From Gammaproteobacteria bacterium (GTDB taxonomy: Bacteria; Pseudomonadota; Gammaproteobacteria; Pseudomonadales; Azotimanducaceae), in assembly GCA_026706665.1 (NCBI GenBank), contig JAPOYI010000235.1, positions 1-38,760 on the forward strand: DNA of 38,760 nt. The letters run 5' to 3'. The notes beneath the pieces were generated by a model. It was not told the DNA's origin. It made no database searches and was given only the letters and a program-made list of their open reading frames with translations. A program made the translations under genes and the position numbers. Of the stretch, positions 1 through 38,760 are shown piece after piece (position 1 is the first letter of the stretch; each line of letters opens with the position of its first letter).

Positions 1-363
1 CGGCACTTCCTTACGCGTCAGCGGTCGGGGAACATTCCCCGGCTGAGGGCTCCTACGCAAGACGATTGCGCTTCAAGGTAGGAAGATCAACGGTCCTTGC
101 ATGGAAGTACGCCTCCGGCGACGGGGGAAACGCCGGCACTTCCTTACGCGTCAGCGGTCGGGGAACATTCCCCGGCTGAGGGCTCCTACGCAAGACGATT
201 GCGCTTCAAGGTAGGAAGATCAACGGTCCTTGCATGGAAGTACGCCTCCGGCGACGGGGGAAACGCCGGCACTTCCTTACGCGTCAGCGGTCGGGGAACA
301 TTCCCCGGCTGAGGGCTCCTACGCAAGACGATTGCGCTTCAAGGTAGGAAGATCAACGGTCCT
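1..363. repeat. Perfect 133-bp tandem repeat, about 2.7 copies, truncated by the window edge
   Basis: Units begin at 1, 134 and 267 and are identical as far as they can be compared. The third copy diverges after position 363. The array may continue to the left of base 1. Each unit contains CGGGGAA-CA-TTCCCCG-like dyad symmetry (copy 1 around 37-53) and a second short inverted repeat, CCGGCG/CGCCGG, separated by 10 bases. Bases 319-363 of copy 3 are also the last 14 codons and stop of the exporter gene on the minus strand, so the unit includes a duplicated gene 3' end plus about 90 bp of flanking sequence. Open frames inside the array exist only because the unit repeats; I do not regard them as genes. 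The unit is too long, and its copies too contiguous, for a CRISPR. Confidence 0.95.
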
Positions 364-2385
364 GGCGGCACGCTCTACCACACGGGCGTCGTGCGTGACG
401 GCGATGATCGTGGCGTCGAGATCCATCAGGTTGGTCAACACCTGTTGCTGCAGATCGTCGTTGAGGTGGGCCGTTCCTTCGTCGAGCAGGAGCAGCCGGG
501 GTTGTCGATAGATGGCCCGCGCGATCATGACCCTTTGGCGCTGACCGCCTGACAGCGTCGATCCCATGTGACCGACCAGGGTCAAATACTGCATCGGCAT
601 GCGCGCAATGTCGTCGTGTATGCATGCCATGCGCGCGGCCCACTCGACGCGCTTGATGTCGGGACTGTCGGTGTCTACGGCGATATTCTCGACAAGAGAA
701 CCGGAGAACAGGTCGTCGTCCTGCATCACGACGCCCAATTGCTGCCGGTAGTAAACGGTGTCCAACCGCGCCAAATCAACTCCGTCGATGAGTATCTGGC
801 CGTCAGAGGGCGCGAGCAGCCTGCACAGCAGCTTGATGAGAGTCGACTTGCCGCCGCCCGACCCGCCTTCAATGGCGACGAACTCTCCCGGCGACACTGC
901 GAGATCCAGCTTGTCGAACACGGTGCCTTCCTCATCGTTGTACGAGAAAGACAGGAACCGGATCTCGACCCTGCCTTCCAGGTCGTGACGAATCCCTCGA
1001 TTTTCCGCAGGTATTTCGCGGGATTCGAGGCCGATGTCGGCGATGCGTTCCTGGTGCAACCGCAACATCCGTAATCCCACCAACGACGCGATCAGGGAGT
1101 GGGTTCTTCCGGAGAACATGGCCCCGTAGGACAGGAATGCGAACAGCATGCCCAACGTGAATTCGCCGCCGATGACCTTTTGCGCGCCGAGCAGGAGGAT
1201 GATGACGCTCTCCGCGCCGCCGATCAGCGCGCCCACCAGTCCGACGTGTGCGCCGAAGCGGCCGAGTCGGGCGCTGGCGTTGATCGACTCGACGTAACGC
1301 TCTCCCCACGCACCTTCCCGCAGAGCCTCCGCACCGAGCAGCTTGATGGCGCGATGCCGCTCGATGTTCTCGATGAAGCTCGAGTTTTCGAGCGCGCCCG
1401 CGGCGATGGACTCGTGCGTCAGGTTGCGAAGCGGCCGATACGTCGCGGCGTTGAGCACGGCGAAGGCGGCGACGAACGCGCAGATCGCAACGGTCATTTG
1501 CCACGAATAGCTCAGAAGTATGCCCAGCGCGCCGGCAGCCAGCAGTACGTCCACCAGCATCGAAAAGGCCCCCGTCATGAGAAACTGCCTGATCGGCGCG
1601 GTCGATCCAAACCTCGACAGGACGTCTCCCGTGTGCCGAGCCGAGAACCACGCGTCCGGAAGCCGCATCATGTGGTGGGCCAGGCCGCTCACCATGCGGA
1701 AGGCCGATGAATTGCCGACGTACAGCACGAGGAGCGACCTGACATATGACGTGATCGCGGAAACCGCGAGAACAAGACCGAATCCCACGGCCAGGACGAT
1801 TACGATACTCATGTCTCCTTGGCGAATTCCCTGATCCACCGTGAACTGCGTATTGAGCGGCATGAGCAGGGCGAATGCCTGCAATATGAGCGTCATTGCG
1901 AATACAACACCGAGCTGTCGGCCGAGACCGCGAAACACGGAGAGAACAGACGAGAGCTTGACGGTCCCGGGTTCCTTCTTTGGTTCGAAGGAAGGCGTAG
2001 GGGCAAGTTCCAGAGCCACGCCGGTGAAGCGGCGGCTCACTTCTTTCAGGGGAAGACGGCGGAGGCCGAAAGCCGGGTCGATGATGGTCGCCCCTTTCCG
2101 GTGCGTCGACTTGAGGACCACGAAATGGTCGAGGTCCCAATGCAGGATGGCGGGCGTCCGAAGCTGAGGCAACTCTTCGAGATCGACTCTCACGGCGCGC
2201 GATCCGAGTCCGATCTCCTCGGCGCAGTCCCGCATGCGGTGGAGCGTCATGCCGCGCTCCGAGAGTCGAAACTTCGCCCGGTATTCCCGCAATGTCGCCT
2301 TGTAGCCGTGCCAGGCCGCCACCATGGCGAGACATGCCAGTCCGCACTCGGCCCGGTCGGCTTGCAGGATGACGGTCAGCCGCAC
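319..2385 (-). CDS. C39-peptidase-containing ABC exporter (PCAT; bacteriocin/double-glycine peptide type)
   Basis: This predicted inner-membrane exporter cleaves double-glycine leaders and pumps the mature peptide out, using ATP. Length is 688 residues from a GTG start. Residues 1-130 form a C39 peptidase domain with Gln8, Cys14 (in AECGLACLAMV), His87 (DLDHFVVL) and Asp103 (IIDPAFG), the expected catalytic set. A hydrophobic transmembrane region covers roughly 160-440. The nucleotide-binding domain has Walker A GGSGGGKST (about 505-513), the signature LSGGQRQRV (about 610), a Walker B ending in LLLLDEGTAHLND (about 633) and an H-loop His (VTHD, about 663). The start is the first one in frame after the stop of the upstream hlyD remnant, 36 bases away, so co-transcription is likely. 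The last 14 residues after the H-loop come from the tandem repeat, so the original C-terminus may have been replaced. The substrate is probably the 57-residue GG-leader peptide at 4672-4845. Confidence 0.93.
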   Translation of the reverse strand: MRLTVILQADRAECGLACLAMVAAWHGYKATLREYRAKFRLSERGMTLHRMRDCAEEIGLGSRAVRVDLEELPQLRTPAILHWDLDHFVVLKSTHRKGATIIDPAFGLRRLPLKEVSRRFTGVALELAPTPSFEPKKEPGTVKLSSVLSVFRGLGRQLGVVFAMTLILQAFALLMPLNTQFTVDQGIRQGDMSIVIVLAVGFGLVLAVSAITSYVRSLLVLYVGNSSAFRMVSGLAHHMMRLPDAWFSARHTGDVLSRFGSTAPIRQFLMTGAFSMLVDVLLAAGALGILLSYSWQMTVAICAFVAAFAVLNAATYRPLRNLTHESIAAGALENSSFIENIERHRAIKLLGAEALREGAWGERYVESINASARLGRFGAHVGLVGALIGGAESVIILLLGAQKVIGGEFTLGMLFAFLSYGAMFSGRTHSLIASLVGLRMLRLHQERIADIGLESREIPAENRGIRHDLEGRVEIRFLSFSYNDEEGTVFDKLDLAVSPGEFVAIEGGSGGGKSTLIKLLCRLLAPSDGQILIDGVDLARLDTVYYRQQLGVVMQDDDLFSGSLVENIAVDTDSPDIKRVEWAARMACIHDDIARMPMQYLTLVGHMGSTLSGGQRQRVMIARAIYRQPRLLLLDEGTAHLNDDLQQQVLTNLMDLDATIIAVTHDARVVERAARTVDLPTLKRNRLA

Positions 2386-2421
2386 CTCGAATGGAACCTT
2401 GCGTCCGGGTCGACGCCGCCG

Positions 2422-3218
2422 TCAAAGACGCCCGACCGTGCCTCGGATGGGTTCCAGCACCCAATCCACGAGCGTCCGTCGATCGCGCACGAGATCGGCC
2501 GTCACCGTCATTCCCGGACGCAGCGCGCCGACATGTTCGGGCGCAGACGGTCCTCCATTTCCGCAAGCGACGAGCGCAAGCGCTCCGCCTCGCCCTTCTT
2601 CTCCGATAGCGGCAGTTCTTTCGACCGTACATCGTCCAGCAGGAGCATGAGGTCCGTCGATGACAGGGCGCCAGCCTCTTGCAGGCGGCGGGCGTCGTCG
2701 TGCCTGCGTTTCGCGATCGCCAGGCGGGACGCGTGCAGGTCGATCTCCTTATTCGCTCTGGCAAGGTCGCTTCGCAGGAAGTCGCGCTCGCGGGCGAGGC
2801 GCCTCCGGTCGTTTTGGTAGCGGGAGCCGATCAGGCGAAGTTCGGTTTCCAGGGCGTCGCGCCGACCTTCCATTTCGTCAACGAGCTTCTCTTCGACCGT
2901 AAGCCTGTCGCCGAGGCCGTCGGGGGGAACCAGTTCAAAAAGGACATCCCCCGTCTTCACCTTGGTGCCCGCGTCCACCATGCGGTTGCGCACCACCGCG
3001 AAAAATCGCGCCGTCACTCGCGCCCAGCCGCCTACGGGCGCCAGATGCCCGCGCGCCTGTTCCTTGCTCGCGAACTCGAACGAGACGGCGAATCCGATCA
3101 GTGCGGTCGAGACGATACCGACGAGCAGCAAAAGCAGGTAGCCGGAAACCGGTCTGGAGAGGATTGGGGGTTGCCACGGCGCAGTCTGGAAGCGCCCGAC
3201 GACCTCCTCCCGGAACAG
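2422..3218 (-). pseudogene. HlyD/CvaA-type membrane fusion protein, internally deleted and frameshifted
   Basis: The N-terminal part reads LFREEVVGRFQTAPW followed by a membrane segment (LLLLLVGIVSTALIGFAV), a lipoyl-like stretch and a coiled-coil hairpin with two arms around EAGALSSTDL. This is the usual layout of periplasmic adaptors that pair with C39 exporters. The open frame then stops at 2508-2510. A different frame directly downstream encodes a typical adaptor C-terminus (LRPGMTVTADLVRDRRTL, then WVLEPI) ending at 2422. The second lipoyl half and beta-barrel, about 150 residues in normal family members, are absent, so this is a deletion whose junction also changes frame. No ATG or GTG precedes the homologous start near 3218; the only options are CTG there or TTG at 3131. 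I call it a pseudogene. A functional short adaptor is unlikely but not excluded. Confidence 0.8.
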
Positions 3219-3228
3219 CGCACCGTCG

Positions 3229-4488
3229 TCACCCGTTTCCGCGAGGCGCTTCTCCGGTCGCGTGGTTCGGCTTCCGGGGCACGAAAAACACCCTCAACGG
3301 ATTGAGTTGCCAGCCGAAAGCGCGGAACTGGAGCAGAGTATTCATGCGGATGGAAATCTGGCTGTACCCCCATTCCAGCCCCGGGAACAGGACCGATTCG
3401 TCGATCACGCATTCTCCCACCAAGGACGGGTGATCGCCGAAGGAGAAAACCAGTTCGTCGCCGTTCGCTTCAAGGAAGGTGGATGAGCAATTCGTGTGGG
3501 TTGCACCGGTGTCGAACATGGCGGGAAATCGCGTGCCGTCGCGCGCTGGTATCGAGACGTGAATGCCCAGGGAACCCGTCAGCCACGCCTCGTGCGGCTC
3601 TTCCCCGTTCACGCATGGCCCCAGCGCGCCGAGGTAGAGGCGCTGTTCGTCCCAGGCGAAACAGACCGCGTCGTGCCGTAGCAGGATGTTCATGCCGACA
3701 AGGGACGCGTAAGGAAACGGATGATCCCAGGACTTTTGGTTTGTGTCATCCACATCGAATCTGACTTGTCGATGCAGGGTTCTGCCAATCTGCAGTTCGT
3801 CCAGTTTGGCGATAGTCAGCGAGAAAACGGCGTGTATGCCGGTTGCCCGTTGGCGCATGTCCGAAAGCTCCAGGTCCGCGCGCCGCGCCGCCTCTTCAAG
3901 CGGCATGATGAGGATGCTGCCCGACGAGCCCGTGTCGACAATTGGCCGCTGCGGCGTATCGCTGGCGAGAACATCTATTGTGGGTATGAAGCCGCCGCCC
4001 TGCCGCTCGTACCAAGTCAGCGGCAACGCTTCCGGAACGACCGTTGCCGGGATGGGGGCTTCGTTAAGTTGGCTTCTTTGGCGTGCCGCCCATGCGGGAC
4101 AGGTATCGCGCAGTCCATTTGTCACTACTCGATCATACATCTTGCGCCGTTCCGCCTTCGTCATGCGTTCTTTGTCCTCCGGGTCTCTCCTGAGGCGCGG
4201 ACAGAAGGTCTCCAGATTCGCTGGCTCGGCACGGGGCTTGCCAATGATCTGCCCGAGCACGCCAATGTCCGGGCACCGCTCAAGGAAGAAGCAGTCAATG
4301 AACGCCCCGGAGTCGAGTTCATTCCGCCCCGGGTGTCGGAAGAACGCCATGTAGTGGTCCCACGCGGCTTCGAAGTCGCCGCCTCGATAGGTCGCGACTA
4401 CATGTCGAAGCAGGTCTTCGGGCGTCGGCGGAGACGCCTGTTCGGCGTTGACTACAACGCCGAACAGGCATAAAGCCAAGCATCGCAC
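3229..4488 (-). CDS. Exported retropepsin-like aspartic protease with two DTG motifs
   Basis: From the chosen GTG start the protein is 419 residues. It begins with a short hydrophobic segment (MRCLALCLFGVVVNAEQA) that looks like a signal peptide. An alpha-helical region (about 20-150) containing several cysteines follows, then two retropepsin-like halves: VDTGSSGS with Asp185 and FDTGATHT with Asp326. Each half has a hydrophobic-hydrophobic-Gly stretch behind it, such as LVGMNILLRHD. Bacterial clan AA proteases usually carry one DTG and dimerise; two in one chain suggest a self-contained pseudo-dimer. The open frame extends upstream to a GTG at 4665, but that part reads across a Gly/Asn-rich coding stretch in another frame, lacks a ribosome binding site and would bury the signal peptide. 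The gene lies between the GG-leader precursor and the adaptor/exporter genes on the same strand. A role in peptide maturation or resistance is inference from position only. Confidence 0.75.
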   Translation of the reverse strand: MRCLALCLFGVVVNAEQASPPTPEDLLRHVVATYRGGDFEAAWDHYMAFFRHPGRNELDSGAFIDCFFLERCPDIGVLGQIIGKPRAEPANLETFCPRLRRDPEDKERMTKAERRKMYDRVVTNGLRDTCPAWAARQRSQLNEAPIPATVVPEALPLTWYERQGGGFIPTIDVLASDTPQRPIVDTGSSGSILIMPLEEAARRADLELSDMRQRATGIHAVFSLTIAKLDELQIGRTLHRQVRFDVDDTNQKSWDHPFPYASLVGMNILLRHDAVCFAWDEQRLYLGALGPCVNGEEPHEAWLTGSLGIHVSIPARDGTRFPAMFDTGATHTNCSSTFLEANGDELVFSFGDHPSLVGECVIDESVLFPGLEWGYSQISIRMNTLLQFRAFGWQLNPLRVFFVPRKPNHATGEAPRGNG

Positions 4489-4525
4489 CGTTCGAACGAC
4501 GCTTAGCGTTCGGATGGACCCGGGG

Positions 4526-4680
4526 CTAATCGTCGTCCCCCCCGCGGTCGTTTCCGCCCCCGCGGTTGTTCTCGTCGCGGGATTCGCTTCCCGAGTCGTT
4601 ATTGGGAGTGTTGTGGCCCCTATTGCATGAGGCTGTTGGGCCCTGTGCAGTGATGGATCCTTCACCTAGGTCTATGGAGA
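4526..4680 (-). other. Gly/Asn/Asp-rich open stretch in the -1 frame after the GG-leader peptide gene
   Basis: On the minus strand, in the frame one base behind the 57-residue peptide, an open stretch continues past the peptide stop (4672-4674) to a TAG at 4526-4528. Its end encodes HNTPNNDSGSESRDENN and then RGGGNDRGGDDD, a composition like the peptide core (Gly, Asn, Arg, Asp). Third codon positions in this terminal part are rich in G and C, as in real genes here. It has no ATG, GTG or TTG start of its own. It could be a C-terminal extension lost by frameshift, the remnant of a second precursor, or chance. Confidence 0.4.
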
Positions 4681-4845
4681 CGCTGCCACTCCTGTATTCC
4701 CACTCTGGCGATTCTGGCCACCGTTGTTGGAACCACGGTTCCCGCGACCGCGGCCAGGGTTTCCGTTCAAAGATGTCGGGTCGTCCTGTCCGTTCATGTC
4801 GCCGCCGGATACAGCGAGCATTTCATCATTCGCAAGAAGTCTCAT
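4672..4845 (-). CDS. Double-glycine leader peptide precursor (bacteriocin-like), 57 aa
   Basis: The product starts MRLLANDEMLAVSGG, a textbook double-glycine leader: the hydrophobic/acidic pattern DEMLAVSGG is recognised and cut after GG by C39 peptidases. The predicted core, DMNGQDDPTSLNGNPG onward, is 42 residues, rich in Gly, Asn, Arg and Ser. It has no Cys, which argues against lanthionine or disulfide chemistry, and no Trp or long hydrophobic run. The start at 4845 is fixed by a strong ribosome binding site (AGGAGAG, about 7 bases upstream); an ATG further upstream at 4920 lacks this and would put 25 unrelated residues before the leader. A C39 exporter lies downstream on the same strand, with the aspartic protease and broken adaptor between them. 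The core resembles no bacteriocin I recognise, so antimicrobial activity is inferred from leader and context, not from the core. Confidence 0.82.
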   Translation of the reverse strand: MRLLANDEMLAVSGGDMNGQDDPTSLNGNPGRGRGNRGSNNGGQNRQSGNTGVAASP

Positions 4846-4944
4846 TATTGACTCTCCTGCTGTCGGTTGTTTTTGTGGGCAGGCAAATTGCCAGCCTCCC
4901 CCGTTATGCGCCTCGAACAAGGCCTGTTCGCGACGCCGACAAAA

Positions 4945-4975
4945 ATCATGAAGAAAAAAAGCTCGCCCGTGTCAA
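4945..4975 (-). promoter_or_regulatory. Candidate sigma-70-type promoter for the GG-leader peptide
   Basis: A perfect TTGACA lies on the minus strand at 4975-4970. A CATGAT box (4 of 6 matches to TATAAT) follows at 4950-4945 with a 19-base spacer, and a weaker TTCATG follows at 17 bases. The segment is A/T-rich in an otherwise G/C-rich region and lies about 100 bases upstream of the peptide start. The spacer is longer than ideal, so the -10 assignment is uncertain. Confidence 0.45.
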
Positions 4976-5050
4976 GTCTTTTTTTCGTGTTTTTGCCAAC
5001 CGGCCCTCCCGTGGTAGCGTTACTGCGCTTCCTGTCAGATCGAGGTATCC

Positions 5051-6178
5051 ATGCAGCTCTTCCGCTCCCTTGTCTGCGTGCTCGGCGGCGCACTCCTTCC
5101 CGGCTGTGCGGGCACCCCACGCGACCTTCCGGGCGCATGTGATGGATGGAGTACTTTCGAATTCTTCGAGAATGCCACAGTCGCGGTTGTAGAAGTGTGT
5201 CTGGCCGCCGGTGCCGATACAAATGCACGCGGGGAGTGGCGCATGACGCCGCTGATGTTGGCTGCGGCAAGCGATCCCGATATCACCCGGGCACTGCTCG
5301 ACGCCGGTGCCGACCCGACCCTGCTGGACGAACGCGGCAACTCGCCCCTGCTCTTCGCCCTCGCGCATGGTGTCACGGGTGCCGACCACGTGGCGGCGCT
5401 ATTGGAAGCCGGCGTCGACCCGAACGCGTCAAACCGGGACGGCCACACCGCGCTGCATGCAGCCATCACGTCTGAGGCCGTTACGACCAGGCCCGCATAC
5501 CTTGACGTGCTGCTGGCGGCAGGCGCCGATCCGAATGCCCCGGACAAGTACGGCGAAACGCCGCTGCACCGCGCGCTCTACTTTCCGGCTTCGAGGCGGC
5601 CGTTCGTGGCGGCGCTGCTCGACGCCGGGACCGAGTTGGAGGCGACTACGATCATGGGCAACACGCCCTTGCATTTCGCCGCCATGGGACCCGATCCGGA
5701 AACCGTGGACATGCTGCTGGCTGTTGGTGCGGACGCTACGGCGCGGAATAATCACGGCGTGACGCCCCTGCATCGCGCCGCCTATGCGCAACCCGCTCCG
5801 GTGATAGCCACGCTTCTCGGCGCGAGTGCCGAAGTCAACGCCACCGACCGGTTCGCCGCAACGCCGCTGCACAACGCGGCGGTCTGGAACCCCGATGAGA
5901 AAGCTATCGTCGCGCTGCTTGACGCCGGCGCCGATCCGATGGCGAAAGACAGCGCCGGTTCCACTCCTCTACATCACGCGGCCTATTGGAACCGGAACCC
6001 GCTCGTCGTCGAAATGTTGCTCCAGGCCGGAGGGGACCCTCTGACGCACAACGGGTTCAACGAAACGCCGTTGCGTCTGGCCGAAAGACGGGTCCAGCCG
6101 GTTCAGGATATCATCGACTTGTTGCTTGGCGCTGGCGCGGGTCCCGAGGCGACGAACGAGGCGGGCGGCCCGCCCTGA
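5051..6178 (+). CDS. Ankyrin-repeat lipoprotein
   Basis: This 375-residue protein begins MQLFRSLVCVLGGALLPGCAG, a signal sequence ending in a lipobox (LLPGC), so it is probably lipid-anchored at Cys19 and faces the periplasm. The rest is about nine to ten ankyrin repeats of roughly 33 residues, with the recurring pattern GxTPLHxAA...LLxAGADPNA (for example GETPLHRALY and GSTPLHHAAY). Ankyrin arrays bind other proteins; the partner cannot be told from sequence. The start has a GAGG five bases upstream. The gene is divergent from the GG-leader peptide, with about 205 bp between start codons that must hold both promoters. Its position would suit a role in the peptide locus such as protecting the producer, but it may be unrelated. 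It ends 128 bp from the convergent Nudix gene; I see no clear terminator in that gap. Confidence 0.85.
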   Translation: MQLFRSLVCVLGGALLPGCAGTPRDLPGACDGWSTFEFFENATVAVVEVCLAAGADTNARGEWRMTPLMLAAASDPDITRALLDAGADPTLLDERGNSPLLFALAHGVTGADHVAALLEAGVDPNASNRDGHTALHAAITSEAVTTRPAYLDVLLAAGADPNAPDKYGETPLHRALYFPASRRPFVAALLDAGTELEATTIMGNTPLHFAAMGPDPETVDMLLAVGADATARNNHGVTPLHRAAYAQPAPVIATLLGASAEVNATDRFAATPLHNAAVWNPDEKAIVALLDAGADPMAKDSAGSTPLHHAAYWNRNPLVVEMLLQAGGDPLTHNGFNETPLRLAERRVQPVQDIIDLLLGAGAGPEATNEAGGPP

Positions 6179-6306
6179 TGCCTTCGATCCTCTCTCCCAG
6201 TGTATGGAAGGCAGCGCACAACGACCAAACCGCAATGCCCACTCGCCGGACTGAAATTTGTGAGAGACGCGCCTGAGTCTTTGGTGTCTGGCGGCGTCGG
6301 TTTCTA

Positions 6307-6720
6307 TCAGCGGAACTCGTGATACCAGGTCCCCGCGCTTCTTAGTTCCAGTGCCTTCCGGAGATAGGGCGCGGTCTTGTCCGGCAATCGATCCGGTGGG
6401 AGCCACACGAGGTCGTCACAACGGTCCGGTTCGCCGATCCTGGCGGCGCCGCGCCAGCGCCTGGCTTCGAACAGGAAGTCGACGCCGTCCCCATAGGGCA
6501 TGATGATCGAGGGCTCGATTTCGAGGACCTCGATGCGCGACTCTTCGGCAACTTCTCGCACGGCTGCCTTTGCAACTTCCTCGCCAGCCTCGACGTGCCC
6601 GCCCGGAAGCGAGTAGTAGCCGTCGAGGAACCCGGTATTCGCCCGGCGCAGCAGCAGCAGGCGGTCCTGATCGAAGACGAACGTATGCACGATGAGGTCG
6701 AACCGGGATATCTTGGTCAT
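6307..6720 (-). CDS. Nudix hydrolase
   Basis: A 137-residue single-domain protein of the Nudix family, which hydrolyses nucleoside diphosphate-linked compounds. The Nudix box spans about residues 39-61: GGHVEAGEEVAKAAV followed by REVAEES, matching Gx5Ex7REUxEExGU except that the last glycine is Ser. The metal-binding glutamates are present. The substrate cannot be predicted. The gene starts six bases after the stop of the PIN-domain toxin gene on the same strand, so it is probably co-transcribed with the toxin-antitoxin pair, an unusual partner. Confidence 0.88.
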   Translation of the reverse strand: MTKISRFDLIVHTFVFDQDRLLLLRRANTGFLDGYYSLPGGHVEAGEEVAKAAVREVAEESRIEVLEIEPSIIMPYGDGVDFLFEARRWRGAARIGEPDRCDDLVWLPPDRLPDKTAPYLRKALELRSAGTWYHEFR

Positions 6721-6726
6721 GCGCAG

Positions 6727-7125
6727 TCAGTCTGCGGGTACTTGTATCCAGGCAAGCCCGTCAACGAACTCGAAGTGCTGATCTGACGAAATGAGATCGG
6801 TACCCGTCTCCATGGCGTGCGCAGCGATCCAGATGTCATTGGATGGAATGGGGCGTCCCTTTGCCCGCAGTGCGGTCGCGATTCGGGCATGGCGGTCGGC
6901 GGTCGTCAGGTTCATGGATGGAGTTGCGACGCGTGGATTGTCGAGGAAGTCCCGAAGCTCGTCGAGGTTCTCTTCCAGGCGCGTTCCATATCGAAAGCCG
7001 TAGAGCAGTTCGCCAATGACAACAAAGGGGAGAACAACCTGCTCCGATGCACGCACAATCTCGGCGACGCGGGGATGGCCCCGCTTGAGATTCGAGTAGG
7101 CGTTGGAGTCCAGGAGAATCCTCAT
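6727..7125 (-). CDS. vapC: VapC-like PIN-domain ribonuclease toxin
   Basis: The protein is 132 residues from the ATG at 7125. PIN-domain acidic residues are visible: Asp6 in LLDSNAYS, Glu39 in IGELLYG, Asp97 in PSNDIWIAAHA and Asp115 in ISSDQHF. These coordinate the metal in VapC-type RNases, which cut tRNA or rRNA when freed from their antitoxin. The ATG overlaps the antitoxin stop as ATGA, the usual translational coupling in such pairs; a GTG two codons earlier is also possible. The order is antitoxin, toxin, then Nudix gene, all on the minus strand. Confidence 0.9.
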   Translation of the reverse strand: MRILLDSNAYSNLKRGHPRVAEIVRASEQVVLPFVVIGELLYGFRYGTRLEENLDELRDFLDNPRVATPSMNLTTADRHARIATALRAKGRPIPSNDIWIAAHAMETGTDLISSDQHFEFVDGLAWIQVPAD

Positions 7126-7385
7126 CTCCACATGCCGCGATCAATTTGCGAAAGGCCCTGGATGGCGTCATCCATCTCGAGCGCTTCCTCATCTGTCCAG
7201 GTGCCGATCAAGTGATCCAGCGAAGATCCAACAATGTCCGTTCCCGGCTTTCCGGGTGCAAGGCCTGCTCCACGGCGGAGAAGCCTCAATACCGCTCGAT
7301 TCAAGGAGATACCCTCCTGGTCCGCCAATTGTCGGATCCGCCTCGCCAGGTCATCGTCGAAACCGCGTATCGTTAGCTGGTTCAT
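7122..7385 (-). CDS. vapB: VapB/FitA-like antitoxin with ribbon-helix-helix start
   Basis: An 87-residue protein. Its N-terminus, MNQLTIRGFDDDLARRIRQL, followed by a helix with SLNRAVLRLLRR, has the beta-strand then two helices of ribbon-helix-helix DNA-binding antitoxins (FitA/VapB type). The C-terminal half (about 50-87) is acidic and would wrap the toxin. It stops within the start of the toxin gene. It probably represses its own promoter together with the toxin; a perfect 9-bp inverted repeat 38 bp upstream of its start is a good candidate operator. Confidence 0.85.
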   Translation of the reverse strand: MNQLTIRGFDDDLARRIRQLADQEGISLNRAVLRLLRRGAGLAPGKPGTDIVGSSLDHLIGTWTDEEALEMDDAIQGLSQIDRGMWR

Positions 7386-7422
7386 GGCCAGTGTAACCCT
7401 TGTGAGTCAAATTACGACGCAT

Positions 7423-7446
7423 AATGAGTCGGATTTTCGACTCATT
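7423..7446. promoter_or_regulatory. Inverted repeat, candidate vapBC operator
   Basis: AATGAGTCG (7423-7431) and CGACTCATT (7438-7446) are perfect 9-bp inverted arms around a six-base centre. A further half-site (TGAGTC) occurs at 7403-7408, closer to the antitoxin start. Position and symmetry fit autoregulation by the VapB/VapC complex. There is no T-run beside it, so a terminator is less likely. Confidence 0.6.
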
Positions 7447-7550
7447 CAAGTTCAATCGATGCCCGTATTCCCCGTCCGCATTGGAATCGATGGGTCCGAA
7501 GTACGGCAGCATCCTATATGTTTCAACGACTTACTGAATTGACGCCCGCC

Positions 7551-7611
7551 GGGGAACGCCTCTCGCGACTTGATACGCTGGTGCTTTTCTGCCATTTTTT
7601 GCGCGTTCCCC
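7551..7611 (+). promoter_or_regulatory. Upstream region of gltB with distant inverted repeat and possible promoter
   Basis: GGGGAACGC (7551-7559) and GCGTTCCCC (7603-7611) are perfect 9-bp inverted arms 43 bases apart, ending 17 bases before the gltB start. Between them lies TTGATA (7570-7575), followed 17 bases later by CATTTT, a weak -35/-10 candidate. If transcribed, the arms could form a long stem close to the start codon; as DNA they could be a spaced binding site. Function is unproven. Confidence 0.35.
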
Positions 7612-7628
7612 CAAAGAAAACCTGATCG

Positions 7629-10600
7629 ATGCCGATGACTGACCTGAACCGCCAGCTCGCGCTGGGACACCCAACGTCCTACGGGCTGTACGACCCCGCC
7701 TTCGAGAAAGACGGCTGCGGCGTCGGGTTCATCTGCGACATCAGGGGCCGCGCGAGTCGCGACATCATTCGCGACGCGGGGAACATGAACTGCTGCATGG
7801 TCCATCGCGGCGGGCTCGGCTACGAAAAGAACACCGGCGACGGCGCGGGCATCCTGACCGGCCTGCCGCACAAGTTCCTGGGCAAGGTGGCGGAGCGATC
7901 GATGGACGCCGTATTGCCGCCGCCGGGGCGTTACGGCGTCGGCAACGTGTTCCTGCCGAGGGACCCGGCGGAACGCGCCCACTGCAAGCGGGTCGTGGCC
8001 GAGGCCGTCGCCCGCGCGGGCCAGAGGCTGCTGCGCTGGCGGTCGTTGCCGATCGATCCCAACCGGGCTGACATCGGCGATGCCGCGCGCGCCGCGATGC
8101 CGGTCATGGAGCAACTCTTCATCGCCGCGGCGCCGGGCGTCGAGGGCGATGCGCTGGAGCGGCGCCTGTACCTCATCCGCAAGGATGCGACACATCGGCT
8201 GCGCACGGATACGAGCCTGGCCGAGCGGAAGCTCTTCTACATCTGCAGCCTGTCGACGAAGATCGTCATCTACAAGGGCATGCTGACGCCGCACCAGCTC
8301 TTTACGTTCTTTCCCGACCTCGAGGACGATGACTACGAATCCCATCTCGCCATGGTGCACTCGCGTTTTTCGACCAACACGTTCCCGTCCTGGGACCGCG
8401 CCCAGCCGAACCGGTTCATGTGCCACAACGGCGAGATCAACACCCTGCTCGGCAACAAGAACTGGATGAACGCGCGGGAAGGCGTGGTGCGTTCCGACCT
8501 GTTTGGCGACGATCTTCCGAAGCTGTTCCCCGTCGTCGAGGAGGACTGCTCCGATTCGGGCACCTTCGACAACGTGCTGGAGTTCCTGCTCATGACCGGG
8601 CGCACGCTGCAGGAAGCCGTGTTGATGATGATCCCGGAAGCCTGGCAGCAGCATCCGAACATGCCGGAAGCGCGGCGCGCCTTCTACGAGTACCACTCGT
8701 GCCTGATGGAGCCGTGGGATGGTCCGGCGTCCATCGCCTTCACCGACGGCACCTATATCGGCGCCGTCCTCGACCGCAACGGTCTGCGTCCGTCCCGCTA
8801 CTACGTCACCGACGACCACAAGTGCATCATGGCTTCCGAGGTCGGGGTGGTCTCGGTGGACCCGGAGCGGGTGGTGGAGAAGGGCCGCCTGCAGCCGGGC
8901 AGGATATTTCTCATCGACTTCGACCAGGGCCGCATGATTCCCGACGAGGAGATCAAGACCGAGTGGGCGGCGGCCAGGCCCTACAAGCGCTGGCTCGATG
9001 CGCAGCGAATCGAACTCACGCACCTGCCGGCGGTTTCAGGGGCCGGTTTCGAGCCGTCGACCCTCATGTCCCGCATGCAGGCGTTCGGCTACACGGCCGA
9101 GACCATGCAGTTCATGCTGGTGCCGCTGGTGCGGGAGCTGCGCGATCCGCTGGGTTCCATGGGCAACGACGCGGCGCTCGCGGTCATGTCCGAAAAGCCG
9201 CGCATGCTCTACGACTATTTCAAGCAGCTTTTCGCGCAGGTGACCAATCCCGCCATCGACTCCATCCGCGAGGAAGTGATCATGGCGCTCGAGTGCTATA
9301 TCGGCCCGGAGCGCAACCTGCTCGAGGTGAAGGAAGGCCACGCCCATCGGCTGCGCATACCGCACCCGATCCTATCGAATGAAGAGCTCGCGACGCTCAA
9401 GGGCATGGATCACCGCGGGTGGCGCACGAAGGACATCGACATTACCTTCCCGCTGGATTCGGGCAAGGAGGGCCTGCTCGAAGCCTTCGACCGTATTTCG
9501 AACGAGGCGAGCCAGGCAATCGAGGACGGCTACAGCCTCATCGTGCTGTCGGACCGCGCGATCGGCCCGGAACGTGTGCCGATCAGCGCCCTGGCGGCCG
9601 TCGGCGCCGTGCACCATCACCTGGTGCGCGAACATGCGCGCACGCGCATCGGCATCCTGGCGGAGACCGGCGAAGCGCGCGAGGTGCACCACCACTGTCT
9701 GCTGATCGGCTACGGCGCCGACGCGATCAATCCCTACCTCGCGTTCGAGGCCCTGTGGGACGCCCGCCGCAACGGCTATCTCAGCGGCGCTACGCACATC
9801 GCGAACGATGCCGACATCGTCACCGCGTACCGCAGGGGCGTCGCCAAGGGCATGATGAAGGTGATGGCCAAGATGGGCATCTCGACGCTGCAGTCCTACA
9901 AGGGCGCGCAGATCTTCGAGGCGGTGGGGCTCAACGAAGACGTGGTGGAGCGCTGTTTCGCGGGCACGGCGAGCCGTGTGCGCGGCGTCGGTTTCGAGGT
10001 CCTGGCAGAGGAGATGCAACGCCGCCACGCCATCGGATTCCCGCCGCGGGACACCGTCGCCCTGCCGGTACTGCCAAATCCTGGCGACTTCCACTGGCGC
10101 CGCGGCGGCGACACGCACATGTGGGATCCAGACGCGGTCGCCGACCTGCAGCAGGCCGCCCGCACCAGCAGCACGGAGGCCTACGAGCGTTTCTCCGGGC
10201 ATGTGAACGAAGAGAACACGCGCCGCAGCACACTGCGCGGACTGCTGCGATTCAGGTCGGGCACCGGCGGCGAACCTCTCGATATCGACGAGGTGGAGCC
10301 GGCGAAGGACATCGTGAGGCGCTTCGCCACGGGCGCCATGAGCTTCGGGTCGATCTCGAAGGAGGCGCACGAATCACTGGCGGTCGCCATGAACCGCATA
10401 GGCGGAAAGTCCAACACCGGCGAAGGCGGGGAGGACTCGGCACGTTATGCGCGATTGCCGAACGGCGACTCGAAGCGGTCCGCCATCAAGCAGGTGGCGA
10501 GCGGGCGTTTCGGCGTCACCATCGAGTACCTCACCAACGCGGACGAGTTGCAGATCAAGATCGTGCAGGGCGCGAAGCCCGGAGAGGGCGGCGAACTTCC

Positions 10601-12218
10601 GGGGCGCAAGGTGGACGACGTGATCGCCGGAATCCGCCATTCGACGCCCGGCGTGGGCCTGATCAGCCCTCCGCCGCATCACGATATCTACTCCATCGAA
10701 GACATAGCGCAGCTCATCCATGACCTGAAGAACGCGAATCCCGAGGCGCGTATCAGCGTGAAACTCGGCGCCGAGGTCGGTGTCGGCACCGTGGCGGCCG
10801 GAGTCACCAAGGCGCGCTCCGACCACCTCGTGATCGCCGGCGACACCGGGGGCACCGGGGCTTCGCCGCTCACTTCTATCAAGCACGCCGGCGTGCCGTG
10901 GGAACTCGGCATCGCGGAGACGCATCAGACGCTGGTGATGAACAACCTCCGGTCGCGAGTCGTGCTGCAGACCGACGGGCAGCTCAAGACGGGCCGGGAT
11001 GTCGCCATCGCGGCGCTGCTGGGGGCGGAGGAGTTCGGTTTCGCGACCGCGCCGCTGGTCGCGCTCGGCTGCATCATGATGCGCAAGTGCCATCTCAACA
11101 CCTGTCCCGTGGGAATCGCCACCCAGGACCCGGTGCTCCGCACCAAGTTCGCGGGTGCGCCCGAGCATGTCGTCAACTACATGTTCATGATCGCGGAGGA
11201 ACTGCGGGGCATCATGGCGGACCTCGGATTCGGGACGGTCAACGACATGATCGGCCGCGTCGACGCGCTGGACGTGGGTGGCGCGGTGCGACACTGGAAG
11301 TCCAGGGGCCTGGATCTGTCCGAGATACTTGCGCCGGCCCAGGAGCCGGAGAACTGCCTTGGCGTCTACGCGATCCACGAGCAGGACCACGGTCTCGACG
11401 CCGCCCTCGACAACGAACTCATCCGCCTGGCGGAACCCGCGCTCGACCGGGGCGAAAAAGTGCGCGCCGAACTGCCGATCATCAACGTCAACCGCGTCGT
11501 CGGCGGCATGCTGTCCCACCAGATCGTCAAGCGCGTCGGGCCCGGCATGCTTCCCGACGGGACCATTCATTTCAAGTTCGACGGCAGCGCGGGGCAGAGT
11601 TTCGGCGCCTGGCTCGCGCGCGGCGTGACACTGGAAGTGGAAGGCGACGCCAACGACTACGTCGGCAAGGGCCTCTGCGGCGGCCGGCTCATCATCTATC
11701 CGCCGAAATCGAGCCGGTTCGAAGCCGAAAAGCAGGTGTTGATCGGCAACGTCGCGCTGTACGGCGCCACCGGCGGCGAGTGCTTCTTCAGGGGCGTTGC
11801 GGCCGAGCGGTTCTGCGTACGCAATTCCGGCGCCCGGGCGGTGATCGAAGGTGTGGGAGACCACGGCTGCGAATACATGACCGGCGGCCGCGCGGTGATC
11901 CTCGGTCCCACCGGACGGAACTTCGCCGCCGGCATGAGCGGCGGCATCGCCTACGTATGGGATCCGGAAGGCCGATTCAACGCGTTGTGCAATACGGAGA
12001 TGGTCGAACTCGAGACCGTTGAAGACGAGGCGGAGGCCGAAGAGGTCGAAGACATGATCCGCCGGCATGCCGAATTCACGGGCTCGCCCGTGGCGGCCGG
12101 GATTCTCGATGACTGGGACCGCAACCTGGCCCGTTTCGTGCGCGTGATGCCCATCGACTACAAGCGTGTTCTGCAAGAGAGGGAACTCGAACTGGGTCAG
12201 GCTGCGGCTGGCGGTTAG
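7629..12218 (+). CDS. gltB: Glutamate synthase (NADPH) large subunit
   Basis: This large subunit of glutamate synthase converts glutamine plus 2-oxoglutarate into two glutamates, working with the GltD subunit encoded just downstream. The protein is 1529 residues, the normal length. After a propeptide of about 29 residues, Cys30 (in DGCGVGFI) would become the N-terminal nucleophile of the glutaminase domain. The FMN-binding synthase domain includes GTGASPLTSIKHAGVPWELG. The 3Fe-4S cysteines lie in CIMMRKCHLNTCPVG (about 1148-1159). The C-terminal beta-helix domain includes GSAGQSFGAW and GGRLIIYPP. Two in-frame ATGs, two codons apart, precede TDLNRQ; neither has an obvious ribosome binding site. 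Large open frames on the opposite strand are shadows of its high-GC codon usage. Confidence 0.98.
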   Translation: MPMTDLNRQLALGHPTSYGLYDPAFEKDGCGVGFICDIRGRASRDIIRDAGNMNCCMVHRGGLGYEKNTGDGAGILTGLPHKFLGKVAERSMDAVLPPPGRYGVGNVFLPRDPAERAHCKRVVAEAVARAGQRLLRWRSLPIDPNRADIGDAARAAMPVMEQLFIAAAPGVEGDALERRLYLIRKDATHRLRTDTSLAERKLFYICSLSTKIVIYKGMLTPHQLFTFFPDLEDDDYESHLAMVHSRFSTNTFPSWDRAQPNRFMCHNGEINTLLGNKNWMNAREGVVRSDLFGDDLPKLFPVVEEDCSDSGTFDNVLEFLLMTGRTLQEAVLMMIPEAWQQHPNMPEARRAFYEYHSCLMEPWDGPASIAFTDGTYIGAVLDRNGLRPSRYYVTDDHKCIMASEVGVVSVDPERVVEKGRLQPGRIFLIDFDQGRMIPDEEIKTEWAAARPYKRWLDAQRIELTHLPAVSGAGFEPSTLMSRMQAFGYTAETMQFMLVPLVRELRDPLGSMGNDAALAVMSEKPRMLYDYFKQLFAQVTNPAIDSIREEVIMALECYIGPERNLLEVKEGHAHRLRIPHPILSNEELATLKGMDHRGWRTKDIDITFPLDSGKEGLLEAFDRISNEASQAIEDGYSLIVLSDRAIGPERVPISALAAVGAVHHHLVREHARTRIGILAETGEAREVHHHCLLIGYGADAINPYLAFEALWDARRNGYLSGATHIANDADIVTAYRRGVAKGMMKVMAKMGISTLQSYKGAQIFEAVGLNEDVVERCFAGTASRVRGVGFEVLAEEMQRRHAIGFPPRDTVALPVLPNPGDFHWRRGGDTHMWDPDAVADLQQAARTSSTEAYERFSGHVNEENTRRSTLRGLLRFRSGTGGEPLDIDEVEPAKDIVRRFATGAMSFGSISKEAHESLAVAMNRIGGKSNTGEGGEDSARYARLPNGDSKRSAIKQVASGRFGVTIEYLTNADELQIKIVQGAKPGEGGELPGRKVDDVIAGIRHSTPGVGLISPPPHHDIYSIEDIAQLIHDLKNANPEARISVKLGAEVGVGTVAAGVTKARSDHLVIAGDTGGTGASPLTSIKHAGVPWELGIAETHQTLVMNNLRSRVVLQTDGQLKTGRDVAIAALLGAEEFGFATAPLVALGCIMMRKCHLNTCPVGIATQDPVLRTKFAGAPEHVVNYMFMIAEELRGIMADLGFGTVNDMIGRVDALDVGGAVRHWKSRGLDLSEILAPAQEPENCLGVYAIHEQDHGLDAALDNELIRLAEPALDRGEKVRAELPIINVNRVVGGMLSHQIVKRVGPGMLPDGTIHFKFDGSAGQSFGAWLARGVTLEVEGDANDYVGKGLCGGRLIIYPPKSSRFEAEKQVLIGNVALYGATGGECFFRGVAAERFCVRNSGARAVIEGVGDHGCEYMTGGRAVILGPTGRNFAAGMSGGIAYVWDPEGRFNALCNTEMVELETVEDEAEAEEVEDMIRRHAEFTGSPVAAGILDDWDRNLARFVRVMPIDYKRVLQERELELGQAAAGG

Positions 12219-12230
12219 CAGACCACCGCG

Positions 12231-13694
12231 ATGGGCAAAACGACGGGATTCATGGAGTTCGAGCGCGTTGCGGAACCGTACCGCGACCCGAAGACGCGCG
12301 TTCTCGACTTCCGCGAGATCTACACCGACCACGACGTCGGACACCTCGAGACCCAGGGTGCCCGCTGCATGGACTGCGGCGTGCCTTTCTGCCAGTCGGA
12401 GAACGGCTGCCCGATCCACAACCTGATCCCGGAGTGGAACGACCTCGTCTATCGCGGGCACTGGCGCGATGCCCTCGATCGGCTGCACAAGACCAACAAC
12501 TTCCCGGAATTCACCGGACGCGTCTGCCCGGCGCCATGCGAAGGCGCGTGCGTGCTGGGCATCACCGATCCCGCCGTGACCATCAAGAACATCGAGATGG
12601 CGATCATCGACCGCGGATTCGAGGAAGGCTGGGTCGTGCCCATGCCGCCGAAGACCCGCACCGGCAAAAAGGTGGCCATAGTCGGTTCGGGGCCCGCGGG
12701 TCTGGCCGCCGCCGCGCAGCTCAACCAGGCCGGGCACAAGGTGACCGTGTACGAGCGGGCGGACCGCATCGGGGGCCTGCTCACCTACGGCATCCCGAAC
12801 ATGAAGCTCGAGAAAGAACGCATCGTCGAGCGGCGTCTCGCCCTCATGCGCGAGGAGGGGATCGAGTTCGTCACCAATGCCAGTGTCGGGGACGGATCCA
12901 ACGGCAGCATCGATGCCGAGGCACTGTTCGAAGCGTCGGACGCGGTGCTTCTGGCCACCGGCGCCACGGTGCCGCGGAACCTGCCGGTGCCAGGCCGGGA
13001 GTTAAAGGGCGTCTACTTCGCCATGGAGTTCCTGACCGCCAATACCCGGAGCCTGCTCGACTCCAACTTCGAGGACGGCAACTTCATTTCCGCCAAGGAC
13101 AAGGACGTCGTGGTCATCGGCGGCGGCGACACCGGGGCGGACTGCATCGGGACCGCGCTCCGGCACGGATGCAGGTCGTTGCAGAACTTCGAACTGTTCC
13201 CCTCGCCTCCGCCCGAGCGTGCGCCGAACAACCCCTGGCCTCTGTATCCGAACATCCTGCGCACCGACTATGCGCACCAGGAATCCGGCGCGAAGTTCGG
13301 CGGCGATCCCCGGATCTACTGCATCAATACGGTGGAGTTCATCGATGACGGCAACGGCGGCCTCGCAGGAATGCGCACCGTCGACGTCTCACTGGAGAAC
13401 GGAAGGTTCCAGGACCTCGAAGGGACGGAGCGGGTGTGGGACGCACAACTCGTGTTCCTCGCCATGGGCTTCCTCGGCCCGGAACACGCCGTGTCGGAAC
13501 GGCTCGGCCTCGAGCACGACGAGCGCTCGAACTACCGGGCGGTCAAGGGGGTGCACAAGACGAGCCGGGAGAGCGTCTTCGCGGCCGGAGACTGCCGCGG
13601 CGGCCAGTCCCTCGTGGTCCGCGCGATCAACGAGGGACGGGAGGCCGCCCGCGAAATCGACCGATACCTGACCGGTTCGACGCTGCTGCCGTAG
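12231..13694 (+). CDS. gltD: Glutamate synthase (NADPH) small subunit
   Basis: A 487-residue partner of GltB that takes electrons from NADPH through FAD and 4Fe-4S clusters. The N-terminal cluster region contains Cys46, Cys49, Cys54 and Cys60 (CMDCGVPFC) and Cys99, Cys103 and Cys107 ([10 protein letters not shown]). The FAD-binding motif is [11 protein letters not shown] (about 151-161) and the NADPH-binding motif is [11 protein letters not shown]. The C-terminal stretch with [14 protein letters not shown] is the usual FAD contact. The gene starts 12 bases after gltB, so the two form an operon. The 90-bp gap after it holds the start region of the next gene and shows no clear terminator. Confidence 0.97.
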
Positions 13695-13784
13695 GTTCGG
13701 CGCGACACACAACAAAAACGTGATGGCGAGGACCGTTTTTCGGTTTATATTCGCCATCGGGTGATGGACAAAGGAGGGCTTGAA

Positions 13785-15824
13785 GTGGCGTATACCACGG
13801 AAGGAATCCGCAATATTGCGCTGGTTGGACACGCCGGCGCGGGCAAGACCGAGCTGAACGAAGCGTTGCTGCATGCGGCGGGCAAGATTCCAAACAGGGG
13901 ATCCGTGGATGCCGGAGACACCGTCTCCGACTTCGATCCGCGTGAACAGGAACTGAAACACTCGCTGCGCGCCACCTTCTGCCACCTCGATCACGGGGAT
14001 ACCCACGTCAATCTCGTCGACACCCCCGGATATCCCGACTTCCAGGGAAGGACACTGTCGGTATTGCCGGCGGTGGAAACCGCGGCGGTTGTCGTCGATG
14101 CGGTTGCCGGTGTCGAACCGATGACGCAGCAGTTCATGGAGGCGGCACGGGCGCAGGGTCTGTGCCGGATGATCGTGGTGAACAAGATCGACGCGCCCAA
14201 CGCCGACGCGGGTGCCGTGCTGGAACAGATACGGGACGCATTCGGCTCGGAGTGCCTTCCGATCAACCTGCCGGCGGAAGACGGGACGAAGGTGGTGGAT
14301 GTCTTCTTCGAGTCGAACGGCGCCGACCCGGATTTTGGTTCGGCGGAAGCCGCCCATGAACAGATTGTCGACCAGGTCGTCGAAGTCGACGACGACCTGA
14401 TGGAGCTGTACCTGGAGCAGGGCGAGGTCGAGCCCGAGCAACTCCACGAACCCTTCGAGAAAGCACTGCGGGAAGGACACCTCGTGCCGATCTGTTTCGC
14501 GTCGGCCACGACCGGTGCCGGCGTGCCGGAACTGCTCGACATATTCGGGCGCTTCATGCCGAACCCCAGAGAAGGCAATCCTCCGCCTTTCGTGCAGGGC
14601 GACGGCGAGGATGCGGAACCGGCCTCGATCACGCCGGACCCCGCGCTGCACGCGGTGGCGCATGTGGTCAAGGTCGATATCGACCCGTTCCGGGGACGCA
14701 TGGCGACGGTCCGCAACCACCAGGGCACTGTGCGCCGCGGCGGACAGATTTTCGTCGGCGACGGGCGCAAGCCATTCAAGATCGGCCACCTTCTCAAGCT
14801 CAACGGCGCCGAACAGACGGAGGTCGAGGCGGCGATTCCGGGTGACATCTGCGCGATTCCCCGGGCGGAAGACATGCGGTTCGACGCGGTCCTGCACGAT
14901 GCCCGCGACGTAAACGGCATTCACCTCAAGTCCACTCCGTTGCCGGAGCCCATGTACGGGCGCGCGATCGCGGCTGAATCCGACGTTGAAGCGCAGAAGG
15001 CGAACGAAGCGGTATCGACGTTGTGCGCGGAAGACCCCTCGCTGCGCCTTGAGCAGATCGCGTCGATGAACGAAACCGTACTGCGCGGCATCGGCGAACT
15101 GCACATGCGCATCACCCTCGACGAGGTGGCGGCCAAGTACGGTATCTCGTTGAAGACATCGCTTCCCTCCATCGCCTATCGCGAGACCATCGTCGGCAAG
15201 GCGGAGGGGCACCACCGCCACAAGAAACAGACAGGCGGCGCAGGGCAGTTCGGGGAAGTGTTCCTGCGGGTCGAGCCGTTACCCAGAGGGGAGGGCTTCG
15301 AGTTCGTCGATGCCGTGGTGGGCGGTGTCATCCCGTCCCAGTTCATCCCCGCAGTGGAAAAAGGCGTACGCGAAGTCATCGCCGGCGGCGCCATCGCGGG
15401 ATACCCGTTGCAGGATGTCCGGGTCACCGTCCACGACGGCAAGCACCACTCGGTGGACTCGAAAGAGGTCGCTTTCGTGGCGGCCGGCAGACAGGCGTTC
15501 ATCAACGCCGTGCGGGCCGCGAGGCCGATCGTCATGGAACCGATCGTCGACATCACAGTAACGGTTCCCGATCACTGCATGGGCGATGTCGCGGGCGACC
15601 TTTCCAGCATGCGCGGATCGATCAAGGGCACCAACAGCCTGGCGGGCGGTCGCGCGGAAATCTCGGGTCAGGTCCCGCTGAAGGAAGCGCAGGGCTATCA
15701 CTCGCGGCTGAATTCGCTCTCGGGCGGCGAGGGGGCTTTCAGCATGGCGTTCAGCCACTACGCGCAAGTGCCGGCAATAGATCAGGAGGAACTTGTCAGG
15801 GCATTCCGCCAGGGGGGCGACTAA
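13785..15824 (+). CDS. Elongation factor G-like GTPase (EF-G2/FusA-like)
   Basis: A 679-residue translational GTPase with the EF-G domain order. G motifs: GHAGAGKT (residues 15-22), DTPGYPDF, VNKID and ASATTG. The domain IV/V part (for example HHRHKKQTGGAGQFGEV and SMRGSIKGTNSLAGG) resembles the EF-G-like branch that is distinct from canonical FusA. Such proteins occur as second copies, and their exact role is often unclear. I chose the GTG at 13785 because AAGGAGG lies seven bases upstream; an earlier GTG/ATG at 13761-13764 would place this ribosome binding site inside the gene. A TTATAT-like -10 lies around 13745. The gene sits between gltD and aroB, not in an str operon, which supports a non-canonical paralogue. 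Confidence 0.9.
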   Translation: MAYTTEGIRNIALVGHAGAGKTELNEALLHAAGKIPNRGSVDAGDTVSDFDPREQELKHSLRATFCHLDHGDTHVNLVDTPGYPDFQGRTLSVLPAVETAAVVVDAVAGVEPMTQQFMEAARAQGLCRMIVVNKIDAPNADAGAVLEQIRDAFGSECLPINLPAEDGTKVVDVFFESNGADPDFGSAEAAHEQIVDQVVEVDDDLMELYLEQGEVEPEQLHEPFEKALREGHLVPICFASATTGAGVPELLDIFGRFMPNPREGNPPPFVQGDGEDAEPASITPDPALHAVAHVVKVDIDPFRGRMATVRNHQGTVRRGGQIFVGDGRKPFKIGHLLKLNGAEQTEVEAAIPGDICAIPRAEDMRFDAVLHDARDVNGIHLKSTPLPEPMYGRAIAAESDVEAQKANEAVSTLCAEDPSLRLEQIASMNETVLRGIGELHMRITLDEVAAKYGISLKTSLPSIAYRETIVGKAEGHHRHKKQTGGAGQFGEVFLRVEPLPRGEGFEFVDAVVGGVIPSQFIPAVEKGVREVIAGGAIAGYPLQDVRVTVHDGKHHSVDSKEVAFVAAGRQAFINAVRAARPIVMEPIVDITVTVPDHCMGDVAGDLSSMRGSIKGTNSLAGGRAEISGQVPLKEAQGYHSRLNSLSGGEGAFSMAFSHYAQVPAIDQEELVRAFRQGGD

Positions 15825-16176
15825 CTCACGGCACGGTTTGCTTGAAGCCCGCATACATCCCGCCTGATGTGGTCGATCCTCATGGAGGCCTGGCTATCCC
15901 GCGGAGTGTCCGCGGCCGCCCGGTAGTCAATCCGTCTCGGAGCGTGAAGTTTGCCAGGGGCCGCGAGAGTCGCGTTGACGGCGTGGCCGAGCCGTGTCAC
16001 TCTGCAAGCCAAACACAGCGGGTTCGCTGCGCTGACGCGCAGGGAACCCGTGATTACTCGACGCTCCCGGTTTCGGCATAAAGGCGGTCGCGCCGGGCGC
16101 GAGGCCGTGGATGGATCGGTGACGCTTTCCACCTAACGGGTTAGCGGTTAGACCTTTGCCGTCCTTGTCGGCGGGG
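15825..16176. other. 352-bp interval between EF-G-like gene and aroB; no gene recognised
   Basis: The convergent EF-G-like and aroB genes leave this gap. A short stem-loop, CCGCGG-AGTGT-CCGCGG, lies at 15899-15915 with no T-run. The segment 16030-16046 (CGCTGACGCGCAGGGAA) matches 15 of 17 bases of a piece of the 133-bp repeat at the left end. CTAACGGGTTAG at about 16133-16144 is a small dyad. The open frames here have no domain, start signal or codon pattern that I would trust. Confidence 0.5.
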
Positions 16177-17280
16177 TCAATCCGCGCAGAGTGCCTCGCC
16201 CGCTTCGAGTGTCATCCGGATCGCGTCTTCCGGCGCCTGGTCCGTCATCGCCGCGGAGCCGATTGCGTCGGTCAATATGAGGCGCAGGCGTCCGTCGACG
16301 ACCTTCTTGTCCATGCCCATGGTTTCCAGCATCGCATCGGCGTCAACCGGCGGTGGTGTCACGGGCAGGCCGGCACGGGCGACCAGGTCCTTGATTCGCC
16401 TCGCATCGCCGCGTGGCAGTTTCCCCCACCGGGAGGAAAGGTCGGCCGCCATGACCATGCCGATCGCCACCGCTTCGCCATGCAACAGTTGCTCGTAACC
16501 GGTCAGGGCCTCCAGGGCGTGACCGAAGGTATGGCCGAAGTTCAGGATGGCCCTCAAGCCCGTCTCGCGCTCGTCGGCCTGGACAACCGCGGCCTTGATC
16601 CGGCAGGACTCCGCCACTGCGTGGGCAAGTGCATCGGCATCGAGCGTCAGCAGGCGCTCCAGGTTGACACCGAGCCAGTCGAAGAAGGCAGCGTCGTAGA
16701 TGACGCCGTACTTGATGACCTCCGCAATCCCGGCCTTGAGTTCGCGTGGCGGCAGGGTCTGAAGCGTTCCGATGTCCGCAATTACGCAGCGCGGCTGGTA
16801 AAAGGCCCCGATGAGGTTCTTGCCCCGGCGGTGGTTGACCGCGGTCTTGCCGCCCACCGATGAATCCACCAGGGCCAGCAGCGTGGTCGGCACCTGGATG
16901 AAGGCGACGCCCCGCTGGTAGGTGGCGGCGACGAAGCCGGCGACATCGCCGATGACGCCACCGCCAAGACCGATGATGGTCGTGGTGCGGTTGTGGCCTC
17001 CGGCGATGAGTTGTTCCATGAGCGCAGCGTAGGTGTCGAGCGTCTTGAACGCCTCGCCGTCGCCGATGCACGTGCAATCTGCCTTCACCGATGGTGGGAG
17101 GCTCGATAGCAGTGCATCCAGGTAGCGGTCCCTGACCGCTTCGTTGGTGACGATGAGCGCCTGGTTGCCGGAAACGTAGTCGTCGAGCAGTCCGGAACTC
17201 CCGAGCAGTCCGCGGCCGATCCGGATCGGATAGCTGCGATCGCCGAGGTCGACCACGAGGTTGGTGGGCGCGTCCGCCAT
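16177..17280 (-). CDS. aroB: 3-dehydroquinate synthase
   Basis: This enzyme is the second step of the shikimate pathway, converting DAHP to 3-dehydroquinate with NAD and a divalent metal. The protein is 367 residues, normal length. NAD-binding and active-site stretches are clear: GLGGGVIGDVAGFVAATYQR, VPTTLLALVDSSVGGKT, GKNLIGAFYQP, AGIAEVIKYG (metal-binding Glu) and LNFGHTFGHALE (metal-binding His). It starts three bases after the aroK stop, so the two are co-transcribed in the order aroK-aroB, as in many gammaproteobacteria. Confidence 0.97.
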   Translation of the reverse strand: MADAPTNLVVDLGDRSYPIRIGRGLLGSSGLLDDYVSGNQALIVTNEAVRDRYLDALLSSLPPSVKADCTCIGDGEAFKTLDTYAALMEQLIAGGHNRTTTIIGLGGGVIGDVAGFVAATYQRGVAFIQVPTTLLALVDSSVGGKTAVNHRRGKNLIGAFYQPRCVIADIGTLQTLPPRELKAGIAEVIKYGVIYDAAFFDWLGVNLERLLTLDADALAHAVAESCRIKAAVVQADERETGLRAILNFGHTFGHALEALTGYEQLLHGEAVAIGMVMAADLSSRWGKLPRGDARRIKDLVARAGLPVTPPPVDADAMLETMGMDKKVVDGRLRLILTDAIGSAAMTDQAPEDAIRMTLEAGEALCAD

Positions 17281-17283
17281 CGT

Positions 17284-17796
17284 TCAGGCCTCCAGTTCGG
17301 AGACGATCCGCTGGGCAATCACCCGGGGCGGACGGTCGTCCGTGTGAATCTCGATGTCTGCGGTCCGCGCGTAAAGGTCACCGCGCTGATCCATGAGTTC
17401 GCCCAGCTTGTCCCGCGCGTTTTCGCCGGCGAGGAGCGGACGGCGCGTGCTCCCCTGCGCGCGCGCCACCAGGCTCTCGAACGGGGCGTTGAGGTAGACC
17501 ACCGTACCCCTTTCGGAAAGTCTGCGACGGTTGACCTCCCGCAGCACCACGCCCCCGCCGGTAGCGATCACGACACCGTTTCTTTTCGTGAGTTCCTCGA
17601 TCACCTTCTCTTCTCGGTCCCGGAATTTCTCCTCCCCCTCGATATCGAATATCCACGGAATGTCGGCACCGGCGCGATCTTCGATGACGCTATCGCTGTC
17701 GACGAAATCGAGACTGAGCGCCCTGGCGAGGTGGCGGCCGACAATGCTCTTGCCGGAAGCCATCATCCCGATCAGAAAAACGTTGCGCTTGGGCAT
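17284..17796 (-). CDS. aroK: Shikimate kinase
   Basis: Phosphorylates shikimate with ATP in the shikimate pathway. From the ATG at 17796 it has 170 residues, normal for AroK. The P-loop is GMMASGKS, the shikimate-binding Asp is in DFVDSDSVIE, then ATGGGVVLRE and the lid-region arginines in STRRPLLAGEN. An upstream in-frame TTG at 17808 would add only four residues; the ATG followed by PKRNVFLIG matches the usual start of the family. In relatives this gene directly follows pilQ; here two unrelated genes lie between them. The 134 bases to the Uma2 gene show nothing I can name. Confidence 0.95.
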   Translation of the reverse strand: MPKRNVFLIGMMASGKSIVGRHLARALSLDFVDSDSVIEDRAGADIPWIFDIEGEEKFRDREEKVIEELTKRNGVVIATGGGVVLREVNRRRLSERGTVVYLNAPFESLVARAQGSTRRPLLAGENARDKLGELMDQRGDLYARTADIEIHTDDRPPRVIAQRIVSELEA

Positions 17797-17930
17797 GGGC
17801 GGAACCAACAGGTCTACCGAATAGTGTAGCGCGTTGCGGGTGGGCGTCGTCCGCTTCCCTGGCAGGTCCCTCGGCTGGCGACCCGTCGGAATTCGCCGCC
17901 GTTGACCCGGAAGTCGTGTTCCGCCGCCGC

Positions 17931-18662
17931 TTATCCGTCCAGGCCTGCCACGAACTCTCGATGTTCCGGGCTGCCAATTCCCTCGTGGGCCTTCGCCATC
18001 ACGGCAGCGAGGTCGCCGTCAAGGAGGGCTGTTGCGGCGATGCGCAGGCCGGGAAATGCCCGACTACGGATCACGTTTTCGGCGTCCGCCGACAGCGGCT
18101 GGTACGCATCTCCGACGAGTTGAAACCAGTCCAGGCGACGCTCGCGCGTCCGCCACACGATGTACTCGCGCACGCCGTGGCGGCGGTAAACACGGAGTTT
18201 ATCGCCCAAGTCGCAGGAAGCGCTGGTGGCGGACACCTCCGCGACGAGTTCGGGCGCACCCTGTATGTAGCCGTCGGCATCGACCACCGATTGCCGCAGC
18301 GCTGGCGACTCGATCCGCAGCATGACGTCTGGTTGTGGCTCGTTGTCGGCGTCGAGGCGCACAGTCGTGTTGTCGGCGACGCCCACGCCGGGAGTATGGG
18401 CGGCGTATACCAAGATCGGGGCGAAGATGGCCGCGTGGGGCTTGCCATGCACGTCGTAGCGCACGGGCGGCGGCATGCGCACTATGCCGTTGACCAGTTC
18501 CGCCTTCTTGATGTCGGGGTACGCCGCGCAGCGCCTTTCGAACTCGTCTCGCGTCAGCTGTTCCCCGGCCTTGAGTCGAGGAGCGTGCGATTGCCGGCCA
18601 CGCATCACTTCATCGTCGGCGATCAATTGTCCTGATGATCCCTGCGAAGGTGGATGCTGCAT
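17931..18662 (-). CDS. Uma2-family (DUF820) PD-(D/E)XK nuclease-like protein
   Basis: A 243-residue protein (from the ATG at 18662) with the fold markers of the Uma2/DUF820 family: AELVNGIV near the start of the domain, PQPDVMLRI, ELVAEVSA, and then LGDKLRVYRRHGVREYIVW. Together these give the acidic, acidic and Lys residues of a restriction-like nuclease core. Many such genes exist in multiple copies in some bacteria and their function is unknown; nuclease activity is inferred from the fold. The frame is open up to 18845 but the extension overlaps the divergent ankyrin gene; a start further in (before RGRQSHAPRL) is also possible. No ribosome binding site decides the matter. The gene lies inside the pilQ-aroK neighbourhood, where it is not usually found. 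Confidence 0.78.
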   Translation of the reverse strand: MQHPPSQGSSGQLIADDEVMRGRQSHAPRLKAGEQLTRDEFERRCAAYPDIKKAELVNGIVRMPPPVRYDVHGKPHAAIFAPILVYAAHTPGVGVADNTTVRLDADNEPQPDVMLRIESPALRQSVVDADGYIQGAPELVAEVSATSASCDLGDKLRVYRRHGVREYIVWRTRERRLDWFQLVGDAYQPLSADAENVIRSRAFPGLRIAATALLDGDLAAVMAKAHEGIGSPEHREFVAGLDG

Positions 18663-18789
18663 ATGCGCATTGTACTGTTCTGGTGGGAATGCGCGACGGA
18701 AAAACAACCCCGGAGGGGAGGCCAACGCCCGTTCGCTTTCGTGCGAGACCACATGCAATATGGGTCTCTTGGTGATCGGTCGATTAGCC

Positions 18790-20196
18790 ATGCTGAAACA
18801 ACTACCCGCCAAACACAGCATTGCGGACATGCGGCAACGGGCCACATCGCTCCGTCATCGCTGGGAGGCGGGCGAAATCGAGGCCACCGACGAGATTCGC
18901 ACGTCACTCGGCGGGGTGCGGAGAGTCCCGCTGTCCGACGCGGACGCGAAACTCGTGACGGCCCGGACATATGGTTTTGCAACCTGGCGGCAATTGGAGG
19001 TATTTGTTGCGCACTCGGGTGCCGGCTCGGACTTCCAGCAATTGGCCTGTCTCAACTATTTCGACAGCGACAGGCCCGCCAATCGCGAACGCGCGCGGAC
19101 GATGCTGGATGCCGATCCGGCGCTCGGAACGCGGGACGTTTGGTCTGCGGCCTGTGTTGGCGATGCGCGGGTAGTGGCGAACTTTCTCGATAGCGATCCG
19201 GCCCTGATCGACGCGCGCGGCGGATACTTCGATTGGGAGCCGCTGCTCTATGCCTGCTATTCGCGTCTCAACCTCGAGGGCAGGTCGACCCTGGCGGTGG
19301 CGCGGCTCCTGATCGAGCGAAGCGCCGATCCCAACGCGCACTACATGTGGGGAGGCCAGTACCGATTCACCGCACTCACGGGGGCTTTCGGGGAAGGCGA
19401 GATGGGCCCCGTGAACCAGCCGGAACACGAGTACTGCGATGCGCTTGCGAGACTCCTGCTCGACGCTGGCGCCGATCCGAACGACAGCCAGGCGCTTTAC
19501 AACACGATGTTCACACCGGGCAGCAAATGCCTTGAGATGCTCCTCGAATACGGTCTGAGCGGCGAACACCGAAACAACTGGTTGCTGGAGGAGAACGGAA
19601 AACTGGTGGACAACCCCGACAGGGTCCTGGGCTACCAGTTGCAATGGGCGGTGCGGAAGCAACACGTGGAACGGGCGAGGCTGCTGATCGACCATGGCGC
19701 GGACTTGGCGGCGGCGTCGCCGGACGGATACACCTTGTTTGAGGCTGCTCTGCGTGCCGGACATCCCGACCTGGCGCAATACCTGGCCGACCACGGTGCC
19801 GAGACAGTGGAACTCGACTCGAGGAGACTCTTCGTCATCGCGTGCATGAGGGCCGATGCCGCCGCCGCGCGAATGCTGCTGGAATCGGAACCTGGTGTCG
19901 TCCGGGAAATCCAGTCTGCCGACCCGCAACTGCTCGTCGATGCCGCGGGTTCGAATCGCCTTGCGGCAGTCCGCCTCATGCTCGACCTGGGCTTCGACCC
20001 CAACCCGGGCGACAGCACGCCCACCACGGCGCTACACCAGGCGGCCTTCCACGGGCACATCGACATGGTGAAACTGCTGGTGGACGGCGGCGCGAGGCTG
20101 GATGCGCGCGATGCACACCACGCCGGGACGCCGTTGGAGTGGGCGGTTGTCGCAGGCCAGACGGAGGTCGAGGCCTATCTCGCGACACTAGCCTGA
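18790..20196 (+). CDS. Ankyrin-repeat protein with LxxLPAxxS N-terminal domain
   Basis: A 468-residue predicted cytoplasmic protein with no signal peptide. The N-terminus (MLKQLPAKHSIADMRQRATS, then an arm with DAKLVTARTYGFATWRQLE) matches the helical N-terminal domain of a known group of bacterial ankyrin proteins. About eight ankyrin-like units follow, with motifs such as LLLDAGADPND, LLIDHGADLAAASPDGYTLF and TTALHQAAFHGHIDMVKLL. Function is unknown; ankyrins bind proteins. The ATG at 18790 fits the conserved N-terminus, although no clear ribosome binding site precedes it. The gene runs toward pilQ, and the two stop codons overlap by nine bases on opposite strands. It is not obviously a copy of the lipoprotein at 5051; that one is exported and has a different N-terminus. 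Confidence 0.85.
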   Translation: MLKQLPAKHSIADMRQRATSLRHRWEAGEIEATDEIRTSLGGVRRVPLSDADAKLVTARTYGFATWRQLEVFVAHSGAGSDFQQLACLNYFDSDRPANRERARTMLDADPALGTRDVWSAACVGDARVVANFLDSDPALIDARGGYFDWEPLLYACYSRLNLEGRSTLAVARLLIERSADPNAHYMWGGQYRFTALTGAFGEGEMGPVNQPEHEYCDALARLLLDAGADPNDSQALYNTMFTPGSKCLEMLLEYGLSGEHRNNWLLEENGKLVDNPDRVLGYQLQWAVRKQHVERARLLIDHGADLAAASPDGYTLFEAALRAGHPDLAQYLADHGAETVELDSRRLFVIACMRADAAAARMLLESEPGVVREIQSADPQLLVDAAGSNRLAAVRLMLDLGFDPNPGDSTPTTALHQAAFHGHIDMVKLLVDGGARLDARDAHHAGTPLEWAVVAGQTEVEAYLATLA

Positions 20197-21633
20197 GGCG
20201 GTCGCTTCGTCGATGATGCGCGGCGTGATGAAGATGAGAAGTTCCTGTTTGTCGTCCCGTTCGATGGTGCGGCGGAACAGCCGGCCCAGGTAGGGGACAT
20301 CGCCCAGCAGCGGCGTCTTCGTCACGGAGAAATTCCTGTCGGTGCGGAACATGCCGCCGAGGACCAATGTCTGGCCGTTTTCGACCAGTACCCGGGTTGC
20401 GATCGCCGTGGTATCGATGCTGGGCACGCCGTTGAACACCTGGCCGACGGAGTCCTGGTTAACCCTGATGTCCATGATGATGCGCTCGTCGGGAGTGATT
20501 CGCGGCGTCACTTCGAGCGAGAGCACCGCCTCCTTGAACGACGTCGATGTCGCGCCCGAGCTGCTCGCTTCCTGGTAAGGGATCTCGACGCCGGACTGGA
20601 TCATCGCGGGCTGCTTGTCGGCGGTGATCAGGGTGGGTCTCGCGACGATTTCGGCCTCGCCCTCCGTTGCAAGCGCGGACAGCTCGAGATCGAGCAGGTA
20701 GTCGATGCCGTTCGCGATGCCGATGCCGAGACGCGTCGCACCCTGCCCGGACGCCGGGAGGTCCACCACGAGATCGCCCGGAGACGAAATCGTCCCGCTC
20801 CCCTCTGCCGCGATGTTCTGCAACTCCGCCAGCGTCTCGCGGCTGCCGCCAAGCTTCAGGGCCGGAGAGTCGCTCCCCGGATCTGGTCGCCTCAAGGTTC
20901 CGCCGCCCCAACGTACTCCGAGCCGTTCGCTGAAGTTCACGTTGGCGTTGACGATGCGGGACTCGATCTGTACCTGCCGGACCGGGACGTCGAGCTGGGA
21001 GATCACGCCCCGCACCTTGGCCAGGTTGTCGGCGGTGTCCGTCAGGACCACGGCGTTCGTGCGCTCGTCGACGATGACGCTGCCGCGCTCGGAAATCACG
21101 GAGGCTTCGGAGTCGCCGCGCGTCAGCAGGCCGAACAGTTCGGACGCGCTGGCGTACCTGACCTGCATGAACTCGGTGGCAAGCGGCGCCAGTTCGGAGA
21201 GCTGTTTGCGGTTGGTGAGTTCGAGTTTCTCGCGTTCGGCCAGTTCTTCCGCCGGCGCTACCAGCAGCACGTTGCCCTCGACGCGCTTGCCGAGCCCCCT
21301 GGTGCGCAGGATCAGGTCCAGTGCCTGATCCCATGGCACCTGGTTGAGCCGCAGGGTGACATTGCCCGAGACCGTATCGCTCGCGACCAGGTTCGTTCCC
21401 GCGAAGTCGGCGATCAGGAGGAGCGCGGCACGCACTTCTATATCCTGGAAGTTGAACGAAAGCTCCTCGCCGCGGTACGTACCGCTCTCCGCGTTGGGCG
21501 CGTGCGGCCTGGATGGTGACGTTGCTTCCTCCGCGATCGGGGCCTTCGCGTCCGGCTCGTTGTTTGCTGCGGCGGCGAGGTCGGCGACAACGAGGGATGC
21601 CGCCAGCAGCATTGTTCGGGCACATCCGTTCAT
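20188..21633 (-). CDS. pilQ: Type IV pilus secretin PilQ (short form)
   Basis: Outer-membrane secretin through which the type IV pilus passes. From the ATG at 21633 it has 481 residues, starting with a signal peptide (MNGCARTMLLAASLVVADLAAA). An STN/N0 domain (LSFNFQDIEVRAALLLIADF), an N1/KH-like domain (TNAVVLTDTADNLAKVRGVI) and the secretin pore domain follow, ending with VPYLGRLFRRT and ELLIFITPRII. Family members such as Pseudomonas PilQ have about 700 residues, with AMIN domains at the N-terminus that bind peptidoglycan; these are missing here. Its ATG overlaps the pilP stop (ATGA). It is the last gene of the pilMNOPQ operon. Confidence 0.93.
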   Translation of the reverse strand: MNGCARTMLLAASLVVADLAAAANNEPDAKAPIAEEATSPSRPHAPNAESGTYRGEELSFNFQDIEVRAALLLIADFAGTNLVASDTVSGNVTLRLNQVPWDQALDLILRTRGLGKRVEGNVLLVAPAEELAEREKLELTNRKQLSELAPLATEFMQVRYASASELFGLLTRGDSEASVISERGSVIVDERTNAVVLTDTADNLAKVRGVISQLDVPVRQVQIESRIVNANVNFSERLGVRWGGGTLRRPDPGSDSPALKLGGSRETLAELQNIAAEGSGTISSPGDLVVDLPASGQGATRLGIGIANGIDYLLDLELSALATEGEAEIVARPTLITADKQPAMIQSGVEIPYQEASSSGATSTSFKEAVLSLEVTPRITPDERIIMDIRVNQDSVGQVFNGVPSIDTTAIATRVLVENGQTLVLGGMFRTDRNFSVTKTPLLGDVPYLGRLFRRTIERDDKQELLIFITPRIIDEATASG

Positions 21634-22190
21634 TGGGTTTGTTCCGTTCCTTCGTTCCTCTGACCGCCGGCCAGGGAGATGAACCGTGGACGCTCGATCC
21701 ACCCTTCGGCGTCGCGAACGACTTCGACGAGTTCGACTCCCGTATCGGTGACGGCGCGAATGCGACCGAAGTCAGTTCCCATGTGCTCGCCGACACCCAC
21801 GGGGTGGACTGTGCCGTTCGGGTCCCGAACCAGCGCCAGGCGCGTCCCGCGGCTGGACAGGTTTCCCGCAAGGCGCAGTTGATCCAGGGGGAATCGCTCG
21901 AGATGCGCCTTCGCGCGGTCCAGGTCCGGCGCGACCCGGGGCCGGCCGTTCACGGCAAGGGACTCGAGTGCCGGAGGAGGTTCGAAAGGGCTGCGCAGCC
22001 CGCCCGCCGCGTAGGCGAACGGTTCGCGGGAGGGCGCCGGCGTGTGCGTGTCGGCAACCGGAACGGGTCGGGACTCCCGGGCCGTCTCGCCCGTGAACGC
22101 CTGGATGTCTGCATGGCCGTCATCGTCGCAGCCTGTTGCCAGCAGGCCGGCGAGAACTCCCGCCGGAATGCCAACAATGACTCGTCTCAT
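21630..22190 (-). CDS. pilP: Type IV pilus lipoprotein PilP
   Basis: A 186-residue inner-membrane lipoprotein: the signal sequence MRRVIVGIPAGVLAGLLATG ends at a lipobox Cys (LLATGC). The C-terminal domain, from about FPLDQLRLAGNL to the end, is the compact PilP domain that links the PilNO inner-membrane platform to the PilQ secretin. The start at 22190 overlaps the pilO stop as ATGA, which rejects the longer open frame. Confidence 0.92.
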   Translation of the reverse strand: MRRVIVGIPAGVLAGLLATGCDDDGHADIQAFTGETARESRPVPVADTHTPAPSREPFAYAAGGLRSPFEPPPALESLAVNGRPRVAPDLDRAKAHLERFPLDQLRLAGNLSSRGTRLALVRDPNGTVHPVGVGEHMGTDFGRIRAVTDTGVELVEVVRDAEGWIERPRFISLAGGQRNEGTEQTQ

Positions 22191-22873
22191 GGTCGGTCTC
22201 CGGTCGTGACCGCGACGGGCAGTGAGAGGTAGCTGTAGGTCTTTGCCAGTATCGCCATGCTGAGCCTCGATCCGTCCGTAGACGAGCAATCCTCCGGGGC
22301 ACCAACCTCGCAATGCGATGGTGTCAACGCTTCCAGCTGGTCAGACTTGCCCTCGGGCGCGATCTCGAAATCATGGAATGTCACGATCCTGGACAGGGCG
22401 GCGACGTCGCTGACGAATGTGCCGATGTGGTGGTAATGCCCGCTCACGGTGATCCGGATGGGCAATTCCATGTAGAAACCGGTTGCCCGTTCGTCCTCGA
22501 GATCGATGCCCTCCACCGTCAACCCGTTGGTGATCGCGGCACGGGATATGTCCTCGATCAGTCCTGGCACCTCCGTGTCCCTCGGCAGTTGGCGCAGCAG
22601 CGTCTCGAATTCCGTTGCCAGGCCCCGGTGCCGGGCGCGCGCCGCGTCGAGGCCGGCGGCGGGAAGTGACTTGCGCTGGTACTCGCGCTTGAGTTCGGTT
22701 TCGGACGCCATGCGCGTGTTCACAGCGTCCTGTTTGCCCGAGAGATAGAGCGCGTGGCCGGCGCCGAGCGCGAGGCAGAAGCCGGCCACCAGAACCAACG
22801 CCTTGGCGGAACCCGGCCAGGTCCCGATGTCGTTGATATCGAGCCCGCGGAATTGGGCGAACCAGTCACGCAT
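22187..22873 (-). CDS. pilO: Type IV pilus inner-membrane protein PilO
   Basis: A 228-residue bitopic membrane protein. A short cytoplasmic start (MRDWFAQFRGLDINDIGTWP) is followed by one membrane helix (ALVLVAGFCLALGAGHALYL), a coiled coil (about 50-95) and a periplasmic ferredoxin-like domain with RITVSGHYHHIGTFVSDVAA, typical of PilO. PilO pairs with PilN and binds PilP. The pilN frame as it now reads runs eight bases into this gene. Confidence 0.93.
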   Translation of the reverse strand: MRDWFAQFRGLDINDIGTWPGSAKALVLVAGFCLALGAGHALYLSGKQDAVNTRMASETELKREYQRKSLPAAGLDAARARHRGLATEFETLLRQLPRDTEVPGLIEDISRAAITNGLTVEGIDLEDERATGFYMELPIRITVSGHYHHIGTFVSDVAALSRIVTFHDFEIAPEGKSDQLEALTPSHCEVGAPEDCSSTDGSRLSMAILAKTYSYLSLPVAVTTGDRP

Positions 22874-23495
22874 GCTCCGGGCCCCCGTGTCCTTCCCGGC
22901 GACTGCCGCCGGCTAGCGGCGGTTGCGAGCGATCTGGATCGCCTTCGCCATGGGTTCGCCGAAACGTCAGCTCGAACTCCGATGCCCTTCCGCCGTAGTG
23001 GGGACCGTCGCGGATTTCACTGATGCTCCTCAAGTTCGGCTCGGCGAACCAGCGCGAGTCCTGGATGTTGCGCATCAGCGTGGAGACGCGCTCGTTGGAA
23101 GCTGCCGCCCCGTTTGCGGTAAACAGGTTGCCGTTCAGCGACAGCGACGTGTAGTGCGCGCCATCGGCCATCGTCTGCGCGAGGGCGTCGAATACGCGGG
23201 CCATCTCCTGTCGATTGCCCTGCAGCGCTTGAGCCACCTCGAGGCGCGACAGGACCCGATCGGTCATCTCGCGCAGCTCTTCGATCTCGGCGAGCCGCCG
23301 GTCCAGTTCCAGGATCCGTTCCCGCAGGTAGTCATTGCGGTGGTCCATGTGCCGGGACGCGCCGTCGAGGTGCCAGCCCCACGACAGGATTACCGCGATG
23401 GCGAGGACTCCCGAAAGACCGAGATTGACGAAGAATGTTCTCCTGGCGCGCTCGCGCCGCCATTCGCGCCAGGGCAGGAGATTGATGGCGTTCAT
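22866..23495 (-). CDS. pilN: Type IV pilus inner-membrane protein PilN (3' end probably frameshifted)
   Basis: It starts MNAINLLPWREWRRERARR, the conserved PilN N-terminus (INLLPWRE) that binds PilM. One membrane helix, a coiled coil and a periplasmic domain ending around EFELTF follow. The present frame then adds about 30 basic, Gly/Pro-rich residues with low G/C at third codon positions. Removing one T from TTT (plus-strand A's at 22962-22964) gives instead GEPMAKAIQIARNRR and a TAG at 22913-22915, with third positions almost all G or C. I therefore think the natural end is 22913 and that the present 209-residue frame reflects a one-base insertion or an assembly error. The start overlaps the pilM stop (ATGA). 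Confidence 0.88.
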   Translation of the reverse strand: MNAINLLPWREWRRERARRTFFVNLGLSGVLAIAVILSWGWHLDGASRHMDHRNDYLRERILELDRRLAEIEELREMTDRVLSRLEVAQALQGNRQEMARVFDALAQTMADGAHYTSLSLNGNLFTANGAAASNERVSTLMRNIQDSRWFAEPNLRSISEIRDGPHYGGRASEFELTFRRTHGEGDPDRSQPPLAGGSRREGHGGPEHA

Positions 23496-24571
23496 GGTTC
23501 GAATGCCCGGAGCGCGAGCCCGCAGGCGAGCATGAACGCGGGCGCGTTCACCGCCAGGTCCGGGGCATCTGCAGTATCCGGCACGGTCATGCCGGCGAAC
23601 GGATCCGCGACCGCCACGGGCATTCCGAGTACGCGGGCAGCGTGCCCGGCCAGTTCCGGCATGGCGGCCACGCCGCCGGCCAGGTAGACCTGGTCCACGC
23701 ATCCTGAGGGGTTCGCGGAATAGAAGAACTGGAGCGAGCGTGCCATCTGGTCCAGCAACTTGTCGCGGAACTGCGAGAAGACCGGTTCGTTCGCCGGCTC
23801 GCCCCGGCTCATGGCCCGCGCCGATTCCGCGGCCGAGATACCGCGGTGTCTCTGGATTTCCTCCGCCAGCGTCCTGCCGCCGAACGCCTGCTCCCGCGTA
23901 TGCACCACTTTGTCGCGATGGAGTACGGACAGCGTCGTGGAGGTGGCCCCGATGTCGAAGATGGCGGCGTCCGATCCGAAATCGGGTTGCAGGAGTTCGA
24001 ACGCCCGCGCCATTGCGAAGGCCTCTATGTCCAGAACGCGAGCCCTGAGCCCGCCGAGTTGTACGGCATCTTCGAGCAGCTCGGCATCTTCCCTGCGGCA
24101 GGCGGCAAACAGGACCTCGACCCGCGTGGGATCGCGTTCGCTCAGGTGCAGCACTTCGAAGTCGATGGCGACCGCCTCGGCCGGGTAGGGCAGGTGGTCC
24201 GCAGTCTGCAGGGCGATCTCGCTCTCCATTTCCTCGTCGGACAGCGATGCGTCCATTTCGATCACCTTCGTGAACGAGGCCGTGCCGCCGATTGCCACTG
24301 CCGCGCGCCTTGTCCCGGGCCGCGTTCGCCGCGCAAGGCGTTTAATCGCTTCACCAACGCCTTCGGCATCACTAATATGCGTCCCTGACGCGCGTGCATG
24401 CGTCTCGGGCGCGGCGCGCGGCGGCACGGGTTCGATGCCGCACGATTCCAGGGTCAGGCGGCCGTCGCGCTTCGAGAGTTCCATGAGCTTCACCGAGGTC
24501 GAACCAATGTCCAAACCAACGAGAGAGTCGGGCTTGCTTCGAAACACCAAGAGTCCTTCCGATAACGCCAT
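23492..24571 (-). CDS. pilM: Type IV pilus assembly ATPase-fold protein PilM
   Basis: A 359-residue cytoplasmic protein with an actin/FtsA-like fold. The phosphate-1 motif is LVGLDIGSTSVKLMEL (Asp21), a second is AIFDIGATSTTLSVL, and the adenosine motif is VYLAGGVAAMPEL. PilM binds the N-terminal tail of PilN and helps assemble the pilus platform. It is the first gene of the operon. Its ATG is only 21 bases from the divergent mrcA ATG, so the promoters must overlap or lie in the opposite gene. Longer in-frame starts upstream would run into mrcA and lack family similarity. Confidence 0.94.
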   Translation of the reverse strand: MALSEGLLVFRSKPDSLVGLDIGSTSVKLMELSKRDGRLTLESCGIEPVPPRAAPETHARASGTHISDAEGVGEAIKRLARRTRPGTRRAAVAIGGTASFTKVIEMDASLSDEEMESEIALQTADHLPYPAEAVAIDFEVLHLSERDPTRVEVLFAACRREDAELLEDAVQLGGLRARVLDIEAFAMARAFELLQPDFGSDAAIFDIGATSTTLSVLHRDKVVHTREQAFGGRTLAEEIQRHRGISAAESARAMSRGEPANEPVFSQFRDKLLDQMARSLQFFYSANPSGCVDQVYLAGGVAAMPELAGHAARVLGMPVAVADPFAGMTVPDTADAPDLAVNAPAFMLACGLALRAFEP

Positions 24572-24592
24572 TGAAGCGCGGGGGAGTTGGGC

Positions 24593-27109
24593 ATGAGCCC
24601 GCGATCCACCCGTTTCTGGAAGACGATTATCTGGCTCGGATTCGCTGCTGTCTGTGGGGCATTGACTATTCTGGCCGGCGGATATCTCTACCTCAATCCG
24701 CAAGTTCCCGCCGCATCGACCTACCAGAATTATCGGCACGAGGCGCCGCTGCGGATCTACTCGTCGGACGGTGCGCTAATTGGCGAGTTCGGCGAGCGCC
24801 GCCTGATCCCGGTCCGGCTGGATGATGTGCCGATGGACTTCCGCAATGCGCTGGTGAATACGGAGGACAAGCGTTTCTACGAGCACTCCGGCATCGACTA
24901 CATCTCTCTCGCCAACGATACGATTCGGTTGCTGCTCAATCCCACCGGGGTGCGCACCGGCGCGTCGACGATCACCATGCAGCTTGCGAAGAACGTTTCG
25001 CTGTCGCTCGAGCAGACATTCATCCGCAAGTTCAAGGAGATGCTGCTTGCGCTCAAGATCGAGCAGGAGTTGACGAAGGACGAGATCCTCGAGCTCTACA
25101 TCAATATCGCGCCATTCGGGAAGCGCGCCTACGGCGCGCAGGCGGCGGCATACACGTACTACGGCAAGCCGCTCGACAGGCTCAACGTGGCGCAGCTCGC
25201 CATGTTGGCGGGCATACCGAAACGCCCCGAAGCGGGCAATCCGGTCAACGGCCCGGAGTGGGCGGTACGCCGCAGGAACCTTGTCCTGCGGCGCATGTTC
25301 GAGCAGGGATCGATTGATCAGCCGGCATACGAGGAAGCCCGTGATGCGCCGATCACGGCGGCGGTATACCAGCGCGAGATCGATCTGCCGGCACCCCATG
25401 TCGCCGAGTGGGCGCGGCAGGAGCTCGAGGACCGTTACGGCCCCGAGATCTACCAGCTGGGCAACGAGGTGTTCACCACGGTCGACAGTGCGCTGCAGGC
25501 GAGCGCCATCGAGGCGCTGCGGCGCGGCCTGATCGATTACGACCGGCGCCACGGCTATCGGGGCCCGGAGGACCGGGTGCAAATCGACTTGGGCGAGGAG
25601 GCGCCCGCCGGTCCTGACGCCGCGGAAACGCCGGAGGTATCGGAACCCCAGGCCGAACCCGGTGAAGAAGACGTGCCGGCGGACCCTGTTCCGCCGCCGC
25701 TGGCAGACCCCCGCGCACCCGCATATCTGGCTGCAATGGAAGAAGTTCCGCCGTCCGGAGACCTGTTGCCGGCGATCGTGACCCATGTCGGCGAGAGGAC
25801 ATTCGCGGCACTCACGAAGGACGGCAGGGAGGCCGTCGTCGAGTGGGAGGGCATGCGATGGGCGCGGCCCCATATCGATACGGACGCCATGGGGCCCCGG
25901 CCCAGGGCGGCGTCGGACATCGTTACCGTGGGCGATCTCGTTCGGCTGCAGATGTTCGAGGGCGCTTGGCGCCTGGCGCAGTTGCCCGAGATCGAGGGCG
26001 CCATCATCGCGCTGCGGTCGACGGACGGTGCCGTGCTGGCGCTGTCGGGAGGCTTCGACTTCGCGCGCAGCCAGTACGACCACGCGCTGCAGGCTGCGCG
26101 GCAGCCCGGTTCGGGATTCAAGCCCTTCATCTATTCGGCGGCGCTGGCGAATGGCGTCACCCCCGCGAGCATCTTCGTTGATGCGCCGCTGGTGTTCGAG
26201 GACGAGACGCTCGAGCAGGTCTACCGGCCGCGCAACGACGACAACCAGTTCAGCGGTCCAATGCCCTTGCGCCGGGCGCTGTACCGGTCACGGAACCTCG
26301 TGTCCATCCGCGTGCTGCTCGAGATCGGCGTCAGCGAGACCCTCGATCACGTGAAGCGTTTCGGCTTCGACACGCGCACCTTTCCCCGTAATTCACAGCT
26401 CGCCATCGGCGGCGGGACGATGGCCGTGACCCCGATCAGCATGGCCCGGGCATACGCGACGATCGCGAACGGGGGTTACGCCGTGGAACCCCATGTCGTC
26501 GGCCACGTGACGACCCAGATGGGCGAAATGGTCTTCGAACCCCGCTACCCCGAAGTCTGTACGGATTGCGAGGAGCATGATTTCGAGGAAGGCGGTGCGG
26601 AACCGGACGACCGCGTGCCGGCCGAGCAGGCGGTGGATGGACGCAACACGTTCATCCTCCACTCGATGCTGAGGGACGTGGTCAAACGGGGGACGGGGCG
26701 CCGCGCGCTGCAACTCGAGCGGAACGACCTGGCGGGAAAGACGGGGACCACCAACGACGCGGCGGACACCTGGTTCAACGGATTTGCCGAAGACATCGCC
26801 ACCACCGTCTGGGTCGGTTTCGACGACTATCGTCCGGTTGGCCGGAACGAGTACGGTTCGACGACGCCGCTCTCGATATGGATCGACTTCATGCGCGATG
26901 CCCTTGCCGGGCGACCGGAGGTGACGCCCGCGCAACCGGAAGGCGTCATCACCCTGAAGATCGACCCCGCCACGGGACGCGTGGCGCGGCCGGCGCAGAA
27001 GGGCGCGGTGTTCGAGTACTTCCTGGAAGAGTTTGCGCCCACCGAGGACGGGTCGGGCCGATTCATCCGTCCGCCGCCCGAAGAGGTGACGCCGGAAGAG
27101 ATCTTCTGA
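24593..27109 (+). CDS. mrcA: Penicillin-binding protein 1A (bifunctional peptidoglycan synthase)
   Basis: An 838-residue inner-membrane enzyme that polymerises glycan strands and cross-links peptides. An N-terminal membrane anchor (about 12-35) is followed by the transglycosylase domain with its catalytic Glu in NTEDKRFYEHSG (about 90) and TGASTITMQLAKN. An OB-like insert follows, then the transpeptidase domain with SGFK (active Ser about 506), SRN and KTGTT (about 715). An acidic, proline-rich stretch (about 345-385) lies between the two catalytic halves. The ATG at 24593 has a GGGGGAG six to seven bases upstream; a TTG at 24587 is the alternative. It is divergent from pilM, as in Pseudomonas (ponA-pilMNOPQ). 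It converges on the M48 protease gene with a three-base gap. Confidence 0.97.
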   Translation: MSPRSTRFWKTIIWLGFAAVCGALTILAGGYLYLNPQVPAASTYQNYRHEAPLRIYSSDGALIGEFGERRLIPVRLDDVPMDFRNALVNTEDKRFYEHSGIDYISLANDTIRLLLNPTGVRTGASTITMQLAKNVSLSLEQTFIRKFKEMLLALKIEQELTKDEILELYINIAPFGKRAYGAQAAAYTYYGKPLDRLNVAQLAMLAGIPKRPEAGNPVNGPEWAVRRRNLVLRRMFEQGSIDQPAYEEARDAPITAAVYQREIDLPAPHVAEWARQELEDRYGPEIYQLGNEVFTTVDSALQASAIEALRRGLIDYDRRHGYRGPEDRVQIDLGEEAPAGPDAAETPEVSEPQAEPGEEDVPADPVPPPLADPRAPAYLAAMEEVPPSGDLLPAIVTHVGERTFAALTKDGREAVVEWEGMRWARPHIDTDAMGPRPRAASDIVTVGDLVRLQMFEGAWRLAQLPEIEGAIIALRSTDGAVLALSGGFDFARSQYDHALQAARQPGSGFKPFIYSAALANGVTPASIFVDAPLVFEDETLEQVYRPRNDDNQFSGPMPLRRALYRSRNLVSIRVLLEIGVSETLDHVKRFGFDTRTFPRNSQLAIGGGTMAVTPISMARAYATIANGGYAVEPHVVGHVTTQMGEMVFEPRYPEVCTDCEEHDFEEGGAEPDDRVPAEQAVDGRNTFILHSMLRDVVKRGTGRRALQLERNDLAGKTGTTNDAADTWFNGFAEDIATTVWVGFDDYRPVGRNEYGSTTPLSIWIDFMRDALAGRPEVTPAQPEGVITLKIDPATGRVARPAQKGAVFEYFLEEFAPTEDGSGRFIRPPPEEVTPEEIF

Positions 27110-27112
27110 GCG

Positions 27113-28501
27113 CTACTCGACGACCTTGATGTAGTTCCCCGCGCGGGGCTCACCGTTGGGATACCCGGCGTTGAGCAACCGCAGTTGCTCCTGTGCATGT
27201 CTTTCGATCGGCGACCGCCGGGCGAGATCCGCGTAAGTCACGTCGGGTTCGGCGATCCTGACGCGAATCCGCAGCTTGTTGGCGATCTTGGCGTCGTCTG
27301 CCGTCATGTTGCGCACGGAGTGTACGGTCGCGATGAAGTCCTTCCTGAACGCGTCCGCATCCCCGTCCGGACCCGCCTCTCCGCTGAACAGGTATGCGCT
27401 GCGGCCCCGAAACAGAACCCCGATCAGCTTTACCCTGGCGTCGGTTCCTTCGTTATCGACTTCGCCGATGTAGGCGTCGAAACCGTTGATCTCGACGGGT
27501 TCCCCACTCTTGATGTCGTCCCGCTTCAGGGTTTCCGTGAGGAACTCCAGCGGTGAGAGTCGACCGTCTATCACGTGATAGCCCAGGCTGATGAACGCCT
27601 CGGCGTTACCGCCGGGCGCGGTGCCGCTGACCTCGGTCTGCAGCTTTACCACCGTCCAGTCATCTGGAAACTCCACCACGAGCCGCAAGGCGCCATGGTA
27701 GAAGATCGTGTCCCGAACCACTCCGTTCGCACCCTGATCGCCGTAGACCATGCCGTCGATCATCTCCCAGAAGTCGCGTAGCGGTTCGACGGTTTGACTG
27801 GCGTCGAACGACTGCTGCGCAAACGCCACGGTGTCGTGCAGGCGCTTGTCGTTTTTCGGATGCGTTCGGTAGAGGCCGTGGTAGACGGTGGGTCGCTTTT
27901 CGACCTGGGTGGCAAAGATGTCCTGTTCTTTCAACACCTGCAACATGCCGATGATCGCCAGCGGGTTGTAGCCGGCCTTTGCCATGTACTGGCCACCGAG
28001 ACGGTCGGCTTCCGACTCCTGTTCGACCTTGAACTTCAGGTCCTGTTGCGTGGTTGCGGTGTCGGCAACGCCCATCAGGTCGCCGACGCCCGTGGCGAGC
28101 CAGGAGGCGAGGCCGACCGACTTGGCGAGCAGCCTCCTGTTGCGCATTTCACGGTGGTGACGCGCCGTGACGTGGGCTATCTCGTGCCCGATGAGCGCGG
28201 CGAGTTCATCCTCGCTAGACATGTACACCAGGATTCCGCGAAAGATGTCAACATAGCCGTCGGGCTCAGCGGAAGCGTTGACCCCCGAATCGTCGACCAC
28301 GTAGAAGTGGTACTTCCTGTTCCAGTGGGGCGTGTGCGCGAGGACGCGTTCACCGATTTCCTGCACGTACGTTTGCCAGGACTCATCGTCGTAGACGAAG
28401 CCCTTGTCGAGGGCTTCGGCGTACCTTTTCTCGCCCGGGCCCGGTCCTGCCGCAACGTGCAGGGAGGCGGCGAGCAAGGCGAGAGTGACCAGTCTACGCA
28501 T
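27113..28501 (-). CDS. M48-family zinc metalloprotease, exported
   Basis: A 462-residue protein with a signal peptide (MRRLVTLALLAASLHVAAG). The M48 peptidase domain has the zinc motif HEIAH (His106, Glu107, His110, in LIGHEIAHVTARHH) and the downstream ESEAD motif (about 162-166) that supplies the third ligand. It resembles the periplasmic BepA/YfgC-type proteases that act on outer-membrane assembly, but the C-terminal half (about 235-462) is not TPR-like to my eye and is unassigned. The start at 28501 places the signal peptide first; a longer frame from 28567 lacks support. The 178 bases between it and rpmE hold no gene I trust. Confidence 0.88.
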   Translation of the reverse strand: MRRLVTLALLAASLHVAAGPGPGEKRYAEALDKGFVYDDESWQTYVQEIGERVLAHTPHWNRKYHFYVVDDSGVNASAEPDGYVDIFRGILVYMSSEDELAALIGHEIAHVTARHHREMRNRRLLAKSVGLASWLATGVGDLMGVADTATTQQDLKFKVEQESEADRLGGQYMAKAGYNPLAIIGMLQVLKEQDIFATQVEKRPTVYHGLYRTHPKNDKRLHDTVAFAQQSFDASQTVEPLRDFWEMIDGMVYGDQGANGVVRDTIFYHGALRLVVEFPDDWTVVKLQTEVSGTAPGGNAEAFISLGYHVIDGRLSPLEFLTETLKRDDIKSGEPVEINGFDAYIGEVDNEGTDARVKLIGVLFRGRSAYLFSGEAGPDGDADAFRKDFIATVHSVRNMTADDAKIANKLRIRVRIAEPDVTYADLARRSPIERHAQEQLRLLNAGYPNGEPRAGNYIKVVE

Positions 28502-28679
28502 GTCGAATCCGCGCGCGGTAAGCCATGACCCCATTACTTGAATGATTCTACACGTAACTGGTTTCACTCCCTGAATGCCGGATAAAGGCCGCGCTGATCG
28601 CGACGAGCGTCTCAGGCGCAGGGAACCTGTGCCCGAGAAGATAAAGCTGCTCGTAGAGGTGGGGGGGGCCGACCCGGCG

Positions 28680-28892
28680 TCAGATCGTCGAACGGTTGCC
28701 GAAACGCCTGCGGAATCGCTCCACTCGACCGCCGGCGTCGACGATCTTCTGCTTGCCCGTGTAGAACGGGTGGCATTGGGCGCAGACGTCGATGTGGATG
28801 TCCTCGCCCAGGGTTGATCGGGTCTTGATGACGTTCCCGCAGCTACAGGTCGCAGTGATCTCGCCGTAGTCGGGATGAATGCCTGGTTTCAC
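28680..28892 (-). CDS. rpmE: 50S ribosomal protein L31 (zinc-binding form)
   Basis: A 70-residue ribosomal protein starting MKPGIHPDY. Zinc-binding cysteines are present as CSCGN (Cys16, Cys18) and [13 protein letters not shown] (Cys37, Cys40), the C-plus type of L31. The paralogue without cysteines replaces this form under zinc limitation in many bacteria; none is seen here. It stands alone with its own promoter. The strand opposite has an 80-codon frame that is only a shadow. Confidence 0.97.
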
Positions 28893-28926
28893 GCTGACAT
28901 TTCACCAATGGCGTGGGAGGAAGCGG

Positions 28927-28955
28927 AGTGTAGGGGGCGGCACCGTTGTTGACAA
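28927..28955 (-). promoter_or_regulatory. Sigma-70-type promoter of rpmE
   Basis: On the minus strand TTGTCA (28955-28950; 5 of 6 matches) and TACACT (28932-28927; 4 of 6) are separated by exactly 17 bases. Transcription would begin near 28920, giving a leader of about 28 bases before the rpmE ATG. Confidence 0.65.
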
Positions 28956-29009
28956 GCGCGAAAGCGGTCTTTGCCGTCCCTTCGTGCTCCGAGGGCGAGA
29001 CTCCGGCCC

Positions 29010-29756
29010 TCACCGGACCTTCGAGAGGCCGTTCCGGATGCCTTCGGTCGCCCAGTCCGCCCAGGGAATGGTGAACATCCGGAATCCCTTCTCCCGCAGC
29101 ACGGCGGTCGGGATGGGCGGCGGCGCGAAGTACATGCCCGCCGTGACGCCGGCGTTCGCGCATGCCGCTCCAATCTTGTCCAGCGTCGCGTGATACTTGG
29201 GGTTGGTGTAATCGAGCGGAACGTCGATGTTGATCGAGAGATCGGAAGGTCCCACCAGTAGCACGTCGATCCCGGGAACAGCGAGTATCTCGTCGATGCA
29301 GTCGAGCGCCTGCTGTGTCTCGATCATCGGGGCGATGAGCAACTGCGCGTTCACGTGGTCCATGTAGTCGCGATAGCTGTCGAATTCACCCCAGTCGCCC
29401 CGCACGCCGGCGGAACTCCGGACGCCATCGAAGGGGTATTTGCACCAGCTCACCATGTTGGCGGCTTCTTCAGGGGTGTTGACCATGGGCACGACGATAC
29501 CTTTCGCCCCGATATCGAGCGCGTAGCAGATCTGGTCGGGCCGGAGGTCTCCAACCCTGACGATCGGAACTGCCGGAGTACCCCGCGTGGCGGCAACCGC
29601 CCCCGACAATCCCTTGATGTCGTCGGTCGAATGCTGCGTATCGAACAGGATGTAGTCGTAGCCGGAGTTTGCGAGAAAGGGAACGTCGGCGTTGGCGCGC
29701 GCAGTAGTACCGACCGCCGTCTGTCCGGCTCTGAGCATGTCTTTGACGCGATTCAT
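29010..29756 (-). CDS. HpcH/HpaI-family aldolase
   Basis: A 248-residue class II pyruvate aldolase-type protein that would cleave 2-keto-3-deoxy or 4-hydroxy-2-oxo acids into pyruvate plus an aldehyde. Family residues are visible: LFDTQHS (His42), IVRVGD (Arg67), PMIETQQAL (metal-binding Glu146) and LVGPSDLSINI (metal-binding Asp172). The exact substrate is not predictable. The ATG at 29756 begins the conserved NRVKDMLRAG; a longer frame up to 29939 crosses the AT-rich promoter region of hipB and is rejected. It is divergent from hipBA and probably an unrelated single gene. Confidence 0.87.
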   Translation of the reverse strand: MNRVKDMLRAGQTAVGTTARANADVPFLANSGYDYILFDTQHSTDDIKGLSGAVAATRGTPAVPIVRVGDLRPDQICYALDIGAKGIVVPMVNTPEEAANMVSWCKYPFDGVRSSAGVRGDWGEFDSYRDYMDHVNAQLLIAPMIETQQALDCIDEILAVPGIDVLLVGPSDLSINIDVPLDYTNPKYHATLDKIGAACANAGVTAGMYFAPPPIPTAVLREKGFRMFTIPWADWATEGIRNGLSKVR

Positions 29757-29899
29757 CTGTGGTAAGGCCCTGCACGAGAGAAGCGCCAAACATAAGTGGT
29801 GTCGGCAGAAAGTGCCACCTTCGAAGCCGCTGCCAGCAAGATGATCGCCGTGGCCAGCCGTTCGGCCAAAGGCTGGCGAAGAAAGCGCGCCCTTCTTTA

Positions 29900-29931
29900 C
29901 AATAGATATAATAAGATCTGTTATCTCATTG
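29900..29931 (+). promoter_or_regulatory. AT-rich promoter with imperfect inverted repeat, candidate HipB operator
   Basis: A perfect TATAAT lies at 29907-29912, about 30 bases before the hipB ATG; no good -35 is seen at the right distance. It overlaps an inverted repeat CAATAGATA (29900-29908) / TATCTCATTG (29922-29931), perfect except for one extra base. The AGATA...TATCT core resembles the TATCC-N8-GGATA operators bound by Escherichia coli HipB, with a longer spacing of 13. Autoregulation by HipB is therefore likely but not shown. Confidence 0.55.
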
Positions 29932-29942
29932 TTTTTCATTTA

Positions 29943-30251
29943 ATGGATATGAATGTATACGCTGTCATGCCACCTTCTGATGTGGCAGCGGACTTGGCAA
30001 ACCGGTTGAAGGCCCGCCGGCTGGCCCGCAACCTGACCCAGGATGGGCTCGCCAGGCGCTCTGGCGTGGCCCTGGGCACGCTAAAGAAGTTCGAACGCAC
30101 GGGTGCGATTTCCCTTGTGTCGTTCGTCCGGCTGGTCATCGCCCTCGGGGAGGAGGCGGCGCTTGAACGGCTAATGGCCAACCCGGAGTTCGAAACGCTC
30201 GACCAGGTGCTTTCGGTCACAAAGATGCGCAAAAGAGGCCGACACACGTGA
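29943..30251 (+). CDS. hipB: HipB-like XRE-family antitoxin
   Basis: A 102-residue DNA-binding protein. The helix-turn-helix spans about residues 14-70: LANRLKARRLARNLTQDGLA, RRSGVALGTLKKFERTG, then SLVSFVRLVIALG. This is the XRE layout found in HipB antitoxins. The frame is open further upstream to 29796, but the ATG at 29943 follows the promoter and starts the conserved part; another ATG two codons on is equally possible. It stops inside the hipA start (GTGA), so the two are coupled. The upstream DNA is much richer in A/T than its surroundings. Confidence 0.85.
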   Translation: MDMNVYAVMPPSDVAADLANRLKARRLARNLTQDGLARRSGVALGTLKKFERTGAISLVSFVRLVIALGEEAALERLMANPEFETLDQVLSVTKMRKRGRHT

Positions 30252-31486
30252 AGATGGCGCCCGGATCGCCCCTCACCGTCCTGCTCCGCTGGGAGGGGGA
30301 CGACGTACAGACGGTCGGTCGGCTGGCAAGCCGCGATCGCGTTGTCTACCTGGAGTGGGACGAGGCGTTCCTGTCGTCGGGACTTGAGCTCTCCCCCGTA
30401 CGGCACGCCACCACGCGCGGGTTGATCCGGCCGCATGACGCGTCTGTCTTCGGGGGATTGCACGGACTGTTCCACGACAGCCTGCCTGATGGCTGGGGCC
30501 GACTGCTCGTTGATCGGCGCGCCCGGGAACACGGTATTGAACCGGCGACGTTGTCGCCGCTCGACCGCCTGGCCTGCGTAGGTGATGCGGGTGTCGGGGC
30601 CCTGTGTTACGCACCCGCCGCGGATCTATGGGGCGCGGCCGGCGCGACGCTGGACCTTGACCGGCTGGCGGCGGACGCACGGAGGGTCCTGGCCGGGCAT
30701 GTGTCGGACATCCTCGACGAACTCGGACGCGTCGGCGGCTCTCCGGCTGGTGCCCGTCCGAAGGCGTGCCTGGCCATCAACGCCCGGGGAGACGCCATCC
30801 GCGGCCCGGAGCCGCCGACACGCGGCTTCGAGCACTACCTGGTTAAGTTTCGCGGCGCGGACGATCCGGAGGACGCAGCACACATAGAGCAGGCCTATGC
30901 GGATATGGCACGGGCAGCCGGTGTGCGGATGCCGGTAACTCGCCTTGTTGCTGGCGCCCGAGGGGAGCATTACTTCGCTTCCCGCCGTTTCGACCGTGAC
31001 GGGTCGAAGCGACTTCACGCGCACACTGCCAGCGGTCTCCTTTACGCCGATTCCCGCCTTCCGTCCCTGGACTACAGGGACCTGATAGGGCTGACGCGTT
31101 CGGTCACTCGCGACCGGCGGCAGTGTCGGGACATGTTCTCGCTGGCGGCGTTCAACGTGCTCTCCCGCAACCGGGACGACCATGCGCGGCAATTCACCTT
31201 TCTGATGACGAGAGACGGACACTGGCGCCTGGCTCCCGCCTACGACCTCACATTCGCACCGGGTCCAGTTGGCGAGCATTTCACCTCGGTCCTGGGGCGA
31301 GGCAGAGAAATCGACCGTACCATCCTGCTCGAACTCGGCAGATACGCGGATCTGACCGACAGCGAGTCGCGCCGCATTGTCGAGCGCGTGTCGGATGCGG
31401 TCGCGGCCTGGGATGATTTCGCCCGCAGCTACGATGTCAGCGCCGAATCCCGCAACCGCATCGGCAGGACATTGTCGTCGCTCTGA
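30248..31486 (+). CDS. hipA: HipA-like serine/threonine kinase toxin
   Basis: A 412-residue protein kinase-fold toxin. In known cases HipA phosphorylates an aminoacyl-tRNA synthetase and stops growth. It has an N-terminal subdomain (about 8-110), the Gly-rich loop with the autophosphorylated Ser (GGSPAGARPKACL, Ser165), ATP-binding Lys200 in HYLVKF, the catalytic loop NRDDHARQ (Asp310 or Asp311) and the metal-binding Asp333 in APAYDLTFAPG. The usual loop is N-x-D-D-H-x-K-N; here the last part is RQ, so activity may differ. The GTG start overlaps the hipB stop by GTGA. It converges with the acetyltransferase gene 44 bases away. Confidence 0.92.
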   Translation: MKMAPGSPLTVLLRWEGDDVQTVGRLASRDRVVYLEWDEAFLSSGLELSPVRHATTRGLIRPHDASVFGGLHGLFHDSLPDGWGRLLVDRRAREHGIEPATLSPLDRLACVGDAGVGALCYAPAADLWGAAGATLDLDRLAADARRVLAGHVSDILDELGRVGGSPAGARPKACLAINARGDAIRGPEPPTRGFEHYLVKFRGADDPEDAAHIEQAYADMARAAGVRMPVTRLVAGARGEHYFASRRFDRDGSKRLHAHTASGLLYADSRLPSLDYRDLIGLTRSVTRDRRQCRDMFSLAAFNVLSRNRDDHARQFTFLMTRDGHWRLAPAYDLTFAPGPVGEHFTSVLGRGREIDRTILLELGRYADLTDSESRRIVERVSDAVAAWDDFARSYDVSAESRNRIGRTLSSL

Positions 31487-31530
31487 GCTCTCCAGTGGCG
31501 GGTCGGAAACCACGCAGGAACTCTGCCCGG

Positions 31531-31890
31531 CTACTCCGGCGTCAGTGTCAACCTGAGTACGTCCGCCTCCGGACGAAAACCGTGGTGCTGGAAGAAGCTC
31601 CCGATCGCCGGCGCTTCGATTTCCCGCGCGCCGCTGCTCTCGGCGGTGCCGATGGCGTGGCGCAGCAGCCAGCGGCCGATGCCGCGTCCCCGGAAGCCCT
31701 CGTGCACCGCCAAGCCCACGATGCGGAACCGTGTCGGTCCGAGCCGCCTGATTTCATAGACGCCGACTTCGGCGTCTCCCAGGTCGGCGATCCGGGTCCA
31801 CTCCGGGTCGGCGCCGGCCCAGGGCAGCGCGGTGTCGAGCGCCCTGTGTATGCGCAGTGCGCGGAAGTTGAACGCGGCAGTGGAAGGCAC
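31531..31890 (-). CDS. GNAT-family N-acetyltransferase
   Basis: A 119-residue acetyltransferase of the GNAT fold. The acetyl-CoA pyrophosphate-binding motif A is clear: GLAVHEGFRGRGIGRWLLRH (about 59-78), with R-x-x-G-x-G. The end (AIGSFFQHHGFRPEADV) is the usual motif B. The acceptor is unknown. It starts two bases after the macro-domain gene stop and is the last gene of a three-gene operon. Confidence 0.88.
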   Translation of the reverse strand: MPSTAAFNFRALRIHRALDTALPWAGADPEWTRIADLGDAEVGVYEIRRLGPTRFRIVGLAVHEGFRGRGIGRWLLRHAIGTAESSGAREIEAPAIGSFFQHHGFRPEADVLRLTLTPE

Positions 31891-31892
31891 GA

Positions 31893-32441
31893 TTATCGCG
31901 TGAAGACCTGGTGGCGCAGGAACGTTTCCGCATCGCTTTCCCGGAAGAAGACCAGGCGAACTTCACGGATTGACGGATGGGCGTCGAGGGCACGCTCGAT
32001 GGCTTGCGACGAGACCGCGGCCGCTTCGACGGAGGGATAGCCGTAGACACCGGTCGAGATGGCCGGAAAGGCCAGGGTGGCAAGTTTCCGTTCGGCGGCG
32101 ATGCTGATCGCGTTCCGGTAGCAGTTGGCAAGTTTCCCGGCTTCGCCGCTGTTTCCGCCGCGGTAAACCGGTCCCACCGTGTGAATGACGTATCGCGCCG
32201 GCATGCGTCCGGCCGTGGTGATGACCGCTTCGCCGGTGGGCAGTCCGTCCGGGTAGCGCGTGGCGCGGATCTGCTTGCATGCCGCGAGTATCCCGGGTCC
32301 CCCGGCACGGTGGATAGCGCCGTCTACCCCGCCGCCGCCCATCAAGGACCCGTTCGCGGCGTTGACCGCCGCGTCCACCGCTTCGCGCGTGATGTCACTC
32401 AACGTGATCGTCACGCGGCCGCCCACGAAGGATTTCATCAC
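31893..32441 (-). CDS. Macro-domain protein (YmdB-like O-acetyl-ADP-ribose deacetylase)
   Basis: A 182-residue protein that is a single macro domain, which binds ADP-ribose and often removes acetyl or ADP-ribosyl groups. Diagnostic stretches: VDAAVNAANGSLMGGGGVDG (about 22-41) followed by AIHRAGG, VIHTVGPVYRGG and FPAISTGVYGYP. The catalytic Asn and Asp of the YmdB/MacroD type are present. Its ATG overlaps the stop of the upstream membrane protein gene (ATGA), and the acetyltransferase follows after two bases. Confidence 0.92.
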   Translation of the reverse strand: MMKSFVGGRVTITLSDITREAVDAAVNAANGSLMGGGGVDGAIHRAGGPGILAACKQIRATRYPDGLPTGEAVITTAGRMPARYVIHTVGPVYRGGNSGEAGKLANCYRNAISIAAERKLATLAFPAISTGVYGYPSVEAAAVSSQAIERALDAHPSIREVRLVFFRESDAETFLRHQVFTR

Positions 32442-32860
32442 CGGTCTTCGCCGGATTCGACGGGATCCAGCCTGACGAAGTAGCGGGGCGCGAACCCGGT
32501 GATGACGCGAAAGCCGATCCCGACGGGATTGTCCCCGGCAACGCGATCATGCTCTTCGCCGGAGACCGGAATCGCCAGGTGGTCCTCCGTCTCGCCGTCG
32601 CGCGTGATCTTCACGTTCGGGTTCTCCTTCACGCGACCGTACCAGGCGCGCGGCCAGTGGTTCACCGCGACGTAGGTTTTCCCGTCGCTCTCGAGTCCGG
32701 ACAGCACCCGGTCGCGGGTCTCGCCTTCGGCGTCGACGGTCGTGATCACTAGCGTGCCCGGCGCCTCGGGCTGGAAGTACCCGAGCAGCGACTCGAACGC
32801 CACCACGAGGAGAACATGGATACCCAGCATGATCGCGACGATCTTTGTGGTTCTCGACAT
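32438..32860 (-). CDS. Membrane-anchored DUF385/deazaflavin nitroreductase-like protein
   Basis: A 140-residue protein. One membrane helix (about residues 6-25, IVAIMLGIHVLLVVAF) is followed by a domain with TLVITTVDAEGETRDRV, YVAVNHWPRAWYGRVKENPN and ITGFAPRYFVRLDPV. This pattern looks like the split-barrel proteins of the DUF385/F420-binding nitroreductase family (TVGRKSG...NPxVxV arrangement), but the match is loose and cofactor use is unknown. The start at 32860 has an AGGAG seven bases upstream, which rules out the longer frame. It is the first gene of the operon with the macro-domain and acetyltransferase genes. Confidence 0.65.
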   Translation of the reverse strand: MSRTTKIVAIMLGIHVLLVVAFESLLGYFQPEAPGTLVITTVDAEGETRDRVLSGLESDGKTYVAVNHWPRAWYGRVKENPNVKITRDGETEDHLAIPVSGEEHDRVAGDNPVGIGFRVITGFAPRYFVRLDPVESGEDR

Positions 32861-32992
32861 TCCGCTACTCCTTTTCGATCTGCGCAGAGGTTTGGTTGGC
32901 CGCTTCGCCGATAACTTGGCATTATGCACCGATGTTCACGCGGCCATGGCCCGTGGACCTGCACGCATGGTCTGAACCTTGGGGGTGACAGT

Positions 32993-34408
32993 TTGAAGCG
33001 TAGATCTTTCCTGCAGTCCGCCGGAACCACGGCCCTCGCGGCGCCCTTTGCCGGCGCCTGGAGGACAGCGCATGCCGGTGCGGAAACCCCGCTACGTCCC
33101 GTGCCGGACGCCACCACTGGCTTGCCGTTGCTGAAGCTGCCGGAAGGGTTCAGCTATCGGTCGTTCGGCTGGACCGGTGACCTCATGGAGGGAGGCGTGC
33201 CGACGCCGGACCGCCACGACGGGATGGCCGCGTTCGCCGGTTCGAACCCGGACGAGGTCTTCCTGATCAGGAACCACGAGCGCGCCATGACGGGTCTTAT
33301 CGGCGGCGACGCGACCGTGTACGACAACTGGTCTCCGCCGGACGACGCATCGGGGGGATTCGGCGGCGGGGTCACCGGCGTGCGGGTGGCGGGCGGGGTC
33401 TACCAGGACTCCCGGCCACTCCTTTCGGGCACCTCGATCAACTGCGCCGGCGGACCGACGCCCTGGGGCAGTTGGCTCACCTGCGAAGAAATCGTACTGC
33501 GCGCCAGCCGGATCGGCGGCAAGGACCACGGCTATGTCTTCGAGGTCCCCATGAAGGGCCGGGCGAGCGGTCGTCCGATCATCGACATGGGCCTCTTCCG
33601 CCACGAGGCGACCGCCAACGATCCAGGGACGGGCATCGTCTACCTCACCGAAGACAACGGGCCGAATTCCGGTTTTTTCCGCTTCCTGCCGAAGGACCCT
33701 TCGCCCAGGGTCGGTGCGCTGGAGGCGGGCGGCGAGCTTCAGATGCTGCGCGTCAAGGAACAGGCCAACGCGGACCTGACGGAAATCGAGACAGGCGACT
33801 CCTTCGATACGGAGTGGGTGCCTGTCGCAGAACCGGACCACGATCCCGAAAAGCTCTCAGCCCGTGGCGGCGGTCCGGCCATTATCGGCGGGGGCAAATC
33901 GGGCCCCTACCTCCAGGGAGAAGCGGGCGGCGGCGCGCGGTTCCATAGGGGCGAGGGATGCTGGTATTTCGACGGGGTGATCTACTGGGTCGATACCACC
34001 GGTGGTGCAGCCGAGGCCGGCAGTGTCTGGGCATACGATCCCGCGGCCGAGCGCCTGGCCGCGATCTACGTGTCGCCCTCGACGGACGAGGCCGACGCGC
34101 CGGACAACATCACCCTGTCGCCGACGGGCACGATCATCCTTTGCGAGGACGGGGCGGGGGAAAGCCTGCTCGGCTTCCAGCTTCGAGGTACGCGCCTCCT
34201 GAGCGTGGACCGAGACGGCCGCGTCAGGGTCATGGGCGAGAACAACATGGACCTCGAGGACGGCGTTCCCGGCAGGCCCGCAATCGACGCTGGCGACTAC
34301 CGCGACTCCGAGTGGGCCGGCGCCACATTCTCTCCCGACGGCAAGACACTGTTCGTCAACATCCAGACGCCCGGCGTCACGTTCGCCATCACCGGCCCCT
34401 GGGCCTGA
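32993..34408 (+). CDS. PhoX-family (DUF839) protein with Tat signal
   Basis: A 471-residue protein starting with a twin-arginine signal (KRRSFLQSAGTTALAAPFAG), so it is exported folded. The body is a PhoX/DUF839 beta-propeller: VFLIRNHERAM, a Cys-Gly-Gly stretch (INCAGGPTPWGSWLTCEE), YLTEDNGPNSGFFRF, and HRGEGCWYFDGVIYWVDTT. PhoX proteins are calcium- and iron-dependent phosphatases, but DUF839 members vary and the substrate is unknown. I chose TTG at 32993 because it directly precedes the Arg-Arg signal and has GGGGGTG eight bases upstream; no ATG lies closer. It converges with the MFS/acyltransferase gene 22 bases away. Confidence 0.87.
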   Translation: MKRRSFLQSAGTTALAAPFAGAWRTAHAGAETPLRPVPDATTGLPLLKLPEGFSYRSFGWTGDLMEGGVPTPDRHDGMAAFAGSNPDEVFLIRNHERAMTGLIGGDATVYDNWSPPDDASGGFGGGVTGVRVAGGVYQDSRPLLSGTSINCAGGPTPWGSWLTCEEIVLRASRIGGKDHGYVFEVPMKGRASGRPIIDMGLFRHEATANDPGTGIVYLTEDNGPNSGFFRFLPKDPSPRVGALEAGGELQMLRVKEQANADLTEIETGDSFDTEWVPVAEPDHDPEKLSARGGGPAIIGGGKSGPYLQGEAGGGARFHRGEGCWYFDGVIYWVDTTGGAAEAGSVWAYDPAAERLAAIYVSPSTDEADAPDNITLSPTGTIILCEDGAGESLLGFQLRGTRLLSVDRDGRVRVMGENNMDLEDGVPGRPAIDAGDYRDSEWAGATFSPDGKTLFVNIQTPGVTFAITGPWA

Positions 34409-34430
34409 ACGGGTCCGCTGTCGCGGGAAC

Positions 34431-36344
34431 TCAGGCGAACTCGCCGCGTAGCGCCGACACTTTCTCGCGCAGTTCGCTGGCGCTGGCCTGCGGTGCGACC
34501 AGGCCCCCGGCGACTATCTCCACGCGGCTCCAGAAGCGCTTCGGATCCCGGAATATGCCACCGTGGTGGCTGAAGAAACTGCCCCAGAGACCGCGCAGCG
34601 CCATGGGCACCACCGGTACCGGGGTCTCCTGAAGGATGCGCTCGATGCCAGGCCGGAACGCGTCGATCTCCCCGTCGTGGGTGAGCTTGCCTTCGGGGAA
34701 GATGCATAGCAGGTCGCCGTCAGCCAAGCCTTCGCGAATCTCGCGGAACGCCTCCTCGTAAGCGGCCTCGTCCATGCGGCGGCCGACGATGGGAATGGCC
34801 CGCCCGGTTCGGAACACGAAGTTCAGCACGGGCATTTCGAAGATCGGCTTGAACATGATGAAGCGAATGGGACGCCGCACGGCGCCGGCGAGCAGCAGCG
34901 CGTCCACGTAACTGACATGGTTGCAGACAATGATGGCGCCGCCTTTCTCGGGAATGCTCTCGAGTCCGCGGTGCGTCACGCGGTACATGGTGTGCGACAG
35001 GAGCCACACGATGAAGCGCATGGAGAACTCCGGCACCCGGTTGAAGATGTAGACCGCGACGCCGATGTTGATCACCGCCATCAGCAGGAAGAGTTCCGGG
35101 ATGGTGCGATCCAGCACGGTCAGCCAGACGATGGCCCAGACGGCACCCACCACCATGAACGCGGAATTGAGGATATTCGCTGCCGCGATAATGCGCGCGC
35201 GTCGTGCCTCCGGCGTGCGCGCCTGGATGAACGCCATCAATGGCACCACGTACATGCCGCCGAAGATGCCGGTCAGCAGCAGGCCCAAAAGCACGCGAAG
35301 ACTCCCGTCTCCCACCAGGAAGGCCCAGACATCGCGCGAGCCGGTGGCGTCGATGGCGGTGATGGAGAAGTAGACTTCGATGCCCATGACGCTGATGCCG
35401 AATGCCGCGAACGGCACCAGCCCGATCTCGATCCTCTGCCCCGACAGGCGTTCGCAGAGCAGCGAGCCGGTGCCGATGGCGACGGTAAACACGGCGAGGA
35501 TGAGCGTCACCACGTGTTCGCCGCCCGCCAGGTACTCGTGCGTCAGGTTCGGCACCTGCGCCAGGTAAACACCGCCGATGAGCCAGAACCAGGAGATTCC
35601 GAGGATCGACAGGAATACGGCTCGGTTTGCCCGTGCAAGCCCAAGCAGGCTCCAGGTCGCGCTAAAGAGGTTCCAGTTGACACGCTGTTCAGGGGCGCTG
35701 GCCGGGGCGACGGGAATCTGGAGGCTCGCGAGCCAGCCGACCACGGCGACACCCATCACGAGCACGAATAGCCATGCCGTGACCTGGTCCGCGCCGCCGA
35801 TCCAGGAGCCGACCAGCGTTCCGAGCAGAATCGCGACGAACGTGCCCATCTCGATCATGGCGTTGCCGCCGACGAGTTCGGTCTGGTGCAGGTGTTGCGG
35901 GAGGATCGAGAACTTGAGCGGGCCGAAGAACGTGGACTGCAATCCGAACAGGAACAGCACGACCAGCATCAGTGTCAGGTTGCTGAAGTAGAGCGATACG
36001 CCGGCGAGAAACGCGACACAGATCTCGCTGATCTTGACCAGCCGGATGAGCCGCGACTTCTCGTACTTGTCGGACAGATCTCCGGCGGTCGCGGAGAACA
36101 GAAAAAAAGGCAGGACGAAGAGCGCCGCGGCGGCATTGTTCCAGAGGTCCGTGCGGTCCTGGGCGACGAGACCTCCGTAGGAGAACAGGACGAGCAATGC
36201 GAACTTGAACAGGTTGTCGTTAAACGCGCCCAGGAACTGGGTCACGAACAGTGGCAGCAACCGCCGCGTGGCGAGCAGTTGGAACTGGGTGAGGCGTTCG
36301 CCTGTCAGGTCGGGCGCCGCCGTCTTGTCGGCATCGTCCTGCAT
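34431..36344 (-). CDS. MFS transporter fused to PlsC-type acyltransferase
   Basis: A 637-residue fusion. Residues about 20-430 form an LplT-like MFS transporter with roughly 12 membrane segments (it opens LLPLFVTQFLGAFNDNLFKF). Residues about 450-637 form a PlsC/LPLAT acyltransferase with the catalytic NHVSYVDAL (about 473-481, the H-x4-D motif), then FPEGKLTHDG and VPMALRGLWGS. In the known Aas/LplT pathway, lysophospholipids are flipped inward and re-acylated; this gene joins the flippase and acyltransferase parts but has no AMP-dependent acyl-ACP ligase domain, which larger fusions carry. The 209 bases upstream hold no gene I trust. Confidence 0.9.
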   Translation of the reverse strand: MQDDADKTAAPDLTGERLTQFQLLATRRLLPLFVTQFLGAFNDNLFKFALLVLFSYGGLVAQDRTDLWNNAAAALFVLPFFLFSATAGDLSDKYEKSRLIRLVKISEICVAFLAGVSLYFSNLTLMLVVLFLFGLQSTFFGPLKFSILPQHLHQTELVGGNAMIEMGTFVAILLGTLVGSWIGGADQVTAWLFVLVMGVAVVGWLASLQIPVAPASAPEQRVNWNLFSATWSLLGLARANRAVFLSILGISWFWLIGGVYLAQVPNLTHEYLAGGEHVVTLILAVFTVAIGTGSLLCERLSGQRIEIGLVPFAAFGISVMGIEVYFSITAIDATGSRDVWAFLVGDGSLRVLLGLLLTGIFGGMYVVPLMAFIQARTPEARRARIIAAANILNSAFMVVGAVWAIVWLTVLDRTIPELFLLMAVINIGVAVYIFNRVPEFSMRFIVWLLSHTMYRVTHRGLESIPEKGGAIIVCNHVSYVDALLLAGAVRRPIRFIMFKPIFEMPVLNFVFRTGRAIPIVGRRMDEAAYEEAFREIREGLADGDLLCIFPEGKLTHDGEIDAFRPGIERILQETPVPVVPMALRGLWGSFFSHHGGIFRDPKRFWSRVEIVAGGLVAPQASASELREKVSALRGEFA

Positions 36345-36553
36345 GGGCTCCTACCGAAGAGCGGTACACCGGAGTTTGCGGTGATACGGAGCGCGCGTAA
36401 AGTCAGTAACGGCGTTCTCGACAAGCAACGCGGCAAGACGTAAGTTCTTCGAATACGCCAACGATCCAGTGTCACTCGGAACATGATCGGAATTGAACCG
36501 CAGAGCGCAAGTCCGAAACCGGCGGTGTTCTGCACGACGTTTGGGGTCCCGGT

Positions 36554-37014
36554 TTGGACGCTGGCCATTTCCGCACCGGATTCGGGCTTGGGTTGTTCTA
36601 CTTCCTCGGCGCCCCTTGGCTCATAGTCGTGCTCCTCGCCATCGCGCACTGGAATCAATCCGACTGGATATCAATTCTAGGCAGAGTGCTGGCGCTCGCG
36701 CTCACGGCATTGATCGCCTATTTCACACTGAGCACGAACTACAGGGTGGAGCGTGGCACCCTCTACGTACGCATGGGTCCGTTCAAACGGGACATTGCCA
36801 TCGATTCGATCACGTCGATCACCGGCTACGGCATAACGCGCGGCAGGGTTTATGGGCTGGGTCGGACATCATGGGCATCACCTACGAAGGCGGCGCGATA
36901 GACATCACGCCGAAGGATTCCGATGGCTTCCTGGCGTCGATCGGGTTCCCCGCCCTCCCCGAGCAGGGAGATGCCGGGACGTTGAGATCGATACACGCGG
37001 CGGGGGACTCGTGA
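36554..37014 (+). pseudogene. Membrane PH-domain (bPH2-like) protein, frameshifted
   Basis: The first frame, from a TTG at 36554, encodes two membrane segments (GLFYFLGAPWLIVVLLA and ILGRVLALALTALIAYF). The start of a bacterial PH domain follows: TNYRVERGTLYVRMGPFKRD, then IAIDSITSITGY. At 36859-36861 (GGG) the frame is lost. The rest of the domain continues one base back as SDIMGITYEGGAIDITPKDS, then DGFLASIGF, to the TGA at 37012-37014. One missing G explains the break. It may be a real null allele or an assembly error in a G-run. The TTG start is weak and could itself be wrong. The final stop overlaps a GTG that could start the next gene. Confidence 0.7.
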
Positions 37015-37049
37015 ACTTCCGGCCTTCCAACAGACGGGACGTGCTTGAC

Positions 37050-37946
37050 ATGCTGAAGATAACCGAGGCGCACGCTGACCATTACCGGGATCACGGCTAT
37101 GCGATCGTCAAGAACTTCCTCGAACAGGAGGAACTGGGTGACGCGTTGGAGGAACTGTGCGGAATCCTCCCCGGCTGGGTGGAGTACTGCGAGGATCCGA
37201 CGCGGCCCCCACCGGTGTTTCCATCCCAGGCCCGTGCGTCGACCACGGTGTTCCCCTACCGGGGCGACCGGCTCAATTCCATCACGATGCATCCGGAGCT
37301 ACGCCGTTTCGCCGCCGAGAACATCGGCCACGACGATATCTATTGCGAACAGTCGCACCTGCACGCCAAGTACAAGGGGTCGGATCAGGACAAGGACCAG
37401 GTCATGCACTGCGACTTCATAAACCACACGCTCGCCTATCCCCCGATGCGCCCGCAATACTGGCAGACGGCCTATCTGATCTACTACACGGACGTGACGG
37501 CGGACCTCGCCCCCACCGCCGTATGTTCCTGGCGTCACTACCCGGAGAAGATCCGCTGGCCGAACCACTACACCCGGGAAGAGCGTCCGGAGATCTACGA
37601 CAACGAGCGCAAGATCGTTGTCCCGGCCGGGTCGCTCTTCATCTACAGCATGCGGACGTTCCATCGGGGCACCCCATTCAGGGCCGTCGGCGGGCGTATT
37701 GCACAGTTCGTCACCTACGCCCCGGCCGCCTGGAAGTGGCTTGGGATCGTGGGCTGGTCGGCGCAGGCCAAGATGCCCGAATTCCAGCGGTGGATAGAAA
37801 AGGCCACGCCGGCGGAACGCGAACTGCTGGGCTTCCCGCCGCCGAAACACCCCTACTGGACCGAGGAGACCATTGCCGGCGTCAGCGCAAGGTACCCGGG
37901 GATGGACATGACGCCGTACCGGGGCGATGCGGAGGTCGCGCGATAG
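37050..37946 (+). CDS. Phytanoyl-CoA dioxygenase (PhyH)-family protein
   Basis: A 298-residue non-heme Fe(II)/2-oxoglutarate dioxygenase of the PhyH family, which hydroxylates small molecules. The iron ligands are His120 and Asp122 (VMHCDF) and His205 (RTFHRGTP); a downstream Arg (about 211) could bind 2-oxoglutarate. The N-terminus, KITEAHADHYRDHGYAIVKN, is typical of the family. Start choice: the ATG at 37050 fits homologues, but an in-frame GTG at 37011 has a GGGGGA upstream and overlaps the PH-domain gene stop as GTGA, so translation may begin there. The substrate is unknown. Confidence 0.87.
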   Translation: MLKITEAHADHYRDHGYAIVKNFLEQEELGDALEELCGILPGWVEYCEDPTRPPPVFPSQARASTTVFPYRGDRLNSITMHPELRRFAAENIGHDDIYCEQSHLHAKYKGSDQDKDQVMHCDFINHTLAYPPMRPQYWQTAYLIYYTDVTADLAPTAVCSWRHYPEKIRWPNHYTREERPEIYDNERKIVVPAGSLFIYSMRTFHRGTPFRAVGGRIAQFVTYAPAAWKWLGIVGWSAQAKMPEFQRWIEKATPAERELLGFPPPKHPYWTEETIAGVSARYPGMDMTPYRGDAEVAR

Positions 37947-37987
37947 GAGTAGTTCCGCGTGCTTGAAATTCGAGCGTGAGCTGACCA

Positions 37988-38018
37988 CCATGGGCCTGTT
38001 TCGCATCATTTCCCATGG
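37988..38018. promoter_or_regulatory. Inverted repeat upstream of hicB, candidate operator
   Basis: CCATGGG (37988-37994) and CCCATGG (38012-38018) are perfect 7-bp inverted arms with a 17-base centre, ending nine bases before the hicB start. The place suits an autoregulatory site. It could also belong to the 3' end of the dioxygenase transcript; no T-run follows. Confidence 0.4.
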
Positions 38019-38027
38019 GCACGATAG

Positions 38028-38252
38028 ATGAACTACAAGCTCCCGCTCGTGTTGACACCGCAGGTCGAGGGTGGATACACCGTGACGTCTCCGCTGTTGC
38101 CAGAGCTGGTGACTGAGGGGGATTCTGTGGCGGATGCGCTTGACAATGTCAAGGATGCTCTCGCGGCTGTCGTTGAGCTGTATGAAGACTTGGGCCGCCC
38201 ACTACCGGCGGAGTACCTGCCTTCCGGTGTCCAAAGAGCCAATTTGGCTTGA
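38028..38252 (+). CDS. hicB: HicB-like antitoxin
   Basis: A 74-residue protein with the HicB partial RNase H-like fold: YKLPLVLTPQVEGGYTVTSP, then LLPELVTEGDSVADALDNVK and DALAAVVELYEDLG. HicB binds and blocks the HicA mRNA interferase. It lacks a separate DNA-binding domain, so autoregulation would use the short form or the complex. The gene precedes hicA, the reverse of the classic order. The partner is broken, so this antitoxin may now be an orphan. Confidence 0.85.
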   Translation: MNYKLPLVLTPQVEGGYTVTSPLLPELVTEGDSVADALDNVKDALAAVVELYEDLGRPLPAEYLPSGVQRANLA

Positions 38253-38270
38253 AACCGTTGTTTCCGCTCC

Positions 38271-38483
38271 ATGATCTATCGGGAGGTCGCTCGGAAGTTG
38301 GCGGCCCTCGGTTGTCAGTAGCGGAAGCGCCGAGGTGGCGGATCGCATCGCAAGTGGTTCAATCCCCGATCTGGTCGTGGTGCGGTCATACCGGATTGGC
38401 GTGGCCGAGACCTGAAGGCGGGAACCGTTCGTAGCGCAGTAAGGCAACTGGGCCTCGGCTCGCAAGAGTTCGAAACGGCGTGA
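38271..38483 (+). pseudogene. hicA: HicA-like mRNA interferase toxin interrupted by an in-frame amber stop
   Basis: The frame from the ATG at 38271 reads MIYREVARKLAALGCQ, hits TAG at 38319-38321, and continues in the same frame as RKRRGGGSHRKWFNP, then AVIPDWRGRDLKAGTVRS and AVRQLGL, to a TGA at 38481-38483. The 70-codon total matches the length and features of HicA (YREVxRKLxALGC; GSH with the catalytic His; IPxHxxRDLKxGTxRxIxRQLG). A single base change, for example from TTG or TAC, would explain the stop. It starts 18 bases after hicB. The toxin should be inactive unless the amber codon is read through. Confidence 0.85.
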
Positions 38484-38505
38484 GCCCTTGAGTTACTGAA
38501 GTACG

Positions 38506-38529
38506 CCGTCGCGCGCTTCAGCGCGACGG
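38506..38529. terminator. Strong GC hairpin between hicA and the pyrophosphatase gene
   Basis: CCGTCGCGC (38506-38514) and GCGCGACGG (38521-38529) are perfect 9-bp inverted arms with a six-base loop. It lies between two convergent genes, four bases before the stop codon of the right-hand one. Neither side has a T-run, so it is not a classic Rho-independent terminator, but its place suggests 3'-end formation or protection for one or both transcripts. Confidence 0.5.
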
Positions 38530-38533
38530 GCAC

Positions 38534-38760
<227 letters not shown>

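Follow-up and report, generated by a model that had tools for sequence, protein, structure and literature searches.

What does an apparently secreted aspartic protease do in a locus built to export a small peptide? The question is raised by a locus in the window, by which we mean the whole 38,760-nucleotide stretch analysed, an entire contig (C252). On its minus strand, a precursor with a double-glycine (GG) leader is followed by a protease with two DTG motifs, a broken HlyD adaptor and a C39-ABC exporter. The original prediction, which placed precursor, DTG protease, adaptor remnant and C39 exporter in a row on one strand, was thus borne out as regards gene order (Table 1). The window copy of the cassette is decaying, with the precursor probably frameshifted and the adaptor cut; the same genome carries a second copy, on contig C200, in which the four genes are all open. 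The tandem repeat at the contig edge includes a dispersed genomic repeat and is probably an assembly loop outside the system.

Table 1. Features of the peptide-export locus, in positions of the window
Feature	Position	Strand	Remark
Perfect 133-bp tandem repeat	1..363	.	Contig edge; enters the last exporter codons
C39-peptidase ABC exporter, 688 aa, full length	319..2385	-	
Adaptor C-terminal remnant (last ~30 residues), other frame	2420..2525	-	By comparison with longer copy
HlyD-type adaptor, N-terminal part, broken	2508..3200	-	Listed ORF 2508-3131; upstream frame without common start codon
Putatively secreted aspartic protease, predicted two-lobed	3229..4488	-	Likely start GTG at 4488; frame open to 4665
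Probable original 3' part of precursor gene, now out of frame	4526..4715	-	Codon preference
Precursor ORF: 15-residue double-glycine leader MRLLANDEMLAVSGG and 42-residue Gly/Asn-rich core	4672..4845	-	
Upstream region: TTGACA, T-rich spacer, inverted repeat	4846..4980	-	Resembles region 5' of the C200 precursor

The strict leader pattern gave a single match over all six frames of the window and none in 30 mononucleotide shuffles. The loose GG pattern was about as frequent in the shuffles (210 matches over 30 shuffles, 7 each) as in the window (8), so a loose match alone is to be put down to chance. Codon preference, modelled on six long ORFs of the window, leaves the precursor frame for another at about 4710-4720, and the new frame is open to 4526; the precursor is therefore probably frameshifted. 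By eye, the out-of-frame tail resembles precursor-like tails of L152 and L014; aligned locally with the G007 core, it gave a non-significant score that 350 of 1000 shuffles equalled.

Nine precursors from such loci have one leader in common, of the double-glycine type of class II microcin systems. They were located via the GG pattern, so the glycines reflect selection by us, whereas the shared L4, E8 and V12 do not. G784 had no recognisable precursor, and the precursor-like stretches of G937:C248 and G804 had no clear GG leader. The cores gave no alignment with each other: these low-complexity peptides, of net charge +1 to -15, range from Gly/Asn-rich to up to 60% proline (32-60% in six of the nine), and inspection by eye revealed no obvious membrane-active segment. 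A 5' hairpin common to the precursors is suggestive only, the alignment failing for G786. Used as a DNA query on 19 genomes, the window's upstream region recovered the window alone and missed C200 and G007, the remaining matches being at chance level.

The exporter has the make-up of a PCAT, with a C39 domain carrying the catalytic Cys (PF03412, 111.7 bits) and membrane and ATPase domains (ABC_membrane, PF00664, and ABC_tran, PF00005, both over cut-off); against the NHLM bacteriocin exporter model TIGR03796 it reached 404.4 bits, below the cut-off of 853.3. ECGLAC was visible in seven of nine exporter N-termini; the reading of the other two (G786:C135 and G786:C46) began further upstream and did not extend to the motif. 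Full-length exporter genes are present in the window, C200, G786:C379, G929 and G937; the gene is shortened in G007 and cut off by the contig end in G935, G786:C135 and G786:C46. The exporter shares an operon with the HlyD-type adaptor, the window's own adaptor being broken: the 207-aa frame of the remnant has 41.5% identity with the intact adaptor of C200 across 207 residues and scored far under the curated cut-offs of HlyD models, and about 150 residues are absent between the two remnants. Longer adaptor relatives are present in L013 and L014.

The window protease has a hydrophobic N-terminus, as judged by eye, and catalytic Asp codons at 3934-3936 and 3511-3513. PF13975 (33.0 bits) and PF13650 (32.5 bits) both matched over cut-off, in the first lobe only; across the protease set, they matched 18 and 20 of 21 units, respectively. 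The clan AA protease model TIGR02281 gave 18.6 bits against a curated cut-off of 57.95. The fold predicted from the 21-sequence version of the model (mean pLDDT 84, compared with 59 in an earlier model) is single-chain, two-lobed and pepsin-like. DTG motifs in a retropepsin/pepsin fold, the latter taken from prediction, place the enzyme in clan AA. This corrects the term "retropepsin-like" used initially, the predicted enzyme being no plain retropepsin. Compared with its retropepsin- and pepsin-like clan AA relatives (PF13650, PF13975, TIGR02281), it shares the DTG motifs and lobes but differs in carrying both lobes on one chain, in a cysteine-containing helical front domain, in its linkage to a peptide exporter and in falling under the TIGR02281 cut-off. 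The best structural match to the model is an aspartic protease with two lobes from Bacteroides fragilis (PDB 9iy9, "putative endopeptidase"/"Exported protein"; 436 alignment columns, TM 0.63), with 13% identity and a weak lobe 1 sequence match (E 9e-5).

The active sites are not uniform across the set. The lobes of the C200 protease read NSG, HTG, NTG and DTG, so that three of four catalytic Asp are gone and, to judge from these motifs, the protein may not cut at all. Each of the other full-length protease genes read contains at least one unit in which both lobes have Asp, a count that takes in the DIG/DTG of G786:C379; NTG occurs in lobe 1 of unit 2 in both G935 proteins and in G937. Three loci had suggested that a catalytic Asp pair survives solely in cassettes with broken export; this was refuted by G929, where four genes are open and the protease has Asp in all four lobes. 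Doubled proteases accompany four of six proline-rich cores and none of the three others, a weak association among loci that are not independent.

To what extent is the pairing conserved? An exporter search of 206 genomes of the window's family gave ten close matches: besides that of the window itself, nine at 60-65%. The protease was on the same contig in eight of the ten and was joined to a ninth via a 55-base contig overlap; the contig of the tenth stops inside the adaptor gene. Of the 70 exporter matches at 33-43%, not one was on a contig that also gave a strong protease match. Protease, GG precursor and C39 exporter form a conserved set that, among the genomes searched, is confined to a single exporter clade; loci with a precursor or exporter but no protease were detectable through the exporter search only. 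The order precursor-protease-adaptor-exporter was found in the window, C200, G007, three G786 loci, G929 and G935, and across a contig break in G937, with intergenic gaps of at most about 120 nt from precursor through adaptor in C200 and G929. Export genes or recognisable remnants accompany 12 of 16 protease genes; most homologues thus lie with export genes, contrary to the finding that would have refuted the original prediction.

Wider searches returned little. In 36 other exporter regions, some of which end at contig ends, no ORF matched profile A1, and beyond the genus the order and class samples (390 and 369 genomes) yielded nothing more than weak matches to a single lobe, in 3 and 5 genomes. 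The plasmid search gave no match, a scan of genome contigs gave the G007 locus only, and PADLOC reported nothing for two proteins. A general link between retropepsin-like proteases and C39 exporters was rejected: PF13975 matched in 49 of 58 relatives, in a search that misses the C200 and G007 proteases, and in a comparison by eye no match besides the window's own lay within 20 kb of an exporter match, the nearest being about 22 and 26 kb away. The top-ranked matches in open full text included no paper on such a locus, which does not prove absence.

Comparison of G935 and G937 showed where such loci diverge. The exporter (322 residues compared) and the adaptor are each 98% identical and the leaders are alike in 14 of 15 positions; the cores are different, and identity between the proteases is 67% for unit 1 and 70% for the entire protein. 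We also noticed a block of about 400 residues with 98-100% identity between protease copy b of G935 and the G937 protease, and the copy b locus is without the 326-nt stretch that carries the precursor in G937. Both comparisons speak for the immunity reading proposed below.

Class II microcin loci, such as that of microcin V (CvaC, Cvi, CvaB, CvaA), have the same arrangement of a GG precursor, an adjoining slot gene, an HlyD-type adaptor and a C39-ABC exporter. Here, however, the slot holds a two-lobed aspartic protease (410-774 aa in clear cases), a small membrane immunity protein adjoining the precursor was not found, and the proline content of six of the nine cores sets them apart. According to PMC10233263, class II microcins typically have the immunity gene beside the precursor, so the position of the protease counts in favour of immunity; known immunity proteins are 51-216 aa long and usually located in the inner membrane, and the unlikeness of the cassette protease to these counts against it. 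The same paper states that there are at present no conserved sequence features by which microcin immunity genes can be found, and that self-protection from microcin C involves a peptidase cleaving the microcin, which is the likeness to our case. Microcin C differs in being a class I microcin. As general background, its peptidase, MccF, is a cytoplasmic serine peptidase, not a periplasmic aspartic protease.

The reading we favour, as quite possible though short of probable, takes the locus for a class II microcin-like cassette in which a two-lobed aspartic protease of the periplasm occupies the immunity slot. The C39-ABC exporter would recognise the GG leader, cleave the precursor and export it by way of the HlyD adaptor and then, presumably, a TolC-type pore. 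The protease would reach the periplasm by means of its own signal peptide and there bind, and normally cut, the matching core peptide that leaks or re-enters, so that the producer and any kin keeping the protease gene would be protected. Core and protease would diversify as partners matched to each other, with the export genes remaining conserved, and cells that stop production would retain the protease.

The pattern of damage and loss bears directly on this proposal. In five loci (the window, G007, G784, G937:C248 and G935 copy b) production genes are damaged and the protease frame is whole, and in G008 and G002 the protease stands without production genes in the 17-18 kb fetched. This frequent survival of the protease in places where peptide or exporter has been damaged or is lacking suggests protection from the peptide; the window copy, with precursor and adaptor broken, can at most protect. 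The reverse case, whole production genes with a broken protease frame, was not seen among these loci, C200 having lost catalytic Asp residues only. In G784 the precursor is missing, adaptor and exporter are reduced to fused ends and the protease is whole; its upstream flank matches G786:C46 at 88.7% over 5.3 kb, and dN/dS on its protease branch, worked by hand, is about 0.16. Left out of the damage counts were G937:C64, whose contig ends in the adaptor and whose piece of the adaptor and the cut one of G937:C248 complement each other in extent, and G804, with protease pieces at two contig ends and an internal stop in one match.

Several observations count against the immunity reading. The protease-only loci of G008 and G002 show no trace of former production genes, and with production genes making up about two thirds of the cassette, the chance that random damage gives five of five is near 0.13, and seven of seven near 0.05. 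C200, one of only a few cassettes whose four genes are all open, has lost three catalytic Asp and argues against immunity based on cutting, and the very proline-rich cores would be unusual microcins as well as unusual substrates. The lone proteases of G002 and G008 change fast, with a dN/dS of about 0.7-0.8 compared with 0.07 for the neighbouring aceE, yet keep both DTG motifs, which speaks for immunity; relaxed selection also fits these high values.

The main rival is that the protease is a maturation enzyme, trimming the core to its active form in the periplasm or outside after C39 leader removal. We consider this unlikely, even though the operon pairing and the way core and protease diverge together would suit a dedicated processing enzyme equally well and the catalytic Asp pair is retained in nearly every copy. 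Such an enzyme would be useless after loss of the precursor or of export, yet five loci of this kind have it whole and two more have it on its own; the C200 protease is difficult to reconcile with maturation too, and HlyD/TolC-type export is thought to bypass the periplasm. Between trimming and self-protection, both of which the original prediction had offered, protection would fit better, because the protease is retained where production is damaged or absent.

Alternatively, the protease could mainly be a binder or chaperone, a pseudoprotease holding the peptide for immunity or delivery. The single catalytic Asp left in C200, the NTG lobes of G935 and G937 and the doubled units accompanying several proline-rich cores point this way, but the Asp pairs of the other full-length genes make it improbable. 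Least probable is a non-toxic signal or surface peptide regulated or recycled by the protease: the composition and charge of the cores and the lack of an obvious membrane-active segment would suit it, but microcins too are mostly neutral or anionic according to PMC10233263, the cassette genes have no gene for a regulator or receptor between them, and the changes beside the active site of the lone proteases are easier to explain by conflict.

With a recognisable enzyme family in the immunity slot, the immunity question becomes testable, and the protease provides a handle for finding unusual proline-rich exported peptides. A broader version of the immunity reading, which we regard as possible but doubtful, would amount to a new immunity principle, in which a hypervariable core, in several cases poly-proline, and a pepsin-like periplasmic protease co-evolve by recombination and unit doubling, one conserved exporter type serves all pairs, and the lone proteases of non-producers act as resistance genes. 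If the proposal is true, one type of bacterial aspartic protease with two lobes would gain a function, and the matched and lone copies would form a natural series for how an enzyme tracks a fast-changing substrate.

We searched 206 genomes of the family with a protease profile of seven units (profile A1; one unit is a two-lobed protease, and some genes are doubled) and with residues 1-362 of the exporter, scoring at most the best eight protease and nine exporter candidates per genome. Strong protease matches were obtained in 10 of the 206 genomes, from four genera (the window's own genome G000, and G002, G007, G008, G784, G786, G804, G929, G935 and G937), and weak single-lobe matches alone in five further ones. 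The window's genus has the protease in four of the nine genomes searched, some of the remaining ones being incomplete. With E up to 1e-60, the exporter gave at least 80 matches in the family, of which one was that of the window itself, nine had 60-65% identity and at least 70 had 33-43%. The protease lies on the same contig in eight of the top ten exporter matches, window included; the exporter of G937:C192 (contig C192 of G937) is connected to it by a 55-nt exact overlap with G937:C28, and the contig of the tenth, G937:C64, stops within the adaptor gene, so that linkage cannot be judged there. Among the 70 listed exporters at 33-43%, none had a strong protease match on its contig, many of these contigs being so short that linkage past their ends would escape. 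Sampling 390 genomes of the order and 369 of the class turned up no full-length protease of this family outside Azotimanducaceae, and the order sample held no exporter above 42% identity outside the family.

The protease genes totalled 16, with two pieces in G804 counted as one. The original prediction had set linkage to the exporter beyond the window as a check, and 12 of the 16 genes were found in loci with an adaptor or exporter or a clear remnant of one: those of the window, of C200 (another contig of the same genome), G007, G786 (three), G929, G935 (copies a and b), G937:C28 (through the overlap), G937:C248 and G784. The other four (G008, two in G002, and G804) have neither gene within the stretch extracted. 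One HlyD/C39 pair, preceded by tandem GG-leader precursors MRRLTDDEIRLVAGG and MRALSQEETNRVTGG (extracted stretch L078, 7356-7909), has no protease of the cassette family. Several relatives (stretches L082-L091) have adjoining pairs of large exporter-like genes with about 26-31% identity to the window exporter, which we presume, from their resemblance, to be perhaps pairs of NHLM type.

The window is contig C252, one of the 252 contigs of a 5.0 Mb genome, and in it the four genes follow each other on one strand in the order originally claimed.

Genes of the window cassette, listed as transcribed
Feature	Position	Strand	Order
GG-leader precursor	4845-4672	minus	first
Predicted secreted aspartic protease	~4488-3229	minus	second
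Broken HlyD-type adaptor	~3200-2420	minus	third
C39-ABC exporter	2385-319	minus	fourth

This cassette is a decaying copy. Comparison with a longer copy shows that about 150 residues ahead of the adaptor's final segment have been lost, and its two remaining pieces sit in different frames. Between the end of the precursor ORF and the likely start of the protease lie 183 nt, as against 12 nt in C200 and 3 nt in G007, and codon preference within the ORF switches to an alternative frame that stays open to 4526; because of both features we read the precursor as a formerly longer gene, now frameshifted. A similar QDDP.SLDG segment was noticed by eye in precursor-like stretches adjoining the proteases of G937:C248 and G804, and direct alignment of the out-of-frame tail with one relative gave no significant match. 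Divergent from the precursor gene is an ankyrin-repeat protein gene (5051-6178) whose product has a lipoprotein-like N-terminus, as judged by eye, and at 6727-7385 a PIN-domain gene and the FitA-like ribbon-helix-helix gene that it overlaps make up a FitAB/VapBC-type toxin-antitoxin pair. The contig edge (1-363) is a perfect tandem repeat of 133 bp; 70 matching pieces in the genome, the window's included and several of them at contig ends, look like copies of a roughly 93-bp dispersed repeat.

The second cassette of this genome, on C200 (stretch L013, 7341 bases), has all four genes open and in the same order, with an adaptor of 438 aa, an exporter of 683 aa and a core peptide that is 54% proline. 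Its protease (766 aa) consists of two whole units in tandem, the four lobes of which carry NSG, HTG, NTG and DTG. Upstream, at 137-550, there are minus-strand ORFs, one ending like the C-terminus of a tyrosine recombinase (by eye), and from this sequence the setting is possibly a mobile one. In every other full-length protease gene that was read, at least one unit has Asp in each of its two lobes; the motifs are DIG/DTG in G786:C379, and unit 2 has NTG in lobe 1 in G935 a, G935 b and G937. PF13650 matched 20 of 21 units and PF13975 matched 18. The structure predicted from 21 sequences (mean pLDDT 84.3, pTM 0.85) was closest to a two-lobed protein of B. fragilis (9iy9; 436 columns, TM 0.63), followed by plasmepsins, renin and pepsins, and on these matches the model describes a pepsin/retropepsin-like enzyme that has both lobes in one chain and a helical domain in front of them. 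The N-termini resemble signal peptides by eye.

Nine precursors, all from loci that also hold the protease and export genes (G937 by contig overlap), share the leader M-R-x-L-x3-E-x3-V-(S/A/T)-G-G, and two of them start with GTG; since the selection patterns required the GG end, only the remaining positions count as independent support. The cores are mutually dissimilar: that of the window is rich in Gly and Asn, those of G007 and G786:C379 contain Cys, and six are 32-60% proline. The protease is doubled in four of the six loci with proline-rich cores and single in all three others, which is only a trend. Directly upstream of the G786:C135 precursor the contig ends in a long poly-C stretch (L149, 3698-3748), probably an assembly artefact.

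Across nine loci, pairwise identity was 52-98% for the exporter, 35-98% for the adaptor and 23-79% for the protease, with a single protease unit taken from each and several of the exporters and adaptors incomplete. Between G935 and G937, exporter and adaptor are 98% identical but protease unit 1 is 67% identical (the whole protein 70%), and the cores differ. Over a block of some 400 residues the second protease of G935 matches that of G937 at 98-100% identity, and it diverges at both ends. Its gene lies beside the neighbour that the protease gene has in G937, and the 326 nt that carry the G937 precursor are absent from this G935 locus. A lineage that swaps its peptide yet retains the old protection would be expected to show this pattern. 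The G935 and G937 proteases are mosaics, identical in a central block and divergent towards the ends, which suggests recombination; both cassettes (stretches L148 and L151) come after a gene that, judged by eye, resembles one for a proton-pumping pyrophosphatase. In whole cassettes dN/dS was 0.3-0.4 for proteases and about 0.1 for exporters. The lone proteases of G002 and G008 reached about 0.7-0.8, against 0.07 for the adjoining aceE, with substitutions immediately beside the DTG motifs; relaxed selection could also have produced these high values.

In five loci production genes are damaged while the protease frame is open: the window (precursor and adaptor), G007 (about 215 residues absent from the exporter), G784 (precursor not recognised, and fused ends all that is left of adaptor and exporter), G937:C248 (adaptor shortened, exporter absent) and G935 copy b (precursor absent in comparison with G937). 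No production gene or trace of one was found in the 17-18 kb extracted around the protease in G008 and G002. None of the nine judgeable loci showed the reverse case, in which the protease would be missing beside an exporter of this clade, yet the C200 protease has lost motifs. Production genes make up roughly two thirds of the target; were damage random, the chance of five of five would be about 0.13 and that of seven of seven about 0.05, so the one-sided damage is support, not proof. The branch of the lone G784 protease had dN/dS of about 0.16 (by hand, from three pairwise values without error bars), and the loss of production genes there may be recent.

In microcin V-type loci the precursor typically has the immunity gene as its neighbour (PMC10233263), whereas here an aspartic protease occupies this slot, and C200 and G929 leave little space for any additional gene. 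It had been proposed that the protease either trims the exported peptide or destroys it to protect the producer. Maturation of the peptide would account for the linkage and the divergence, but leaves the lone copies unexplained. Protection fares better: a protease acting as a periplasmic immunity enzyme would explain why the genes are linked, why damage runs in one direction, why lone copies exist and why divergence is paired. The C200 copy suggests that binding alone may be enough for function in some cases.

In the open literature, judged by top-ranked titles and the starts of abstracts (subscription papers and preprints being mostly outside this scope), no link between clan AA proteases and C39 exporters was found, and term searches of PMC10885120, which reviews proteases that remove leaders, and of a graspetide survey (PMC8939145) returned no mention of aspartic proteases. 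The locus had been put forward as a candidate undescribed system, and within the open literature searched it keeps that standing: the cassette is real and conserved and, as far as our searches go, undescribed.
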